A model generated the notes under the pieces. The model saw nothing but the letters and a program-made list of their open reading frames with translations, searched no databases and was not told where the DNA came from. A program made the position numbers and the translations under genes. Below are positions 1-64,000 of a stretch of 64,000 bases of DNA, in pieces. Source of the DNA: Andreprevotia sp. IGB-42. GTDB taxonomy: Bacteria > Pseudomonadota > Gammaproteobacteria > Burkholderiales > Chitinibacteraceae. The stretch is taken from positions 372,001-436,000 of the forward strand of contig NZ_WXTX01000002.1 of NCBI RefSeq assembly GCF_009848685.1, given 5' to 3'. The first letter of the stretch is position 1. Each line of letters begins with the position of its first letter.

Positions 1-224
<224 letters not shown>

Positions 225-255
225 TTATGTGCCACAGGTTGACGGGTTGGGTATC

Positions 256-271
256 AGCAGAAAGCATGCCA
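256..271 (-). promoter_or_regulatory. Sigma-54 (-24/-12) promoter of the PII gene
   Basis: On the minus strand the sequence TGGCATGCTTTCTGCT has the invariant GG-N10-GC spacing of sigma-54 promoters and matches the consensus TGGCACG-N4-TTGCW at all but two of its fixed positions. It would start transcription about 33 bases before the PII start codon. Confidence 0.75.
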
Positions 272-322
272 GCGTGAAATTTCACTTGTATTCAGCCACT
301 TGGCTTTGGCTGATAAATAAAC

Positions 323-339
323 TGCACCGGGCTGGCGCG
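323..339. promoter_or_regulatory. NtrC-like enhancer site 2 (weaker)
   Basis: TGCACC-N5-GGCGCG keeps one perfect half of the NtrC dyad. It is centred 42 bases (four helical turns) from the stronger site, the kind of phasing that lets two NtrC dimers cooperate. Confidence 0.5.
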
Positions 340-364
340 GCAAACCGGCAGCGAACCAGAATGG

Positions 365-381
365 GGCACCATACTGGTGCA
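365..381. promoter_or_regulatory. NtrC-like enhancer site 1
   Basis: Read on the minus strand, TGCACC-N5-GGTGCC differs by one base from the classical NtrC dyad TGCACC-N5-GGTGCA. It lies about 110 bases upstream of the sigma-54 promoter, a normal enhancer distance. Confidence 0.7.
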
Positions 382-464
382 GTACAGATATGGCACAGCC
401 CGTTGTGGCTGCGCGGCATCTGCTACACTCGCTGTGATGCCATCAACGCACTGGAGGGTTAAGC

Positions 465-725
465 ATGCTCAAGGAAAAATTCTTCGACGAAATCGCCGCC
501 AAGGTCTCGGACGCCATCGCCAACAGCCCTGCCAAGGATGTGGAGAAAAACGTGCGTGCCATGATGGGCAGCGCGTTTACCAAGCTTGATCTGGTCACGC
601 GTGAGGAATTCGATATCCAGCAGGACGTGCTGGCCCGCACGCGCGAAACGCTGACCGCACTGGAAGCCCGCGTGGCCGCGCTGGAAAACAAGCTGCTGGC
701 GGGCAACCCGCAAGACGGCATTTAA
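465..725 (+). CDS. ubiK: Ubiquinone biosynthesis accessory factor UbiK (BMFP/YqiC family)
   Basis: An 86-residue protein of the membrane fusogenic BMFP family. The N-terminal half is an amphipathic helix region (MLKEKFFDEIAAKVSDAI), and the C-terminal half (TRETLTALEARVAALENKL) is a heptad-like coiled coil that mediates trimerisation. In Enterobacteria UbiK binds UbiJ and aids aerobic ubiquinone biosynthesis. Length and both segments match the family. The start follows GGAGGG at a normal distance, and a rho-independent terminator follows about 45 bases after the stop. The divergent PII gene shares the intergenic region. Confidence 0.88.
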   Translation: MLKEKFFDEIAAKVSDAIANSPAKDVEKNVRAMMGSAFTKLDLVTREEFDIQQDVLARTRETLTALEARVAALENKLLAGNPQDGI

Positions 726-769
726 GCCGCTTGCCGTTGCTGGCCCGCTTGGCCGGCAGCCATGAAAAA

Positions 770-797
770 GCCCCGCAACCGCTGCGGGGCTTTTTTT
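770..797 (+). terminator. Rho-independent terminator of ubiK
   Basis: An 8-bp perfect stem GCCCCGCA/TGCGGGGC with a 5-base loop, followed directly by seven T residues. Confidence 0.93.
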
Positions 798-840
798 GCG
801 GGTGGCGCCTGCATTGCGCATGCCCAAACGCGGTGCCCGA

Positions 841-1215
841 TCAGTGCCCGAGTACTGCCAGCGCCCACATGGCGGCAAGATTGGTCAGACAGACCAATTG
901 CGCGGCGCTGCCCAGATCCTTGGCGCGCTTGGCAAGATGGTGCTTTTCCAGCGAGGTATGATCCACCGCGGCTTCGATCGCGGAATTGAGCAATTCCACA
1001 ATCACCGTCAGCAGGTGCGAGCCGATCACTACCGCGCGCGCCCATGCAGGCAGATGCACCGAGAAGGCCAGCACGATGCCGACGATGGCCAGCAGCGACA
1101 CCTGGCGGAAGGCGGCCTCGTTATCCCAGCCGGCCTTCAGGCCATCGAACGAATAACCCAGCGCATTGAGCACGCGCTGGAAGCCTCTTTTGCCTTTGAA
1201 TGGACTTTCGGACAC
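841..1215 (-). CDS. dgkA: Diacylglycerol kinase (DgkA type)
   Basis: A 124-residue integral membrane kinase that phosphorylates diacylglycerol to phosphatidic acid, recycling lipid headgroup by-products at the inner membrane. Three hydrophobic segments and the signature VELLNSAIEAAVDH (E-x-x-N-x-A-I-E-x-x-V-D) of the active site are present. The start is GTG, immediately after the TGA of the upstream gene, with GGAG eight bases before it, so the two genes are probably translationally coupled. Family length is about 120 residues. Confidence 0.92.
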   Translation of the reverse strand: MSESPFKGKRGFQRVLNALGYSFDGLKAGWDNEAAFRQVSLLAIVGIVLAFSVHLPAWARAVVIGSHLLTVIVELLNSAIEAAVDHTSLEKHHLAKRAKDLGSAAQLVCLTNLAAMWALAVLGH

Positions 1216-1968
1216 TCATTCGCTCCTTGGTGCAACGGGAAACACATCTGCGTAGCAGGTGTAGTTGAACAGCATGACGACAGGCACCAGCAACAGCATG
1301 GCCGGCAGCAACATTGAAGCAAAAACGAGCAAGACGAAGAAAATCATCCCGGCAACGGTCAGCGGCAGCATATTGCGCCAGAACGCGGTGATGCCGGTAC
1401 GGATGGCCTCACCCGGCGTGGCGCCATTGAGCATCACCAGCGGTGCAGCAAAGAAGAACAGGTTCTGCAGCACGATACCGCAGACCACCACCGCGCCCAT
1501 CCAGTAACCCAGCGCGGACATATCCATTTTCAGGTCGACGGACGTCTTGCCCGCCTTCGCCGCCTCGGTGAACGCATGCATCAGTGCTTCCACACCCAGT
1601 ACGCCGCTCACGTATCCAAGCAGCAGATTGATCAGCAACACGGTAAGCAGATAAATCATGCCCAGCATCAGCAAGGGGCGGGTACGCATCCTGAAGCCGG
1701 CAAACAGATCGACCAACCGTGGCACTTCACCCATGGCAGCGCGGGAGACCGAATAGCTGACCCCTGCCAGCAGCGCCGGCCAGATAACCAGCAACGGCGC
1801 GATGAAGGTGCAGACGATCATCAACAACAGGAACAGCAGGCTTTGCGGCAGGAATACGCTCCAGTGCTTGCCGAACAGGCGGGCTGCGCCTGAAATCCAG
1901 CGCCACCCCTGCATTGCCGGCAAAGTCCGTGGCTCCAGCGTGGTATCAATGACGTCGTCGGTCTGCAT
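1216..1968 (-). CDS. Predicted multi-pass inner-membrane protein (BPSS1780-like)
   Basis: About 250 residues with roughly six hydrophobic segments. The part GWRWISGAARLFGKHW followed by a long hydrophobic stretch and the PALLAGVSYSVSRAAMGE segment resembles the BPSS1780-family of betaproteobacterial membrane proteins, whose function is unknown. I place the start at ATG 1968 (MQTDDVIDT); a GTG at 2016 would add 16 residues, but neither has a strong ribosome binding site. It is upstream of and contiguous with dgkA, suggesting an envelope-related operon. Confidence 0.7.
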   Translation of the reverse strand: MQTDDVIDTTLEPRTLPAMQGWRWISGAARLFGKHWSVFLPQSLLFLLLMIVCTFIAPLLVIWPALLAGVSYSVSRAAMGEVPRLVDLFAGFRMRTRPLLMLGMIYLLTVLLINLLLGYVSGVLGVEALMHAFTEAAKAGKTSVDLKMDMSALGYWMGAVVVCGIVLQNLFFFAAPLVMLNGATPGEAIRTGITAFWRNMLPLTVAGMIFFVLLVFASMLLPAMLLLVPVVMLFNYTCYADVFPVAPRSE

Positions 1969-2318
1969 CCGTGTACTCGAAAAGCCGTAAGAGGCGCCCA
2001 TGCTAGGGAAGTTCACAAGGGGATGACAAGCTGCCTAGTATGTTTCGCACATGTTTCTGTTTTGTTGATGCCCGCCGAAACGCGCTGCAGGCCCGCGAAT
2101 ACTGGCGATAAGGCCGATGCCTGCACAATGGCCCACCAGCACATAAGCGGGCACCACACCATCCGGGCATGGCTCAGGCATATGCCGACCTGACCTTCTG
2201 CCAGTGCATCAGCGCTGATCCGTTTCAAACAAAAAGAAATAATAATTTAATTTATAATTATTTATTGGAATAACAAATCTGCATCTACGCTGGCTGCACC
2301 ACTTACAAACAAGATGGA
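1969..2318. other. Intergenic region with an AT-rich promoter segment
   Basis: No convincing gene. Bases 2228-2280 are strikingly AT-rich in a high-GC neighbourhood and include TATAAT at 2253-2258, a possible -10 element for the rightward gene at 2319; no clear -35 partner is seen. The small minus-strand ORF in this stretch has no recognisable features. Confidence 0.5.
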
Positions 2319-3668
2319 ATGCCAACGATGCCTGCTCTGCCTGCCTTCTCTGCCTTTCACCGCTTCATGCTGCTTGCACCTGCAGCCGCCTTGCTTGGTA
2401 GCGTAGTATCCGCCGCCCCGGTGCTGGCCACGCCTGATCAGCAGGTGCTGGACAGCAAAGCCATCAATATCCGCAAGTACAACCTGTTTCCGCTGCTGCG
2501 CGCGCAGCTTGCCACTGCCTATGTGGCCGCGCATGGCGCACCGGTCAGCCCGGAAGCATCTTCCACACTGGATCACGCGCTGGACGAGCTGATTTTCAGC
2601 GCCGTGCAGAAAGCGGTGAACAACGATCCGCTTTACCCCAAGGTGTACTGGCTGAACGCACCACCGCGCAACTGGCTGGGCCTGAAAGTGCCCGGCGGGC
2701 GTTATTCGTACGACAACCCGGACAACATCTACCGCACCATCCCCATCGATGGCGATTCCAGCTACGTGATCCGCGGCAAACGCAGTGGCAGCGGCCCCAG
2801 CGACGTGACATTCTCGCTGATCAGCAACCCCAACTACCAGCAGAGCATTGCGGTGATCAGCGGTGATGACCTGGTGGTTGCCGCCGACGGCAGCTTCACC
2901 ATCACCGTGGACAAACAGCCGGCCAACGGGCGCATCAACCATATCCAGTCCACCGCGGATGCCAAGCAGCTGTTCGTGCGCAACAACCTGGGCAACTGGA
3001 ACACCGAAGCGCCGGATGCGCTGACCGTGGTGCGCAGCGGCACGCCATGGCGCGGCCCGCGCAGCGATGCCGATATCGTTGCCGATGTGCGCACCAACCT
3101 GGGCGAATCCACACTGGCCTATGGTGTGGGCACGCTGGGCGTGAAAACCTATATCAACCCGGTGAATACGCTGCCGCAGCCCAGTTCATCAGCCACACTG
3201 GGTACGCTGGTCACGCAGGCCAGCTCTTTCGGCCACTTCAAGCTCGCGGATGATGAAGCGCTGCTTGCCACGGTGAATACCGGCGGCGCCAGCTACTTCG
3301 TGCTGCCGGTGACCGACCCGTGGACCGTCACCGTGGACCCGATCAACCACCAGAGCAGCCTGAACAATACGCAGGCCGTCGCCAACGCGGATGGCAGCTA
3401 TACCTTCGTGGTGTCGCTGCGAGATCCGGGCGTGCACAACTGGGTGGATACCACCGGCAAGCATGAGGGCACCATCATGGCGCGCTGGCAGAACGTGCCG
3501 GCTACCGCGCCTGCCAGCGGCGGCCCGGCCATTTCAGTGCGCGTGGTGAAGCTGGCCGATCTGCCGCACTACCTGCCGGCAGGTACCCGCTACGTGAGCA
3601 GCACAGAGCGCCAGCAGCAATTGCAGGCACGCAGCGCCGGCTACGCGCAGCGGCTGGCAACGGAGTAA
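2319..3668 (+). CDS. Secreted DUF1254/DUF1214-like protein
   Basis: 449 residues. The first 38 include a hydrophobic run ending in VVSAAPVLATP, a likely Sec signal peptide. The C-terminal third (DPWTVTVDPINHQSSLNNTQ, then a beta-rich stretch with HNWVDTTGKHEGTIMARWQ) matches the DUF1214 domain, a beta-sandwich found in secreted or periplasmic proteins of unknown role. The middle contains a DUF1214-associated beta region (SGSGPSDVTFSLI). It stands alone, with an AT-rich promoter region upstream. No enzymatic function can be assigned. Confidence 0.72.
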   Translation: MPTMPALPAFSAFHRFMLLAPAAALLGSVVSAAPVLATPDQQVLDSKAINIRKYNLFPLLRAQLATAYVAAHGAPVSPEASSTLDHALDELIFSAVQKAVNNDPLYPKVYWLNAPPRNWLGLKVPGGRYSYDNPDNIYRTIPIDGDSSYVIRGKRSGSGPSDVTFSLISNPNYQQSIAVISGDDLVVAADGSFTITVDKQPANGRINHIQSTADAKQLFVRNNLGNWNTEAPDALTVVRSGTPWRGPRSDADIVADVRTNLGESTLAYGVGTLGVKTYINPVNTLPQPSSSATLGTLVTQASSFGHFKLADDEALLATVNTGGASYFVLPVTDPWTVTVDPINHQSSLNNTQAVANADGSYTFVVSLRDPGVHNWVDTTGKHEGTIMARWQNVPATAPASGGPAISVRVVKLADLPHYLPAGTRYVSSTERQQQLQARSAGYAQRLATE

Positions 3669-3830
3669 GTCCGCTACGATCTGGCTGCGGGGAGCTGAGC
3701 GGGCTATCCACTTTGCCCCCCCCAGCGCGGGAATCGTAAACCGACGCCGGGGGTGCGGGCAGGCAACGCGGCTGGCTTGCACCGCCCCTGACCGACTCCC
3801 CTGCCGCATCCTCCTGACCGCGCGGTGTGA

Positions 3831-5024
3831 TCAGGCGCTGGCCAGCGCCCAGGCGTGCCGCGCGATCATCACTTCCTCGTTGGTGGGGATCACATACGCA
3901 CGTACGCGGCTGGCCGCGGTGCTGATGCGCTGTGGCGCCGTATGGCGTTGCGCATTGACAGCTTCATCGATCTCCAGCCCCAGCCAGCGCAGCTGCGTGC
4001 AGATGCGGCGGCGCACGTCATGATCGTTCTCGCCGATGCCGGCGGTGAACACCAGCGCATCGATGCCCTCCAGCGCCGCCACCAGCGATGCCGCCTCGCG
4101 CGCTACGTGCTGGCAGAACATGGTGATGGCCAATGCCGCACGCGGGCTGTCGCTGCTGTGCAGGTCACGCATGTCGCTGGAGATGCCGGAAATGCCCAGC
4201 AGGCCCGCTTGCTTGTGCACCAGATCGCTGACTTCCTGCACGCTCATTCCCAGGTGGTTCACGCAATGGAACACCAGCGCCGGATCGAACGAACCGGCGC
4301 GCGTGCCCATGATCAATCCTTCCAGCGCGGTAAAGCCCATGGTGGTGGCCTGGCACTGCCCGCCCAGCAAGGCGGCCAGCGAGGCGCCGTTGCCCAGGTG
4401 CGCCACCACGGTACGGCCACTGGCGGCAGCCGCATCGATCTGCGGCAGCACGCTGGCGATGTATTCATAGCTGAGGCCATGGAAACCATAGCGGCGGATA
4501 CCATGCTGCTGGCTGAATTCGTACGGCAGCGCGTACAGCTGCGCCGCTTCCGGCTGCGTGCGATGGAAGGCGGTATCGAAGCAGGCCACCTGCGGCACCT
4601 TGGGCAGCAGTTCGCTCAGCACCCGCATGGGCATGATGTTGTGCGGTGCATGCAGCGGCGCCAGCGCCACCGTGCCCTCCAGCGCATCGAGCACTTCACT
4701 GTTTACGCGTACCGGCTGGGTAAAATCCGGGCCGCCATGCACCACGCGGTGGCCAATCACCGCCAGCGTCTTGCCGGCAGTGTGGCCACGCAGCCAATCG
4801 AGGATGTAACGCAGCGCGGCATCATGGTTGCGTGATGACGAAACCGGCAGCGGCGTATCGGACAGCTTTTCGCCATCGCGGCCGCGTGCGGAGAACTGTG
4901 GCTCGGTGAAAATGCCTTCCACCTGGCCCTTGCACAGCAGCTCGGGGTTGGCCTCGGCCTCGAACAGCGAAAACTTGATGCTGGACGAACCGGCATTGAT
5001 GACCAGAATCAGTTGCTCGCTCAT
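3831..5024 (-). CDS. ackA: Acetate kinase
   Basis: A 397-residue ASKHA-fold kinase interconverting acetyl phosphate plus ADP and acetate plus ATP. Visible signatures are VINAGSSSIKFSLF at the N-terminus, HRVVHGG, VACFDTAFH, YGFHGLSYEY, HLGNGAS, GTRAGSFDPA and FTAGIGEND. The start ATG 5024 is preceded by GGAGGTG and overlaps the upstream phosphotransacetylase stop by four bases (ATGA), so both are co-translated. Together they form an acyl-CoA to acyl-phosphate to ATP module. Confidence 0.96.
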   Translation of the reverse strand: MSEQLILVINAGSSSIKFSLFEAEANPELLCKGQVEGIFTEPQFSARGRDGEKLSDTPLPVSSSRNHDAALRYILDWLRGHTAGKTLAVIGHRVVHGGPDFTQPVRVNSEVLDALEGTVALAPLHAPHNIMPMRVLSELLPKVPQVACFDTAFHRTQPEAAQLYALPYEFSQQHGIRRYGFHGLSYEYIASVLPQIDAAAASGRTVVAHLGNGASLAALLGGQCQATTMGFTALEGLIMGTRAGSFDPALVFHCVNHLGMSVQEVSDLVHKQAGLLGISGISSDMRDLHSSDSPRAALAITMFCQHVAREAASLVAALEGIDALVFTAGIGENDHDVRRRICTQLRWLGLEIDEAVNAQRHTAPQRISTAASRVRAYVIPTNEEVMIARHAWALASA

Positions 5025-6379
5025 TGCACCTCCTTCGCCAATGCAGCGGCATGGGCAACCAGCACCATCACCGCGCATGAAGCAAGCCGCGCCTTGGCGT
5101 CATCTGCCCGGCTGGTAAGGATGATGGGCACGCGGGCGCCCAGCACGATGCCGGCCGAATCCGCGCCGGCAAAATAGCTCATCTGCTTGGCCAGCATATT
5201 GCCCGATTCGATATCCGGCACCACCAGGATGTCCGCCTGCCCGGCTACCGGCGAGACGATTTTCTTGGCCTTGGCCGCCTGCATGGAGATGGCGTTGTCG
5301 AATGCCAGCGGGCCATCGAGGATGCCGCCAGTGATCTGGCCACGGTCTGCCATCTTGCACAGCAACGCGGCATCGAGCGTGGACGGCATTTTCTCGTACA
5401 CGGTTTCCACCGCCGACAGGATGGCCACCTTGGGCTCGGGTATGCCCAGCGTATGCGCAAGGTTGATGGCGTTTTGGGTGATGTCCACCTTGGCGGCCAG
5501 ATCCGGCGCGATATTGATTGCCGCATCCGTTACCAGCAGCGGCCGGCCATACGCGGGCACATCCATCACGAACACGTGCGATACCCGCTTGCCACAGCGC
5601 AGACCGGTGGCCGAGCTCATGGCGGCGCCCATCATTTCATCGGTATGCAGGCTGCCCTTCATCAACGCCCCGGCTTCGCCGTTCCGGCACAGCTCCACGC
5701 CCTTGGCCGCTGCAGCATGGCTGTGCGGCACATCGACGATGCGCGCATTGCCAAGATCGAACCCTTCCTTGGCGGCAACCGCGCGGATTTTGGCTTCCGG
5801 CCCGATCAGGATGGGCTCGATCAGCCCTTCCCGCGCGGCTTCCAGCGCCCCCAGCAGTGATTCGCGGTCGCACGGGTGCACGACGGCGGTGGGCACTGGC
5901 GGCAGGCCGGCGGCTTCGGCACGCAGGTGCGCAAACACATGATGCTGGCGCAACGTGAGCTGCGGCGGCTCGTCGAAACGGTTCAGCCGCTTGACGGTGG
6001 GCGGCACCACGGTGATCGGCCCGGAGGCGATCATGTCGCCCAGCTGGTTGTGGCAGGACACCTGCACCACTACCTGCTTGGAGACCTCGTGCTTTTCGGT
6101 CACTTCCAGATTGATGGTGAGGGCATCGCCATCGTGGATCCAGCCCAGCGATTTGAGCTCATGCCCGGCCAGGATGGAGCCATTGCCGGGGAAGAAATTG
6201 GTGGTGGTGGATGAGAACAACGGAAACGCCCCCAGCGCGGGCACGCTCAGCGTATCCCCCTCGCCGCGGGAGCCGGCAATCATGCCGAACAGGGTGATGT
6301 CGTTCGCCTTGACCGTGTGCACGCGCTGGTAGCGCATGCCGGGCCGGATGTCGTCGAAAAGGATGTTTTCCTGGACCAT
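5021..6379 (-). CDS. Fused MaoC-like hydratase / phosphate acyltransferase
   Basis: 452 residues. Residues 1-140 look like a MaoC/hot-dog domain (RYQRVHTVKANDITLFGMIAG, then GNGSILAGHELKSLG). Residues 160-450 are a phosphate acetyl/butyryltransferase domain (GALMKGSLHTDEMMGA, LLVTDAAINIAPDL, GGILDGPLAFDNAISMQAA). This fusion is annotated in many proteobacteria as bifunctional enoyl-CoA hydratase/phosphate acetyltransferase. The second domain makes acyl phosphate from acyl-CoA for AckA, encoded directly downstream with ATGA overlap. The start at 6379 aligns with the family; an in-frame extension upstream has no support. Preferred acyl chain length is unknown. Confidence 0.9.
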   Translation of the reverse strand: MVQENILFDDIRPGMRYQRVHTVKANDITLFGMIAGSRGEGDTLSVPALGAFPLFSSTTTNFFPGNGSILAGHELKSLGWIHDGDALTINLEVTEKHEVSKQVVVQVSCHNQLGDMIASGPITVVPPTVKRLNRFDEPPQLTLRQHHVFAHLRAEAAGLPPVPTAVVHPCDRESLLGALEAAREGLIEPILIGPEAKIRAVAAKEGFDLGNARIVDVPHSHAAAAKGVELCRNGEAGALMKGSLHTDEMMGAAMSSATGLRCGKRVSHVFVMDVPAYGRPLLVTDAAINIAPDLAAKVDITQNAINLAHTLGIPEPKVAILSAVETVYEKMPSTLDAALLCKMADRGQITGGILDGPLAFDNAISMQAAKAKKIVSPVAGQADILVVPDIESGNMLAKQMSYFAGADSAGIVLGARVPIILTSRADDAKARLASCAVMVLVAHAAALAKEVQ

Positions 6380-6548
6380 GGTGACAGCTCGCTCGGAAGT
6401 GATGAAACGGAAAAACCGGTGCAGCACCTGCGGTGCCGCGCACATTCGTGCATCAGCACTACCATAGCTGCTGAACGCGTCTTGCTCACTGACCCTGATC
6501 AAGGCAGCGCGTTTTCAGCCACTGCCTGCCAGGACGGGATGACCGGTT

Positions 6549-7103
6549 TCAGCCGGCCTGCCACTTGATATTGCAGCCCATGCTGGGCGTCTGCACCGCC
6601 AGCGGTGCGGCACCGCTGACCAGCGCTGCCACCGCAGCGCGGATATCCGCCGCATCGGCCACGCCGTTGCCGGGCCGGGTGGCATCGAACTGGCCACGGT
6701 AAAACAGCTTGCCGGCCCCGTCGAACAGGTAAAGATCCGGCGTACACGCCGCCTGGAATGCTTGCGCCACCGCCTGGGTCTGGTCGTACAGATAGGGGAA
6801 GGTATAGCCGAGTGCCTGTGCGGCCTCGGCCATCTTGTCCGGCGCATCAGCCGGGTAGGCAACGGCATCGTTGCTGGAGATCGCCACCATGCCCACGCCC
6901 TGCGCGGCAAATTCGGCCCCCAAGGGCGCCAGCGCGGCGTTGATGTGCTTCACATAAGGGCAGTGGTTGCAGATGAAAATCACGAACAGGCCGGCCGGGC
7001 CGGCCAGATCAGCGCTGTGATGCACGCGCCCATTGCCATCGGGCAAGGCGAACACGGGCAAGGGGCTGCCCAGCGGCAGCATGGTGGATGGCGTCAGTGC
7101 CAT
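6549..7103 (-). CDS. Thioredoxin-like AhpC/TSA family protein
   Basis: 184 residues with the thioredoxin fold: a strand and helix ending in FVIFICNHCPYVKH, where C45-N-H-C48 is a CxxC motif, then VGMVAISSND and a PDLYLFDGAGKLFYRG strand pair with the cis-proline region. The C-terminal SMGCNIKW is typical of the DUF899/thioredoxin family protein annotated next to redox genes. There is no signal peptide, so it is probably a cytoplasmic thiol reductase or peroxidase. It is 18 bases from the next gene upstream on the same strand, suggesting a shared transcript. Confidence 0.85.
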   Translation of the reverse strand: MALTPSTMLPLGSPLPVFALPDGNGRVHHSADLAGPAGLFVIFICNHCPYVKHINAALAPLGAEFAAQGVGMVAISSNDAVAYPADAPDKMAEAAQALGYTFPYLYDQTQAVAQAFQAACTPDLYLFDGAGKLFYRGQFDATRPGNGVADAADIRAAVAALVSGAAPLAVQTPSMGCNIKWQAG

Positions 7104-7121
7104 GGGTAATCTCCTTGATGA

Positions 7122-7952
7122 TCAGGTCTGCACGGCCGCCTGCGCTGCCAGCGCGTATTCAACAAACGTTGCCATCATGGCCGCATTGGCGGCCACGCGC
7201 GTTTCCATGGCCTGCTGGCCGGGGGTTTCGGTACAGGCGGCGCGGGCCACGCCCGCCTGCATCATCCAGGATTCGAACGAGCTATCGCGGTGGTTGAACA
7301 CCACCCCATGGCGTACCGGGCAGCCATCGACTTCGCCATCGGGCATCAACGTGAAAAAGCGGGCATTGCAGTCACGCAATGCGTGGCTGAACGGGCCGGG
7401 TGCCGCAGCGTGTTCGAAAGAATAAACATAGCCATATTGCACCAATACGTCTTCATGGCAGCTGAGTACGCCATCGCTGCCCAGTTGCGCCAGCAAGGGT
7501 GCGTGTTCGAGCAGGATATGCCCTTCGCGCGATGGCGTTTCGCCATCTTCCGTAATGCAGAAACCCCGGTTGGGATTCTCGCCCCAGCGATTGAAGCGGC
7601 AACCGGCGGCAAAACCGCTGACATTCACCAGCGGCAGGAAAGATAGCCGGGCACGCGCAAACAGACTGTCGTCGGCCTGTTCCAGAAAGCGCAGCAGACC
7701 CCACGGGCCGGCGGGCTCTTCGCCATGAAAACCGGCAGCGATCAGCAGCCGCGGGCCAGCCGCCGTAACGCCCGGTTGCAGCAGCCACACCGGCGCATCG
7801 CCCACGTCGCCCAGCACCGTGCGCTGCAGCCCGCGGCGTGCAAGCAGTGGGGCCAGCCGTGCCTGGTAGGCGGCCCAGTCGTTGCTGGCACAGCCCTCCA
7901 CCGGCAATGGCCAGACATGGCTTTGATCACCTGCGCGTATCGTGTCTCTCAT
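7122..7952 (-). CDS. M14-family zinc carboxypeptidase-like peptidase
   Basis: 276 residues. Zinc ligands of the M14 family are visible: H76 and E79 in AAGFHGEEPAG and H166 in LSCHEDVL. The substrate-carboxylate binding segment ENPNRGF (R129) and the general-base glutamate in ACTETPG (E242) are also present. There is no signal sequence, so a cytoplasmic peptidase or amidohydrolase of the AstE/MpaA type is likely; MpaA-like enzymes cleave gamma-glutamyl-diaminopimelate in murein recycling, but that substrate is only a guess. It lies 15 bases downstream of an Lrp-type regulator on the same strand. Confidence 0.82.
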   Translation of the reverse strand: MRDTIRAGDQSHVWPLPVEGCASNDWAAYQARLAPLLARRGLQRTVLGDVGDAPVWLLQPGVTAAGPRLLIAAGFHGEEPAGPWGLLRFLEQADDSLFARARLSFLPLVNVSGFAAGCRFNRWGENPNRGFCITEDGETPSREGHILLEHAPLLAQLGSDGVLSCHEDVLVQYGYVYSFEHAAAPGPFSHALRDCNARFFTLMPDGEVDGCPVRHGVVFNHRDSSFESWMMQAGVARAACTETPGQQAMETRVAANAAMMATFVEYALAAQAAVQT

Positions 7953-7967
7953 GCCTTATCCATGGCT

Positions 7968-8456
7968 TCAATCGGGCAGCGGCAGTGCCAGGGTTTCCTT
8001 GGCTTCTTCCATCACGATATAGCTTCTGGATTCTGCCGCCCCTGGCAACCTTAGCAAAATATCGCCGAGCAAGCGCCGGTAGTGCGACATATCCGGCAGG
8101 CGCGCCTTCAGCAGGTAATCGAAATCGCCGGCGATCAGGTGGCATTCCAGCACCTCGGGGATGGTGGCGATGGTGTGGCGGAAATCATCGAACACCTGGC
8201 CGGATTTGCGCTCCAGCCGCAGCTCCACGAACACCAGCAATTGCGCATCCAGCAGCCTGGGGTTGAGCCGCGCGTGGTAGCCCATGATCACGCCGCTGTC
8301 TTCCAGCCGGCGCACGCGCTCTGCGCAGGGGGTGGCGGTAAGGCCCACTTTCTCGGCCAGCTCGGTGATCGCCAGCCGGCCATCGGCCTGCAATGCCCGC
8401 AGGATCTTGTAATCGATACGGTCCAGCTTGCGGCCACCCTGGTATTGCGTGCGCAT
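7968..8456 (-). CDS. Lrp/AsnC-family transcriptional regulator
   Basis: 162 residues. The N-terminal winged helix-turn-helix is clear (LDRIDYKILRALQADGR, then LAEKVGLTATPCAERVRRLE), followed by the RAM ligand-binding domain (PEVLECHLIAGDFDYLLKAR). It is transcribed divergently from the D-amino acid dehydrogenase gene with a 94-base gap holding a TGAATA/TATTCA palindrome. That arrangement is the DadR/dadA layout, in which an amino acid, often alanine, is the effector. The effector here is inferred. Confidence 0.9.
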   Translation of the reverse strand: MRTQYQGGRKLDRIDYKILRALQADGRLAITELAEKVGLTATPCAERVRRLEDSGVIMGYHARLNPRLLDAQLLVFVELRLERKSGQVFDDFRHTIATIPEVLECHLIAGDFDYLLKARLPDMSHYRRLLGDILLRLPGAAESRSYIVMEEAKETLALPLPD

Positions 8457-8507
8457 GGGTTTTCTCCAAAAATCAAATCAACTATAGCGAAAACCACCGC
8501 ATCGCTC

Positions 8508-8528
8508 TGAATATACTTTTGTTATTCA
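8508..8528. promoter_or_regulatory. Palindromic Lrp-type operator candidate between regulator and dadA
   Basis: TGAATA and TATTCA are arranged as an inverted repeat around a 9-base AT-rich centre, in the divergent gap 23 bases before dadA. Lrp/AsnC proteins bind such short, AT-rich dyads. Confidence 0.5.
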
Positions 8529-8550
8529 CTGAAGAAATCAGGGCGTTGCC

Positions 8551-9876
8551 ATGAAAGTCGTTATCGTTGGCGCAGGTGTCATCGGCGTGACCACCGCGCA
8601 CTATCTGCAAGCGGCCGGCCATCAGGTCACCGTGCTGGAAAAACTGCCCGCTGCGGCGGAGGAAACCAGCTTTGCCAATGCCGGCCAGGTATCGCCCGGC
8701 TACGCAGCGCCTTGGGCGGCGCCCGGCGTGCCATGGAAGGCGATCAAGTGGCTGGCATCGCGCCATGCGCCGCTGCGCATCCGCCCGGATGGCAGCTGGT
8801 TCCAGCTGGCGTGGATGGCGCGCATGCTGGCCAACTGCAGTACCGGCGCATTCGAGCGCAACAAGCGCCGCATGGTGCCGCTGGCCGAATACAGCCGCGA
8901 CTGCCTGCGCGAACTGCGTAGCGAAACCGGCCTGCATTACGAAGAACGCGCGCTGGGCACGCTGCAACTGCTGCGCACCCCCAAGCAGATGCTGGCCGCC
9001 GAACGCGATGCCGCCATCCTGAACCACCTGGGCGTGCCGCATGAGCTGCTCGATACCAACGAGCTGGCAGCAGTGGAGCCGGCGCTGGAGCGCGTTGCAC
9101 ACAAGCTGGTGGGCGGCCTGCACCTGCCCAATGACGAAACCGGCGACTGCAAGCTGTTTACCGAGCGCCTGGCCGCGCAGTTGGTGCAGAAGGGCGTGCA
9201 GTTCCGCTATGGCGTGACCGTGGAGCAACTGATCACCCGGCAGAACCAGATCCGCGCGGTAGTGCTCGATGACGGCGAAGCCATTTATGCCGACAGCGTG
9301 GTGCTTGCCGCCGGCTGTGCCAGCCGCGCACTGGCCGCACCGCTGGGGCTGGATCTGCCGGTTTACCCGGTAAAGGGCTATTCGCTGACCATTCCGCTGG
9401 CCGACCCGGATGCCGCACCGCGCTCTACCGTGCTGGATGAAAGCTACAAGATCGCGCTGACCCGCTTCGACAACCGGCTGCGCGTGGGCGGCATGGCTGA
9501 GCTGGTGGGATACGACCGCAAGCTGGACCCGGCGCGCATCGATACGCTGAAAATGGTCACCCGTGATCTGTTCCCGGATGCGGCCGACCCGGCACAGGCC
9601 AGCGCCTGGACCGGCCTGCGGCCGATGACGCCGGATGGCACGCCGCTGGTATGCGCCACTGATGTGCGCGGCGTGTTCCTCAATACCGGCCACGGCACCT
9701 TGGGCTGGACCATGGCTTGCGGCTCCGCGCGGGTGGTTGCCGATCTGGTGGACGGCCGCGTGCCGGAAATCGAAACCGGCGGCTTGTCGCTGGACCGCTA
9801 CGGCCGCTACAGCAAACCGGCAGCGCCCAACCAAGCGAATGCGCGGCCGGGCCATGGCCATCCGGCGCAGGCCTGA
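8551..9876 (+). CDS. dadA: D-amino acid dehydrogenase
   Basis: A 441-residue FAD enzyme that oxidises D-amino acids (mainly D-alanine) to 2-oxo acids, passing electrons to the membrane quinone pool. The N-terminal dinucleotide-binding motif is GAGVIG (residues 7-12). Further DadA hallmarks are [41 protein letters not shown] and [15 protein letters not shown]. Length is slightly above E. coli DadA (432) because of a short Pro/Ala-rich tail. The start follows AGGGCG. The divergent Lrp-type gene is its likely regulator. Confidence 0.95.
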
Positions 9877-9917
9877 AGTAGCGGATTGTTGTCGCCGTTG
9901 CAAACTGGCAATAAATT

Positions 9918-9957
9918 TTACCCGGGTAATTTACAAACGGTATTTACCCGGGTAAAT
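9918..9957 (+). promoter_or_regulatory. Two CCCGGG palindromes overlapping a promoter (candidate operator)
   Basis: Two palindromes, TTACCCGGGTAA (9918-9929) and the perfect 16-mer ATTTACCCGGGTAAAT (9942-9957), are centred 26 bases apart. A promoter TTTACA (9930-9935), 17-base spacer, TAAATT (9953-9958) fits between and over them, so a protein bound to both would cover -35 to -10. The following gene encodes a DUF2239 protein. Confidence 0.72.
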
Positions 9958-9981
9958 TAACAGCCATCAACACGATGATGG

Positions 9982-10593
9982 ATGTTAATCATGACTACGC
10001 CCACCCTCCAATCAGCCCCGCAGCAGTGCACTGCATTTGCCGGCACCCGCCGCCTTGCCACCGGTTCGCTCGGCACCGTGGCCATTGCCGTCAAGCAGGT
10101 ATGCGATGGCGGTGAAACCGCCAGCATCCTGGTATTCGACGATCACACCAGCCAGCCCATCGAGTTCGACCTGCGCGGCAGCGTTGCCGATGTACTGCAA
10201 CGGCTGCCCGCAGCGCAGCCGGCCGATGACGCCGGCGAAGACGACCAGCCGCGTGGCCGGGGCCGCCCCAGGCTGGGTGTGGTAGCGCGTGAAGTCACGC
10301 TGCTGCCGCGCCATTGGGATTGGCTGGCCACGCAGCCGGGCGGTGCATCGGTAGCGCTGCGCAAGCTGGTGGAAGAAGCGCGCCGCGCCAATGACGATGC
10401 AGACCGCAAGCGGCTCTCGCAGGAAGCCAGTTACCGCTTCATGGCAGCCATGGCCGGCAACGAGGCAGGCTTTGAAGACGCCACCCGTGCGCTGTTTGCC
10501 GGCAACCGCGCCGCGTTTGAAGCCAGCACCGACAACTGGCCTGTGGATGTGCGTGATTACGCCCGGCAACTGGCCATGGTTGCGCTGTGGTAA
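9982..10593 (+). CDS. DUF2239-family protein, possible DNA-binding autoregulator
   Basis: 203 residues of the DUF2239 family, for which I know no function. Residues 1-75 form a small beta-rich domain. A Gly/Arg tract RGRGRPRLGV (91-100) looks like an AT-hook. It leads into residues 101-136 (REVTLLPRHWDWLATQP, then ASVALRKLVEEARR), whose strand-helix-helix pattern recalls ribbon-helix-helix repressors. Two GC-centred palindromes lie over its promoter, so self-regulation is a fair inference. ATG 9991 is an alternative start three codons later; neither has a strong ribosome site. Confidence 0.8.
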   Translation: MLIMTTPTLQSAPQQCTAFAGTRRLATGSLGTVAIAVKQVCDGGETASILVFDDHTSQPIEFDLRGSVADVLQRLPAAQPADDAGEDDQPRGRGRPRLGVVAREVTLLPRHWDWLATQPGGASVALRKLVEEARRANDDADRKRLSQEASYRFMAAMAGNEAGFEDATRALFAGNRAAFEASTDNWPVDVRDYARQLAMVALW

Positions 10594-10685
10594 CAGCCAG
10601 CACCATGCAGCGGTGCCGCGCAGCGCAAAAATCACCGTTTTGCCTGACGCGGCCACCGCGGCCAGTGGCGTAAAATCCCGCCTGA

Positions 10686-11762
<1,077 letters not shown>

Positions 11763-11834
11763 GCGAGCATTGCTTGCATCCAGCCAGCCGCCAGCCACGT
11801 ACATGGTGGTACTGAATCTGCTGGAGTGGCGCGC

Positions 11835-12716
11835 ATGCTGAAACAGATGGGGTTGCTGCTGATCGGTATCCCGGCCGTGCTGGCTTTGCTGGCAGGCTGT
11901 TCTGCCACGCGCATCGTCAATGCGCTGGCGCCGACCGATACCTATACCCGCGTGGAAGGCGTGCGCTTTGGCGCGGCCGATCTGCAGCTGGACATCTACC
12001 GCCCCACCGGCACGCACGGCGCCAGCCCGGTGGTGGTGTTCTTTTACGGCGGCAACTGGCAAAGCGGCAGCCGTAGCGACTATCTGTTTGTTGGCGAAGC
12101 ACTGGCAAGCCGCGGCATCACTGCGGTGCTGGCCGATTACCGGCTCTACCCGGCAGCAAAATACCCGGATTTCCTGGCCGATAGCGCGGCGGCAGTGCGC
12201 TGGGCCAGCGAACACATTGCCGAGTTTGGTGGCGATCCGGCACGCCTCTACCTGATGGGGCACTCTGCCGGCGCATACAACGCGGCCATGCTGGCACTGG
12301 ATCAGCGCTGGCTGGCGCAAGCAGGCTTTAGCGGGCCGGCACCGCGCGGCTGGATCGGCCTGGCTGGCCCGTATGATTTCCTGCCGCTGACCGACCCGGC
12401 ACTGCAAGCGATCTTTGCCCCGCGCGATGGCTGGCCTGCCACCCAGCCCATTCACTACGTGCAGGCAGGCGTACCGCCCACATTGCTGCTGACCGCCGAT
12501 GGCGATACCACCGTCTACCCGCGCAATAGCGAGCATCTTGCTGCAGCGCTACGCGCCAGCGGCAACCAGGTGGCGTGGTTGCGCTACACGGGCACCAGCC
12601 ATGCCGGCCTGATCGGCGCGCTTTCCTACCCGCTGCGCCACCGCCGCGACGTGCTCGACCAGATCAGCCGCTTTGTACAGACTGGCCAACTGCCCGCAGA
12701 CAAGACTGCCGACTAA
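11835..12716 (+). CDS. Lipoprotein alpha/beta hydrolase (esterase-like)
   Basis: 293 residues. A lipoprotein signal (LALLAGC, acylated Cys22) precedes an alpha/beta hydrolase domain. The oxyanion segment VFFYGGNWQSGS resembles the hormone-sensitive-lipase HGG type, the nucleophile elbow is GHSAGA, and the catalytic acid and base are likely in LTADGDTTV and TGTSHAG. It is probably anchored in the outer membrane facing the periplasm, acting on small esters; substrate unknown. GGAG lies eight bases before ATG 11835. Its end overlaps the convergent gene by four bases. Confidence 0.85.
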   Translation: MLKQMGLLLIGIPAVLALLAGCSATRIVNALAPTDTYTRVEGVRFGAADLQLDIYRPTGTHGASPVVVFFYGGNWQSGSRSDYLFVGEALASRGITAVLADYRLYPAAKYPDFLADSAAAVRWASEHIAEFGGDPARLYLMGHSAGAYNAAMLALDQRWLAQAGFSGPAPRGWIGLAGPYDFLPLTDPALQAIFAPRDGWPATQPIHYVQAGVPPTLLLTADGDTTVYPRNSEHLAAALRASGNQVAWLRYTGTSHAGLIGALSYPLRHRRDVLDQISRFVQTGQLPADKTAD

Positions 12717-13048
12717 AGTACGAACGCCGCGCACAGCGTGATCAGCGCCAGCATGGCGATCAGGCCCACGCCGGCATTCACCCAGAACAGGCCACGCCAG
12801 AATGGCGAGGCGATCACGCGGAAATCACGGCGGCGCGTCAGCGCCCATACATCGCCGACAAACGCCATGGCCATGTCCTGGTCTACCCACATGGTCTGGC
12901 TCTCGGTCGGGGCCAGCAGGTTGCCGTAATGCCGTTGCACATAGTCATACAGGATGCGCGACAGGATCAGCATCAGGAAGAAGCCGATCAGGCTGCCGGA
13001 TACGCACAGCGGCAGCACGACATCGAGGAACAGCGGGGATTTGATCAT
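12713..13048 (-). CDS. Hypothetical membrane protein
   Basis: 111 residues with two hydrophobic segments, one near the N-terminus (FLDVVLPLCVSGSLIGFF) and one at the C-terminus (GLFWVNAGVGLIAMLALITL), separated by a polar loop with several Arg/Asp residues. No family is recognised. I use ATG 13048; a TTG further upstream would add six residues. It converges with the esterase gene, overlapping its last four bases. Confidence 0.6.
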   Translation of the reverse strand: MIKSPLFLDVVLPLCVSGSLIGFFLMLILSRILYDYVQRHYGNLLAPTESQTMWVDQDMAMAFVGDVWALTRRRDFRVIASPFWRGLFWVNAGVGLIAMLALITLCAAFVL

Positions 13049-13156
13049 TGCGGCCCAGGTTGGCAATACGACATGCGCTCAGCATAAGCGCGAATCCGCC
13101 GCATCGCACCACCTTCAACATGGATAGCCCCCATGCATGCCGTGCATGGGTCGGCG

Positions 13157-14032
13157 TTACTCCGCCGGCACTGCTGGCGGTGTCAGCGCAATCAGCAGCG
13201 CGGCCGCCAGGATGGCCGCGCCACCCAGCCATTGCAGCGCGCTCATCGGTTCCGCCAGCAGCGTGGCGGCCAGCAATACACTGACTACCGGCTCCAGCGT
13301 GGACAAGGTGGATGCCTCGGCCGCGCGCAGGCGGTCCAGCCCGGCCAGGAAAGCAAAAATGGCGATCACCGTGGAAATCAGCGCAATGCCCAGCATCGCC
13401 AGCCAGCCGGCAGTGCCATGCGCCCAGTGCGGCGTGGCAAATGCGGTTGATGTGGATAGCGACAGTGCCGCGGCCACCATCACCACGCTGGCAGCCGGTA
13501 ACGCACCAGCCTTGGGGGTAAGGCGGCTGCCGACCAGGATATAGCCGGAATAGATGAAGGCGGTGGCGAGCCCGAACAGGATGCCCGGCAACTTGCCGGC
13601 AATGCCGTTGCCAATGGTGAGCACCAGGCCGATACACGCCAGCAGCAGTGCAAACATCGCGCGGCGGCGCAGCTTTTCACCGAGGAAGGCAGCAGCGATC
13701 AGCGTAACCAGCACCGGATACAAGTACAGCAGCAACGCAGCCAGCGCGGCGGATGCGTATTGCAGCGCCGAGAAATAACAGAACGCCTGCGCCGAATACG
13801 CCAGGCCCATGCCCACCAGCCCCCACAGCACCTTGCCACGCGGCCAGCGTGCGCCGCGCCATTGCATCAGCGCCACCATCATCACTGCGGCAGCGCCAAA
13901 GCGGATCAGCAGGATGCCTTGCGTATCGGCACCCGCGCGGTAGGCGTACACGCCAAAAATGGGCATCAGCCCGAATGCGCAGGCAGACAGCAGGATCAGC
14001 AAGATGCCGGTGGCACGGCGGGAAGCAAACAT
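13157..14032 (-). CDS. EamA/DMT-family transporter
   Basis: 291 residues, ten predicted transmembrane helices in two EamA repeats (about 8-140 and 150-285). The repeats are marked by LILLSACAFGLMPIFGVYAY at the start and EPVVSVLLAATLLAEPMS near the end, the typical EPV-x5-6-L-E loop of drug/metabolite transporters. Members export amino acids, nucleosides or drugs; the substrate cannot be read from the sequence. It stands alone. Confidence 0.88.
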   Translation of the reverse strand: MFASRRATGILLILLSACAFGLMPIFGVYAYRAGADTQGILLIRFGAAAVMMVALMQWRGARWPRGKVLWGLVGMGLAYSAQAFCYFSALQYASAALAALLLYLYPVLVTLIAAAFLGEKLRRRAMFALLLACIGLVLTIGNGIAGKLPGILFGLATAFIYSGYILVGSRLTPKAGALPAASVVMVAAALSLSTSTAFATPHWAHGTAGWLAMLGIALISTVIAIFAFLAGLDRLRAAEASTLSTLEPVVSVLLAATLLAEPMSALQWLGGAAILAAALLIALTPPAVPAE

Positions 14033-14172
14033 GGGATGGGGGCCAAAAAACCGTCAGTATGCGGCGGCTTCGTGGCGGGCGCGCCTGCGGCTTACCCGCA
14101 TTGCGCGATAGCCGCACGGGCACGCGTTACGTAACCCGGCGGCATGGAGGAATGAATGGGGAGTTGGCCGCG

Positions 14173-14436
14173 TCAGCGGTAAACGATGCGCCCGAACAGC
14201 GCACCGTGATCTTGCGGCGTGATGGCGTTGAGGTCATCCAGCCGCACATCCACCGGGCCTTCGTGGGTTTCCAGCTGCAGGTATTCGATCTGGTCCTTGT
14301 CGAACACGTTCTGCGCGCGGCCCACTACTTCCGGGGCGCCCACACGCTCCACGTACAGCTTGTAGTGGTTGGTGCACGCCAGTTCCAGATAATCGTACAA
14401 ATCGCTGTCTATCGGCTGGTAAGGCTTATGGCTCAT
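14173..14436 (-). CDS. rof: Rof-like Rho-binding antiterminator
   Basis: 87 residues similar to E. coli Rof/YaeO: the opening YQPIDSDLYDYLELACTNHY aligns with the Rof segment YQPINCDDYDNLELAC, and the rest forms the small Sm-like beta fold. Rof binds Rho next to its primary RNA site and inhibits termination. The start is followed directly by MSHKPYQP and preceded by AGGAG. It is a single gene, 136 bases from the transporter gene upstream in coordinate order. Confidence 0.85.
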   Translation of the reverse strand: MSHKPYQPIDSDLYDYLELACTNHYKLYVERVGAPEVVGRAQNVFDKDQIEYLQLETHEGPVDVRLDDLNAITPQDHGALFGRIVYR

Positions 14437-14561
14437 ACAAGATCTCCTGACTTGGGTCCGCCAGCGCTGCTAGCGGTATTGCATGGCGGCGCCCTGCCTT
14501 GCCGGCCGCACCTTGCAGCCGTACCTCGTGGTTTGCCAGCACTGGTTCACTGGTAGCGGGC

Positions 14562-14915
14562 CTACACAAACAAGGACAAGATCGCCTCCGGTGGCCGGCC
14601 TATCACAGCACGCTGGTCATCAACCACCACGATAGGCCGTTCGATCAGTCTAGGTGTGGCAAGCATTGCCGCAATGAGTTCATTACGCGTGAGTTCCGGC
14701 TTATCCAGCCCCAGCAGCGAGTACTCGGCCTCCTTGCGGCGCATCAGCTCGCGCGGCTGCAGCTTGAGCAGCGTCAGCAGCTTGTCCAGCGTGGCGGCAT
14801 CTGGCGGGGTTTTCAGGTATTCGATCACCCGGGGCGCAATGCCGCGCGCTTCAAGCAGCGCCAGCGTATCGCGCGATTTGGAGCAGCGCGGGTTGTGGTA
14901 GATGGTGACCTGCAT
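14562..14915 (-). CDS. arsC: Arsenate reductase (glutaredoxin type)
   Basis: 117 residues with the ArsC thioredoxin-like fold. The catalytic cysteine is C11 in IYHNPRCSKSR, followed by the typical ALLEARGIAPRVIEYLKTPP and, at the end, RPIVVVDDQRAVIGRPPE with the arginine relay. It reduces arsenate to arsenite with glutaredoxin and glutathione. No other ars gene is adjacent, so it may be a YfgD/ArsC-like paralogue with a general redox role. ATG 14915 matches the family start; a longer reading frame extends upstream but is not conserved. Confidence 0.9.
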   Translation of the reverse strand: MQVTIYHNPRCSKSRDTLALLEARGIAPRVIEYLKTPPDAATLDKLLTLLKLQPRELMRRKEAEYSLLGLDKPELTRNELIAAMLATPRLIERPIVVVDDQRAVIGRPPEAILSLFV

Positions 14916-15120
14916 GATGGCGCCTCGATTGCATCGCTTTGAATCTTCGAGTCTAACCAGCCGCGCCGGGCCAGCCCATAGGAATAATCCCGCGCGCTGC
15001 CCGGCACTGCTGCAGGCCATGCCGCAGCACAACGGGAGCCGCCCACAAAACGCGGTGGAACGTAGCCGACGAGCTGCGGCTGGCGCGGCAGTGCTGACAA
15101 GGCGGTGCTGGCAAGACGCG

Positions 15121-15144
15121 GCCGGCGAGGTGCGGCCGGCGAGG
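15121..15144. repeat. 14-base direct repeat
   Basis: GCCGGCGAGG occurs at 15121-15130 and 15135-15144, with further degenerate copies to the left (15065-15090). Confidence 0.7.
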
Positions 15145-15184
15145 CGCGCGAAACGCAGGCAGTACAAGCCATACGACAAGTAAG

Positions 15185-15250
15185 GCTCGGCGCCCCCAGC
15201 TCGGCACCCCCAGCTCAGTACCCGGCTCACTACCCCCGCTCGGTCCCCTC
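15185..15250. repeat. Imperfect tandem repeat, five units of 12-14 bases
   Basis: Units begin GCTCGG or GCTCA and end in a C-run, for example GCTCGGCGCCCCCA then GCTCGGCACCCCCA, then three shorter, degenerate copies. Probably slippage-derived; no function seen. Confidence 0.7.
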
Positions 15251-15324
15251 AGCCAGGCGCTCCCAGCTTGCCGCCGGCAGCTCGCCGCTCGCATACAAGG
15301 TCGCCAGCAGGGTTTGTTGCGGTG

Positions 15325-15786
15325 CTAAACGCCGGCGCTTTGCTCCAGCGTGGGGTTGCCTTCCATATACTTCAGCTTGAAGCGGAACGCGGCAATGCGC
15401 CAGCTGCCATGGTTATTGCTCAGCGCAAAATCGTAGGTGCCCACAAAAGTGCGGGTGTTGATACCGCTGGGGTTGGGCAAGTAGTGGCTGGCGGTGCCGT
15501 AGCAGAATGCATCGGCCTCGTTGCCTTTCACGTTGATCACCACGTTGCCGATCTGGTGATGCACGGCAACCAGGTGCCGCAGCCCACTTTGCCACGCGGC
15601 TGTGATCTGCTGCGGCGTTTGTGCCGACGGCGCACCGCCACCAACCGACGACATATCCAGCAGCACGCTATCGGCCAATACCTGATGCACCGATGGCCAA
15701 TCCCGCTGATCGGTGGCGATGAACAGCTGGTTGATGGCATCGGTAATGGCACCTTTGGCCAGCAGCGTTTCCAGTTGGTTGGACAT
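15325..15786 (-). CDS. NTF2/SnoaL-like protein
   Basis: 153 residues with the cone-shaped NTF2-like pattern: an N-terminal helix pair (ITDAINQLFIATDQRDWPSV), then beta strands with HHQIGNVVINVKGNEADAFC and TFVGTYDFAL. Such proteins are ketosteroid-isomerase-like enzymes or ligand-binding proteins; no catalytic residue can be assigned safely. The start follows GAGGAA. It precedes, in transcription order, nothing close, and lies 74 bases downstream of an F420-dependent-reductase-like gene. Confidence 0.78.
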   Translation of the reverse strand: MSNQLETLLAKGAITDAINQLFIATDQRDWPSVHQVLADSVLLDMSSVGGGAPSAQTPQQITAAWQSGLRHLVAVHHQIGNVVINVKGNEADAFCYGTASHYLPNPSGINTRTFVGTYDFALSNNHGSWRIAAFRFKLKYMEGNPTLEQSAGV

Positions 15787-15859
15787 GATGATTCCTCAGC
15801 AAGATGCGCCACGTTGTGGCGGCAGTTCTGGTGGGACTGATGGGATGGATGGGATGGGG

Positions 15860-16498
15860 TTAGCGCAGCAGCTTGAATGCGTGCTGCCACTGGTTGTTCA
15901 GGAAGCCCGGAATGCACCACAGCATGCACAGCGGCTCGATGGCGCGCGCTGCGGCCATGGTGCCCATGTCGATCGGCTCCCAGCCAAACTGCTCGACCAC
16001 GCCCTTCACGGTGCGCTTGGCATGATCATCGTTGCCGCAGATGAACATCGATGGTGGGCCGCCGGTAAATTGCGGATTGACCATGCGCGCGCTGCCCACC
16101 GAATTGAACGCCTTCACGAAGTGCGCCTCGGGGAACGCCTGCTGCAGCGTTTCCAGCAATGACAGGTTGAGGTCGGTATAGAAACTGAGCACGCCATTGA
16201 CGGGTGGCGCATCGGCTATCGGGTTGGTGACATCGATCACCGGCTTGCCCGCCAGGTTGGCCGCCTCGGCCAGTGCCAGCACATCCAGCGCCGCACTGCC
16301 CTTTACCGCCAGCACCACCAGCTCGCCAAAGGCGGCGGCATCAGCAAACGTGCCGGCGGTGCTGCCCGGGTGGGCAGCCAACCAATCAGCCAGCCGGGCC
16401 GGATCACGGCTGCCGATCAGTACCTGATGCCCATGTCGCACAAACCCGGCCGCCAGCGTGGTGGCAACCTCGCCCGAACCCAGAACGCCTACTTTCAT
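15860..16498 (-). CDS. NADPH-dependent F420 reductase-like oxidoreductase
   Basis: 212 residues. The N-terminal Rossmann fold shows MKVGVLGSGEVATTLAAGF and, after a second strand, IGSRDP, which contacts the NADP phosphate. The rest includes VIDVTNPI and HFVKAFNSVGSARM, characteristic of the NAD(P)-binding family that contains F420:NADP reductase and Rossmann-fold paralogues in bacteria without F420. ATG 16498 follows GGGAG; an 8-residue extension upstream is unlikely. Substrate unknown. Confidence 0.82.
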   Translation of the reverse strand: MKVGVLGSGEVATTLAAGFVRHGHQVLIGSRDPARLADWLAAHPGSTAGTFADAAAFGELVVLAVKGSAALDVLALAEAANLAGKPVIDVTNPIADAPPVNGVLSFYTDLNLSLLETLQQAFPEAHFVKAFNSVGSARMVNPQFTGGPPSMFICGNDDHAKRTVKGVVEQFGWEPIDMGTMAAARAIEPLCMLWCIPGFLNNQWQHAFKLLR

Positions 16499-16616
16499 GA
16501 CTGCTCCCTGTTGGCGCCGCAAACAGAACCCGGCAGGCAGCGGTGCCCCGGGCTTTGCTGGCAGCCATCGGGGCCGTAGCCCCGTGACGGTAGATCAGGC
16601 AAGCGCCGGGCGCGCA

Positions 16617-17174
16617 TCAGCGCCCGTAGGTGGCGGTGATGACGGTGCTGGCAATGGCCTGCTTCCTGATTGCTTCACTGAGTGATTGCGGGCTGTCGTC
16701 CGGCTTGGCTGCCAGATGGTCCACCTTGAGCGCATACACGGTGAAATTGTAGCGGTGCGGCTTGTCGCCGGAAGGCGGGCACGCACCGCCCCAGTATTGA
16801 CTACCGCTGCTGGTTTTGCCTTGGATTACGCCAGATGGCAAACCCTTGCCCTCGTAATCACCGGCACCGCTCTTCAGGCTGGTGACGGTCGGCGGCAGGT
16901 TGTAGGCAATCCAGTGCCACCAGCCGCCGGTCATCGGCGCATCCGGATCATGCACCACGATGGCAAAGCTCCTGGTGCCGGCCGGCGCGTTCTGCCAGCT
17001 CAAATCCGGCGACAGGTTCTGGCCCTTGCAGCCATCGCCATAGGCCACCTGCTTCTGGCTGAGCTTGCTGCCGGCCGGTACATCGGTACTGGTCACGCTG
17101 AAATCGGCAGCGGTAGCGGCGAGGGAAGCGAAGGCTAGGGTGGCGGCGAGCAGGCGTTGCGGGGTAGTGCGCAT
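16617..17174 (-). CDS. Secreted YbhB/YbcL family (Raf kinase inhibitor-like) protein
   Basis: 185 residues. A signal peptide (MRTTPQRLLAATLAFASLAATA) precedes a PEBP domain with the ligand-site motifs SFAIVVHDPDAPMTGGWWHW, GGACPP and HRYNFTVYAL. Bacterial members are periplasmic phospholipid-binding-like proteins of uncertain role. A small hairpin (16569-16584) lies downstream without a T-run. It is the last ordinary high-GC gene before the low-GC NACHT gene. Confidence 0.88.
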   Translation of the reverse strand: MRTTPQRLLAATLAFASLAATAADFSVTSTDVPAGSKLSQKQVAYGDGCKGQNLSPDLSWQNAPAGTRSFAIVVHDPDAPMTGGWWHWIAYNLPPTVTSLKSGAGDYEGKGLPSGVIQGKTSSGSQYWGGACPPSGDKPHRYNFTVYALKVDHLAAKPDDSPQSLSEAIRKQAIASTVITATYGR

Positions 17175-17411
17175 GGTGGATTCCTCCGGTTGGGTGACGG
17201 AGCAAATCTATACGCTGGGGAGCAGGTGTGATCGCTGCAAACGCGCAGTGTTTCGCCTTTGGCGATCAAGTTGGGTGGGGTGCGAAAACAAAGCGCACAA
17301 GATGCCGATAAAGGTACGGCAGGGGACTCGCTTACCTTACCAATACCAAAATCCAAAACCAATTATCACCTCACGATAAAAACACAATAACAACAAAAAC
17401 AACAATTCATT

Positions 17412-17440
17412 TTGACGCACCAAAAAGATGTCTCTAGAAT
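17412..17440 (+). promoter_or_regulatory. Sigma-70 promoter of the NACHT gene
   Basis: TTGACG, 17-base spacer, TAGAAT. Transcription would start near 17447, only about 14 bases before the ATG, so the leader is very short. The upstream 60 bases are A-rich and may act as an UP-element. Confidence 0.75.
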
Positions 17441-17460
17441 GATTTCTCAACATCAACAAG

Positions 17461-20400
17461 ATGGATTTCTCCATGCCCTTGCCCCGCTCTCTCGCCCGGA
17501 TTAGCCTACAAAAAATACGCCCCCACCTCGCCACTTCAAAACAGGCATCGCTGGATGTGCTAGTTGCACATCTTGGAGAGGATGGCCGCGCAGGCTATAA
17601 CGGGCTTCGAGATGCCTTGTCGCCACTAGCTACAAGCACAAACAGTGCTAACGTCATGCTCAAGCGCTTTCTTGATCATATCGAGGACACCGCTACAGCC
17701 CTAGGCATACAATTTAGCGTGCAGACAACAGCAGACAAAAAGGCGGGCGACAATCGATGGGTCTGGTTCGAAGGGCTTGCGGAGGTAGGAGGTAAGCCAT
17801 ATACAGGCGATCTGAACAGTATCCCGACTACGCTATTGCAAGACGAAGCACGTGGCATACTCTTAGGCCAACCAGTAGTAATAGTTACATTCAATGAATA
17901 CGAAACCCGGGCGATACGGGAACTGTTTGGCGGAACTAACAAAATAGAGCAGGAAGGCGCACATAGTTTTCTGCGCCTTGGCGTGGTCGGCCATCAGGAA
18001 GTGATCCACGTTATCAGTCAGCAAGGGCGTAAAGGCGCTCAGCAAACGGCCACATGGGCCATAGCGCATTTCAGGCCCGGCGCTATAATCGCCGCCGGCA
18101 TTGCGTTCGGTCACAACAATGGAAAGCGCCATATCGGTGATGTACTGGTATCTGACTACATCTTTGATTACGAATCCGCACGAATTAATCCAGACGGGAC
18201 GCAAATACCCCGTGGTGCACGGCCTCCAGCATCAAGAACTCTAGTAGATAGGGTGCGCAGCCTAGCTCATTTGAACGAGGATTGGCCTCGCATCCATTTA
18301 GGCTGCATCGTCTGCGGAGACAAGCTCATAGATGATCAGAATTTCATCGCCAAGCTGGCTCAAATAGAGCCTGAATTCGTTGGGGGGGAAATGGAGGCTG
18401 CAGGAATCGAAGCTGCGGCCCAAGCCAATAAGACCGATTGGATCGTGATCAAGGGCATAAGCGACTGGGGTGACGGCAACAAAAACACCACCAGCAAGGA
18501 TGAAGATCAAGGTATCGCCGCACACAATGCAGCGCAAGTGGTACACGCTCTGATCGCCATTGGGCCGATTCAGCCTCCACCCACTATTGAGCGGAGCATG
18601 GTGCCCGCTCAGCCAGCCCCCCCTTCTCTCCTCTCCACCGCTTGTCTCCCCCCTGGTATCGGGCGAATGCGATTACCTGATCTCAATGCGATGAAAGAGC
18701 ACCTGCTTGATCAACAAGCAGCTGGGCGACCCACAAAACTGCATAGCGCCAATATTCAGTCTGAAACCACCACCTCCGCAGATACTGGAGACCGTAGCGC
18801 TCCGGTACTGCAAACTTTGCATGAATGGCTTGGCAATCGGAATGCGCCACCACTGTTTGCGCTTTTGGGCGAATATGGCATGGGCAAAACCATCAATTGC
18901 CAATTATTTGCCCGTCAACTTGATGAAGCTCGGCAAGGCGATCCAACGCTTCCTATCCCGCTTTACTTTGACCTACGCCATGTTACTGGTTTACGTGAGA
19001 AAGTACCAACCTTAGGTGAGGCTCTAGAAGAATGCATGAAGCGTGGCTGGCTCGACAGCGGCGCGGGCGACACCATGGCTAATGTACATCTTTGGATAGC
19101 GCAAGGGGCTCTGGTTGTATTTGATGGACTAGATGAAGTATTGGTGAAATTAAGCGAGGCTGACGGAAAGACTTTCACAAACAATTTGCTGAAATTGATT
19201 GCGGATGCTGCCGCGCGTGCGGAGCGCGAAGGTCGTGTATCAACTTTAAAGATTCTGATCACCTGCCGCACTCAATACTTCCCAACCTTGCAGGCTCAGA
19301 ATAGCCACTTCACTCAATCCGATCGTGGAGAATTCAGCGCCGAACGCTACGAAGCAATGCTGCTTTTGCCGTGGACCGAAGTACAGGTGCGGAACTACTT
19401 GGCGCTGGCATTGCCGGAAATGAACATTGATCAACTGATCGCTATGGTCCGCGCCATTCACAATTTGGAGGAGCTAACGCAGCGGCCATACACCCTCAAA
19501 CTGATTGCACAGTTCATTCCTGACATTGAGCGCGAGCGGGCTACAGGTCGCACCGTCTACGGAGTTACCTTATACCGAAAAATGGCGGAGAGCTGGTTGG
19601 CGCGCGACAACGGTAAACACAGCATCAGTTCCGAACACAAACTTCAACTTGCCGCCCATTTAGGAGCACACTTGTGGCGTAGCGGCCGCAATGCATTGCC
19701 AATCGGCGAGCTCAATGACTGGTTCCATGGCTGGATCACCACCAAACCTAGTTTAAGTAGCCGCTACCAACGATTTTTGCCAGATCAGCTTGAAGAAGAC
19801 TTACGTACTGCAACCTTCTTGGCTCGCCAAGATGATGGCGAGCAAAGCAGCTTCCGATTTGCACACACGTCCCTACATGAATTTTTCCTCGCCTGCTATT
19901 TGTGTGATGCACTGAAGCAGAATCGGCAGGCTGATTGGGACATGCCCGTGCCCAGCAAAGAAACGCTAGACTTTCTAGGGCAACTGATAGGAGAGGCTAA
20001 TAATCCAGATTTAATTATAGCACTTCAACACTGGGGCAGCTCGCAACAAACACAGACCAGTAAATTGATTCTGGCTTACGCAATGCAGGCGCAGGCACGC
20101 ACTTGGCCTACACCTAATATACGTGCGCTAAACCTGTCTGAAGCCAAACTAAAAGATTGGCTAATTGAAGGCAAGCCAAGCCAAATGCTTGACCTTGCAG
20201 GGGCAATTTTTAGGGGAGCGGAACTCCAGAGCACAGTGTTCCGCCACGTACGGCTCGACCATTGCCTGTTTGATGAGGCTGCTCTTGCCCGCAGTAACTT
20301 CATCGACTGCTCGCTACGAGGGGCCAAGTTTACCAATGCTGAGCTTAGCGCCAGCATTTTTAGGCGCTGTGCGCTTTCAGATAGTCAATGGCGTGGGGCT

Positions 20401-22674
20401 AGTGGCTACCGGCCACAGTGGCTGCTGTGCGACCTTCCAGCTGGAACTCAATCTGACTGGCAACACCGATTTACCCATTTGCAAATTGCACCAAGTGGTG
20501 AAGAAAGGAATGACGAGCAATTGAAATGGATGCCTGCTACGCATAGGGCTCTCAGCATAGCATTTGCGCCTAGCGCAGATGCCCTTGGGCGACACTGGGT
20601 AGCTACCACTAGTTACAACGGTTTAATCGAATTATGGGATGCCGAGAGTTGTGAATCTGGCCCTACCTTAGGTCGGCACGGGAATATGGTGAGTTCGTGT
20701 GCGTTCGCCCCATTTGTCGATTCAGAGGGGTACTTGTGGCTGGCTACCGCCGGATATGATGGAACAATCAAGCTATGGGATGTTACGAATGGCGCAGCAG
20801 GGTCTGAACTATATAAGCATGATGGCCCAGCAACAGTTTGCGCCTTCGCATCTATAGCCAATGCGGATGAAAAATTATTGTTAGCAACTGCGGGCCATGA
20901 CGACGCAATCAGGTTATGGGATGTAACTAATAACGAGCCAAGTATGTTGCTGCGCGGTCACCAAGGTGCGGTGAACAGCTGTTGCTTTGCACCAGCTACG
21001 GCCAATCATCGCTGGTTAGCAAGCTGTGGCGAGGATGGCACGGTTAGGCTATGGGACACTACAAATGGCACCGCCGGTCCTGTGTTTCACGGACATGTAG
21101 GGAATGTGACGGACTGCAGCTTTGCTCCTGCTCTAGATTCGAATGGTCAGTTATGGTTAGCCAGTGCAGGCGAGGATGGAACACTTCGCCTATGGGATGT
21201 AACAAGTGGCACTGCTGGCCCCACCATATGGGAAGGAAATGGAAAGCCAGTTCGTGCATGCGCCTTTGCACCGACCAAGGAATGGCCACTTAGGCTGGCC
21301 AGTACAGGCCTTGACAATAAAATCAGGATTTGGAATATATCCACTGGTGCAATGAAATTGAGCATGCCGGGTTATAATAATTGGGCACAAAAAATCGCTT
21401 GGGCTCCAGCAACGAACGCTAACGGGCAGCTTTGGTTGGCAGCATCAGGCATGAATGGCCGCTTAACATTTTGGGATGCAAATAGCGGAACCCTTGGTCC
21501 AGAGGTTGAACGCCAACTCGGGATAGATACCTGCGCTATTTCACCAGTAATAGATGCAGCAGGGCACAGATGGTTATGCAGTACAGATAGGGGCGGATTG
21601 ATAAGACTATGGGAAGAAGAGCGTGGCGTGGCGGGACCAATGTTGGCGAAGCATCGCCCTTGGGGATGTTGCGCATTTGCATCGACATTGGATGCAAATG
21701 GTCAGTGGTGGGTTGCCGGTTCGGGATTCGATGGCACAATCGAATTGTGGGACATACAAAACGGTGTCCCTGGTCCAGAACTACGTGGGCATGAAGACTG
21801 GATTCGCGCATGCACCTTCGCCCCAACAATGGATTCAGCAGGTCGGTTATGGTTGGCCAGTTCGGATGAGGGTGGCTCGGTCCGGCTATGGGACGTCAGC
21901 AGTGGCGCCAGTGGGCCGATATTGCCAAAGCAAACAGAAACCGTTAGCGCCTGCGCCATTGCCCCAAAAACAGATGCGACTGGAAGACTATGGCTGGCTA
22001 CCGCAAGTAGCACGGGCACGGTAAAGCTGTGGGATATAGAAAATGGCAAAGCTGGACTAGTAATTGAAGGAAACAATTATTGGGTGAGGAACTGTTCCTT
22101 TGCGCCTGCCGAGGATGCAGACGGAAAATGGTGGCTAGCCTGCACGGATATAAGTGGCACGACCAAACTATGGGATATCGTGACAGGTGCAGTTGGTATA
22201 ACACTGCAAGGATACGGAGGCGGTTCCTCTTTCTGCACTTTTGCGCCAGCAGCGGATGCAAATGGGCGACTATGGTTAGCCAATGCATGCGTTGATGGCA
22301 CTATTCAGCTTTGGGATGCGGTAACTGGTGCTCCTGGGGTAGTTTTGCGCGGACACGAAGGCTCAGTGAATGCATGCGTTTTTTCACCAGCACTTCGAAT
22401 AGGGGATCAGCCTTGGCTACTTAGCGCTGGCGATGACGGCACATTACGTCGCTGGAATCTAGATAGTGGAGAATGTTTACTTGTTACCGCTTTATGCGAC
22501 GCATATAAAAATGGTGATACCGATGGGTATGTCGTTTGGCAGCCTGCAAGCAATAAAGTCATTGCGATGCATGGAGATGCTTGGCGACATCTAGCTTGGT
22601 TGCAGCCGCAGCCACATACGCTACCTAAGCGACTGCCACTGGAAACATTCGGTGCAGTACCCATCGGGTCCTGA
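17461..22674 (+). CDS. NLR-like STAND NTPase: PNP nucleosidase - NACHT - pentapeptide - WD40
   Basis: 1737 residues in one frame. Residues 1-135 are an unassigned, largely helical domain. Residues 137-367 are a nucleoside phosphorylase/nucleosidase fold: FNEYETRAI (E148), AAGIAFG, GDVLVSD, GGEMEAAG (E312) and ISDWGD (D335) align with MTA/SAH nucleosidase catalytic positions. The NACHT NTPase begins near 464: Walker A GEYGMGKT (470-477), Walker B LVVFDGLDEV with D555, D558 and E559, then ITCRTQYF, and helical regions to about 880. Pentapeptide-like repeats span about 908-975. Fourteen WD40-type units (about 1025-1690) fit two seven-bladed propellers. NACHT STAND proteins oligomerise on sensing phage or stress; PNP effectors in Detocs and related systems destroy ATP. 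A nucleotide-depleting anti-phage role is inferred. GC and codon use differ sharply from neighbours, indicating transfer. ATG 17461 has a poor Shine-Dalgarno; ATG 17473 is an alternative. Confidence 0.92.
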   Translation: MDFSMPLPRSLARISLQKIRPHLATSKQASLDVLVAHLGEDGRAGYNGLRDALSPLATSTNSANVMLKRFLDHIEDTATALGIQFSVQTTADKKAGDNRWVWFEGLAEVGGKPYTGDLNSIPTTLLQDEARGILLGQPVVIVTFNEYETRAIRELFGGTNKIEQEGAHSFLRLGVVGHQEVIHVISQQGRKGAQQTATWAIAHFRPGAIIAAGIAFGHNNGKRHIGDVLVSDYIFDYESARINPDGTQIPRGARPPASRTLVDRVRSLAHLNEDWPRIHLGCIVCGDKLIDDQNFIAKLAQIEPEFVGGEMEAAGIEAAAQANKTDWIVIKGISDWGDGNKNTTSKDEDQGIAAHNAAQVVHALIAIGPIQPPPTIERSMVPAQPAPPSLLSTACLPPGIGRMRLPDLNAMKEHLLDQQAAGRPTKLHSANIQSETTTSADTGDRSAPVLQTLHEWLGNRNAPPLFALLGEYGMGKTINCQLFARQLDEARQGDPTLPIPLYFDLRHVTGLREKVPTLGEALEECMKRGWLDSGAGDTMANVHLWIAQGALVVFDGLDEVLVKLSEADGKTFTNNLLKLIADAAARAEREGRVSTLKILITCRTQYFPTLQAQNSHFTQSDRGEFSAERYEAMLLLPWTEVQVRNYLALALPEMNIDQLIAMVRAIHNLEELTQRPYTLKLIAQFIPDIERERATGRTVYGVTLYRKMAESWLARDNGKHSISSEHKLQLAAHLGAHLWRSGRNALPIGELNDWFHGWITTKPSLSSRYQRFLPDQLEEDLRTATFLARQDDGEQSSFRFAHTSLHEFFLACYLCDALKQNRQADWDMPVPSKETLDFLGQLIGEANNPDLIIALQHWGSSQQTQTSKLILAYAMQAQARTWPTPNIRALNLSEAKLKDWLIEGKPSQMLDLAGAIFRGAELQSTVFRHVRLDHCLFDEAALARSNFIDCSLRGAKFTNAELSASIFRRCALSDSQWRGASGYRPQWLLCDLPAGTQSDWQHRFTHLQIAPSGEERNDEQLKWMPATHRALSIAFAPSADALGRHWVATTSYNGLIELWDAESCESGPTLGRHGNMVSSCAFAPFVDSEGYLWLATAGYDGTIKLWDVTNGAAGSELYKHDGPATVCAFASIANADEKLLLATAGHDDAIRLWDVTNNEPSMLLRGHQGAVNSCCFAPATANHRWLASCGEDGTVRLWDTTNGTAGPVFHGHVGNVTDCSFAPALDSNGQLWLASAGEDGTLRLWDVTSGTAGPTIWEGNGKPVRACAFAPTKEWPLRLASTGLDNKIRIWNISTGAMKLSMPGYNNWAQKIAWAPATNANGQLWLAASGMNGRLTFWDANSGTLGPEVERQLGIDTCAISPVIDAAGHRWLCSTDRGGLIRLWEEERGVAGPMLAKHRPWGCCAFASTLDANGQWWVAGSGFDGTIELWDIQNGVPGPELRGHEDWIRACTFAPTMDSAGRLWLASSDEGGSVRLWDVSSGASGPILPKQTETVSACAIAPKTDATGRLWLATASSTGTVKLWDIENGKAGLVIEGNNYWVRNCSFAPAEDADGKWWLACTDISGTTKLWDIVTGAVGITLQGYGGGSSFCTFAPAADANGRLWLANACVDGTIQLWDAVTGAPGVVLRGHEGSVNACVFSPALRIGDQPWLLSAGDDGTLRRWNLDSGECLLVTALCDAYKNGDTDGYVVWQPASNKVIAMHGDAWRHLAWLQPQPHTLPKRLPLETFGAVPIGS
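20533..22490 (+). repeat. Coding WD40 repeat block, 14 units of about 140 bases
   Basis: The LWD-type signature recurs at about 20631, 20770, 20910, 21046, 21186, 21324, 21467, 21604, 21744, 21882, 22024, 22165, 22309 and 22450. Units are about 46-47 residues, longer than the usual 40-43, because most carry an insert of the type FAPxxDxxGxLWLA before the DGT-x-x-LWD strand. Nucleotide identity between units is modest, so the array is not recently amplified. Confidence 0.88.
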
Positions 22675-22763
22675 TACATCTGCAGCTGCAAAGATAGCCA
22701 GCCAAGGTTTCGCATAATCGCGTTGCGGCTTCGAATATCAATCGCTCTATTCGATTCCGCCCC

Positions 22764-23612
22764 CTAAAACGAAGCCCGCAACGCCGTAGGCGTCAACCCG
22801 AACCTCGCCCGGAACGCATCAGTAAACCGCGAAGGCGACTGATAGCCACACGCCTCCGCAATGCGCTGGATGGCTGCCCCGCCATGCATCACCATGCCCA
22901 GCGCCCGGTCCATGCGGGCGGCGTTGAGGATGTCGCTGAAAGATGTTTCTTCCGCAGCCAGCCGGCGGCGCAAGGTGGCTTCGCTGGCGTTCAGCTGCTT
23001 GGCGACGGCATCGATGCGCCAATCCTGCGCCGGATCGCTGGCGACGATCCACGATACGCGCTCGCGCCAGCTGCCGGGTTTGGCCAGCAGCAGCTCGCGC
23101 GCCACGCCCTGGCGGGCTAGGGCCAGCCAGAGGGCTTCCCAGCGGTGCTCGATCATCGCGTGATCGAGCTTGGATACGCTGGGCAGCATGATCTGCTCCA
23201 CGTAGTCGCCCAATGCCTTGCGGCTGCCGTCGTTCGGGCTGAATACCGGTTCGTTGTTGATGTGCGCGGGCAGCAGATCGGCATAGCGGGACTGGAAGCG
23301 CTGCATCAGGTTGTTGTCGCCACAGATCACCAGCGCGGCAAAGTAGCCGCGCTCTGCATCCGGTACATTGGTAAAGGTCAACTCGCTGCCGGCCGGGATG
23401 GCGATCCAGTCACCGGCGCGGCACACATGCTCGGCGCCACGGAACACCAGGCGTTTTTCACCGGCCAGCACGGCCATCAGGCAGGGGATAAAATAGGGGG
23501 TGCGCTGGATGCGCACCTGCTGGTGAAAGCGGAACAAGGCAGCGCCGCCAGAGAACGCGCGCTCGCTCAGGTGATCGGTTTTCAGCAGTTGATCTAGCAG
23601 GGTGGTGTGCAT
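22764..23612 (-). CDS. AraC-family transcriptional regulator
   Basis: 282 residues from ATG 23612; a second ATG at 23630 would add six. The N-terminal cupin-like sensor region (RTPYFIPCLMAVLAGEKRLVFRG, then IAIPAGSEL) precedes the double helix-turn-helix: WRIDAVAKQLNASEATLRRR and ALGMVMHGGAAIQRIAEACG, with the family signature GYQSPSRFTDAFRARFGLTP. It is close to AraC-type regulators of the cupin_6 class. Its effector is unknown. It abuts the NACHT gene convergently (89 bases), but base composition shows it belongs to the host chromosome. Confidence 0.9.
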   Translation of the reverse strand: MHTTLLDQLLKTDHLSERAFSGGAALFRFHQQVRIQRTPYFIPCLMAVLAGEKRLVFRGAEHVCRAGDWIAIPAGSELTFTNVPDAERGYFAALVICGDNNLMQRFQSRYADLLPAHINNEPVFSPNDGSRKALGDYVEQIMLPSVSKLDHAMIEHRWEALWLALARQGVARELLLAKPGSWRERVSWIVASDPAQDWRIDAVAKQLNASEATLRRRLAAEETSFSDILNAARMDRALGMVMHGGAAIQRIAEACGYQSPSRFTDAFRARFGLTPTALRASF

Positions 23613-23683
23613 GGCAGTGCAGCGGTGCATTGTGGATGCGCAAAGACTACACGGCTCGGCCGCAAGGCCAAAGCGAGGCGGCC

Positions 23684-24325
23684 ATGCGTTTGCTGCATAC
23701 CGGCGTTACCCTGGCCTGCGTACTGGCGCTGGGCGTTGCGCCGCGCGCGCATGCGGCCGGTGCGTGGCAGGCGTATGAAGCGGGCAATTACCCGCGTGCT
23801 GCCGAGCTGTACCGGCTGGAGGCCGTCAATGGGGATCGGCTGGCGGCCTTCAACTACGCAATGATGCTGCGGCACGGCCAGGGCATCACGGCCAATCCGG
23901 GCGAGGCGCGCCGCTGGCTGGCGCTGGCCGCCACCGCCGGCCTGGCGCAGGCACAGTATGCGATGGGGCTGTTGTTCGAGAACGGCGATGGCGTTGCCCG
24001 TTCGCAACCCACCGCCACCTGGTGGTTCCAGCACGCGGCGCGGCAGGGCCACCGCGATGCGCAGGTCAGCCTGGCCACGCAGTACTTCCTGGGGCGCGGT
24101 GCGCCACATGATCTGCTGCTGGCGGCACGCTGGTACCGCGAGGCCGCGCAGAATGGCGATGTGGGCGCGCAGTACATCATTGCCACCCTATATGAACAGG
24201 GCCAGGGTGCCCCACGGAACCTGGCGCTGGCGCGATACTGGTATGCGGCAGCGGCCTTGCAGGGTGATCCGGCCGCCAAGATACGCGGGCAGGCGCTGGG
24301 CAAGCAGCTGGATCAGCCGCAATGA
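23684..24325 (+). CDS. Secreted Sel1-like repeat protein
   Basis: 213 residues with a signal peptide (MRLLHTGVTLACVLALGVAPRA cut near AHAA) and about four Sel1-type TPR-like repeats of 36 residues, such as AQAQYAMGLLFENGDGVA, AQVSLATQYFLGRGA and AQYIIATLYEQGQGAPRN. Sel1 proteins are scaffolds for protein-protein contacts, here in the periplasm. GAGGCGG stands before ATG 23684; the 18 residues possible upstream lack support. Divergent from the AraC gene, so it may be its target. Confidence 0.87.
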   Translation: MRLLHTGVTLACVLALGVAPRAHAAGAWQAYEAGNYPRAAELYRLEAVNGDRLAAFNYAMMLRHGQGITANPGEARRWLALAATAGLAQAQYAMGLLFENGDGVARSQPTATWWFQHAARQGHRDAQVSLATQYFLGRGAPHDLLLAARWYREAAQNGDVGAQYIIATLYEQGQGAPRNLALARYWYAAAALQGDPAAKIRGQALGKQLDQPQ

Positions 24326-24354
24326 ATATCCCCAGTAGCGCACCAGCTTAAACG

Positions 24355-24380
24355 CCCGGCACGCTGCGGGTAGTGCCGGG
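24355..24380. terminator. Hairpin between convergent genes
   Basis: CCCGGCAC/GTGCCGGG, a perfect 8-bp stem with a 10-base loop, midway between the Sel1 and MocR gene ends. There is no long T-run, so terminator activity is uncertain. Confidence 0.45.
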
Positions 24381-24501
24381 AAAGACGCTGGAAGCCCCAC
24401 AGGCCCCCGCACGCCCTTAGCAGGCTGGCTGATCAGTCACCCTGCGGCTTGCCACCATCCGCAGCACCCCACTGGCCTGCAGCAGGTGAATCAACAACGG
24501 C

Positions 24502-25809
24502 TCAGTAAATCGCCCGCCGCCGCAGCGTCAACGCGTGCGCCACATCCCGTGCCAGCGGGGCGATTTCGTCCATGTCCAGGTTGCCGATACTGATGCGGAT
24601 GGCGGGTGCGCTCTGCAGCCGGAACGGGTGGCCGGCCTGCACCGCCCAGCCTTTGGATGCCAGGCTTTGCACCGCTTCGATTTCATCGTGCACCGGCAGC
24701 CACAGATGCAGGCCCTCGCCCTTGTCTACCAGCTCGATGCCATGGCTGGCCAGGCCGGCCAGCAGCGCGTTGCGCCGCCCGGCATAGGATTGGCGCACCG
24801 CCTGGATGCCATTCTCGTCCAGCAGCTTCTGCCACGCCTGCGCCACGATGCGCTGCAGCAGGATGCTGACCCAGCGTGGCCCCAGTGCATGGCGACGGCG
24901 CATCGCCTTCAGCACCGGGCCGTTGCCGGATGCGAATGCCACGCGCAGATCCGGCCCGAGGAATTTGCTCACCGACAGCACGTATACCCATTCGGTGGAA
25001 AAAATCTGCAATGGCGGTGGTGCGGCGGCGCTCAGCGGCCCCCAGTGGTCATCGATGATCAGCAGGCAATCGGTGGATCTGGCCAGCACATGCTGCCATG
25101 CCTGCCAGCGCTCCCGCGTGTAGCTCAGGCCGGTGGGGTTGTGCGCACGGGCGGTCAGCACCACCGCGGATGCATCCTGCAGCACGTCGGCCGGCGGGAT
25201 CAGCGCGCCCTCGCCATCCAGCGCCAGCGGCACCGGCTTGAGGCGCATGCTGGTCAGCAGCACCAGCAGTGGCGGCCAGCATGGGTCTTCCACCAGCACG
25301 CTGGCGCCGGGGCGACATCGCTGCACCAGCGCGCGCTCGACGGCATCGAGCACGCCGGAAAACACCGCGATGGCGCCATCGCTGCCGGCCGGCGCAAACA
25401 GCCATTGCCGCGCCAACGTGATCAGCGCCGGGTGATCTTCGCATGCATCGTAGCCGGATAGCCGCTCCCGGTCGGCCAGCCATGCCGGCTCCAGCCGCGG
25501 CAGCAGCCGGCCATCCACATTGCCCGACGCCAGATCGCGCAGGCCGGCGGGAATGGCCGCCTCTGCATTGATGCGATCGACATCTTCGGCCACATGGGTG
25601 CCACGGCGGCCATCGGTCACCACGGTGCCCACATCGCGCAGCGTTTTGTATGCAGCGGCAACGGTGTTGGCGTTCACCCCCAGTGCCCCGGCCAGCGAGC
25701 GCACGGCAGGTAGCTGGTGGCCAGGCTTCCAGTGCTCGAAGCGGATCAGGCGGTCTATCGATGCGGCAATTTCCACCGCAGTCGTACCCTCAGGCATGAA
25801 TGTACTCAT
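24502..25809 (-). CDS. MocR-type (GntR-aminotransferase) transcriptional regulator
   Basis: 435 residues. Residues 1-75 are a GntR winged helix-turn-helix (GHQLPAVRSLAGALGVNANTV, then AAYKTLRDVG), joined to a class I aminotransferase-fold domain. That domain has AHNPTG, LIIDDHWG and the PLP lysine K282 in VLSVSKFLGPDLRVAFASG. MocR proteins bind PLP or PLP-amine adducts; PdxR regulates vitamin B6 genes and GabR regulates GABA use. It is divergent from an operon containing a PLP kinase and a YggS-like PLP-binding protein, so it is the obvious candidate regulator of that operon. Confidence 0.92.
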   Translation of the reverse strand: MSTFMPEGTTAVEIAASIDRLIRFEHWKPGHQLPAVRSLAGALGVNANTVAAAYKTLRDVGTVVTDGRRGTHVAEDVDRINAEAAIPAGLRDLASGNVDGRLLPRLEPAWLADRERLSGYDACEDHPALITLARQWLFAPAGSDGAIAVFSGVLDAVERALVQRCRPGASVLVEDPCWPPLLVLLTSMRLKPVPLALDGEGALIPPADVLQDASAVVLTARAHNPTGLSYTRERWQAWQHVLARSTDCLLIIDDHWGPLSAAAPPPLQIFSTEWVYVLSVSKFLGPDLRVAFASGNGPVLKAMRRRHALGPRWVSILLQRIVAQAWQKLLDENGIQAVRQSYAGRRNALLAGLASHGIELVDKGEGLHLWLPVHDEIEAVQSLASKGWAVQAGHPFRLQSAPAIRISIGNLDMDEIAPLARDVAHALTLRRRAIY

Positions 25810-25839
25810 GCCAACATAATTTCATATTAATACATAAAC
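25799..25839 (+). repeat. Direct repeat copy A in MocR-operon gap
   Basis: AATGTACTCAT at 25799-25809 and TAATACA at 25828-25834, offset 29 bases, with AATTT between. The left element overlaps the first codons of the MocR gene. A matching copy lies 243 bases to the right. Confidence 0.7.
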
Positions 25840-26243
25840 GAGAAGTACCCGGATCAAAAAAGCCCTGCCTGTACAAAATGTTCCTTCATGGTGCCATGCC
25901 CTGCTTTGGCGCACTAATCATTGTTTTTTATAGCATTTTCATCAAATTTTTTTGAAGAAATGCGCACCCGTGTGGGGCGTGCAGTGCTTTTTCGCACCCA
26001 AATGATGCGGAAAGGTTGACGACAGTTGCAAGCACTGCTTTAATGTACTCATTCATAACGCAATTTGAACTAATACAAAAATGATTTGCCAGCAGTAACC
26101 GGTGCGGGGGCATGCATCGCTGGCAACGGTACGCCACCCTGCGCAAGCGGGCGGCGGCGGCCGGCGGCACCACCAAGCAACTTGTAACTGCAATAACCGT
26201 GTTCTCTGTGTTTCAACCAACCCAACGAAACGAGGTAACGACC
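25810..26243. other. Long divergent intergenic region
   Basis: 434 bases between the MocR gene and the N-oxygenase gene. AT-rich blocks (25815-25845, 25918-25965, 26035-26090) contain the two direct repeat copies. Short frames to the right of 26100 lack coding character, and the true start at 26244 is preceded by GAGG. Confidence 0.6.
26042..26082 (+). repeat. Direct repeat copy B in MocR-operon gap
   Basis: AATGTACTCAT at 26042-26052 and TAATACA at 26071-26077, again offset exactly 29 bases. It lies about 165 bases before the operon's first start codon, so it may be a regulator-binding site matching copy A. Confidence 0.7.
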
Positions 26244-27227
26244 ATGGCAAGTTTCGAAGTTGTACGTGATGATTCAGTCGCCGCAATGCTCAAAAAACTC
26301 TCCTCGCTATGGCGCACGCGCGCCGCAGTGAATCAGGAGCTGCCCGAATACGCCGATCTGGCATTCGATCCGGCCAAGCAGGATTTCAGCGCCTCGCTGC
26401 TGCCGTTCAAGGATCACGAGGCGTGGCTGAGCGCGCCGGAGCACCTCAAGTCGAAGTGCCTGTCGTATGCATGGGGGATCTACAACCTCAAGACCATCTA
26501 TATCGAGTGCGATATCGTCACGCCGGCGTGCGAAGACCTGATCAAGACGCCGCCCTCGTTCTCGCGCAACCGGGAAATCATCCAGGACGTGATTTCCGAG
26601 GCACTGCTGGACGAAGCGCTGCATACGCGCATGTCGGTCAGTGCATGCAACTACATCTACAGCATGCGTGGTATCCCGGCGCTGGATTTCGAGGACTTCA
26701 ACCTAGTGAAGTGGCGCGATGCAGCGCTGGCCGAATGCTCGGCCGAGTGGGAGCGCAAGCTCACGCGCTTCGGCATTGCATGCGCCAGCGAAACGCTGAT
26801 CACCGATTACCTGAAAACCATGGCGGAAGACACCGCCATCCAGGCCATTTGCCATCAGGTCACCCGTACCCATGCCATTGATGAATGGAGCCATTCCAGC
26901 GTATTCAGCTTCGTGGCGGCCGATATCGTGCAGGGGCTGGGCCGTGCAGAGCGTGCCTACCTGCGCGAGACCATCCTCAAGACCGTGCAGCTGTTTGCCA
27001 ACAACGAGCTGGGCGCATGGGAAAAAGCCTTCTCGCTGGTGGGGCTACCGCACTATCAGGACATCCTCAATGACGTGGGCGATACCAACGAGATCGGCGT
27101 CTACACCGGATCGGTGGAAGCCCTGATCGAACGCATCGGCCTGGCCGATACCCAGCATGTGGGCGTGGTGACATCGCTGCCTGCCACGGGTGAGCGCAAG
27201 CTGGAAACCGCGGAGATCATTCCATGA
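26244..27227 (+). CDS. AurF-like diiron N-oxygenase
   Basis: 327 residues. All seven diiron ligand positions of AurF (p-aminobenzoate N-oxygenase) have counterparts with matching spacing: E88, E124-x-x-H127 (in ALLDEALHTR), E183, H210, E214-x-x-H217 (in THAIDEWSHS). AurF and CmlI oxidise aryl amines to nitro groups in natural product pathways. No signal peptide is present, so it is cytoplasmic. ATG 26244 follows GAGGTAACGACC. It is the first gene of a seven-gene operon and overlaps its reductase gene by four bases (ATGA). The amine substrate is unknown. Confidence 0.88.
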   Translation: MASFEVVRDDSVAAMLKKLSSLWRTRAAVNQELPEYADLAFDPAKQDFSASLLPFKDHEAWLSAPEHLKSKCLSYAWGIYNLKTIYIECDIVTPACEDLIKTPPSFSRNREIIQDVISEALLDEALHTRMSVSACNYIYSMRGIPALDFEDFNLVKWRDAALAECSAEWERKLTRFGIACASETLITDYLKTMAEDTAIQAICHQVTRTHAIDEWSHSSVFSFVAADIVQGLGRAERAYLRETILKTVQLFANNELGAWEKAFSLVGLPHYQDILNDVGDTNEIGVYTGSVEALIERIGLADTQHVGVVTSLPATGERKLETAEIIP

Positions 27228-28267
27228 CAGCCCTTGTCCATGCGCGCTGCGAACAGGCCTGGCCTGAAGCAGGCGGCGTGAAGGTGTTCACGCTGCGCGC
27301 CGGCGCCGAGCAATGGGGCCTGCAGCCCCCCGCCCCCGGCGGCCATATCGCCATCGAATACCCGGATATCCGCGGTATTGCCCAGCAGCGCTTCTATTCG
27401 GTAGTACGCAAGAGCGCGCCGGATCTGTTTGAAATTGCCGTCAAGCGCACCGGCAACCAGGGGGTATCGGACAGCCTGCACGCCACGCTGACCGAAGGCG
27501 CCATCCTGCCGATCAGGTATGCATCCGGCCACATCACCGTGGCGGCCATTGCGCACCGGCAAAGCGTGCTGATGCTGGCCGGCGGCATCGGGCTGACCCT
27601 GCCGATCGCGCTGATCCGCGAGCTGGGCAAACTGGATGACGCCGGCCAGCCGGTGCCCAACGTCCATCTTTACCTGTGCAGCACCACCATCGGAGATGTG
27701 CCTTTCCTGCACGAGCTGCTGGCGCTGGACCTGCGCAGCAGCTGGTTCAAGGTACGCATTTTCGTCACGCGGGACGAAATCAGCAGCCGGGCACCGCACT
27801 TCGTGCAGGGCCGCCCCACCGAGCAGGACTTGCGCGGCTTCGGCAGCCCCGATGCCGTGGTGATCTGCGGTGGCCACAGCTTTGCCAGCACGCTGCAGCA
27901 AACGGTGAAGCGCATCCACCCGGCGGCGGAGATCCTGGTGGAGTCATTCACGCCACCGGCCGCCAAGGCAGAGCCCATCGTACTGGACGGCAAGCTTGCT
28001 ACCGGCGGGCGGCTGCTGATTCCCAGCCTGGACCGGGCCATCAGCGTGAACACGCACAAGAGCATCCTGGATCAGCTGGAAGAGAACCAGATTTCCATCA
28101 AGAGCCAGTGCCGCTCGGGCATATGCGGCAGTTGCCGCATCAAGATCCTGGCTGGCGGTTGCCGCCGTGAGATCGATTTTGCCCTCAGCGATGCGGACCG
28201 CAGCAGCGGCTACGCGCTGGCGTGCTGCACCTACCCGGCGCAGGAAGAACTGACCATTTCCCTATGA
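27224..28267 (+). CDS. FAD/2Fe-2S reductase (phthalate dioxygenase reductase-like)
   Basis: 347 residues in the order flavin domain, NAD(P) domain, C-terminal plant-type ferredoxin. RFYSVV (56-61) binds FAD, LAGGIGLTLPI (about 118-128) is the NAD(P) loop, and the cluster cysteines are C296, C301, C304 and C334 (C-x4-C-x2-C-x29-C). This is the order of the vanillate O-demethylase and phthalate dioxygenase reductases. It overlaps the N-oxygenase gene by ATGA, so it very likely delivers electrons to the diiron site of that enzyme. Confidence 0.92.
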   Translation: MTALVHARCEQAWPEAGGVKVFTLRAGAEQWGLQPPAPGGHIAIEYPDIRGIAQQRFYSVVRKSAPDLFEIAVKRTGNQGVSDSLHATLTEGAILPIRYASGHITVAAIAHRQSVLMLAGGIGLTLPIALIRELGKLDDAGQPVPNVHLYLCSTTIGDVPFLHELLALDLRSSWFKVRIFVTRDEISSRAPHFVQGRPTEQDLRGFGSPDAVVICGGHSFASTLQQTVKRIHPAAEILVESFTPPAAKAEPIVLDGKLATGGRLLIPSLDRAISVNTHKSILDQLEENQISIKSQCRSGICGSCRIKILAGGCRREIDFALSDADRSSGYALACCTYPAQEELTISL

Positions 28268-29121
28268 CCCTGCGCCAGCCGGCGCAAACAGCACGAGGCC
28301 GATCATTGAACGCACATGACCCGGAGCCGCCGCCCGCAGGCGCGGTGCCCACCTACCTGAAGGCAAGCTCGCAAGCCGAGCTTGCCCATAACCTGTCGGC
28401 CGTGCGCGCGCGCATTGCCGCAGCTTGTACACGGGCCGGCCGCAGTGCTGGCGCAGTGCGCTTGCTGCCGGTATCCAAGACGGTGGATGAAGCACGCATA
28501 CGCCTGGCGTATGCCGCCGGCTGCCGCGAGCTGGGTGAGAACAAGGTGCAGGAAGCAGACAGCAAGTGGGAAGCCATGGGCGATCTGCCCGACCTGCACT
28601 GGAGCGTGATCGGCCACCTGCAAACCAACAAGGCCAAGGTGGTAGCGCGCATTGCGCACGAGTTCCAGGCGCTGGACAGCCTGCGCGTGGCCGAGGCGCT
28701 GGAGCGGCGGCTGCAGGAGCTGGGGCGTGGGCTGGATGTGTTCGTGCAGGTGAATACCTCGGGCGAGGCCAGCAAATACGGGCTGCCGCCGGAGGAAGCC
28801 AGCAGCTTCGTGCGCCAGTTGGCCGGCTTTCCGGCGCTGCGTGTGCACGGGCTGATGACGCTGGCGCTGCAATCGGACGACCAAACCCGCGTGCGGCACT
28901 GCTTTGCGCTGCTGCGCGATCTGCGCGCGCAGATGCAGCAAGACCTGCCTGCCGGTGCGGGCATCAAGGAATTATCCATGGGCATGTCGGGCGACTTTGA
29001 AATGGCCATCGAAGAAGGCGCCACTGTGGTACGGGTGGGCCAGGCCATTTTCGGCGCGCGCGCATTGCCGCATAGCCATTACTGGCCCGGTGTGGCCGAT
29101 ACCCATCCCTCCCCAACCTGA
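28264..29121 (+). CDS. YggS/PROSC-family PLP-binding protein
   Basis: 285 residues with an N-terminal extension of about 30 residues relative to YggS. PLP lysine K72 is in LLPVSKTVDEA, and ELGENKVQEA, HWSVIGHLQTNKAK, FVQVNTSGEASKYGL and ELSMGMSGDFEMAIEEGATVVRVG are family motifs. YggS proteins are fold-type III PLP carriers that maintain vitamin B6 balance and have no proven catalysis. Here the gene overlaps the reductase by ATGA, so it belongs to the operon rather than to the usual pilT/proC neighbourhood. Confidence 0.9.
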   Translation: MTLRQPAQTARGRSLNAHDPEPPPAGAVPTYLKASSQAELAHNLSAVRARIAAACTRAGRSAGAVRLLPVSKTVDEARIRLAYAAGCRELGENKVQEADSKWEAMGDLPDLHWSVIGHLQTNKAKVVARIAHEFQALDSLRVAEALERRLQELGRGLDVFVQVNTSGEASKYGLPPEEASSFVRQLAGFPALRVHGLMTLALQSDDQTRVRHCFALLRDLRAQMQQDLPAGAGIKELSMGMSGDFEMAIEEGATVVRVGQAIFGARALPHSHYWPGVADTHPSPT

Positions 29122-29136
29122 ACAGGAGCAATCAGC

Positions 29137-29856
29137 ATGTCCACCATCGTTGCAATCCGTCATATCCATTTCGAAGACCTGGGCACGCTGGAGCCGCTGC
29201 TGCGTGCACGCGGCCACAGCATTGAATACGTGGATGCCACCACGGCCGATCTGAGCACGCTGGATGTGCTCAGCCCCGAGCTGCTGGTGGTGCTGGGTGG
29301 CCCGATCGGCGCCTACGACGAGGCCATCTATCCGTTCGTATCCGCAGAGCTGGCACTGGTACGCGAGCGGCTGGCCGCCCACCTGCCCATCCTGGGCATC
29401 TGCCTGGGCGCGCAGCTGATTGCCCGCGCGCTGGGCGCCAAGGTGTACCCGCTGGGGGTGAAGGAGATCGGCTACTCGCCGCTGACGCTGACCGGCGAAG
29501 GGCGGCAATCGCCGCTGGCGGCCATCGGCAATACGCCGGTACTGCACTGGCATGGCGATCAGTTCGATATCCCCGAGGGCGCGGTGCGCCTGGCCAGCAC
29601 ACCTGTGGGCGCCAACCAGGCATTTGCATTGGGCCAGCACGTGCTGGGCTTGCAGTTCCACCTGGAAGCCGATGCCAGCCGTATCGAACGCTGGCTGGTG
29701 GGCCATGCCAGCGAGCTGGGCCAGGCAGGCATAGACCCGCGCCAGCTGCGCCAGGCCGCGCAGCAGTCCGGCTCGCAGTTGGTGGCCGCCGCGCATGACG
29801 TAGTGGGCAACTGGCTGGACGGCCTGGCTGCCGGGCCGCTGGCATCCGCAGCATGA
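29137..29856 (+). CDS. Class I glutamine amidotransferase-like protein
   Basis: 239 residues. Triad C89 (GICLGAQ), H175 and E177 (LQFHLEAD) is complete, and LVVLGGPIGAYDE is the oxyanion strand. It resembles the stand-alone GMP-synthase-like amidotransferases (COG0518), which hydrolyse glutamine or gamma-glutamyl compounds. No synthetase partner is encoded next to it, so it may cleave a gamma-glutamyl amide in this pathway. AGGAG precedes the ATG; its last bases overlap the kinase gene (ATGA). Confidence 0.85.
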   Translation: MSTIVAIRHIHFEDLGTLEPLLRARGHSIEYVDATTADLSTLDVLSPELLVVLGGPIGAYDEAIYPFVSAELALVRERLAAHLPILGICLGAQLIARALGAKVYPLGVKEIGYSPLTLTGEGRQSPLAAIGNTPVLHWHGDQFDIPEGAVRLASTPVGANQAFALGQHVLGLQFHLEADASRIERWLVGHASELGQAGIDPRQLRQAAQQSGSQLVAAAHDVVGNWLDGLAAGPLASAA

Positions 29857-30770
29857 CAGCGGCAGCGCTGTTGCCCATCACCCCCGCGCTTCGCCAAGGC
29901 CGTGCACTGCCGATCGACGTGATCTCGGTGCAATCGCAGGTGGTATACGGCTGCGTGGGCAACAGCGTGGCCGTGCCCACGCTACAGGGCCTGGGGCTGG
30001 GCGTGGCAGCGGTGCCGACGGTACTGCTGAGCAACACGCCGCACTACCCCAGCGTGGACGGCGGCGCCATCCCGGATGCGTGGTTCTCCGGCTACCTGTA
30101 CGAGCTGGAAGCCCGCGGGGTGATGGCCAGCGTGCGCGCCATCCTGCTGGGTTACCTGGGCAATCCGGGGCAGGCGCGCATCCTCGCCAGCTGGCTGGAA
30201 CATACGATGGCGCGCTGGCCGGATATCCGCGTGCATATCGACCCGGTGATCGGCGATTACGGCCAAGGCATTTACGTATCGCCGGAGCTGATCCCGGCGT
30301 ACCGCCAGCGCTTGCTGCCACACGCGCACGGCTTGACGCCCAATGGCTTCGAGCTGGCACGGCTGACCGGCCGGCGGCTGCACGGCATCGACACGGTGAT
30401 CGATGCCGCACGCAGCCTGCTGGTGGGCCGCACCGAATGGGTAGTGGTAACCAGCGCTATCGATCCGGACAGTGGCCCCGCAATGCCGGCGCCGGTTGAC
30501 GACAGCATCACCGTCGCAGTGGTGACCCGCCACGGCGCGCAGCTGCTTGCCCACCCGCGCATTGCGCTGGATGCCAAGGGTACCGGCGACCTGTTCAGCG
30601 CGATGCTGACCGGGCAATTGCTGGCCGATGTACCGCTGCGCGATGCGGCAGCGCGCGCATGCGATGAAGTGATCGCCACGCTGAAACGTACCCGCCAGGC
30701 GGGTTGCAACGAACTGATCCTCAACAGCCATACCGCGCTGCAGCCATGCAGCCACAACAAGGAGCACTGA
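29853..30770 (+). CDS. pdxY: Pyridoxal kinase, PdxY-like
   Basis: 305 residues of the ribokinase-like vitamin B6 kinase family. Motifs: VISVQSQVVYGCVGNSVA, HIDPVIGDYGQGIYV, LTPNGFELARLTG and the anion-hole GTGDLFSAML (GTGD 243-246 with catalytic D246). It phosphorylates pyridoxal to PLP in the salvage pathway. Being inside an operon that includes two fold-type I/III PLP proteins and downstream of a MocR regulator, it probably supplies PLP for this pathway. A chromosomal PdxK or PdxH may exist elsewhere. Confidence 0.88.
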   Translation: MTAAALLPITPALRQGRALPIDVISVQSQVVYGCVGNSVAVPTLQGLGLGVAAVPTVLLSNTPHYPSVDGGAIPDAWFSGYLYELEARGVMASVRAILLGYLGNPGQARILASWLEHTMARWPDIRVHIDPVIGDYGQGIYVSPELIPAYRQRLLPHAHGLTPNGFELARLTGRRLHGIDTVIDAARSLLVGRTEWVVVTSAIDPDSGPAMPAPVDDSITVAVVTRHGAQLLAHPRIALDAKGTGDLFSAMLTGQLLADVPLRDAAARACDEVIATLKRTRQAGCNELILNSHTALQPCSHNKEH

Positions 30771-30771
30771 C

Positions 30772-31011
30772 ATGCAGAAATACCGTTTGATCATCTGGCG
30801 CCACGACGAAATGCTGGGCTTTTTCGAAACCGAAACACCCCGCGCGCGCGAAGCGGTGGATCAGATCCTGCAGCACCTGCCATCGCGCGAGGGCTTCCGC
30901 GTCGAGGTGCAGACCGCGCAGGGCGAACGCCGCATCCTGGAAAGCGGCCCGGATGGCTTGCGCGTGCTGGGCACCGAAACGCTGTTCAAGAGCGCTGCAC
31001 TGGCGTTGTAA
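30772..31011 (+). CDS. Unknown 79-residue operon protein
   Basis: 79 residues, no family recognised. It is acidic-basic mixed, begins MQKYRLIIWRHDEMLGFFET and has a plausible beta-alpha-beta profile (strand, helix EAVDQILQHLP, strand FRVEVQT, strand RRILES). AAGGAG precedes the ATG and it sits between the PLP kinase and the aminotransferase, so it is probably real and part of the pathway. No Cys residues, no signal peptide and no membrane segment. Confidence 0.7.
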   Translation: MQKYRLIIWRHDEMLGFFETETPRAREAVDQILQHLPSREGFRVEVQTAQGERRILESGPDGLRVLGTETLFKSAALAL

Positions 31012-31067
31012 CTCCCCCCAAAAAACCATACCACCCCCTTAACCATCCCCCGGAGACCACACCCGCC

Positions 31068-32288
31068 ATGGCCCAGCCCGCCGCCCACCTCATGCACGCG
31101 TACGCCCGCCAACCGGTCCATTTCGAACACGGCCAGGATGCCCGGCTGTGGGACAGCAATGGCCGCGAATACCTGGATGCCATCGCCGGTGTGGCGGTGA
31201 CCAACCTGGGGCATTCGCACCCGGAAATCGCCGCAGTGATTGCCGATCAGGCCACGCGGCTGATGCATACCTCCAACCTGTTCGGCATTGCCTGGCAGGA
31301 GCGGCTGGGCGAGCGCCTGTGTGAGCTGGCCGGCATGGAGCGGGCGTTTTTCTGCAACTCCGGCGCGGAAGCGAACGAAACCGCGCTGAAGCTGGCGCGC
31401 CTGCACGCGCAATCGCGCCAGATAAAGCACCCGGCAGTGATCGTGATGGACAACAGCTTTCACGGCCGCACGCTGGCTACGCTGGCCGCCAGCGGCAACC
31501 CGGCGGTGCATCGCGGCTTCGAGCCGCTGATGCCGGGCTTCGTGCGTGCGCCGTTCAACCAGATCGATGCCGTGCGCGAGCTGGCAGCGCACAACCTGGA
31601 CATCGTGGCCGTGCTGGTGGAAGCAGTGCAGGGCGAAGGCGGCGTGCATGTGGCCAGCACCGAATACCTGCAGCAATTGCGCGCGCTGTGCGATGAGTAC
31701 GGCTGGCTGCTGATGATGGACGAAGTGCAGACCGGCATGGGCCGCACCGGTACCTGGTTCGGCTACCAGCACGCCGATGTGCTGCCGGACGTGATGACGG
31801 TGGCCAAGGGCCTGGGCAACGGCTTTCCCATCGGTGCCTGCCTGGCGCGTGGCAGGGCGGCGGAGTTGTTCGTGCCGGGCAACCATGGCTCCACGTTCGG
31901 CGGCAACCCGCTGGCATGCCGCGTGGGCTGCGCGGTGCTGCACATCATCGAGCGTGAACAGCTGCCGCAACGTGCGGGCGTACAGGGGCAAAAGCTGCTG
32001 GCCGGCCTGCGCCGCAGCCTGGCCGATCACCCCGCGGTAGCAGCCATCCGCGGCCACGGGCTGATGCTGGGCATCGAGCTGACAGCGCCGTGCGGCGAAC
32101 TGGTCACCCGTGCGCTGCTCGATGAAGCATTGCTGATCAGCGTCACGCGCGAGCGCACCATACGGCTGCTGCCGGCATTGATCATCAATGATGGGCAGGT
32201 GGCACAGATCGTCGAGCGGGTAAGCCGGCTGGTGCATAGCTGGCATGCGGCACGCGAGAGCAAGCGCAGCCTGGCCCATGCGGGTTGA
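31068..32288 (+). CDS. Class III aminotransferase (acetylornithine aminotransferase-like)
   Basis: 406 residues of fold-type I PLP enzymes. FFCNSGAEANETALKLAR, VMDNSFHGRT, LVEAVQGEGGV, LLMMDEVQTGMGRTGTW and the PLP lysine K247 in MTVAKGLGNGFP are clear. It most resembles ArgD/acetylornithine transaminases, but related enzymes act on GABA, putrescine, beta-alanine and diaminobutyrate. It closes the MocR-linked operon, followed by a stable hairpin at 32407-32437. Whether it works on N-acetylornithine or on the pathway intermediate is undecided. Confidence 0.88.
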   Translation: MAQPAAHLMHAYARQPVHFEHGQDARLWDSNGREYLDAIAGVAVTNLGHSHPEIAAVIADQATRLMHTSNLFGIAWQERLGERLCELAGMERAFFCNSGAEANETALKLARLHAQSRQIKHPAVIVMDNSFHGRTLATLAASGNPAVHRGFEPLMPGFVRAPFNQIDAVRELAAHNLDIVAVLVEAVQGEGGVHVASTEYLQQLRALCDEYGWLLMMDEVQTGMGRTGTWFGYQHADVLPDVMTVAKGLGNGFPIGACLARGRAAELFVPGNHGSTFGGNPLACRVGCAVLHIIEREQLPQRAGVQGQKLLAGLRRSLADHPAVAAIRGHGLMLGIELTAPCGELVTRALLDEALLISVTRERTIRLLPALIINDGQVAQIVERVSRLVHSWHAARESKRSLAHAG

Positions 32289-32406
32289 CGGGGCGAATTG
32301 ACGAACTAGCCGTCATCATCAGCAGCGGTTTGGGTTGCATGGTATTGCCCGGCGAACTGCTAGCCAGAAACCGGCCGCCACGTACCAGGCGACACAGCCG
32401 TTAGAC

Positions 32407-32437
32407 AACGCCGTTTCTTCCCGAAAGAAACGGCGTT
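32407..32437 (+). terminator. Hairpin terminator after the aminotransferase operon
   Basis: A 13-bp perfect stem (AACGCCGTTTCTT / AAGAAACGGCGTT) with a 5-base loop; the T-tract is poor (ATTCATT). Confidence 0.65.
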
Positions 32438-32562
32438 ATTCATTACACGCACACAGCGGATGCGCCTGCATATCATCAGGCAAGACGGGCTGGCATCGTG
32501 CGCAGCAAGGCGGCAACATGGGCATGCTTGACTGTTATCCCTGCCCCCAACTCAAGGCCGCC

Positions 32563-33030
32563 ATGAAAACCACTACTGCACTCGCTGCGTTCTTGCTGCT
32601 GACCACCACGCTGGCTGGCGCCGAGGAGGTCGGTTCGGTCGATACCGCATTCCAGTGGCTGGGCCCGGATCACAAGGTGGTGGTCGAGGCATTCGATGAC
32701 CCCGGCGTGACGGGTGTGGCGTGCTATGTATCGCGCGCCAAGACCGGCGGGCTGAAAGGCATGGTGGGCATGGCCAAGGACCCGTCGCGTTTTTCGGTGG
32801 CCTGCCGGCAGATCGCGCCGCTGAAATTCCCCAAGGCATTGCCCCGGCAGGAAGAAGTCTTCAAGGCCGGGGCGTCGTTCATTTTCAAGCATGTACGGGT
32901 GGTGCGGGTGGTGGATGCCAAGCGCAACGCGCTGATCTACCTCACCTATTCGGACAAACTGGTGGATGGCAGCCCGGATAATGCAGTGACCGCGGTGCCG
33001 GTGCTGGGCCAGAAAATCCCGCTGCGCTAA
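32563..33030 (+). CDS. creA: CreA-family secreted protein
   Basis: 155 residues. A signal peptide (MKTTTALAAFLLLTTTLAGA) is followed by the CreA core EEVGSVDTAFQWLGPDHKVV, EAFDDPGVTGVACYVSRAKTGG, SVACRQIAPL and DAKRNALIYLTYSDKLVDGSP, all close to E. coli CreA. Its function is still unknown, but it is the first gene of the E. coli creABCD locus. Here it is convergent with creD instead of leading the operon. A GC hairpin (33034-33060) separates the two. Confidence 0.92.
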   Translation: MKTTTALAAFLLLTTTLAGAEEVGSVDTAFQWLGPDHKVVVEAFDDPGVTGVACYVSRAKTGGLKGMVGMAKDPSRFSVACRQIAPLKFPKALPRQEEVFKAGASFIFKHVRVVRVVDAKRNALIYLTYSDKLVDGSPDNAVTAVPVLGQKIPLR

Positions 33031-33033
33031 CAA

Positions 33034-33060
33034 CAAGGCCGGCCACCCGGGCCGGCCTTG
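33034..33060. terminator. Hairpin between creA and creD
   Basis: CAAGGCCGGCC/GGCCGGCCTTG, a perfect 11-bp stem with a 5-base loop, in the 47-base convergent gap. No T-run follows on either strand. Confidence 0.6.
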
Positions 33061-33077
33061 CGCATTACACCACGTCG

Positions 33078-34478
33078 TTACACCGCGCCCGGCAGCGGCG
33101 GCACTTTATCCGCCGTTGCATCGTTGCCGATACCGTACCAGTTGACCTTGCGCGTGAGCACCATCACCACCGCCAGCAGGCCGAACAGCACCAGGCTACC
33201 CATCAGCAGCGCCATGTCTTCCGACTGCAGGATGCCGAACAGCACCGCATACAGCACCGCCAGCAAGCCGGAGAAGCCCAGCCCGCGGCGCCAGCCGGCC
33301 AGCACATGGCTGATGTAATAGCCCAGCAGCGCAATCGACGAGGCCGCGGCGATCCAGTACGCGCTGGCAAAGCTCATGTGCTCGGACAACGACAGCGTCA
33401 GCAGGAAGAACAGCGCCAGTGCCAGGCCCACCAGACCGTATTGCACCGGGTGCACGATCAGGCGCTTGAGCACTTCCATCAGGAAGAACGCGCCGAAAGT
33501 CAGCAGCAGGAACAGCTCCGCGTATTTCACCGTGCGCTCCACCAGCACGTAGCGGTCTACCGGGTCGATCAGGCGCAAGCCAAAGCTGCCCACGCCCAGT
33601 TGCTCGCATTCCTTGTCTGCATCCGCGCAGCGCGCCAGCTTCTCTTCGGTCAGGCCGGTTGCCCAGTCGTTGGCCTGCCACGAGGCGGAAAAGCCCTTGG
33701 CCGCGGTGGTGCGCTCTGCCGGGGCAAACGGGCCGACAAAGCTCGGGTGCGCCCAATCACCGGACAGCGCCAGCTTGTTGGCTTTGCCGATGGGAGTGAC
33801 GTTGAGCGTTTCGGTGCCGGACAGCGCCACGTTGAATGCGAAATCAAACTGCTGCACGTCTTCGGTGGTGGTGGTGTTGAGTGGCGCATGCACGCCGGCG
33901 CCCAGCCAGGATTGCGTGCTGCCCGGCAGGAATTTGAGCGCTACGCCGCCAATCGAGCCGGCTATCGTGCCAAGGCCACGCGCATCGCTCACGCCAACCG
34001 CCAGGTAAGGCTGGCCCCAGCGGTATTCGTAGCGCTTGCCCTGCGATTCACCACGTTGCTCCACGCTGCCGCGTGCTGGCAGCGTAAAGCGGCCGGCCAG
34101 CTTCAGGCCGGATTTGTAGATCGGCGCCTGGAAGATACCGCGCTTGAGCATGGTGACGGCAACGTTGCCGTTCACATCCAGCATATCGGGCTGCACGATG
34201 ATGCGATGCACGGTTTCACCGCCGGCCTGCCACTCCTTGATGACCTCGCCGCGCTCCTTGCGCTCGGTCAGCGTCCATTCGGTCTGGATATACGGCGCGA
34301 TCAGGAATGGCCCGGTCAGCGTTTGCGCCCGCGCGCTATGCTCGGCAATTTCCGCCACCACCTCTTGCGCCCGGTGCTGTCGCTCGTTGACGAGCGAGCG
34401 CACCAGCGACATCACGATCATCAATACCAGCACCAGAAAACCGATGGCCAGCAATTTGTACCCTACCGTCTTTTTCAT
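33078..34478 (-). CDS. creD: Inner-membrane protein CreD
   Basis: 466 residues. An N-terminal hydrophobic anchor (LLAIGFLVLVLMIVMSLVRS) is followed by a large periplasmic beta-rich domain (about 35-330) and a C-terminal bundle of about six membrane helices, the CreD layout. In Enterobacteria and Aeromonas, CreD is a strongly induced CreBC target affecting envelope integrity and beta-lactam response. The 52 bases in front of creD hold three TCCAC-N6 repeats resembling the CreB-binding tag, so control by the adjacent creB is likely. Confidence 0.92.
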   Translation of the reverse strand: MKKTVGYKLLAIGFLVLVLMIVMSLVRSLVNERQHRAQEVVAEIAEHSARAQTLTGPFLIAPYIQTEWTLTERKERGEVIKEWQAGGETVHRIIVQPDMLDVNGNVAVTMLKRGIFQAPIYKSGLKLAGRFTLPARGSVEQRGESQGKRYEYRWGQPYLAVGVSDARGLGTIAGSIGGVALKFLPGSTQSWLGAGVHAPLNTTTTEDVQQFDFAFNVALSGTETLNVTPIGKANKLALSGDWAHPSFVGPFAPAERTTAAKGFSASWQANDWATGLTEEKLARCADADKECEQLGVGSFGLRLIDPVDRYVLVERTVKYAELFLLLTFGAFFLMEVLKRLIVHPVQYGLVGLALALFFLLTLSLSEHMSFASAYWIAAASSIALLGYYISHVLAGWRRGLGFSGLLAVLYAVLFGILQSEDMALLMGSLVLFGLLAVVMVLTRKVNWYGIGNDATADKVPPLPGAV

Positions 34479-34530
34479 TTCGCACTCTCCATGATGGGTT
34501 ACCCCGCTGACGAGAGCATGCGATTGGAAT

Positions 34531-34569
34531 ATGGATGGACCGTGGAGCGTATGTGGAGGTGATGTGGAG
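34531..34569 (-). promoter_or_regulatory. Tandem cre-tag-like repeats upstream of creD (CreB sites)
   Basis: On the minus strand TCCAC occurs three times at exact 11-base spacing (TCCAC-N6-TCCAC-N6-TCCAC, plus strand GTGGA at 34543-34547, 34554-34558 and 34565-34569), with a fourth degenerate TCCAT at 34531-34535. The E. coli CreB tag is TTCAC-N6-TTCAC, the same spacing with one changed base per half. Confidence 0.75.
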
Positions 34570-34583
34570 AGCGTGTTGCCGGC

Positions 34584-36014
34584 TTAACTGGCGGTGCAGG
34601 GCAACCGCAGGCTGGCAACCACGCCCCCGCCTGCGGCATTGGCCAATGCCACGCTGCCGCCGTGCAGCTCGGCAATGGTGCGGGTGAGCGCAAGGCCAAG
34701 GCCGGTGCCTTTATGCTCGCGCCCGGGGCCAGGCAGCGAGAAGAAGCGCTCGAACAACCGTGGCAATGCAAAATCGGGGATGGGTGCCCCGTCGTTGTGG
34801 ATGGTCAGCAGGCAATACCCGTCAGCAACGCTTGCCGCGACATGGATTGCGCCGCCGGCCGGCGTGAAGTCGAACGCGTTCTGCAGCAGGTTGCGCAGCG
34901 CCTGCTCCAGCAAAAAGCGCTCGCCGGTGATGCCGGCATCAGCAGCGATATCGCAATGGATGCTGCGCCCGTTGCGCCGGGGTTCCAGCGCGGCCAGCAC
35001 GGTGTTGATCAGGTCGGCGAGCTTCACCTGTTCGGTGTCGGCCAGGCCATGGCGGGCTTCCAGCCGCGCCAGATCGAGCAGGCGGTCCACAATCGCCTGC
35101 ATGCGCGCGCTTTCCTGCTGGATATGACCAACAAAGCGCGCATGGTCGGCGTCATCGAGCGGCTCTGCCAGCAGCTCGGCCGAGCCACGTATGCCGGCCA
35201 GCGGCGATTTCAGCTCGTGCGTGAGTGCGTGCACATACTGCTCGACATAGGTCTTGCCCTCCAGCCGATCACGCATTTCCCCCAGCGCATCCGCCAGGTG
35301 GGCCAGCTCGCGGTTGGCGGCAAATGCCGGCACGGCGGCGGGCTTGCCATCGCGTACCTCGCGGGCGAAATCGGTCAGCCTGGCGATGCCACGCGACAGC
35401 CACCACGAGAACACCGCACCCGCCAGCAGCGCCACCGCCACCAGGATCAGGCCGGCCCGCCACAGCTTGTTGCGGGCCCGGTCTATATACGGCTGCATGG
35501 CGGTATTGGGCTTGGCCACGGTCAGCACGCCGACGATGCGGCCGTTATCGATGATGGGCGCGGCCACGTACATCACGGTCGATTCGGCATCGTACGGATC
35601 GGCCGCGCTGGTGCGCGCACCGTACTGGCCGCGCAAAGTCAGGTAAACATCGCGCCATTGCGAGTAATCGCGGCCGATATCCGCACCGGCGGAATCGAGC
35701 TGGACGATGCCCTTGGCATCGGTCACGTACACGCGCAGATCAAGCTTGGTCTTGTCCTGCCCCCACACGGCGGCCTTGGGCGTGCGCTGCAGATAAGTGG
35801 CAATGGCGGCGGCAAAGCGGCCCTGATCGAGCCGGCCGGCAACGAAATCCACGCGGATCAGCTCGGCCAGCAGGTTGCTGGTGTCGATCATCACTTCTTC
35901 CGCCGACTGGCGCACCGCAGGCTTGATTTCATCGCGCACCAGCGTGAGCACGTACCAGCCGGTCAGACCGGCAAACAGGAAGTAGCCCAGGAAAATGCGC
36001 AGGCTGAAGCGCAT
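34584..36014 (-). CDS. creC: Sensor histidine kinase CreC
   Basis: 476 residues. TM1 (about 7-25), a periplasmic sensor (30-183), TM2 (about 185-205), a HAMP-like linker, the H-box HALTHELKSPLAG with H266, and an HATPase domain (N-box LEQALRNLLQNAFDF; G-boxes GTGLGLALTRTIAE). CreC autophosphorylates and passes phosphate to CreB; in E. coli the signal is linked to fermentation of glucose and to peptidoglycan damage. Its ATG overlaps the creB stop by one base (TGATG), so both are co-translated. Confidence 0.94.
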   Translation of the reverse strand: MRFSLRIFLGYFLFAGLTGWYVLTLVRDEIKPAVRQSAEEVMIDTSNLLAELIRVDFVAGRLDQGRFAAAIATYLQRTPKAAVWGQDKTKLDLRVYVTDAKGIVQLDSAGADIGRDYSQWRDVYLTLRGQYGARTSAADPYDAESTVMYVAAPIIDNGRIVGVLTVAKPNTAMQPYIDRARNKLWRAGLILVAVALLAGAVFSWWLSRGIARLTDFAREVRDGKPAAVPAFAANRELAHLADALGEMRDRLEGKTYVEQYVHALTHELKSPLAGIRGSAELLAEPLDDADHARFVGHIQQESARMQAIVDRLLDLARLEARHGLADTEQVKLADLINTVLAALEPRRNGRSIHCDIAADAGITGERFLLEQALRNLLQNAFDFTPAGGAIHVAASVADGYCLLTIHNDGAPIPDFALPRLFERFFSLPGPGREHKGTGLGLALTRTIAELHGGSVALANAAGGGVVASLRLPCTAS

Positions 36015-36697
36015 CAGCCGGCGCTCAGCGCGTAGCCGAAGCCACGGTGGGTTTCGATCGGGTCTTGCGCGGGAGTGATCTCGCGCAGCTTGGCGCGCAG
36101 GCTTTTGATATGGCTGTCTATGGTGCGCTCGAAGCTGTCCTCCGCTGCTTCACCCAAGGCATCGAGCAGTTGTGCGCGGCTGAATACGCGGCCGGGCTGC
36201 GCCACGAACACCGCCAGCACATTGTATTCGGCCGGGGTGAGCTGCAGCCGCGTGCCCAGGTAGCTGATGCGCCGGCCGGCCACATCATGCTCGAAGCGTG
36301 CTGCATCGCGCCGCACTGCAGCGGGGGGCTGCACGCGCTTGAGGATGCCTTTCACGCGTGCTGCCACCTCGCGCGGGCTGAACGGCTTCACCACGTAATC
36401 ATCCGCGCCCAGCTCCAGCCCCACGATGCGGTCCACTTCATCCGCCCGCGCGGTCAGCAGCAATACCGGCAGCTCGGAATGGCGGCGCAAGCGGCGCAGC
36501 AGCTCCAGCCCGCTGCCGTCGGGCAGGCCCACATCGAAGATCGCCAGGTCCACGCCGCCCGCGGCCAGTGCGGCTTCGGCAGCGGAGATGAGGCTATGCC
36601 ACTGCACCACCATGCCTTCGCGGCCCAGCGCAAACACGAGGGTATCGGCAATGGCCGCTTCGTCTTCCAGCAGCAGGATGGTGGGCGGTTTGGTCAT
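36014..36697 (-). CDS. creB: Response regulator CreB (OmpR family)
   Basis: 227 residues from ATG 36697. Receiver domain: acidic ED pocket at ILLLEDEAA, phospho-acceptor D55 in LAIFDVGLPDGSG, conserved T in VLLLTARA, lysine in DDYVVKPFSP. The C-terminal winged helix (LTPAEYNVLAVFVAQPG, RTIDSHIKSLRAKL) is of the OmpR type. It opens the creBCD operon and likely binds the TCCAC repeats in front of creD. The longer reading frame upstream lacks family support. Confidence 0.94.
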   Translation of the reverse strand: MTKPPTILLLEDEAAIADTLVFALGREGMVVQWHSLISAAEAALAAGGVDLAIFDVGLPDGSGLELLRRLRRHSELPVLLLTARADEVDRIVGLELGADDYVVKPFSPREVAARVKGILKRVQPPAAVRRDAARFEHDVAGRRISYLGTRLQLTPAEYNVLAVFVAQPGRVFSRAQLLDALGEAAEDSFERTIDSHIKSLRAKLREITPAQDPIETHRGFGYALSAG

Positions 36698-36799
36698 GGC
36701 AAGCAGGCTTGATGGGCATTGGCTACATTCTAAAGAGTGCGCGACCATATCCGGCATGGTTTTGTGCGCGCACACGCCCGGAAAGCAACGAGGACTGTC

Positions 36800-38368
36800 A
36801 TGGGGATACGCGGGAAGCTGCTCGGCAGTCTGCTTTGCCTGCTCGGCGCGCTGGCGCTGGGCGTATTGTGGCTGCTGCGCGCGCAGATGCTGCACAACTA
36901 CACCCGCATCGAGATGGAGCATGCGCAATCGGACTTGCGCAGCGTGGTGCTGGCGCTGGAGAACGAGAGCAAGCAGTTGGCGGTGCTGGCCAACGACTGG
37001 GGGCACTGGACCGAGCTTTACACCTTTGCAGCCGACCGCAATCCGGACTTCATCAGTGCCAACATCAACAGCCAGAATGATCCGTACCGCCGCAACGGCA
37101 TTGCGTGGCTGGGCATCACCGATGCCGAAGGGCAACTGATTGCCCATCTGGGCATCGATCCGGCCCGGGGCCGTGAAGCACGCTTTCCGGAGCTGGAATT
37201 TGCCACTCCCGCATTGCAGCGGCAGCTGACGGCATTGGGCCAGCGCAACAACGGTTGCGGCATCGTCAACGTGGAAGCGGGGCCGATGCTGCTGTGCGGC
37301 GCGCCCATCCTCACATCGGAAGGCACCGGGCCATCACGCGGCACGGTGCTATTTGGCAAGCTGCTGAACGAGGCCGTGCTGGCATCGGTGCGGCAAACCA
37401 CCAACAGCAGGATCGAGCTGCAATCCGCCGAAGGGCAGCCCATGCTGAACGTTGCCGGCCAGCCGTTTGCCATTGCCTCCACGCTGGGCAGCGGCACCGT
37501 GCGCTACGTGGAAAGCGATGCCGATTACCGCTTGCACTGGGCGCTGCACGACCTGGGTGGCAATGCGCTGGAAGACGTGGTGCTGATCTGGCCGCGCGAT
37601 ATCCGCACGCAGATGGACCGCATGCTGGGCATCGTGAGCTGGCAGCTGGCGCTGCTGGCCGGCCTGGCGGCGCTGGGCATGGGCCTGGTGGTCGAGGTAT
37701 TGCTGGTGCGGCGCTTGAAGAAAATGGATGTGGAGCTCAAGCGCATTTCCGGCCAGCGCGACTGGCACGGGCGGCTATCGGTGGCATCGCAGGACGAGAT
37801 CGGTGCCTTGGCCACGCATGCCAACGATCTGCTGGGCGTGATCCAGCAGCAGGTGGACGAACTGGAACTGAGCGCGATGACCGATGCGCTGACCGGCCTC
37901 GCCAACCGCCGTGCGTTCGATCATCACCTGGCAGAGGAAATCCGCCGGCAATCCCGCCATGGCCGCCCGCTCAGCCTGATGATGTGCGACGTGGATTACT
38001 TCAAGCGTTTCAACGATTGCTACGGTCACCAGGCGGGTGACATGGCGCTGCAGGCGATTGCACGCTGCCTGAAGAACGGCGCACGCCGCGGCGGTGATCT
38101 GCCGGTACGCCTGGGCGGCGAGGAATTTGCATTGCTGTTCATCGCTACCGAAGCGGCCACCGCGGTACGGCTGGCAGAAGAAATACGCCGCGCGGTGGAG
38201 GCGCTGGCGATTCCCCATTCCGGATCGGACGTCGCCCCCGTGCTCACGCTCAGTTTCGGTGTGAGCGAGCTGGGCGAGGACGATACCGCAGATACGCTGT
38301 ATTTCCGCGCCGATACCGCGTTGTATGCGGCCAAGCAGGGCGGCCGCAACCGGGTGATGGCCGGCTAA
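36800..38368 (+). CDS. CHASE4-HAMP-GGDEF diguanylate cyclase
   Basis: 522 residues. TM1 (about 8-27), a periplasmic CHASE4 sensor domain (LANDWGHWTELYTFAADRNP, about 40-270), TM2 (about 277-300), HAMP (RLKKMDVELKRISGQRDW) and a GGDEF domain starting MTDALTGLANRRAFD. The active-site motif is RLGGEEF (about 437-443). The inhibitory site RGGD sits five residues before it, so product inhibition by c-di-GMP is expected. ATG 36800 has GAGGA upstream. It is divergent from creB and may share control elements; its signal is unknown. Confidence 0.93.
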   Translation: MGIRGKLLGSLLCLLGALALGVLWLLRAQMLHNYTRIEMEHAQSDLRSVVLALENESKQLAVLANDWGHWTELYTFAADRNPDFISANINSQNDPYRRNGIAWLGITDAEGQLIAHLGIDPARGREARFPELEFATPALQRQLTALGQRNNGCGIVNVEAGPMLLCGAPILTSEGTGPSRGTVLFGKLLNEAVLASVRQTTNSRIELQSAEGQPMLNVAGQPFAIASTLGSGTVRYVESDADYRLHWALHDLGGNALEDVVLIWPRDIRTQMDRMLGIVSWQLALLAGLAALGMGLVVEVLLVRRLKKMDVELKRISGQRDWHGRLSVASQDEIGALATHANDLLGVIQQQVDELELSAMTDALTGLANRRAFDHHLAEEIRRQSRHGRPLSLMMCDVDYFKRFNDCYGHQAGDMALQAIARCLKNGARRGGDLPVRLGGEEFALLFIATEAATAVRLAEEIRRAVEALAIPHSGSDVAPVLTLSFGVSELGEDDTADTLYFRADTALYAAKQGGRNRVMAG

Positions 38369-38399
38369 GCGGGCCACGCACACGGCAGCCTGGGCGGCA

Positions 38400-39794
38400 A
38401 TGTACCAGCGGTGTTGTCAGCAGGCTGGTGATCGCCTACCCTCGCGGCTTCACCGCCGCTGCTGCCCAACCGTGCTCCCCATACCTGCTTCCCCCCTTCG
38501 CGCCGCTGTGCGCCTGCGCCATGCACCATTGCTGGCCATCCTGACTGCCGTGCTGGCATCCGCATGCGCAAGCCAGCCCGATGCAGCTTCGCTGCCGGCC
38601 AGTGCAGCGCTGGCTGCCACGCCGGAGCCGTTGCCCACGCCGGTACAGCAACTCAGTGCCGATCCGGAAGCGGACCCGGAGGCAAACCCGGAAACCGGCG
38701 CCGAGCCGCCCGTGGCCAGTGCCGTGGAAGCCATGCCCACGCCTGCCCCCGTGCCGCAGACCACGCCGGCACCCAGCCTGAACCCGGCGCAAGCACGTGT
38801 GCTGCTGCAGAAGCTGCTACCGCCCAAGATGCCGGACAAGGCCGGCTGGACGGAAGACATCGTGGATGCGTTCACGGCGCTGAAAATCCCCTACACGCCG
38901 GAATACTTCTGCGCGGCCAACGCGGTGATCGAACAGGAATCATCGTGGCAAGGCGATCCGGGCGTGCCGGGCCTGCCCAAGATCGTGTGGGGCAAGATCG
39001 GCGAGAAAGCCGCCGCCAAGCATATCCCGCTGATTGCGGTGCAGACCGCGCTGCTCAAGACCTCCCCCAACGGGCAGAGCTACAAGAGCCGCATCGACAA
39101 CCTGCGCACCGAACGCGAAATGAATGCGGTGTTCGAAGACCTGGCCGCGGATGCCGCGCGCCTGGGCTTGCCACTGAACATGAGCAACCCCATCCGCACC
39201 GGCGGGCCGATGCAGGTGAGCGTGGACTTTGCCGAGGCGCATGTGCGTGCCTGGCCATATCCGTACAAGCTCACCCGCAGCGTGCGCGATACCGTGTTCA
39301 CGCGGCGCGGCGGCACGTATTTCGGCATTGCCATCCTGCTGCAGTACCCGGCACCGTACAACGACATGCTGTACCGCTTTGCCGACTTCAACGCCGGGCG
39401 CTACGCCAGCCGCAATGCAGCGTTCCAGGCGGCCATTGCCAAGGCCAGCGGCCAGAAAATCACGCTGGATGGTGATCTGCTGAGCTACAGCAACGGCGCG
39501 CCCAGCAGCAAGCCCAGCGATGTGGAGCAGGCGCTGGCCAGCATTGCCGACCGCTTGGGCATGGGCCGCGATGCCATCCGCCGCGATCTGCTGACCGAGA
39601 AATTGTCGCCCTTCGGCCAGAGCGAGCTGTACCGCAAGGTGTTTGCACTGGCCGAGAAGAACGGCAAGCTGCCGCGCGCGGTGCTGCCGGAAATCCGCCT
39701 GATCAGCCCCAAGATCACCCGCAAGCTGACCACCGCGTGGTTTGCCGACCGCGTGAATGGCCGCTACCAGACCTGCCTGGCGCGCGCGCGCTGA
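38400..39794 (+). CDS. DUF1615 lipoprotein
   Basis: Up to 464 residues. The lipobox VLASAC is near residue 56 of the longest frame, so GTG 38508 (giving the lipobox about 20 residues in) is the more natural start; I leave the longer frame because neither site has a good Shine-Dalgarno. After a Pro/Ala-rich linker the DUF1615 domain begins (LLPPKMPDKAGWTEDIVDAF). It includes NAVIEQESSWQGDP and RTGGPMQVSVDFAEAH, which resemble lysozyme-like or transglycosylase-like segments. Function not established. Confidence 0.8.
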   Translation: MYQRCCQQAGDRLPSRLHRRCCPTVLPIPASPLRAAVRLRHAPLLAILTAVLASACASQPDAASLPASAALAATPEPLPTPVQQLSADPEADPEANPETGAEPPVASAVEAMPTPAPVPQTTPAPSLNPAQARVLLQKLLPPKMPDKAGWTEDIVDAFTALKIPYTPEYFCAANAVIEQESSWQGDPGVPGLPKIVWGKIGEKAAAKHIPLIAVQTALLKTSPNGQSYKSRIDNLRTEREMNAVFEDLAADAARLGLPLNMSNPIRTGGPMQVSVDFAEAHVRAWPYPYKLTRSVRDTVFTRRGGTYFGIAILLQYPAPYNDMLYRFADFNAGRYASRNAAFQAAIAKASGQKITLDGDLLSYSNGAPSSKPSDVEQALASIADRLGMGRDAIRRDLLTEKLSPFGQSELYRKVFALAEKNGKLPRAVLPEIRLISPKITRKLTTAWFADRVNGRYQTCLARAR

Positions 39795-39842
39795 GCGTCT
39801 GTTTTGTATGCTCGCACGTTATCGGCGAATCAGCGGCATCAG

Positions 39843-39863
39843 GAACCCGGCCGAGCCGGGTTC
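39843..39863 (+). terminator. Hairpin downstream of the DUF1615 gene
   Basis: GAACCCGGC/GCCGGGTTC, a perfect 9-bp stem with a 3-base loop, 49 bases after the stop; no T-tract. Confidence 0.5.
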
Positions 39864-39998
39864 TCATCGGCTGTTGAGGGTGGACCAGCGGTTCTCCCAA
39901 GTTGATTACACACCCCGCGCCTGCGCTGGGCTCGTCAAGCATCCCGCTCAAACCCAGGCATTAATCGCGGACAAGTTCCAAGCAATTGCAGGATGCCG

Positions 39999-40457
39999 TT
40001 ACTGCGCCGGCAACGGTGCCTGCTTCACCGGCAGGTGCATCGCCACGCCGATGCGGTTGAAGGCGCTGATGACCGCTGCGGCATAGGTAAGCGCCACCAC
40101 TTCGGTATCGGAGAAATGCGCTGAGACCGCGGCGAAGTCGGCATCCGGCGCGCGCGCGCTATCGATATGCGCCAGTGTTTCCGCCCAGGCCAGTGCAGCG
40201 CGTTCGCGCTCGCTGTAAAAATCGACTTCACGCCAGGCCACCAGGCTGTTGATACGCTGGAAATCCTCGCCCCCCTTGAGCAGCGAACGCGCGTGCATGT
40301 CGATGCAGTACGCGCAGCCGTTGATCTGCGAGATACGCAGGTAAACCAGTTCAGCCAGTTGCGCACCCAGCGTGGCCTTGGCGGCGTTGCTGGCGGCGAC
40401 CAGGCCATTGAAGGCTTCCGGGGCGAGGGTGGCGTGTTGCAGGCGGGCTTGGGTCAT
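39999..40457 (-). CDS. AhpD-like carboxymuconolactone decarboxylase-family protein
   Basis: 152 residues with the AhpD/CMD fold. The active-site segment QINGCAYCIDMHAR has C48, C51 and H55, the peroxidase CxxC-x3-H pattern. It probably reduces alkyl hydroperoxides or reacts with thiols. ATG 40457 is chosen because AAGGA lies eight bases upstream; an ATG three codons earlier overlaps that site. A perfect ECF41 promoter lies about 48 bases upstream, and this gene type is the usual ECF41 partner. Confidence 0.9.
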   Translation of the reverse strand: MTQARLQHATLAPEAFNGLVAASNAAKATLGAQLAELVYLRISQINGCAYCIDMHARSLLKGGEDFQRINSLVAWREVDFYSERERAALAWAETLAHIDSARAPDADFAAVSAHFSDTEVVALTYAAAVISAFNRIGVAMHLPVKQAPLPAQ

Positions 40458-40504
40458 GATGAACATCCTTCAGTTGTGCAGCAGGCTGCTGCTTCAACGT
40501 ATAA

Positions 40505-40531
40505 GACGGCATGCCCCGCCGGTTTGTGACA
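40505..40531 (-). promoter_or_regulatory. ECF41 sigma-factor promoter in front of the AhpD-like gene
   Basis: On the minus strand TGTCACA (40531-40525), exactly 16 bases, then CGTC (40508-40505). This is the published ECF41 target signature TGTCACA-N16-CGTC. Confidence 0.88.
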
Positions 40532-40543
40532 ACAGCGGGTTTT

Positions 40544-41497
40544 TTAACCGGTGGCCTCACCAGCCACTTGCGCACGCAGTGCATCGATCAGCACCCTTAC
40601 CTTGCGTGGCCGGTGGCGTGCCGCCGGAAAAACTGCATGGATGCCGCCGACCGGCGCCTGCCATTGCGGCAACAACGCCACCAGCGCGCCGCTTGCCAGA
40701 TCATCACGCACGGCAAAATCGGGCAGCATTGCCAGCCCGCCCCCTGCCAGCGCTGCCGCACGCACGCCATACGCGGTGTTGGCGCTGAAGCCGGCAGCAA
40801 AGCGCACGGTTTGCCGCGCGGCTGTGTCCTGATGGCTGAACGCCCAATTCAGCGGCTGCGGCAATACCGACAGCGCAATGAACGGCCAATCGGCCAGAGC
40901 GGCGGGCGTGGCCGGCACGGATCGGTGTTGCAGCAATGCCGGGCTGGCCACCAGCACATCGTTGAAGCCGGCAATGCGCACCGCCTGGTGATTGGAATCG
41001 GGCAGGTTGCCGATACGGATGGCGACATCGATGCCCTCGCCAACCAGATCGAACAGGCGGTCACCCGCCAGCAGCTCGATTTTCAGGTCCGGATAGCGCT
41101 GCCGCAGCGCGACGCATACCGGCGCAACCACGGTGGCACCGTAATCGATGGGCGCGGTAATTCGCAATGTGCCACGCGGTGCGCTGCTGTCCTGCGCGGC
41201 GGCATCCACGGCGGCTTCCACCTCGCGCACGATGCGCCGGCTGGCTTCATAGAAGGCTTCGCCCGCCTCGGTCAGGCCCAGGCGCCGGGTGGTTCTGACC
41301 AGCAGGCTGGTGCCCACCTCATGCTCCAGCCGTTGCATATGCGTGCTGACCATGGTTTTGGCGAGGCCCAGCCGGGTGGCCGCGGCGGTCAGCGAACCGG
41401 CCTCCACCACGGTCACGAACACCAGCAGGCGATTGAGGTTGATCGCGGCAAGGTTGGCCAAGGCATTCACCACTTTGAATGGACAGTCATTCCACAA
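40544..41497 (-). CDS. LysR-family transcriptional regulator
   Basis: Up to 317 residues. Helix-turn-helix LTAAATRLGLAKTMVSTHMQRLE is preceded by LNRLLVFVTVVEAGS; the effector domain begins near 100. The annotated start MWNDCPFKVVNALANLAAINL has an unusual extension; a start nearer AAINLNRLL is possible, but the frame is open to 41497. It is divergent from the alpha/beta hydrolase gene (86-base gap), the arrangement of a self-regulated LysR target pair. Confidence 0.88.
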   Translation of the reverse strand: MWNDCPFKVVNALANLAAINLNRLLVFVTVVEAGSLTAAATRLGLAKTMVSTHMQRLEHEVGTSLLVRTTRRLGLTEAGEAFYEASRRIVREVEAAVDAAAQDSSAPRGTLRITAPIDYGATVVAPVCVALRQRYPDLKIELLAGDRLFDLVGEGIDVAIRIGNLPDSNHQAVRIAGFNDVLVASPALLQHRSVPATPAALADWPFIALSVLPQPLNWAFSHQDTAARQTVRFAAGFSANTAYGVRAAALAGGGLAMLPDFAVRDDLASGALVALLPQWQAPVGGIHAVFPAARHRPRKVRVLIDALRAQVAGEATG

Positions 41498-41583
41498 TTG
41501 AACGTCTTATCGCCAGCAATGCGCAAGCCTAATCTTGCGCCATAACCGGTGCGCATCGCGCCGCAATCCACAGGAGACCGATC

Positions 41584-42513
41584 ATGACTGCCCAAGCCCT
41601 TGCTGCCGTTGCACTGGCCACCGCCCTCACCCCTGCCGTTGCCGCGGCGGTGGAATACCGCACGCTGGATGTCGACGGCATCCAGATCTTCTACCGCGAG
41701 GCCGGCAACCCGGATGCACCGACCGTGTTGCTGCTGCACGGCTTCCCTGCGTCGTCGCAGATGTATGCCGGGCTGATCGACGCACTGGCCGACCAGTACC
41801 ACCTGATCGCCCCCGATTACCCCGGCGCCGGGCAGACGGTGATCGGCAAGGGCGTTGCTTTCACGCCCACATTCGACAATCTCGCCAGCGTGATGACGCG
41901 GTTTGTCGAACTCAAGGGATTGAAGCGCTTTGCGCTGTACATGCAGGACTTTGGCGGCCCGGTGGGCATGCGCATGGCCAGCCAGCATCCGGGATGGATC
42001 AGTGCGCTGATCGTGCAGAACGCCAACAGCTACGACGCCGGCCTGTCGGATGGCATCCGCCACAACATCAGCGCCACCAGCGCCGGTGTGAACGCCCGGA
42101 CCCGGCCGATGCTGGAAGGCATCCTCAGCACCGAGGGGGTGCAGTTCATGTACCGCACCGGCCTGCGCCAGCCGCAACGCGTGGCGCCGGAGGGCTGGAC
42201 CAACGCATTGTGGGGGCTGCAGAACCCGGTAAACCGCAATATCCAGATGGGCCTGCTGGCAAATTACCAGAGCAATCTGGATCTTTACCCGGCATGGCAA
42301 ACGTATCTGCGCGACCAGCAACCGCCCACGCTGGTGGTCTGGGGCAAGAACGACCCGCTGTTCACCGCAGCCGGCGCGCTCGCCTATGGCAAGGACGTGA
42401 AGAAGGCGGACATCCACCTGCTCGATACCGGCCACTTTGCGCTGGACGAAGAAACGCCGGCGATTGCCGCGCATATGCGGCGGTTTCTGGCGGGGCTGCC
42501 AGCGGCAAAGTAA
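41584..42513 (+). CDS. Secreted alpha/beta hydrolase, haloalkane dehalogenase/epoxide hydrolase-like
   Basis: 309 residues. A signal-like N-terminus (MTAQALAAVALATALTPAVAAA) precedes an alpha/beta hydrolase core: HGFPASSQMY (oxyanion), PDYPGAG, nucleophile elbow QDFGGPVG with D122 instead of Ser, and the base His in DTGHFALDE. The Asp nucleophile puts it with dehalogenases and epoxide hydrolases rather than with esterases. Substrate unknown. Divergent LysR gene suggests an inducible catabolic function. Confidence 0.85.
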   Translation: MTAQALAAVALATALTPAVAAAVEYRTLDVDGIQIFYREAGNPDAPTVLLLHGFPASSQMYAGLIDALADQYHLIAPDYPGAGQTVIGKGVAFTPTFDNLASVMTRFVELKGLKRFALYMQDFGGPVGMRMASQHPGWISALIVQNANSYDAGLSDGIRHNISATSAGVNARTRPMLEGILSTEGVQFMYRTGLRQPQRVAPEGWTNALWGLQNPVNRNIQMGLLANYQSNLDLYPAWQTYLRDQQPPTLVVWGKNDPLFTAAGALAYGKDVKKADIHLLDTGHFALDEETPAIAAHMRRFLAGLPAAK

Positions 42514-42598
42514 GGGCTGAGTCTCCATTGCCACATCAGCCTGGAAGCCAGCCCTGCCAAGGTTCGATGCGCATATCACCGGCCAGCGATACCACGCG

Positions 42599-43471
42599 TC
42601 AATAGTACTGTTGCAGCGCCGCCAGCTTGTCCGGGTTGCGCACGTTGTAAATGGCGGCGATGCGCGCGCCGTCCGCAACGATGACGATGGCCGAATCGAT
42701 GTGGCCATCGATGAAGCGCAGCAGTGCCGGCTCGCCGTTGATTTCGGCGTGCCGGTATTGCGCGCTGCCGGCCTGGTTGGCGGCAATCACCTGATACAGC
42801 CGTGCCAGCCGCTCGGCACCGTACAGCGGGCGCAGCGTGGCGTAGACCTTGCCACCACCATCGGATACCAGCATGGCATCGCTGGTGAACAACGCCTGCA
42901 GCGCCGCATGATCACCGCGCAATGCGGCCGCGGCAAATGCATCGAGCAGGCGGAGATGGTCTTCGGGCGCGACCGGGCGGCGCGGTGCGTCGTCATCCAG
43001 CCGCTTGCGCGCCCGCGATACCAGTTGGCGTACCGCAGCCGGCTTCTTGCCAAGGATGGTGGCGATTTCAGCGTATTCGCAATCGATCACCTCGCGCAGC
43101 AGCAATGCGGCACGCTCTTCCGGAGCCAGCCGCTCCAGCACGGTCATGAAGGCCAGGCCGACATCGCTTTTCAGCTCCAGCGCCCATTCCGGCGATGGCG
43201 CGGTATCAGTCAGCAATGGCTCCGGCAGCCACGGGCCGGTGTAATGTTCGCGCTCGCGCTTGACCACCCGCAGCCGGTCTATCGCCAGCCGGGTGACCAC
43301 GGTAACCAGCCAGGCTTCCGGCGTGGCAAGTGCATCCCGGCTGGCATCGTGCCAGCGCAGGTAGGCATCCTGCACCACGTCTTCCGCATCGGCGCGTACG
43401 CCCAGCATGCGGTAGGCCAGGCCGAACAGGCGTGGGCGGTGCAGGTCAAAAGCATCAAGCGGCAGGTTCAA
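42599..43471 (-). CDS. ECF41-family sigma factor with C-terminal SnoaL domain
   Basis: 290 residues. Sigma-2 region (YRMLGVRADAEDVVQDAYLRW), sigma-4 helix-turn-helix (YAEIATILGKKPAAVRQLVS) and a fused NTF2/SnoaL-like domain (from about 165). The ECF41 marks are all present: WLPEP (81-85) between the sigma domains, DGGGK (204-208) and NPDKL (279-283). In ECF41 the C-terminal domain takes the place of a separate anti-sigma factor. A promoter matching its own consensus precedes this gene, implying autoregulation. Confidence 0.94.
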   Translation of the reverse strand: MNLPLDAFDLHRPRLFGLAYRMLGVRADAEDVVQDAYLRWHDASRDALATPEAWLVTVVTRLAIDRLRVVKREREHYTGPWLPEPLLTDTAPSPEWALELKSDVGLAFMTVLERLAPEERAALLLREVIDCEYAEIATILGKKPAAVRQLVSRARKRLDDDAPRRPVAPEDHLRLLDAFAAAALRGDHAALQALFTSDAMLVSDGGGKVYATLRPLYGAERLARLYQVIAANQAGSAQYRHAEINGEPALLRFIDGHIDSAIVIVADGARIAAIYNVRNPDKLAALQQYY

Positions 43472-43501
43472 TCCGTATCCCCATCATCGGTGCAGATTCA
43501 A

Positions 43502-43528
43502 GACGGTGCTGTGACATGTTTTGTGACA
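43502..43528 (-). promoter_or_regulatory. ECF41 autoregulatory promoter
   Basis: Minus strand TGTCACA (43528-43522), 16 bases, CGTC (43505-43502), 31 bases before the sigma-factor start codon. A second TGTCACA (43516-43510) lies inside the spacer. Confidence 0.88.
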
Positions 43529-43619
43529 AATTGGCAGCATTCCGTCTTTGCAGCCGGCAGGGCGCTTGTTATTGTCGCCGCATTGCCCTGCCAGGCCCGA
43601 ATCCGCCCGCCACCACCGC

Positions 43620-44699
43620 ATGAAACATCCACGCGCTTTCCGCTTTCTGCTCTGGGCCATTGCGGTCTGTGCACTGCTGGGCGTTGCTGCGATAGCTGTG
43701 CTGCATTTTACCGTGCAGCAACTGCGAGAGCACGTCATTGCCGCCCTGGGTAGCGAGAGCGAAGTCGGCGAGATCAAGCTCGGGCTATCCACGCTGGAAA
43801 TCAGCAACCTGCGCATCAAGGCACCGGATGGCTGGCCCACGCGCGACAGCCTGCGTGCCAGCCGCGTGATCATCGTGCCGGACTGGCGCGCGCTGCTATC
43901 GTCCCGAGTGCATATCCATTCCATCACGCTGGAGGGCGGTTACCTGTCGATCTGGCGGCATAGCAACGGCAAGACGCGCTTGCTGCCCAGCCTGCTGGAA
44001 CACGCCAAGGCCGCAGCCAGCGCGGAATCGGGCAAGCGCGAAGTGATCATCGACCGCATTGCCATGCAGCAGGGTGATGTCGACTTTTACGACAGTACGG
44101 TGAGCAAAACGCCGTACAAGATACCGCTCAGCCATGCCGATATCACGCTGGAAGCGCTGAACCTGCCGGCAGTGGCCAACCGCAGCCCGCTGACCGCCAC
44201 CGCCACGCTGGCCGGGTCGCGGCGCCGGGGATCGGTAGATATCCGTGGCTGGATGATTTTTGCCGACAAAAGCAGTGTGCTGAGCACTCGGCTGCGCGGC
44301 ATCGACCTGATCACGCTGCAGCCCTACCTGCTGAAAGCCACCGAAACCCGCGTAAAGCGCGGCACGCTGGATCTGGACCTGAATTCCACCATCGAGAACC
44401 GGCAGCTGAAAGCGCCCGGCGTGCTGACGCTGAGCGATCTGGAGCTGAAAACCCCCGATGGCTTCTGGAATACGCTGAGCAATGCACCGCGCCAGGCCGC
44501 GCTCTCCAGCCTGAAAGACGAGCGCGGCAAGATCGTGCTGCGCTTTACGCTGACCGGCAATCTGCACAACCCGCGCTTCGTACTCAACGAAGACCTGAAC
44601 AAGCGGATGGGTCTGGGCGTTGCCGAAGGCATCGGCCTCACCATCAAGGGGCTGGCTGGCGGCGTGGGCAAGACCATCAGCAAGATTTTCGGCCAGTAG
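43620..44699 (+). CDS. AsmA-like/DUF748-type envelope protein
   Basis: 359 residues. One N-terminal membrane anchor (FRFLLWAIAVCALLGVAAIAVL) is followed by a beta-rich periplasmic region. That region has AsmA/DUF748 motifs: GEIKLGLSTLEISNLRIKAP near 55, VHIHSITLEGGYLSIW, and PLTATATLAG, then a Gly-rich end (GIGLTIKGLAGGVGKTISKIFG). Such proteins form bridge-like scaffolds thought to move phospholipids. It is divergent from the sigma factor; its promoter would lie over the ECF41 site. A terminator follows at 44775. Confidence 0.75.
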   Translation: MKHPRAFRFLLWAIAVCALLGVAAIAVLHFTVQQLREHVIAALGSESEVGEIKLGLSTLEISNLRIKAPDGWPTRDSLRASRVIIVPDWRALLSSRVHIHSITLEGGYLSIWRHSNGKTRLLPSLLEHAKAAASAESGKREVIIDRIAMQQGDVDFYDSTVSKTPYKIPLSHADITLEALNLPAVANRSPLTATATLAGSRRRGSVDIRGWMIFADKSSVLSTRLRGIDLITLQPYLLKATETRVKRGTLDLDLNSTIENRQLKAPGVLTLSDLELKTPDGFWNTLSNAPRQAALSSLKDERGKIVLRFTLTGNLHNPRFVLNEDLNKRMGLGVAEGIGLTIKGLAGGVGKTISKIFGQ

Positions 44700-44774
44700 C
44701 AATCCCCAGCCGGTAAGCGCAACGTTCGTCCGCGATATGCACTGGCAAGCAATACCGTTACGCAACACGGCAGC

Positions 44775-44800
44775 GCCCGGTTAAACTGGGCGGCTTTTTT
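44775..44800 (+). terminator. Rho-independent terminator between AsmA-like gene and yaeQ
   Basis: A 7-bp stem GCCCGGT/ACTGGGC (one G-T pair), then GGC and six T residues. Confidence 0.7.
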
Positions 44801-44820
44801 CATTTCCACCGAGCTGCCGT

Positions 44821-45357
44821 ATGGCCATCAAAGCCACCATCTTCAAGGCCGACCTCAATATCACCGATATGGATCGCGGCTATTACGCATCGCATGCGCT
44901 GACCATTGCCCGCCATCCTTCCGAAACCGATGAGCGCATGATGCTGCGCGTGCTGGCCTTTGCCCGCCATGCATCCGAATCGCTGGAGTTCGGCCGCGGC
45001 ATCAGCGATGACGAAGACGCCACCATCTGGCAGAAGAACCTGGTCGATGAAATCGAAGTTTGGGTGGAACTGGGCCTGCCGGATGAAAAACGCCTGCGCA
45101 AGGCATGCAACCGCGCGGCCGAAGTGTGGCTATACGCGTATGGCGGCCGCCAGGCAGAAATGTGGTGGGACAGCATCAAAGGGCAGATGATCCGCTTCGA
45201 TCACCTGCACGTGGTGACCATCGCCCCGGAAACCTTCAGCGCACTGGGCGCCATGGCAGCACGCACCATGCAGCTGCAAGCCACCATCCAGGACGGCCAG
45301 TTGTGGTTGTCCAACGACAAGGAAAACCTGCTGGTGGAGCTGACAACGCTCAAATGA
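44821..45357 (+). CDS. yaeQ: YaeQ family protein
   Basis: 178 residues with the YaeQ signature: FKADLNITDMDRGYYASHAL at the start, then HPSETDERMMLRVLAFARHA, LEFGRGISDDEDATIW and the late WDSIKGQM. YaeQ has a restriction-endonuclease-like fold and acts in transcription antitermination suppression in E. coli (suppressor of RfaH loss); the exact mechanism is unclear. The predicted catalytic-fold residues E and D are kept. Its TGA overlaps the ATG of a broken NTF2-like gene (ATGA). Confidence 0.9.
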   Translation: MAIKATIFKADLNITDMDRGYYASHALTIARHPSETDERMMLRVLAFARHASESLEFGRGISDDEDATIWQKNLVDEIEVWVELGLPDEKRLRKACNRAAEVWLYAYGGRQAEMWWDSIKGQMIRFDHLHVVTIAPETFSALGAMAARTMQLQATIQDGQLWLSNDKENLLVELTTLK

Positions 45358-45756
45358 GCGCTATGCCCAGCGCGGAGCTGGCCGCTTTTTTCGACCAGTA
45401 CCGTGCAGCTTTCAATCAGCTGGACGGCGCAGCGATTGCCGCGCAATACGCGGTGCCATCGGCCATCGTGCACGGCAGCAACTACACGCATTGGGTCAGC
45501 ACGGAGCGATCTGCGCCAACATGCGCGCGCTGTGCCAGCACTATTGCGACAATGGTTATGCAAATGCCAGCTACACAATAGCGATGCTGCTGCAGCAAGG
45601 CCCCCGATCACGCCGACGCGGACCTTTGCTGGCACATCAGCCGCAATACCGGTCTGGCGCCATGGCAGTTCCACACCACACAACCTCACCCGTAGCGCAG
45701 CAGGCTGGCAGATACGCCTGTGCACAGACTACGAAGACGTCCGAGCAGCCAACTGA
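45354..45756 (+). pseudogene. Frameshifted NTF2-like gene
   Basis: A decayed gene. Frame A (from ATG 45354) reads MSAMPSAELAAFFDQY, then AAFNQLDGAAIAAQYAVPS and IVHGSNYTHWVST, and stops at 45581. The sense passes to frame C near 45505 (ICANMRALCQHYCDNGYANA), returns to frame A near 45603 (DHADADLCWHISRNTGLAPW) and moves to frame B near 45680 (NLTRSAAGWQIRLCTDYEDV), ending at TGA 45756. At least three frame changes are needed, so sequencing error is an unlikely sole cause. The order and motifs fit a small NTF2-like protein. It begins inside the yaeQ stop. Confidence 0.82.
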
Positions 45757-45766
45757 CCATGTGCCG

Positions 45767-46669
45767 CTAGCCGGCAGCCAGGCCCTGCACCAGCTCCGTC
45801 ACGAACTCGCGCATCGCCCGCACGCGCTGGCTGGCTTTCAGGTCGCGGTGGTAAACCAGCCATAGTTCCGGCACGGTGCCGGTATCCACGTCTGCCAGCC
45901 GCAGCAAGCCCGGCTGCGCATCGCCGAAGAAGCACGGCAGCGATACCACGCCCAGGCCGGCACCAGCGGCAACGTACTGCGCGGTCACGCTGTTGGTGCG
46001 CAGGATGGGCTCCCGGGCGCCGAAGGCTGCGCTCAGCCATACGCCCATCGGCCGGCCGGTCCACGATTCATCCCAGGTGATGTAGGGCAACTGGTGCCAG
46101 TCTCCATCCGGCGCGGCAGCCAGCAGCGCTGGCGCGGCGTAGAGCGCAAACGGCAGCTCGCCCACCCGGTGGGCGATGTAATCCGGATCGTGCACGGTGC
46201 TGGCGCTGCCGACGATGCGCAGCGCCAGATCGGCCTCGCGCCGGCCCAGGTCCGCCAGGTTGCGGTTGACCACCAGCTCCACCTGCAACGCCGGATGGCG
46301 GGCCAGCAGCAGGCCCAGATTGGGCGAGATCAGCTGATGGGCCAGCGTTTCGGAGGTGGCGAATTTCACCCGGCCGCTGACCACGCCAGCGGCGCCGAGT
46401 GCCCCGCTGCTGCGTTCCACTCCCAGCATGGCGCGCTCTACCTCTGCCACCTGTTCGAACAACGCGCTGCCCTGGTCGGTAAGCAGGTAACCGCGCTGCT
46501 GGCGCAGGAACAAGCGTGCGCCCAGCAGTGCCTCCATGCTGTCGATATGGCGCGATACCGTCGATGCGCTGGTATGCAGCTGCGTGGCAGCCGGCGTCAG
46601 GCCACCGCCGCGCGCCACCGCCAGGAAATACTTGAGATCGTTCCAGTCCAGCTGATTGATGTTTTTCAT
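45767..46669 (-). CDS. LysR-family transcriptional regulator
   Basis: 300 residues. LysR helix-turn-helix: LKYFLAVARGGGLTPAATQL followed by STVSRHIDSMEALLGARLF, then the LysR substrate-binding domain with FATSETLAHQLISPNL. It is divergent from an EamA transporter gene with a 123-base gap that contains an inverted repeat (GGAAAA-N3-TTTTCC) just upstream of its own start, so the transporter is the likely target. The effector is unknown. Confidence 0.9.
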   Translation of the reverse strand: MKNINQLDWNDLKYFLAVARGGGLTPAATQLHTSASTVSRHIDSMEALLGARLFLRQQRGYLLTDQGSALFEQVAEVERAMLGVERSSGALGAAGVVSGRVKFATSETLAHQLISPNLGLLLARHPALQVELVVNRNLADLGRREADLALRIVGSASTVHDPDYIAHRVGELPFALYAAPALLAAAPDGDWHQLPYITWDESWTGRPMGVWLSAAFGAREPILRTNSVTAQYVAAGAGLGVVSLPCFFGDAQPGLLRLADVDTGTVPELWLVYHRDLKASQRVRAMREFVTELVQGLAAG

Positions 46670-46673
46670 TTAT

Positions 46674-46688
46674 GGAAAATGATTTTCC
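46674..46688. promoter_or_regulatory. Inverted repeat in LysR-EamA gap
   Basis: GGAAAA, 3 bases, TTTTCC: a dyad a few bases before the LysR start codon. GGAAAA recurs at about 46716 (GCGGAAAATTATAAT). Confidence 0.5.
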
Positions 46689-46792
46689 GGATTCTCGAAT
46701 CACTTTGCGTATGCGGAAAATTATAATCCCAATACCGCATCAACATCCGCCGGTCACCGCCAGATGGTGACCTGTGCAGCAAGGAGTACATC

Positions 46793-47713
46793 ATGGGCAG
46801 CCCGCTTACCTGGTTCAAACTCATCGGTGCCGCCTTTTTCTGGGCCGCCATGTTTCATCTGGGCAAATACGCGGTCAGCGCGATGTCGCCATTGGCCATC
46901 GGGGGCTGGCGTTTTCTGCTGGCCGGCGCCATTCTGCTGCCCATGGTGTACTGGCGCCAGGGGCTGGATTGGGCGGGCATCCGGCGCAATATCTGGCCAC
47001 TGCTCGCAATGGCCACCATCGGCATATGCGGTTTCAATATCGCGCTGTTTTACGGGCTGCGGCTGACTTCATCGGTGAACGGCGCGCTGATCATTGCGCT
47101 CAACCCGGCGATCACCACGCTGATTTCCGCCGGCCTCAATGGCGAGCGCATCAACACCCGGCAGATCATCGGACTATTGCTGGGGCTGGCTGGCGTAGCC
47201 ACCGTGGTCAGCCATGGCTCACTGCACACCTTGCTGACCATGTCGTTCACGCCGGGCGATCTGCTGGTGCTGCTGGCCGCCGTGGGCTGGGCGATCTACG
47301 CAACGATACCGCGCCGTTTCGTGAAGGGGCTGGCGCCGCTGCAGATCACCCTGTCCACCATCGTGATGGGCGGCGTGCTGATGGCGGTTTTTGCCCAGGA
47401 GATCAGTGGCGATCTGCTGCACGTACCGCCCATGGGCATCGCACTGGCAGTGGTGGTGATGAGCATCGGCGGCTCGGTGCTGGCGTATGACTGGTGGAAC
47501 GACAGCGTGAGCAAGATCGGCCCCGCACGCGCAGCGCTATTCATGAACCTGGTGCCGATTTTTGCCACGCTGATCGGCGTGGTGCTGGGCCAGCCCGTTA
47601 CCGGTGCGCAACTGGCCGGGGCTGCGCTGGTGATCGGCGGGGTGATTTACGCCACCACCAGACCACGCCCAGCCAATGTGCCCGCCATGGCGCTGCCGGA
47701 CAGCGTGCGCTAG
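46793..47713 (+). CDS. EamA/DMT-family transporter
   Basis: 306 residues and about ten transmembrane helices in two EamA repeats (FKLIGAAFFWAAMFHLGKYA; then LLAAVGWAIYATIPRRF). Exporter loops such as NGALIIALNPAITTLIS and MNLVPIFATLIGVVLGQ carry the conserved proline of the family. Substrate unknown; likely an efflux protein controlled by the divergent LysR gene. A 12-bp hairpin terminator follows. Confidence 0.9.
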   Translation: MGSPLTWFKLIGAAFFWAAMFHLGKYAVSAMSPLAIGGWRFLLAGAILLPMVYWRQGLDWAGIRRNIWPLLAMATIGICGFNIALFYGLRLTSSVNGALIIALNPAITTLISAGLNGERINTRQIIGLLLGLAGVATVVSHGSLHTLLTMSFTPGDLLVLLAAVGWAIYATIPRRFVKGLAPLQITLSTIVMGGVLMAVFAQEISGDLLHVPPMGIALAVVVMSIGGSVLAYDWWNDSVSKIGPARAALFMNLVPIFATLIGVVLGQPVTGAQLAGAALVIGGVIYATTRPRPANVPAMALPDSVR

Positions 47714-47761
47714 CCGATCCGGCAAGCGGCTACTGGAACAGTTGTTTTGCCCGCCCAAAAG

Positions 47762-47788
47762 ACAACGCGCCCCGACGGGGCGCGTTGT
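47762..47788. terminator. Bidirectional hairpin between EamA and polysaccharide deacetylase genes
   Basis: ACAACGCGCCCC/GGGGCGCGTTGT, a perfect 12-bp stem with loop GAC, in the convergent gap. On the minus strand it is followed by CTTTTGG, a weak T-run. Confidence 0.75.
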
Positions 47789-47845
47789 GCTTCACGGCTG
47801 CACTTGTTTTACTCGGTGGGCCAACTGCGCCCGCCGGCGGGGTGC

Positions 47846-48718
47846 TCAGTCCAGGTACGGCTTGGTGCCGATCAACTGATCGACAGTGACAAACTCATAC
47901 CCCTGTTTCTTGAGTTCCGGGATCAGCATGCTGACCGCCTCGACCGAATCGGCGCGGTAGCCGCCGCCGTCATGCATCAGGATGATGGCCTCGGGGTGCA
48001 CGGTGTTCAGTACGGTCTTGTACAGCCCGTCTGCAGCGCCCAGCTTTCTGGCCACATACCAGTCCTGCGTATCGATGGACCAGAGGATGAGCTTGTAGCC
48101 CTTGTCGCGGAGCAAGGTCACCTGCTCATCGTTGATGACGCCATACGGCGGGCGGATCAACGCGGGCTTGATGCCCAGCCTGGCCTGGAAGATTTGCTGG
48201 CTGCGGCCAAACTGCTCGTCCCACAACTGCGTGTTGCTCAGCTTGTTCAGGTACGGATGGTTGTAGCTGTGGTTGGCAATGGTATGCCCGGCCTTGAGCG
48301 CGGCCTGCGCCAGCTCCGGGCTGGTATTCACATGCTCGCCCAGGAAAAAGAACGTGGCCTTCACCTGGTTCTTCTCCAGCACCTTGAGCAGGCTGGCAGT
48401 GTAAGCGCTCGGGCCGTCATCGAATGTCAGCGCAATGCGCTTGCTGTTGTGCAGGCCTTCCAGAAAATACGTCCCGCGATATCTGGCAGCCTGGTCTTCC
48501 AGCCGCTGCAATGGCACCTGATCCCAGCCATCCAGAAAGCTGGTGCGCACCTTCTGCGTGGGTTTTTCGTCTGCCGGCACCGCTGGCACGCTGGATGCCG
48601 CTGCTACCGTCGACGCCTTGACCGCAACCGGCGCAGACGCCGTATCCGCAGCCTGCACAGCGGCGTGCAATCCCAACAGCAGCAATGGCAGGGCAGACAG
48701 CAGCTTTCGAATCGACAT
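47846..48718 (-). CDS. Secreted polysaccharide deacetylase (NodB type)
   Basis: 290 residues. Signal peptide (MSIRKLLSALPLLLLGLHAAV cut near QAAD), an Ala/Val-rich linker, then a NodB domain: catalytic base and metal Asp in IALTFDDGPSAY (D100, D101), zinc histidines in HTIANHSYNHPYL (H150, H154), the catalytic RPPYG and WSIDTQDW motifs, and a final LMHDGG. It de-N-acetylates chitin-like or peptidoglycan glycans, or O-deacetylates xylan; substrate not decided. ATG 48718 gives a proper signal peptide. Confidence 0.92.
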   Translation of the reverse strand: MSIRKLLSALPLLLLGLHAAVQAADTASAPVAVKASTVAAASSVPAVPADEKPTQKVRTSFLDGWDQVPLQRLEDQAARYRGTYFLEGLHNSKRIALTFDDGPSAYTASLLKVLEKNQVKATFFFLGEHVNTSPELAQAALKAGHTIANHSYNHPYLNKLSNTQLWDEQFGRSQQIFQARLGIKPALIRPPYGVINDEQVTLLRDKGYKLILWSIDTQDWYVARKLGAADGLYKTVLNTVHPEAIILMHDGGGYRADSVEAVSMLIPELKKQGYEFVTVDQLIGTKPYLD

Positions 48719-49287
48719 GGCAGATTCCTCGAATGATGGTACGGATTTCACGTGCTTCATCCTAACGCAGCCGCCGGCCAAAGCCGCAGCGCAATTTGGC
48801 ATACTGGTCATGCCGTGCGCTCATGACGCCTGCACTGGCCAGCGGCATCCATGCTCTGCAGCGAAACCGGTCCGGACAACCGTTGAAATGGGGGGCCATT
48901 CATCCGGGTACAGCGCGCCGATGGCATGCCGGGCCCGCCGTAGCGCAGCCGAGGCGCCAAGGTGCTTTGCTGAGCCATGCCACCCGGAACGGGTACCAAC
49001 CATGTTGAGCCCGCCGCCGGCATGATCGGCCATGCCCGCCACCACGTGCGCTGGCACGTTGGTCATGGCGGCAGGCGTCGATACCATCGCCGGGCGTGCG
49101 CTGCTGCATGCGGTTGGGAAGCCCGCGATGCAACAGCCGCACGCACTGCAGCCGGCAGCGCTCTGGCAGCAGGTCGCGCTTGCCGGTTGCAAAGCCGGTT
49201 GCACAAAAACCATGTCCGCTGCACACCGACTGGAGGCGCCCGCAGCAGTGCGGCATCATCACGGCCATAACAACGAGGAGATTCTCC
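48719..49287. other. Intergenic region with no confident gene
   Basis: 569 bases between the divergent deacetylase and CE2 esterase genes. Several overlapping frames on both strands are Cys- and Arg-rich but show no family motif, no signal peptide and no ribosome binding site, and they conflict with each other. The rightmost 15 bases hold GAGGAG for the esterase. No hairpin or repeat of note is seen. Confidence 0.5.
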
Positions 49288-50358
49288 ATGAACAAGCCCT
49301 TGATTGCGCTGCTGCTGTTGAGTGGCCTGGCGCACGCTGCCGATTCCGCCCCCGCGCTCAAGCAGGCTCAGGTCTTGGCCACCGGCCGGATCGAAGCCGG
49401 CAAGGACGGCTGGCAAGCCACCTGGCCGGGTACGATGCTGACCACCCGCTTCGATGGCCGGGCCATCGGTATCAAGCTTGATGATGGCCTCAGCAGCTAC
49501 GTGGCCGAGGTCGATGGCAAACCGGTCAGGGTGATCGAGCCTGCCGGCGGCAACCGCACCGTATGGCTGCGCGACCTGCCAGCTGGCACGCATACGCTGC
49601 AGTTGATCAAGCGCACCGAATCGCCCGACGTACCGGGCGTGATCAATGGCTTCGTGCTCGATGGCGGCCATTGGCTACCGGCACCGCAAGCCAGCAAACG
49701 CCAGGTTGAATTCATTGGCGACTCATGGACTGCTGCGCTGGGCAATCTGTCGGAAAAACGCGAATGCAACTGGGAGCAATCACGTGATGCCACCGATATC
49801 ACGCAAGGCTTTGCGGTCACGGTAGCCCGTCACTATGGTGCCGACTGGCAGGTGAACGCCATGTCCGGCATGGGCATGAATCGCAACTGGGATGGCAATC
49901 TGGCAGACCGCAGCTACCTGACTTTCTACCCGCGGCTGTTGCAGAACGAGGCCACCAGCAAGGCCGCCGCCGCAAGCTGGAAGCCGCAGGTGGTCGTGGT
50001 AGGGCTGGGCACCAACGATTTTTCGTCACCACTGAAAGCGGGCGAAAAGTGGAGCAAGGACAGCCTGGCTGCCGCCTACAAGAGCAGCTACAAAAAGTTG
50101 CTGGCAGAACTGCGCCAGCGCTATGGCAATGCACACGTGATCGCCACCGCCAGCTACCTGTGGCCCGACGATCAATTGCGCCCGCTGACCAGGCAGGTGG
50201 TTGACGAAGCCCGTGCAGCGGGTGACCAGCGTATCAGCTATCTGGGTTACGAAGACCTGAAGCTGACCGGCTGCCTGTGGCACCCGTCGCTGGGTGATCA
50301 CAAGAACATGGCGCAGGCACTGATCGGCCTGATCGATACACTGGCGGTCTACAAGTAA
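49288..50358 (+). CDS. Secreted CE2-like carbohydrate esterase (SGNH fold)
   Basis: 356 residues. Signal peptide (MNKPLIALLLLSGLAHA), an N-terminal beta-sandwich (about 30-130: TTRFDGRAIGIKLDDGLSSY, then RVIEPAGGNRTV) and a C-terminal SGNH hydrolase. SGNH blocks are FIGDSWTA (Ser146), GMNRNW, GLGTNDFSS and WHPSLGDHKNM (catalytic His). This jelly-roll plus SGNH order is that of CE2 acetyl esterases, which remove O-acetyl groups from xylan, mannan or cellobiose derivatives. It is divergent from the deacetylase, giving two polysaccharide deacylating genes side by side. GAGGAG precedes ATG 49288. Confidence 0.85.
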   Translation: MNKPLIALLLLSGLAHAADSAPALKQAQVLATGRIEAGKDGWQATWPGTMLTTRFDGRAIGIKLDDGLSSYVAEVDGKPVRVIEPAGGNRTVWLRDLPAGTHTLQLIKRTESPDVPGVINGFVLDGGHWLPAPQASKRQVEFIGDSWTAALGNLSEKRECNWEQSRDATDITQGFAVTVARHYGADWQVNAMSGMGMNRNWDGNLADRSYLTFYPRLLQNEATSKAAAASWKPQVVVVGLGTNDFSSPLKAGEKWSKDSLAAAYKSSYKKLLAELRQRYGNAHVIATASYLWPDDQLRPLTRQVVDEARAAGDQRISYLGYEDLKLTGCLWHPSLGDHKNMAQALIGLIDTLAVYK

Positions 50359-50362
50359 GGCG

Positions 50363-50842
50363 TCAGGCGCCGACCTTCTTGCCCTCGGAGCTGCCTTCCG
50401 GCCGGACAGGCTTGGCCTGGAGTTTTTTCCGGCAGGTCTGGGCTGCCGCATCTTGCGCCTGCTCCAGTTGCGGGGGCAGGCGGCGCTTGGTGGTAGCCAG
50501 CCGCAGGTCTTCGTATTTGGCGGTATTGGCCAGCTCTTCGCCGATGCACAGGCAGGCCGCAGTGGCTTTGTCCGGATGAATACCCCGCTCAATCACGCCA
50601 TTGCGGCATGACTGCATGAAGCCATCGATGAACTCGTCTTTCTCACGCTCGGTCAGGTTGGAATACCCTGCTCCACGCTCGACGATTTTCTGCCCGGTCT
50701 GATCCATGCTCTCGCACGGCTGATCCGTGAAGGTGACCTTGCCGGCCTTGTCCTTGCACTTGTAGCCGGCAGCTTGCGCTTGCGATGCCATCATCAGCAG
50801 CACACAGCAGATCAATGAAAAAACGATGGTCATGACACGCAT
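50363..50842 (-). CDS. Secreted DUF4124 protein
   Basis: 159 residues. Signal peptide (MTIVFSLICCVLLMMASQAQA, starting at residue 4) and a DUF4124 module YKCKDKAGKVTFTDQPC, a short beta-hairpin common in proteobacterial secreted proteins. It is followed by a helical region with paired cysteines and a Lys-rich tail. Function unknown. It converges with the CE2 gene, their ends four bases apart. Confidence 0.78.
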   Translation of the reverse strand: MRVMTIVFSLICCVLLMMASQAQAAGYKCKDKAGKVTFTDQPCESMDQTGQKIVERGAGYSNLTEREKDEFIDGFMQSCRNGVIERGIHPDKATAACLCIGEELANTAKYEDLRLATTKRRLPPQLEQAQDAAAQTCRKKLQAKPVRPEGSSEGKKVGA

Positions 50843-50885
50843 TACGTACTCCGCTCACCGGGCAATGGCACACATGGCAAGATAA

Positions 50886-50916
50886 GCAAAAGCCGCGGCA
50901 ACTGCCACGGCTTTTT
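50886..50916 (-). terminator. Terminator of the methyltransferase gene
   Basis: On the minus strand AAAGCCG-T-GGC AGTT GCC-G-CGGCTTT, an 11-bp stem with one mismatch and a 4-base loop, followed by TTTTG. It may also work for rightward transcripts (CTTTTT). Confidence 0.72.
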
Positions 50917-50950
50917 GATCAGATCCGGATTTTGGCTGCCAAGCTGCAAC

Positions 50951-51775
50951 TCAGGCGGTGTAAAAGCGCGATTGCAGTTCGTCCAGCCCCAGCGTGCCCA
51001 GCACTTCGTTCAGGCGCTCGGCCGGTTTGCGGCGCGGCAGGTTCTTGTAACTGGCCACGATCAGCTCATTCTTCATCGAATGCTCCCAGCCCACCAGCTC
51101 GGTCACCGTTACCTGGTAGCCGTGCGCCTCCAGCTGCAGGCAGCGCAACACATTGGTGATCTGGCTGCCGAACTCGCGCGTATGGATGGGGTGGCGCCAG
51201 ATTTCCGCCAGCGGGTTCTTCAGTGCCTGCTGCTTGTTCTTGCGCAGCACGCTGGCCACCTCCGCCTGGCAGCACGGCACCAGCACGATGTGCCGGGCAT
51301 GTTTTTCCAGCGCAAAACGGATGGCATCGTCCGTGGCGGTATTGCATGCATGCAGCGCGGTCACGATATCGATCTCTGCCGGCAGCGCGCCGGACGTGAT
51401 CGAATCGGCCACCGACAGGTTGAGGAAATCCATGCCCTTGAAGCCGCAGCGCGCAGCCAGCTCTTTGGAATGCTGCACCAGTTCTTCGCGCGTTTCGATG
51501 CCGTAGATGCTGCCCGCAGGCGCATGGTCCTTGAAGAACAGGTCGTACAGGATGAAGCCCAGATAGGACTTGCCCGCGCCATGGTCCACCAGGCTGACCC
51601 CGGCATGCGCTTGCTGCACATCCTTGAGCAGCGGCTCAATGAAATTGAACAGGTGATACACCTGCTTGAGCTTGCGGCGGCTGTCCTGGTTGAGCTTGCC
51701 ATCGCGCGTGAGGATATGCAGTGCTTTGAGCAGCTCCACGGATTGCCCGGGGCGGACATCGTATTTTTCGGTCAT
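50951..51775 (-). CDS. Class I SAM-dependent methyltransferase
   Basis: 274 residues. SAM-binding motif I is VSLVDHGAGKSYLGFILYDLF, with a G-x-G-K core, then IYGIETREELV (motif II acidic residue) and VTALHACNTATDDAIRFAL (motif IV). The HACNTATD segment is typical of the Methyltransf_32/GSTCD-related family, in which the bacterial members have unknown targets. No signal peptide. ATG 51775 is chosen for MTEKYDVRPGQ; a start six residues upstream is possible. Confidence 0.82.
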   Translation of the reverse strand: MTEKYDVRPGQSVELLKALHILTRDGKLNQDSRRKLKQVYHLFNFIEPLLKDVQQAHAGVSLVDHGAGKSYLGFILYDLFFKDHAPAGSIYGIETREELVQHSKELAARCGFKGMDFLNLSVADSITSGALPAEIDIVTALHACNTATDDAIRFALEKHARHIVLVPCCQAEVASVLRKNKQQALKNPLAEIWRHPIHTREFGSQITNVLRCLQLEAHGYQVTVTELVGWEHSMKNELIVASYKNLPRRKPAERLNEVLGTLGLDELQSRFYTA

Positions 51776-51869
51776 GGCGGATCCCTGATTCAAGGGCCGA
51801 TTTTACCCTGTATCGCCGACGGGGCGGCGAACGCGCATCGGGCCGCCATCCCGCCCCAAGCCACGCCAG

Positions 51870-52202
51870 TCACGTGGCCGGATCGAAAACCCCATCCGTG
51901 GCCCACACCGCCAGCCATACCGTCTGCGGGGCCGTGTAGGTGACGCGGTGGCGGCGGTGCGGCTCGATCAGCACATGGTCGCCCGGCAGCAGCTGCGTTT
52001 CCGTGGCATCGCCCTCGAACAGCAAGCGTGCGGCACCGGCCAGCAATAGCACCCATTCGGTTTCGGCCTGGTCATACCACTCCGGCGAAACCTGCCCATC
52101 GGAAACAATGCGCTCGATGCGCACATGCGGCGATTGCAGCAGGGTTTCGAATACTTCGGCACCGCTGGCATCGGGTAGCGGGTGGAGCAGGTTTGCTTGC
52201 AT
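51870..52202 (-). CDS. Small cupin-domain protein
   Basis: 110 residues forming one cupin barrel: LSPEWYDQAETEWVLLLAGA-like motif 1 (E-x-E-W-V with the metal-ligand segment) and PGDHVLIEPHRRHRV for motif 2, including an HRRHR run. Single-domain cupins of this size are often metal-binding phospho- or sugar-responsive proteins. Function unknown. Confidence 0.8.
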   Translation of the reverse strand: MQANLLHPLPDASGAEVFETLLQSPHVRIERIVSDGQVSPEWYDQAETEWVLLLAGAARLLFEGDATETQLLPGDHVLIEPHRRHRVTYTAPQTVWLAVWATDGVFDPAT

Positions 52203-52312
52203 TGCAGGTCCTTCATAAGGGTTTTCCGATGCATATTGTCATGCCCGATGCTCATCAGCATGCGATACCGCACTGCTATCATCGCGTTCCGCATCGACAC
52301 GGCGAGGCTGCC

Positions 52313-52522
52313 ATGGAAAACCGCATCACCGAACTCGAAATCAAGATCGCGCTGCAGGACGACCTGCTCGATACGCTCAACAGCATCGTGGCTGCGCAAC
52401 AGCAGCAGCTGGACCGGCTGCAGCTGGACCTGCGGGCGCTGGCCATTCATGTCCGCAATATGGAATCACCAGGGCCGGGCGGGCCCGGCAAGCCGGAAGA
52501 CGAGATTCCGCCGCATTACTAA
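52313..52522 (+). CDS. slyX: SlyX family protein
   Basis: 69 residues of predicted coiled coil: ENRITELEIKIALQDDLLDT and IVAAQQQQLDRLQLDLRALA are heptad-rich, and the Pro/Gly-rich tail ends GGPGKPEDEIPPHY, matching the conserved EIPPHY end of SlyX. Function unknown; in E. coli the gene lies next to slyD/fkpA. Here it stands between a cupin gene and a GAF gene. ATG 52313 is within the upstream open frame but is the only family-consistent start. Confidence 0.9.
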   Translation: MENRITELEIKIALQDDLLDTLNSIVAAQQQQLDRLQLDLRALAIHVRNMESPGPGGPGKPEDEIPPHY

Positions 52523-52601
52523 GATGGGCCGTTCACGGCAGGCTGGATCATGCCGGCATGCATACTAAGATGCAGGTATCCGATCCTTAGCAGGCCTGCC
52601 G

Positions 52602-53108
52602 ATGACCGAAGCCGAATGGGTAGCCCGCAGCTATGCGGCACTGGGGGAAGCCACTGCCGCCTTTCGTGGTGCGAAGTTCTTCGTTGCCGAAATGCTGTGC
52701 CTGACGCGGCTGACCGGTGCACGCTATGCGTTCGTGACCGTACGCGACAGCCAGCACGCTGCGCAAGGCTACAGCCTGGCGTTTGCCGATGGCGCCAACC
52801 CGCGCACACCGTTCCACTACGATCTGGCCAATACGCCGTGCAATGCGGTGCTCAGCGGCAATGCGATATCGCTGCCGTGCGATGTTTCGCAGCAGTTTCC
52901 CGCCGCGCGCGGCATCTATTCCGGCTACTGCGCGCAACCGCTGCATGATGAGCATGGCGCGGTGCTGGGCATCATCGCGCTGGCGGACGACAAGGCGCTG
53001 GGCCATGTGGAGCGGCTGGAAGCGCTGCTCAGGCTGCTGGCCGGCCGCACCGCAGCCGAACTGGAATGCCAGCTCAACCGCCGCGGTATCGCCGCCCCCG
53101 CCAGCTGA
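52602..53108 (+). CDS. GAF-domain protein
   Basis: 168 residues, a single GAF sensor domain: FFVAEMLCLTRLTGARYAFV, then YDLANTPCNAVLSGNAISLP, and the late YCAQPLHDEHGAVLGIIALAD. The core resembles the NO-, cGMP- or phytochrome-type sensory domains, but no effector domain follows. It may act as a free sensor or a partner of another regulator. A tract near LANTPCNAV is the conserved ligand loop. Confidence 0.82.
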   Translation: MTEAEWVARSYAALGEATAAFRGAKFFVAEMLCLTRLTGARYAFVTVRDSQHAAQGYSLAFADGANPRTPFHYDLANTPCNAVLSGNAISLPCDVSQQFPAARGIYSGYCAQPLHDEHGAVLGIIALADDKALGHVERLEALLRLLAGRTAAELECQLNRRGIAAPAS

Positions 53109-53195
53109 GCACCTGTGCGTGTTTGCCGCAATGGCGGCCGTGCCACGGCACGCTACGATAAGCGGCATTACCCACTGCATGCAGGGAGCAAGGCC

Positions 53196-53795
53196 ATGAA
53201 GATCCTCGTCATCGGTGCCGGCGGCACCATCGGGCAAGCCGTGGTGGCCGAACTGGGCGCGCGGCACGACATCATCCGCGCCGGGCGCAATAGCGGCGAT
53301 TTGCGCGTGGATATCAAGGATTACGCCAGCGTGCAGCAGCTGTTCCACGCTGCCGGCGCGCTGGATGCGGTGGTGGCTACCACCGGCAGCGTGCACTTCG
53401 GCCCGCTGGGCGAATTCACGCCGGAGCAATACGCGATCGGCATCAACGACAAGCTGATGGGCCAGGTGAACCTGTTGCTGGCAGGCCAGCACGTGCTGAA
53501 TGACGGCGGCAGCTTTACCCTGACCAGCGGCATCCTCACGCACGATCCGATCCGCTACGGCAGCAGTGCCAGCATGGTGAATGCCGCGGTGGAAGGCTTC
53601 GTGCGCTCGGCCGCCATCGAGCTGCCGCGCGGCTTGCGCGTGAATGCGGTCAGCCCCAATGTGCTGATCGAATCGCTGCCGTCATACGGCGCATATTTCC
53701 GCGGCTTTGATGCCGTGCCCGCTGCACGCGTGGCGCTGGCGTACAGCAAGAGCGTGGAAGGCGCGCAAACCGGGCAGGTTTACCAGGTGCATTGA
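53196..53795 (+). CDS. Short-chain dehydrogenase/reductase
   Basis: 199 residues of the atypical SDR type. Rossmann motif GAGGTIG (residues 7-13), acidic [10 protein letters not shown], and the catalytic run [33 protein letters not shown] with Y and K replaced by a Ser-containing stretch typical of this family. Closely resembles short-chain dehydrogenases annotated in many proteobacteria as reductases of unknown substrate. GAGC-AAGG precedes ATG 53196. Confidence 0.88.
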
Positions 53796-53958
53796 TCCGC
53801 TGGCCTGGCTGGCGCGGGATTGGCCAGGCCAGTGCCCATCGGTGGACTGCACGCCCAAGCATGCCATCCGCCGGGCTATCCCGATGAAAAACAAGGCTTT
53901 TTTGGCATTCCGGGGCCAAATCTGCGAAAATGCCCGATTAGTCCTGCTTGTGATCACC

Positions 53959-56160
53959 ATGAATTCTGTTCCGACCCCGTTGTTTGCCTATGCAAAGCCG
54001 CAAGTGCGCGCTGCTGCGCCCTTCCTGCCGATGAGCCGGCAAGAGATGGACGTGCTGGGTTGGGACGAGTGCGACATCATCCTGGTGACCGGCGATGCGT
54101 ACATGGATCACCCCAGCTTCGGCATGGCGCTGGTGGGCCGCTTGCTGGAAGCACAGGGCTTTCGCGTGGGCATCATTGCGCAGCCCGAGTGGGACAGCGC
54201 CGAGCCCTACAAGGCGCTGGGCCGGCCGCGGCTGTTCTTCGGCATTACCGCCGGCAACATGGATTCGATGATCAACCGCTATACGGCGGACCGCAAACCG
54301 CGCTCGGACGACGCGTATACTGCCGACGGCATCGGCGGCCGCCGGCCGGATCGCGCGGTCACCGTGTATTCGCAGCGCTGCCGCGAGGCGTTTCCGGGCG
54401 TGCAGCTCATGATCGGCAGCATCGAGGCCAGCCTGCGCCGCATTGCCCAGTACGATTACTGGAGCGACAAGGTGCGGCAGTCGGCCATCGTCTATGCCAA
54501 GGCAGACATCCTGTTGTACGGCAATGCCGAGCGCGCGCTGGTGGAAGTGGCGCACCGCGCCAATGCTGGCGAAAAACTGCGCGATATCCGCGATGTGCGC
54601 GGTACCGCGTTCATGACGCCGCACGGCTGGCTGCCGGCGCGCGACTGGGCAGTGCTCGATTCCAGCACCGTCGATACCCCCGGCCGTGTGGATCCGCACC
54701 CCGATCCGTATGAAATGAAAGAAGAAAAGCAGGCCGCGCAGGCCTGTGGCACCGAGGGCGCAACGGATGCGCCCAAGCCCATCCGCATCGTCAGCAAGGC
54801 AGAGCGTATTGCCGCCAAGCAGGCCGAACGGCAAAAAACCGTGGTGCGCATCCCCGCGTATGAAGCCGTTGCACACGACCCGGTACTGTATGCACACGCC
54901 AGCCGCACGCTGCACCTGGAATCCAACCCCGGCAACGCGCGGGCGATGGTACAGGCACATGGCGAGCGCGACGTGTGGCTCAATTCGCCGCCGGTGCCGC
55001 TCACAACGCCGGAAATGGATTACGTGTACGGGCTGCCGTACGCACGCCAGCCGCACCCCAGCTACAACGGTGCGCGCATCCCGGCGTGGGACATGATCAA
55101 GTTCTCGATCAACATCATGCGTGGCTGTTTTGGCGGCTGTACCTTCTGTTCGATCACCGAGCACGAAGGCCGCATCATCCAGAGCCGCTCGGAAGAATCC
55201 ATCCTGAACGAGATCGTGGAAATCCGCGACAAGACGCCGGGCTTCAAGGGCCATATTTCCGACCTGGGCGGCCCCACCGCCAATATGTACCGGCTGGCCT
55301 GCAAGGACCCTGCCATCGAGCAATCGTGCCGCCGGCTGTCCTGTGTGTACCCGGGCATCTGCGAGAACCTCAATACCGATCACTCGCACCTGATCCAGTT
55401 GTACCGCAAGGCGCGCGCGATACCGGGCGTGAAGAAGATCACCATCGGCTCGGGCCTGCGTTACGACATCGCGGTGGAATCGCCCGAATACATCAAGGAA
55501 CTGGTTACCCACCATGTGAGCGGCCTGCTGAAAATCGCCCCCGAGCACACCGAGGACGGCCCGCTATCGAAAATGATGAAGCCGGGCATCGGCACCTTCG
55601 AGCGCTTCAAGGAGCTGTTCGATCACTACTCGAAGCAGGCCGGCAAAGAGCAATACCTGGTGCCGTACTTCATTGCCGCCCACCCGGGCACGCGCGATGA
55701 AGACATGCTGAATCTGGCGCTGTGGCTGAAGAAGAACAACTTCAAGCCCGACCAGGTGCAGGCCTTCACGCCCACGCCGATGGCGCTGGCCACCACCATG
55801 TGGCACACCGGCCGCAACCCGCTGAAAAAGCTGGCGCGCAGCTCGGAGAAAGTGCAGATCATCAAGGATGCCAAGCAGCGCACGCTGCACAAGGCCTTCC
55901 TGCGTTATCACGACCCGAAAAACTGGAGCATCCTGCGCGAGGGGCTGATTGCCATGGGCCGGCAAGACCTGATCGGCAACGGCCCGCACCACCTGGTGCC
56001 CATGCCCAGCGCCAAGGACCTGGCCAATGGTGAAAAGCGTGTACCGCCACCCTCACGCGTTGCCAAGCCGGCCAGCCAGGTACGCGGCGCGCAGCGCAAG
56101 CTGGTGCTGCCGGGGCAGGGCAAAGGCAAGAAAACGGCGGGCAAGGCACGCGGGCGCTGA
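53959..56160 (+). CDS. ygiQ: YgiQ family radical SAM protein
   Basis: 733 residues, similar in length and sequence to E. coli YgiQ. The N-terminal B12-binding-like region (about 1-290) has [20 protein letters not shown] and [16 protein letters not shown]. The radical SAM cluster is C390-x3-C394-x2-C397 in [18 protein letters not shown], followed by [30 protein letters not shown] and [19 protein letters not shown]. The Lys/Arg-rich tail is typical. Its reaction is unknown. A GTG-free start at 53959 is chosen on family alignment; an ATG 25 codons upstream is not conserved. Confidence 0.95.
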
Positions 56161-56192
56161 GCACGTTTTGAACATCCGTCAGGTTTTTAGAT

Positions 56193-56618
56193 ATGCGATC
56201 TCTTGTCATCATTGCGCTTCTTGCCATCTGCAACCTTGCCGGCGCGACGGAACTGGCGCCCGGCCAGACTGGGGCATACCAGACTCGCCCCGGTGAGGCC
56301 GACTCGACACTGACCATCCTGAAGGTGGAGAAATACAACGATCTCGGCCCGGTGGTGCACATCCGCGTGGACAAAATCCGGATGAAAAACCCGGTCAAGG
56401 GCAATGTGGTTACCAACATTCCGCACCTTCCCTTCAAGGAAGCGGCCATCCGCTCCAGCATCACCAGATTGCTTTCACGCGCCACTTCGGTTCCGGCTTT
56501 TCAGGAAGGCTACGACACCTGGAAGACCGCGTATCTCGCAGGCAAGGCCGGCGCATTCAACATTCCGGTCAGCGCTACGCTTGATGGCATGCTCGGCGCA
56601 AAATGGACTGAAAAGTAA
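56193..56618 (+). CDS. Hypothetical secreted protein
   Basis: 141 residues. A signal peptide (MRSLVIIALLAICNLAGATE) and a beta-rich body (TLTILKVEKYNDLGPVVHIR, VDKIRMKNPVKGNVVTNI, FKEAAIRSSITRLL). No family recognised. Upstream TCAGG is a weak ribosome site. It follows ygiQ by 32 bases on the same strand. Confidence 0.7.
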   Translation: MRSLVIIALLAICNLAGATELAPGQTGAYQTRPGEADSTLTILKVEKYNDLGPVVHIRVDKIRMKNPVKGNVVTNIPHLPFKEAAIRSSITRLLSRATSVPAFQEGYDTWKTAYLAGKAGAFNIPVSATLDGMLGAKWTEK

Positions 56619-57016
56619 CGCAGGCGCTTGATTCCCTCGCCAAGCCAAAGCATTGCGGCGAGTTACCGCTTGCATCACTGCCGGATTTGATTGAAAGCGA
56701 GGCCGCTGAGGCTGGCTTAGCCCGTTCTCCGCAATGCTATCCTGCTGTCTACGCCCCGCAACCCTCTCGCTGCAAAGCGGCCATCCCCAGCGACAGCAAC
56801 CGTTGCCTCCCCAGCGGCACGATGATATAAAAGGGCTGTCGGAAAAGGCAGACTTGGTTTGGTAAGCCCAAGTCCTTCTGGTAACGGAAGCTCTGGTCTT
56901 TGGCCTCGTGCACAGGATCCCCACGTCGAACATCGGGCGCTGCAAGCGCCGTTATTCGGCCGTGCGGTTCTCAAGGTGGGGAACGCTCCGGTCGAACATC
57001 GACTGAGGCGCATTCC
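56619..57016. other. Intergenic leader with possible structured RNA
   Basis: 398 bases before the FAD monooxygenase gene. It contains two tandem hairpins (56851-56890), a GGCGC/GCGCC hairpin at 56936-56950 and a direct repeat GTCGAACATCG (56925-56935 and 56991-57001). A minus-strand open frame spans much of it but extends into the secreted-protein gene and shows no family motif. Confidence 0.5.
56851..56890 (+). other. Tandem hairpins with shared TGGTAA loop
   Basis: GACTTGG/CCAAGTC (stem 7) and CTTC/GAAG (stem 4) follow each other directly; both loops contain TGGTAA. A repeated hairpin with the same loop motif is unusual for chance folding, but the leader is unverified. Confidence 0.45.
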
Positions 57017-58570
57017 ATGCACAACCACACCCCCCATATTCATGATGTCATCATTGCCGGTGCCGGCCCCGTCGGCCTGTTGCTGGCTTGCGAACTGCGC
57101 TTGCAGCAACTGTCGGTACTGGTGCTGGAGCAAGCGTCAGCCCCGCACACCCCGCTGAAGTGCCTGCCCTTCGGCATGCGCGGTCTGTCCATCCCTACCC
57201 TTGAAGCGCTGCACCGTCGCGGCCTGCTGGACGAACTGCTGGCGGTGCAACGCGCACACGAGCCTGCTGGCAAGATTGCGACTGCCGCCCACTGGCTGCA
57301 ACAAGCGCACAGGCCAGCCGGCCATTTCGCGGGCATCCCGTTTTATCAGGACGACGTCGACACCACCCGGTGGCCATATCGGCTGACAGGTCCGGCCGAT
57401 ACCGGCATGGCCGTCACGCTGGATACGCTGGAAACAGTGCTAGCCCAGCGTGCCAGCGCGCTGGGGGCAGAAATCCGCCGGGGCTGCGGTGTCGATGGCT
57501 TTGTCGCGTCGGACACCGGCGTAACGGTTCGCGCCGGTGATGAAGCATGGCACGGCCGCTGGCTGGTCGGCTGCGATGGCGGCCGCAGCGCAGTCCGCAA
57601 GGCGGGCGGCTTCGAATTTGCCGGCAGCGATGCCGAGTTCACCGGTTACTCCATCGAAGCCGAGCTGGCCGATCCGGCAGCGCTGCAACCCGGCCGGCAC
57701 TATACGCCAACCGGCATGTACACCTACGCGCAACCGGGCACGATTGCGCTGGTGGATTTCGATGGTGGCGCGTTTCACCGCAAGCCGCTCACGCAGGCGC
57801 ATGTGCAGGCGGTATTGCGCCGCATATCCGGCGCGGATGTCACGCTGACGGCGCTCCGCCTTGCCACGACCTGGACGGACCGTGCCCGACAGGCCACTGT
57901 CTATCGCCGAGGGCGGGTGCTACTTGCTGGCGATGCCGTGCACATCCACTCGCCGCTGGGCGGCCAGGGGCTCAATCTCGGATTGGGGGACGCAATGAAC
58001 CTGGGCTGGAAGCTGGCGGCCACCATCCGTGGCGATGCGCCAGCCGGCTTGCTGGACAGTTACCAGCAGGAGCGGCACCCGGTGGGCGCGCAGGGGCTCG
58101 ATTGGTCACGCGCGCAAGTGGCACTGATGCGCCCGACGCAGAGCACGCGCGCGCTGGAGGCCATCATGCGCGATCTCATCGGCACCCGTGATGGCGCAAC
58201 GTATTTCGCCCAGCGGGTGTGGGGCATTTCGCTGCGCCATGATCTTGGCGACAGTCACCCGCTGACGGGCCGCAGCATGCCCGACTTCGAATTTGCCGAT
58301 GGCACGCGGGCGGGCAGCCTGCTGCAAAATGGGAAAGGGCTGCTGCTCGATTTCGATGACAGCGCTGTGCTGCAGACACTCGCCCACCGCTGGGGCGAGC
58401 GGGTAAGTTACGTTACCGGCGATGTACAAGACCGCCTTGGCCTGCAGGCAGTACTGGTGCGCCCGGACGGGATCGTCGCCTGGGCGGGTGAAACCGCCGC
58501 TGATCATGAAGACGTTGATCAGGCGATGGCGCGATGGTTTGGCGCGCCTGTGGATGCAGTTGGTCGCTGA
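57017..58570 (+). CDS. FAD-dependent monooxygenase (TfdB/rifampicin-monooxygenase-like)
   Basis: 517 residues of the class A flavin monooxygenases. FAD motifs are VIIAGAGPVGLLLACELRLQ at the N-terminus, and GDAVHIHSPLGGQGLNLGLG later, with DGGRSAVRK as the middle motif (DG). The C-terminal domain (about 380-517) has a thioredoxin-like shape, common in phenol hydroxylase and rifampicin monooxygenase relatives. Substrate is an aromatic or polyketide, not decided. GAGG precedes ATG 57017. Confidence 0.9.
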   Translation: MHNHTPHIHDVIIAGAGPVGLLLACELRLQQLSVLVLEQASAPHTPLKCLPFGMRGLSIPTLEALHRRGLLDELLAVQRAHEPAGKIATAAHWLQQAHRPAGHFAGIPFYQDDVDTTRWPYRLTGPADTGMAVTLDTLETVLAQRASALGAEIRRGCGVDGFVASDTGVTVRAGDEAWHGRWLVGCDGGRSAVRKAGGFEFAGSDAEFTGYSIEAELADPAALQPGRHYTPTGMYTYAQPGTIALVDFDGGAFHRKPLTQAHVQAVLRRISGADVTLTALRLATTWTDRARQATVYRRGRVLLAGDAVHIHSPLGGQGLNLGLGDAMNLGWKLAATIRGDAPAGLLDSYQQERHPVGAQGLDWSRAQVALMRPTQSTRALEAIMRDLIGTRDGATYFAQRVWGISLRHDLGDSHPLTGRSMPDFEFADGTRAGSLLQNGKGLLLDFDDSAVLQTLAHRWGERVSYVTGDVQDRLGLQAVLVRPDGIVAWAGETAADHEDVDQAMARWFGAPVDAVGR

Positions 58571-58713
58571 TGCCTTGCGTAGCAGGGGATTTCTGCAACC
58601 GCTGGCGGTTCCGGCGCACCTGCCGATCATCACCAGCTGCAGCAGGTTGAAAAGCGGCGAGGGGCATCACAGCGCTGGTCAAACCGGACGGAAGCGGCAA
58701 CGGGCATGCCGGC

Positions 58714-59154
58714 TCAATGCTGGTGATCGGCATCTGCCTTGATCGTCAATGCAGAGCCAGCGGCACCGGTATAGAACACCACCAGCTTCACCGGTTTGTC
58801 GCCCACCACACGGCCGTTGTGCCATACGTCGACCACTTCGGCAAATGCATCGCCCGGCTTGGCGAGCTTCTTGCTGCCATCCTTCAGCGAGACTTCCAGC
58901 TGCCCTTCCACGATATAGGCAAACGACGGGACCGGGTGCTTGTGCCAGCCGGTCTCGCCGCCCACAGCAATATCGATCACCAGCGCGTTGACCTCGGCCG
59001 GGCCTTGCGGGAAGACCAGCGGGGCACCGTTCCAGCTGGTGCCGGTCTTGAGGATGGCGGCGGCCTTGACCGCTGGGACGGGTGCCGGCGTGGCATCCAG
59101 CGCATGGGTAACAGGGGCAAGCAACAAAAGGGCAATGATGGGCAGCAAACGCAT
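58714..59154 (-). CDS. Secreted cupin-domain protein
   Basis: 146 residues. A signal peptide (MRLLPIIALLLLAPVTHALDA) and a cupin 2 barrel: ETGWHKHPVPSFAYIVEGQLEVS (motif 1 with two histidines and the glutamate) and PGDAFAEVVDVWHNGRV (motif 2 with the third His). All metal-ligand positions are present. Periplasmic single-domain cupins have unclear roles; a role in scavenging metals or a dioxygenase-like function is open. GGAG precedes ATG 59154. Confidence 0.85.
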   Translation of the reverse strand: MRLLPIIALLLLAPVTHALDATPAPVPAVKAAAILKTGTSWNGAPLVFPQGPAEVNALVIDIAVGGETGWHKHPVPSFAYIVEGQLEVSLKDGSKKLAKPGDAFAEVVDVWHNGRVVGDKPVKLVVFYTGAAGSALTIKADADHQH

Positions 59155-59307
59155 GCAGGCAACTCCGGATTGATCTGGGGAACAAAGACATACAAAATTG
59201 ATGCCAATGGCATATATCCATGAGCCCGAATCATACCCGCTACTGCCGCTGGGGTTGCATGTACCAGCAAGCGCGCCGGCCACCCGCGCTGCTCAGGTGG
59301 GTAAGCT

Positions 59308-59874
59308 TCAGCTGGCGCGCGAGCACACCAGCGAAAAACGGCCGTTGGCGCTACCCGCTTCGCCATGAGTGCCAGCTAGCGTATTGAATTTCCTGGCATC
59401 GGCCTGCTTGCCGAAAAACACGATATAGAACAGCCGGCCGGTATCGTTGTAGGCAGCCAGCCGCAAGCCGGCGATGGCAAGCCCGTTGGCAAGCACCAGC
59501 CGCCGGTACTTGAGTGCCGTGTAACTGAGCAGCATGCCGTCCTTGCCCAGCAGGGATGCGCCATCGTACGCGCTATCCTTGTCTTCCAGCATGTACAGGT
59601 CTTGCGTGTCAGCCTTGAGCACCATCGCGCTGCGGAATTTCTCTATCGGCCTGGACAGGCGCTGCGGAGGCTCGAACACATAGCCTGCGCTTTCCAGCGC
59701 CGGCTGCAGTTGCAGCAACAACGCGGGATCGCAGCGGCTGAATGACTGCAGGAAGAGGCGTGTCTGCGCATCATCCAGCGTGACCGGGCTTGCGGCCTGC
59801 GCCGCTGTGCTGATTGCAGCGCCCAGCAGGAATGTGGCAATGCCTGCACGGCAGGTATGGATGATGGCTATCAC
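59308..59874 (-). CDS. Hypothetical secreted protein
   Basis: 188 residues. Signal peptide (MIAIIHTCRAGIATFLLGAA, cut near AQAA), then a beta-rich body: LQPALESAGYVFEPPQRLSR, SAMVLKADTQDLYMLEDKDS, LSYTALKYRRLVLANGLAIA. A Cys pair (C48 and near the C-terminus CSRAS) may form a disulfide. No family recognised. It lies between the cupin and the TonB-dependent receptor. Confidence 0.75.
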   Translation of the reverse strand: MIAIIHTCRAGIATFLLGAAISTAAQAASPVTLDDAQTRLFLQSFSRCDPALLLQLQPALESAGYVFEPPQRLSRPIEKFRSAMVLKADTQDLYMLEDKDSAYDGASLLGKDGMLLSYTALKYRRLVLANGLAIAGLRLAAYNDTGRLFYIVFFGKQADARKFNTLAGTHGEAGSANGRFSLVCSRAS

Positions 59875-59989
59875 GGTGCGGGCTCCGATGGCTGAATAGC
59901 CGTCAAACCGTACGGCATACTGGTGGCAAGGTACCAGCCAGCATGGACTGGGCAGGTGACAATGGCGGTAATGCCCATCGACTGGACGC

Positions 59990-62158
59990 CTACCAGTCCA
60001 GCGTGGCGTTCACGCCCGCAAACACGTTGCGCCCAGGTGCCGGCTCGAAATAGCGGCCATTGCTTTCGTTGACGATCACCGAGCCGGCGTAGTCCTTGCC
60101 CAGCAGGTTGTCGATACGCAGGTATTCCTTGAAGCGCCATGCACCAGCGCGCTGCTGCAGACTGGCCTTGGCATTGAACGACAAGTACGCGGCGCGGCTA
60201 TCGCTGTTCAGGTCATTGACGAACATGCGGCCGCCGTAAACCGCTTCCAGCCCGAACTGCGGCCCGTCCGGCTGGGCCTGCCATACCAAGTCGCCAAAGA
60301 AGCTGCTTTGCGGCACACCGGGGATGCGGTTACCGGCGGCAATCTGCACCGGCACGCACGGCGTGGTAGCACAGCTTTTGAAGGCCTCTGCATATTCCGC
60401 ACGTAGCCAAGAGTAGGCGACGCTGCTGCTGAAGCCGTTGCCCCAGCTGCCCTGCGCGCCGATTTCCAAACCGTCGCGGCGGGTTCTGGCCACGTTCTGG
60501 TACACCGCGCGGCCGCCGGCATTGGCGAACGTGGCGATTTCGTTGTGCGTATCGATATGGAACAACGCCACATTCATCTGCCAGCTGTTCCCCAGCCGCG
60601 CCTTTGCGCCCAGTTCGTAGTGATCGCTTTCGGCCGGCTGCAGGCCAAGGTTCAAACCGGTGGTCAGCCCGGATGTGGAGCGGTACGACAACTCGTTCAA
60701 GGTGGGCGTTTCAAAGCCCTGCCCGTATGCAGCATAAAGATTGAACGCATCGGTAGCGCGCCAGGTGGCGCCCAGTGCGCCGCCCAGGTGCCGGTAATCC
60801 ACTCCACCGCTGTCATCACCGTTGCCGGGCGTGATGTAGTGATCGGCAGAGCGGATATGCACGCTGCTGTTGCGCAGGCCGGCGTTGAGCAGCCACTGCG
60901 TACCGGGCTCCCACTGCAGTTGCAGGTACTGGTCGACATTGTTCACGCGATTGATTTCGTTGCGGCGCATGCGCCCCTGCACGCCCAGTTGCTCGCCGAT
61001 GAAGTTCTCGTAGCCTTTGCGGTCTTCGTCCAGGTATTCCGCATTGATACCGGCCACCACGTACAGCGGCAGCGTATCGAAGCGGTGTGTCCAGTTTGCA
61101 TCCAGCCCCTGGTATTGCCGTTGCAGGTCGATCACGCCGCCGGGGCTGGTGGGCGGCAATTGCGATGCCTTGGGGATGGCCTGGAATTGCGTGGTGGCAC
61201 GCTCGCCCAGATAGATGCTGGCATGCACGCTGTCGTTCTGCCCCAGCTCCACCTGGTAATTGGCGCCCGCCTGCTGCTGGCGCACCGATTTGCGCGTATT
61301 GAAGCGCACCGCGCTGGCATCGGCCTGGCGCGGGTCTGCCTCGAACTGTGCGCGCGATAAGCCCAGCGGATCCTGCGTCTCCTGCATGTTCATGCCATTG
61401 GCTACCAGCGACAGTACGCCCGCCTCGCCAACGGCGAAGCTCAATCTGGCATTGGCCAGATCACGCGTGGCGGCGCTGTGCGCGCGGTAGCCATCGGTCT
61501 CGAAGCGGTTGGCATCGATCAGGTAATTGACGCCCTGCTGCAAGCCGCCGGCCTTGATGCCCACCTTGCTGCTGCCATAGCTGCCGCCCGCCACGCTGGC
61601 CTCCAGCTGGTTGCCGGGTTTGCCATCTTCGGAAAACACCGCGATGGTGCCGCCGGATGCATTGCCATACAGCACCGAGTACGGCCCGCGCAGCACCTCG
61701 ATGCGCCCGGCCGAGGCCAGATCGATATGCGAAGTCTGCCCTTGGCCATCGGGCATGGTGGCGGGGATGCCATCCACGTACAGGCGCACGCCACGCACGC
61801 CGAACGTGGAGCGCGCGCCAAAGCCGCGTACCGATACCTGCAGATCCTGCGCGTAGTTTTGCCGGTTTTGCACCACCACGCCCGGCACACGCGCCAGCGG
61901 TTCGGACAGATTGACCGTGGGCTGTGCATCCCGGATGGCTGCCTGCCCCACCACATCGATGGACGCGGGCAGATCGAACGCACTTTGCGATACGTGCGTG
62001 GCGGTGACCACCACGGTATCGAGCGTGACGGCATCCGCAGCGCCCTCTGCTGCGTGGGCCAGATGGGCCACAGCGGCAAAGCTGCCGGCAGCCAGCCACA
62101 GCAGGTGCTGCCGGCGGGAAAACCTGATCGGTGTGGCAGCAGCAGAACGGTAGCGCAT
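59990..62158 (-). CDS. TonB-dependent outer-membrane receptor
   Basis: 722 residues. An unusual N-terminal leader with twin-arginine-like FSRRQHLLWLAAGSF, a signal cleavage near AHAAE, and a TonB box LDTVVVTAT. Plug domain: VSVRGFGARSTFGVRGVRLY, IPATMPDGQGQT, and IEVLRGPYSVLYGNASGGTI. The beta barrel ends with the terminal aromatic W in FAGVNATLDW. It resembles IrgA/FyuA/CirA-type siderophore receptors, but the ligand is not clear from the sequence. ATG 62158 is chosen because AGGGA stands before it; ATG 62173 would add five residues. Confidence 0.93.
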   Translation of the reverse strand: MRYRSAAATPIRFSRRQHLLWLAAGSFAAVAHLAHAAEGAADAVTLDTVVVTATHVSQSAFDLPASIDVVGQAAIRDAQPTVNLSEPLARVPGVVVQNRQNYAQDLQVSVRGFGARSTFGVRGVRLYVDGIPATMPDGQGQTSHIDLASAGRIEVLRGPYSVLYGNASGGTIAVFSEDGKPGNQLEASVAGGSYGSSKVGIKAGGLQQGVNYLIDANRFETDGYRAHSAATRDLANARLSFAVGEAGVLSLVANGMNMQETQDPLGLSRAQFEADPRQADASAVRFNTRKSVRQQQAGANYQVELGQNDSVHASIYLGERATTQFQAIPKASQLPPTSPGGVIDLQRQYQGLDANWTHRFDTLPLYVVAGINAEYLDEDRKGYENFIGEQLGVQGRMRRNEINRVNNVDQYLQLQWEPGTQWLLNAGLRNSSVHIRSADHYITPGNGDDSGGVDYRHLGGALGATWRATDAFNLYAAYGQGFETPTLNELSYRSTSGLTTGLNLGLQPAESDHYELGAKARLGNSWQMNVALFHIDTHNEIATFANAGGRAVYQNVARTRRDGLEIGAQGSWGNGFSSSVAYSWLRAEYAEAFKSCATTPCVPVQIAAGNRIPGVPQSSFFGDLVWQAQPDGPQFGLEAVYGGRMFVNDLNSDSRAAYLSFNAKASLQQRAGAWRFKEYLRIDNLLGKDYAGSVIVNESNGRYFEPAPGRNVFAGVNATLDW

Positions 62159-62195
62159 GGGGTTCCCTGTCATGCAGCCACAGGGCTGCGGTGTT

Positions 62196-62597
62196 TCAAT
62201 CGACGATCTTGCCACGCAGCGATTTGATTTCACCGCGCAGCGTCTTGCCATCCATGCGGCGGCGTTGCGATGCGCGCGTGGGCTTGGTGGCGCGGCGGAT
62301 CACCGGCTCGTGGGTGACGCTTTCCAGCAGCGCCAGCAGGCGGGCGATGCCTTCTTCACGGTTCTTGTCCTGGCTGCGGTGCTGCTGTGCCTTGATCACC
62401 ACCACGCCCTCCTTGGTGATGCGGCTATCGTTCAGCGCCAGCAGCCGTTGCTTGTAGATATCCGGCAGCGACGACGCGCGGATATCGAAGCGCAGGTGCA
62501 GCGCGGTGGACACCTTGTTGACGTTCTGTCCGCCCGAGCCCTGTGCGCGGATGGCGCTGAAATCGATTTCTTCTTCGCGCAGTATGATCTTGCTCAT
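62196..62597 (-). CDS. arfB: Alternative ribosome-rescue factor ArfB (peptidyl-tRNA hydrolase)
   Basis: 133 residues. The GGQ motif (GSGGQNVNKVSTALHLRF, residues 20-35) and the basic C-terminal tail (RRATKPTRASQRRRMDGKTL) that enters the mRNA channel are intact. ArfB releases peptides from stalled ribosomes when tmRNA or ArfA rescue is absent. It overlaps the flavoprotein gene upstream by four bases (ATGA). Confidence 0.94.
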   Translation of the reverse strand: MSKIILREEEIDFSAIRAQGSGGQNVNKVSTALHLRFDIRASSLPDIYKQRLLALNDSRITKEGVVVIKAQQHRSQDKNREEGIARLLALLESVTHEPVIRRATKPTRASQRRRMDGKTLRGEIKSLRGKIVD

Positions 62598-63865
62598 CCA
62601 CCGCCCCCTTGCTGCTCGCGCTCACTCAACCAGCGCAATGCGCCCCGCCCGGCTGCACGACCGGTGGCAAAGCACGCGGTCAGCAGGTAGCCGCCGGTGG
62701 GCGCTTCCCAATCGAGCATTTCGCCGGCACAGAATACGCCGGGCAGTTGCCGCAGCATCAGACCATCATCCAGCGCGGCAAAGCGCACACCGCCCGCACT
62801 GCTGATCGCTTCATCGATGGGGCGGGGCCGCAACAGCGTCACCGGCAGCGCCTTGATGGCATGGGCCAGCTTTACCGGATCGTTGAAATCAACCTTGCTC
62901 ACACATTCGCGCAGCAGTGCGGCCTTTACGCCATCGATGCCCACCTTGCTTTGCAGGTGGCTCGATAACGAGCGGCTGCCGCGCGGTATCGCCACTTCAT
63001 CCAGCACGCGCTGCAGATCACGCCCCGGCGCCAGATCAAGATAGACGGTGGCACTGCCGTGCGCGCTGATCGCATCGCGGATGCGGCTGGCAAATGCATA
63101 GATCAGGCTGCCCTCCAGCCCGTGCGCGCTGACCACGAACTCGCCGATGCGGCGCTCGCTGTTGCCGTGCAGGTCGGTGAAGCTGAGCGCCACGGATTTG
63201 AGCGGGCTACCGGCAAACTTCTGCACCAGGAAATCGCTCCACGCGACATCGAAGCCGCAATTGGCTGGCAGCAGCGGCGCAATATCGGCGCCGCGTGCCT
63301 GCAATAGTGGCAACCACGCGCCGTCCGATCCCAGCCTGGCCCAGCTGGCGCCGCCCAGTGCCAGCACGGTGGCATCGGCATGAATATGTTGCTCGCCATC
63401 TGCCGTTGCAAAGCGCAGCGCGCCGTCTTCTGCCCAGCCCAGCCAGCGGTGCCGCGCATGCAATTGCACACCTTGTGACTTGAGCCGCAGCAGCCAGGCA
63501 CGCAGCAGCGGCGCGGCTTTCATGTCCTTGGGGAACACCCGGCCGGACGAGCCAACAAAGGTTGCTATGCCCAGATCGTGTATCCACGCTTGCAGCGCAG
63601 CGGCATCGAATGCCTGTATGTAGTTTTGCAACGAAGTCTGGCCTGCGCCGTAGCGTGCAAGGAAGGGCTCGGGTGGCTCTGAATGGGTGATATTCATGCC
63701 ACCGATGCCGGCCAGCAGGAATTTGCGGCCAACCGAGGGCATGGCATCGTAAACATCGACTGTAACCCCGCCGGATGCCAGCATTTCTGCGGCCATCAGC
63801 CCGGCTGGGCCGCCACCGATGACGGCAACGCGGGGAACTGCAGAGCGATTATTGGCTGAAGGCAT
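62594..63865 (-). CDS. HI0933-like flavoprotein
   Basis: 423 residues. FAD motif VAVIGGGPAGLMAAEML, then FLLAGIGGMNITHSEPP and RVFPKDMKAAPLLRAWL, and the GEMLDWEAPTGGYLLTACFATGRAAG end are typical of HI0933-like proteins, some of which act in tRNA modification (unproven). ATG 63865 (MPSANNRSAV) is chosen over a 12-residue extension. It precedes arfB with ATGA overlap. Confidence 0.9.
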   Translation of the reverse strand: MPSANNRSAVPRVAVIGGGPAGLMAAEMLASGGVTVDVYDAMPSVGRKFLLAGIGGMNITHSEPPEPFLARYGAGQTSLQNYIQAFDAAALQAWIHDLGIATFVGSSGRVFPKDMKAAPLLRAWLLRLKSQGVQLHARHRWLGWAEDGALRFATADGEQHIHADATVLALGGASWARLGSDGAWLPLLQARGADIAPLLPANCGFDVAWSDFLVQKFAGSPLKSVALSFTDLHGNSERRIGEFVVSAHGLEGSLIYAFASRIRDAISAHGSATVYLDLAPGRDLQRVLDEVAIPRGSRSLSSHLQSKVGIDGVKAALLRECVSKVDFNDPVKLAHAIKALPVTLLRPRPIDEAISSAGGVRFAALDDGLMLRQLPGVFCAGEMLDWEAPTGGYLLTACFATGRAAGRGALRWLSEREQQGGGG

Positions 63866-64000
63866 GGCAGGCAATCGATAGGGCGCCGGTAACACGCGCA
63901 AGCCGGAATTTTACCGGAAGCAGGCTGGCCTGCCCGGTGTTCCACGTACCCTTTTCTGTTTTGTATAAAAGTTACGGAAAATATGGTCTTGATAACGTAA

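Follow-up and report, generated by a model that had tools for sequence, protein, structure and literature searches.

The window analyzed here, a stretch of 64,000 nucleotides from Andreprevotia sp. IGB-42, carries a gene of the DUF2239 family (PF09998) behind a promoter over which two palindromes lie (Table 1). The encoded protein, of 200 amino acids or of 203 if an alternative in-frame ATG at 9982 is used, matches the Pfam model at all of its positions (1-182 of 182) with an E value of 1.1e-78 and 263.7 bits, the curated cut-off being 25; NCBIfam gave no match for it. Pfam describes the family as uncharacterised, and the literature searched held no paper naming DUF2239, PF09998 or COG3644, which we take to be the COG number of the family. 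The initial annotation had placed palindromes of 12 and 16 bases, with centers 26 bases apart, over a TTTACA-N17-TAAATT promoter, and the positions and the gap of 17 are as claimed on re-reading.

Table 1. Features of the DUF2239 locus (window positions) and genes adjoining unlinked operator sites (loci)
Feature	Position or loci	Strand	Remarks
Operator 1, TTACCCGGGTAA (9918-9929) with A/T flanks	9916..9931	.	touches the -35 box
Operator 2, ATTTACCCGGGTAAAT	9942..9957	.	between -35 and -10, overlaps -10
-35 box, TTTACA	9930..9935	+	TTGAC in 42 of 52 aligned promoters
-10 box, TAAATT	9953..9958	+	17 bases 3' of -35
DUF2239 gene, 200 aa	9991..10593	+	
N-terminal alpha/beta domain, residues 12-71	10024..10203	+	strands 12-17, 20-26, 46-50; helices 27-39, 65-71
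AT-hook-like arm RGRGRPRLG, residues 88-96	10252..10278	+	
Putative strand (98-105), helix A (106-113), helix B (118-155)	10282..10455	+	
C-terminal helices 161-170, 173-180, 185-199	10471..10587	+	from the model
Alpha/beta hydrolase next to unlinked site	L153-L155, L187, L275-L277		7 sites; three bacterial families
GIY-YIG-like protein next to unlinked site	L186, L191, L193-L196, L198		7 sites; three bacterial families
MATE pump next to unlinked site	L188, L192, L197		3 sites
SnoaL-like protein next to unlinked site	L189		1 site
Short-chain dehydrogenase next to unlinked site	L190		1 site

Perfect palindromes are numerous in the window, where 45 span 12 bases and 7 span 16, the operators' own two included. 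By itself a 12-base palindrome is nothing out of the ordinary in this DNA; two copies of one sequence flanking a promoter are unusual. With up to three mismatches allowed, TTTACCCGGGTAAA occurs four times in the window against 0.54 expected, a count that none of 100 shuffles reached. The exact sequence TTTACCCGGGTAA is found in the 4.7-Mb genome at this promoter only, with five other places one base off. A three-mismatch match at 9362-9375, TTTACCCGGTAAAG, falls within the upstream gene for a DAO-family oxidoreductase and is probably due to chance.

Conservation of the palindromes was examined at 71 DUF2239 loci from genome contigs, among the matches listed, and at 4 from a class-wide search, without de-duplication between collections. 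Evidence of a shared upstream site is apparent even when no motif is assumed, the most enriched 8-base word being CCGGGTAA, present at 55 of 73 usable loci and in none of 421 control segments from the same loci. The degenerate form TTAYCCGGRTAA, matched at 10 or more of its 12 positions, stands upstream of 70 of 76 DUF2239 loci, the window included, with at most 244 bases searched at each; the remainder of the same loci, chosen as control because the consensus was itself derived from this set, contains 14 matches in 444,265 bases. Among the loci bearing the site are some on proteobacterial, Bryobacterales, Myxococcales, Gemmatimonas and Obscuribacterales contigs, MAGs in many cases. Searching upstream of other DUF2239 genes, as the initial annotation had proposed, thus gave strong co-occurrence, and one outcome that it had named as refuting, palindromes that do not accompany DUF2239 genes, did not arise. 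Further loci behave likewise: 7 of 8 new loci of the same family and 21 of 22 from the phylum (L128-L149) carry a match no more than about 200 bases upstream of the gene. Sites are paired at 74 of 105 loci when each is required to match at least 9 of 12 positions, with a spacing of 28 bp in 34 and of 25-30 bp in 68. The exact 16-mer did not hold up as the conserved element; that role falls to degenerate TTAYCCGGRTAA, usually paired and with A/T flanks. As a marker the 16-mer is too strict, and lone exact 13-mer matches in relatives at L014, L015 and L018 were rejected, lying inside open frames. The genomes of the first two (G398 and G402) lack DUF2239; another exact 13-mer match, L017, stands alone in G390, a DUF2239 genome.

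The pattern has exceptions. No match of at least 10 of 12 was found upstream at six of the 76 loci, namely L013, L030, L034 (where the contig end cuts the region), L037, L057 and L075, and among the further loci none was found upstream of L093, from the window's own family, of L148 or of the partial L151, with the match farther off in the partial L150. At L013 (1441-1468) there is a related upstream pair with a different center, ACCAAGGT and ACCTTGGT, at a distance of 20 bases from each other; this natural variant might help in mapping the half-site. The genome of L093 (G391; also L156), of the same family, has DUF2239 with no recognizable operator before the gene, and L151 (G621:C23:28585-28881) is a second DUF2239-like protein, which matches the model over its C-terminal half only (85-182) and is without an operator. 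Two other loci that look alike, L076 and L144, encode DUF2239 with a long C-terminal extension, 343 amino acids each, and appear to be one species in two collections.

Aligning the promoters places the sites within a common architecture. Across 52 promoters, restricted to operator pairs spaced 25-30, the order is operator 1, TA, TTGAC, a spacer, operator 2 and an A/T-rich stretch, with operator 1 just upstream of the -35 box and operator 2 over the -10 region; the commonest spacing is 28 bp and that of the window 26 bp. Judged by eye, the -10 box of the window coincides with the A/T-rich stretch, and its TTTACA-N17-TAAATT reads as one instance of this layout. Operators that adjoin -35 and cover -10 suggest occlusion of the polymerase and hence repression, which is an inference. 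The position of operator 1 against -35 is also one that some activators use, so that an activating or dual role for DUF2239 in place of plain repression can be entertained; we consider it unlikely, as in the aligned promoters operator 2 extends over the -10 region, again by eye, and would there occlude polymerase.

The bases that border the sites carry a signal of their own. When sites were picked by the 8-base core AYCCGGRT alone, giving 131 sites at 87 of the 106 loci, the flank positions -2, -1, 12 and 13 were A or T in all 131, with both letters occurring and in either order, whereas in 42 control core sites the same positions were A/T in 26-45%. Overlap with promoter boxes may account for part of this pattern, but not for the outer flank of operator 1, where no G or C occurs at -2 or -1 among 62 paired sites. 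Flanks restricted to A and T in this way are what minor-groove arms would give, in keeping with the conserved GRP arm of the protein, although the argument is indirect and there are no binding data.

To extend the comparison to whole genomes, a sequence-only profile of the paired-operator promoter, R1, took the place of loose gapped patterns, which were abundant by chance in genomes with and without DUF2239. It was searched in genome draws of the same size as those of the DUF2239 searches and, as far as listed, of the same genomes. At E ≤ 1e-4 the profile matched 18 of 26 DUF2239 genomes and 0 of 273 others in the phylum draw (Fisher p 5e-23), 17 of 21 against 0 of 268 in the second-class draw (p 5e-24) and 8 of 9 against 0 of 34 in the own-family draw (p 6e-8). 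With the genomes that built R1 excluded, the counts are 7 of 15 against 0 of 273 (phylum) and 15 of 19 against 0 of 268 (second class), and contigs named for the same species may still overlap. In the own-family draw six of the eight matched genomes had contributed to R1; outside the model only G372 and G397 were matched, and G391 was missed. R1 misses 8 of 26 (phylum) and 4 of 21 (second class) DUF2239 genomes at this cut-off, and in the window's own genome no further R1 site lies below E 0.3, the next best match having E 0.34. Confinement of the operator promoter to DUF2239 genomes is thus observed in all three draws at E ≤ 1e-4 and not at looser cut-offs, where DUF2239-free genomes give 2 of 273 at 1e-3, 8 of 273 at 1e-2 and, in the second class, 1 of 268 at 1e-3. 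Eight of nine such loose sites were inspected and set aside, six of them inside frames of at least 100 codons; L180 and L184 lie in apparently one short gene.

These results bear on another reading of the palindromes, that they are CCCGGG restriction or methylation sites, replication elements or products of chance. The commonness of 12-base palindromes in the window would permit it, but what is conserved is a degenerate sequence, YCCGGR and not CCCGGG, which is mostly paired, with little variation in spacing, and lies on a promoter; together, upstream conservation, pairing and the R1 genome test are strong evidence against the restriction-site or chance reading, to which we attach negligible weight.

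Sites away from DUF2239 point to further genes. Nineteen R1 sites unlinked to DUF2239 were inspected in genomes that have the gene: every one of the 13 from the phylum draw, 3 from the own-family draw (E ≤ 1e-4) and 3 new ones from the second-class draw. Seventeen of them lead into three gene families, encoding an esterase-like hydrolase, a GIY-YIG-like protein and a MATE pump (Table 1). The adjoining gene is on the best-scoring strand of R1 in 18 of the 19, L191 having it on the opposite strand, and R1 is covered near full length at 8 sites and by one operator plus TTGAC only at 11. Labels for the MATE, SnoaL, dehydrogenase and hydrolase proteins are backed by Pfam for the members scanned and were otherwise assigned by eye; that of the GIY-YIG-like protein is weak (Pfam E 4.9e-4, below the cut-off). 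The closest solved structures to a fragment of the hydrolase are ORF17, the macrolide esterases EstT and EstX, and aclacinomycin methylesterase; EstX is described in PMC11214618. GFA-family genes lie divergent to the unlinked sites L189 and L197.

Two of these families also occur beside DUF2239 itself. The GIY-YIG-like gene does so at 22 of 106 loci, 16 times upstream on the opposite strand and 6 times downstream, and a MATE gene lies downstream at 9 of 106. A shared regulator would be expected to leave such a pattern, in which genes that neighbor DUF2239 in some lineages lie at a distance from it in others and there bear its operator. Among 210 second-class genomes the GIY-YIG-like protein is found in 10, of which 9 are DUF2239 genomes, and all nine genes of the latter are preceded by at least one site (≥10 of 12); six adjoin DUF2239 and share its region, and three are unlinked (G575, G745 and G754), the one in G575 being already among the 19. 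The tenth (L297/L298, G777:C7:56289-56604) is in a genome with no DUF2239 match, is interrupted in its frame and lacks a site, so that across these 210 genomes the protein is intact only where DUF2239 is present. Because several lineages carry extra sites before unlinked genes, the term "autoregulator" is too narrow.

Co-occurrence of site and gene cannot by itself separate a regulator from its target, and in the absence of demonstrated binding a different regulator encoded elsewhere could bind the palindromes, with DUF2239 merely one of its targets. A Fur-family gene is indeed found near DUF2239 at eight loci (L073, L078, L080-L084 and L086), its identity resting on Pfam (PF01475) in L084, the one Fur gene scanned; these loci form one syntenic group. 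Among the 40 largest neighbor clusters listed, within about 3 kb, the recurring ones that we recognized were the GIY-YIG-like and MATE families and synteny-type clusters of related genomes, with no other regulator family seen to recur across lineages. The absence of the operator promoter from DUF2239-free genomes at E ≤ 1e-4, together with the basic, strand-helix-helix-like character of the most conserved part of DUF2239, further argues against an outside regulator, which we regard as very unlikely.

DUF2239 as the DNA-binding protein itself is also the reading toward which its conservation points. In 57 members there are 22 invariant columns, 19 of them at residues 91-130, that is, within the arm and the strand-helix-helix stretch taken together. 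We propose this stretch, with its arm, as the DNA-reading unit, for which there are no binding data; the N-terminal domain is possibly a sensor or dimer domain, by inference. The AT-hook-like arm noted initially is present as RGRGRPRLG, and the A/T-only flanks add support to it; across the family, however, only GRP is constant (57 of 57), RGRP being limited to 35 members, with PGRP in 19, VGRP in 2 and AGRP in 1. The whole-protein model (pLDDT 89.8) has a low-confidence linker that runs into the GRP arm, followed by an extended stretch and helices at 106-113 and 118-155.

Whether this stretch folds as a ribbon-helix-helix is less clear. The pattern suggested initially gains something from a model of the fragment alone (pLDDT 72, pTM 0.44), whose best match among only three Foldseek chain matches is the ribbon-helix-helix antitoxin ParD2, weakly at E 6.3 with a target TM of 0.64; VIA-align 2 gave Z 3.6 and 2.7 Å over 44 residues. 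It finds no support in Pfam, where no ribbon-helix-helix family appeared among the 25 listed of 26 families matched by the 57 members up to E 10, nor in hhalign against 29 RHH_1 domains (29 of 30 rows, with L207 dropped for its odd length), where P was 0.058 over 10 columns and not significant; short domains of this kind often escape detection. DSSP assigns no strand to this stretch in the single-chain models, searches with the whole model by Foldseek and VIA-align gave no match of use, with a best E of 2.7 and Z of at most 4.9, and no solved relative was found by sequence (best E 0.7). The ribbon-helix-helix fold, resting on such models, is plausible but weakly supported and not demonstrated. 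DUF2239 may instead bind and autoregulate through another fold, such as a helix-turn-helix, as the length of helix B and the missing sequence and strand evidence would allow; the ParD2 match, weak as it is, and a palindromic 8-bp core that fits a symmetric dimer count against this, and we judge another fold a serious possibility without expecting it.

Comparison with known systems shows DUF2239 to resemble several of them in part. MetJ, Arc, CopG, NikR and ParD are ribbon-helix-helix repressors, and like them DUF2239 has a strand-helix-helix-like order, putative as to the strand, after a basic arm, a short palindrome as the core of its site, promoters with more than one operator and autoregulation, in its case proposed. 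MetJ uses an 8-bp box per dimer, which the 8-bp core AYCCGGRT resembles. Unlike these repressors, DUF2239 shows no sequence match to ribbon-helix-helix families among the matches listed, has a much longer helix B and possesses extra N- and C-terminal parts. AT-hook proteins include the HMGA type and bacterial CarD; DUF2239 shares with them the GRP core and A/T flanks in which A and T are interchangeable, but it has a single arm beside a putative specific DNA-reading unit, and 22 of 57 members lack RGRP. TetR/MarR-type repressors of drug efflux use palindromic operators that overlie the promoter of the repressor gene and also precede genes for efflux pumps or detoxifying enzymes, a placement like that seen here with an unrelated protein family. 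Literature on ribbon-helix-helix proteins with MATE, autoregulation or AT-hook held nothing on DUF2239 among the matches listed, and the operator strings appeared in one recombination paper (PMC3147054) and not otherwise in the literature searched.

We conclude with considerable confidence that DUF2239 is a DNA-binding regulator, most likely a repressor, with negative autoregulation and a small xenobiotic-type regulon. The DNA-binding autoregulator proposed in the initial annotation is supported by the operator's co-occurrence with the gene, locally and in the R1 draws, and an autorepressor with a small regulon is very probably the correct description, with binding and repression by the protein inferred. 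What the computation establishes directly is how the site is conserved and arranged, its link to DUF2239, which genes stand behind it and that its flanks are A/T only. DUF2239 would recognize WWTTAYCCGGRTAAWW, and when bound to the two operators at its own -35 and -10 it would block RNA polymerase. The same site, paired or single with a TTGAC box, before unlinked genes in several lineages would bring these into the regulon. Each operator may be covered by a symmetric dimer, with a ribbon-helix-helix strand pair over the core AYCCGGRT and GRP arms in the minor grooves of the A/T flanks, and a ligand, possibly an aromatic or macrolide natural product, would release the protein from DNA; the dimer, the two-groove contacts and the release are all inferred. 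That DUF2239 constitutes an undescribed, widespread class of repressors reading both grooves and governing a conserved antibiotic or xenobiotic response through the esterase-like hydrolase, the MATE pump and the GIY-YIG-like protein is a more tentative proposal, to which we give somewhat less than even weight.

A family without a known function thereby becomes a transcription factor open to test, for which an operator, a promoter layout and candidate targets can be named in bacteria from several phyla. The operator allows regulons to be read off genomes, and targets resembling drug efflux and antibiotic-hydrolyzing enzymes point to an unrecognized form of natural-product sensing in environmental bacteria.
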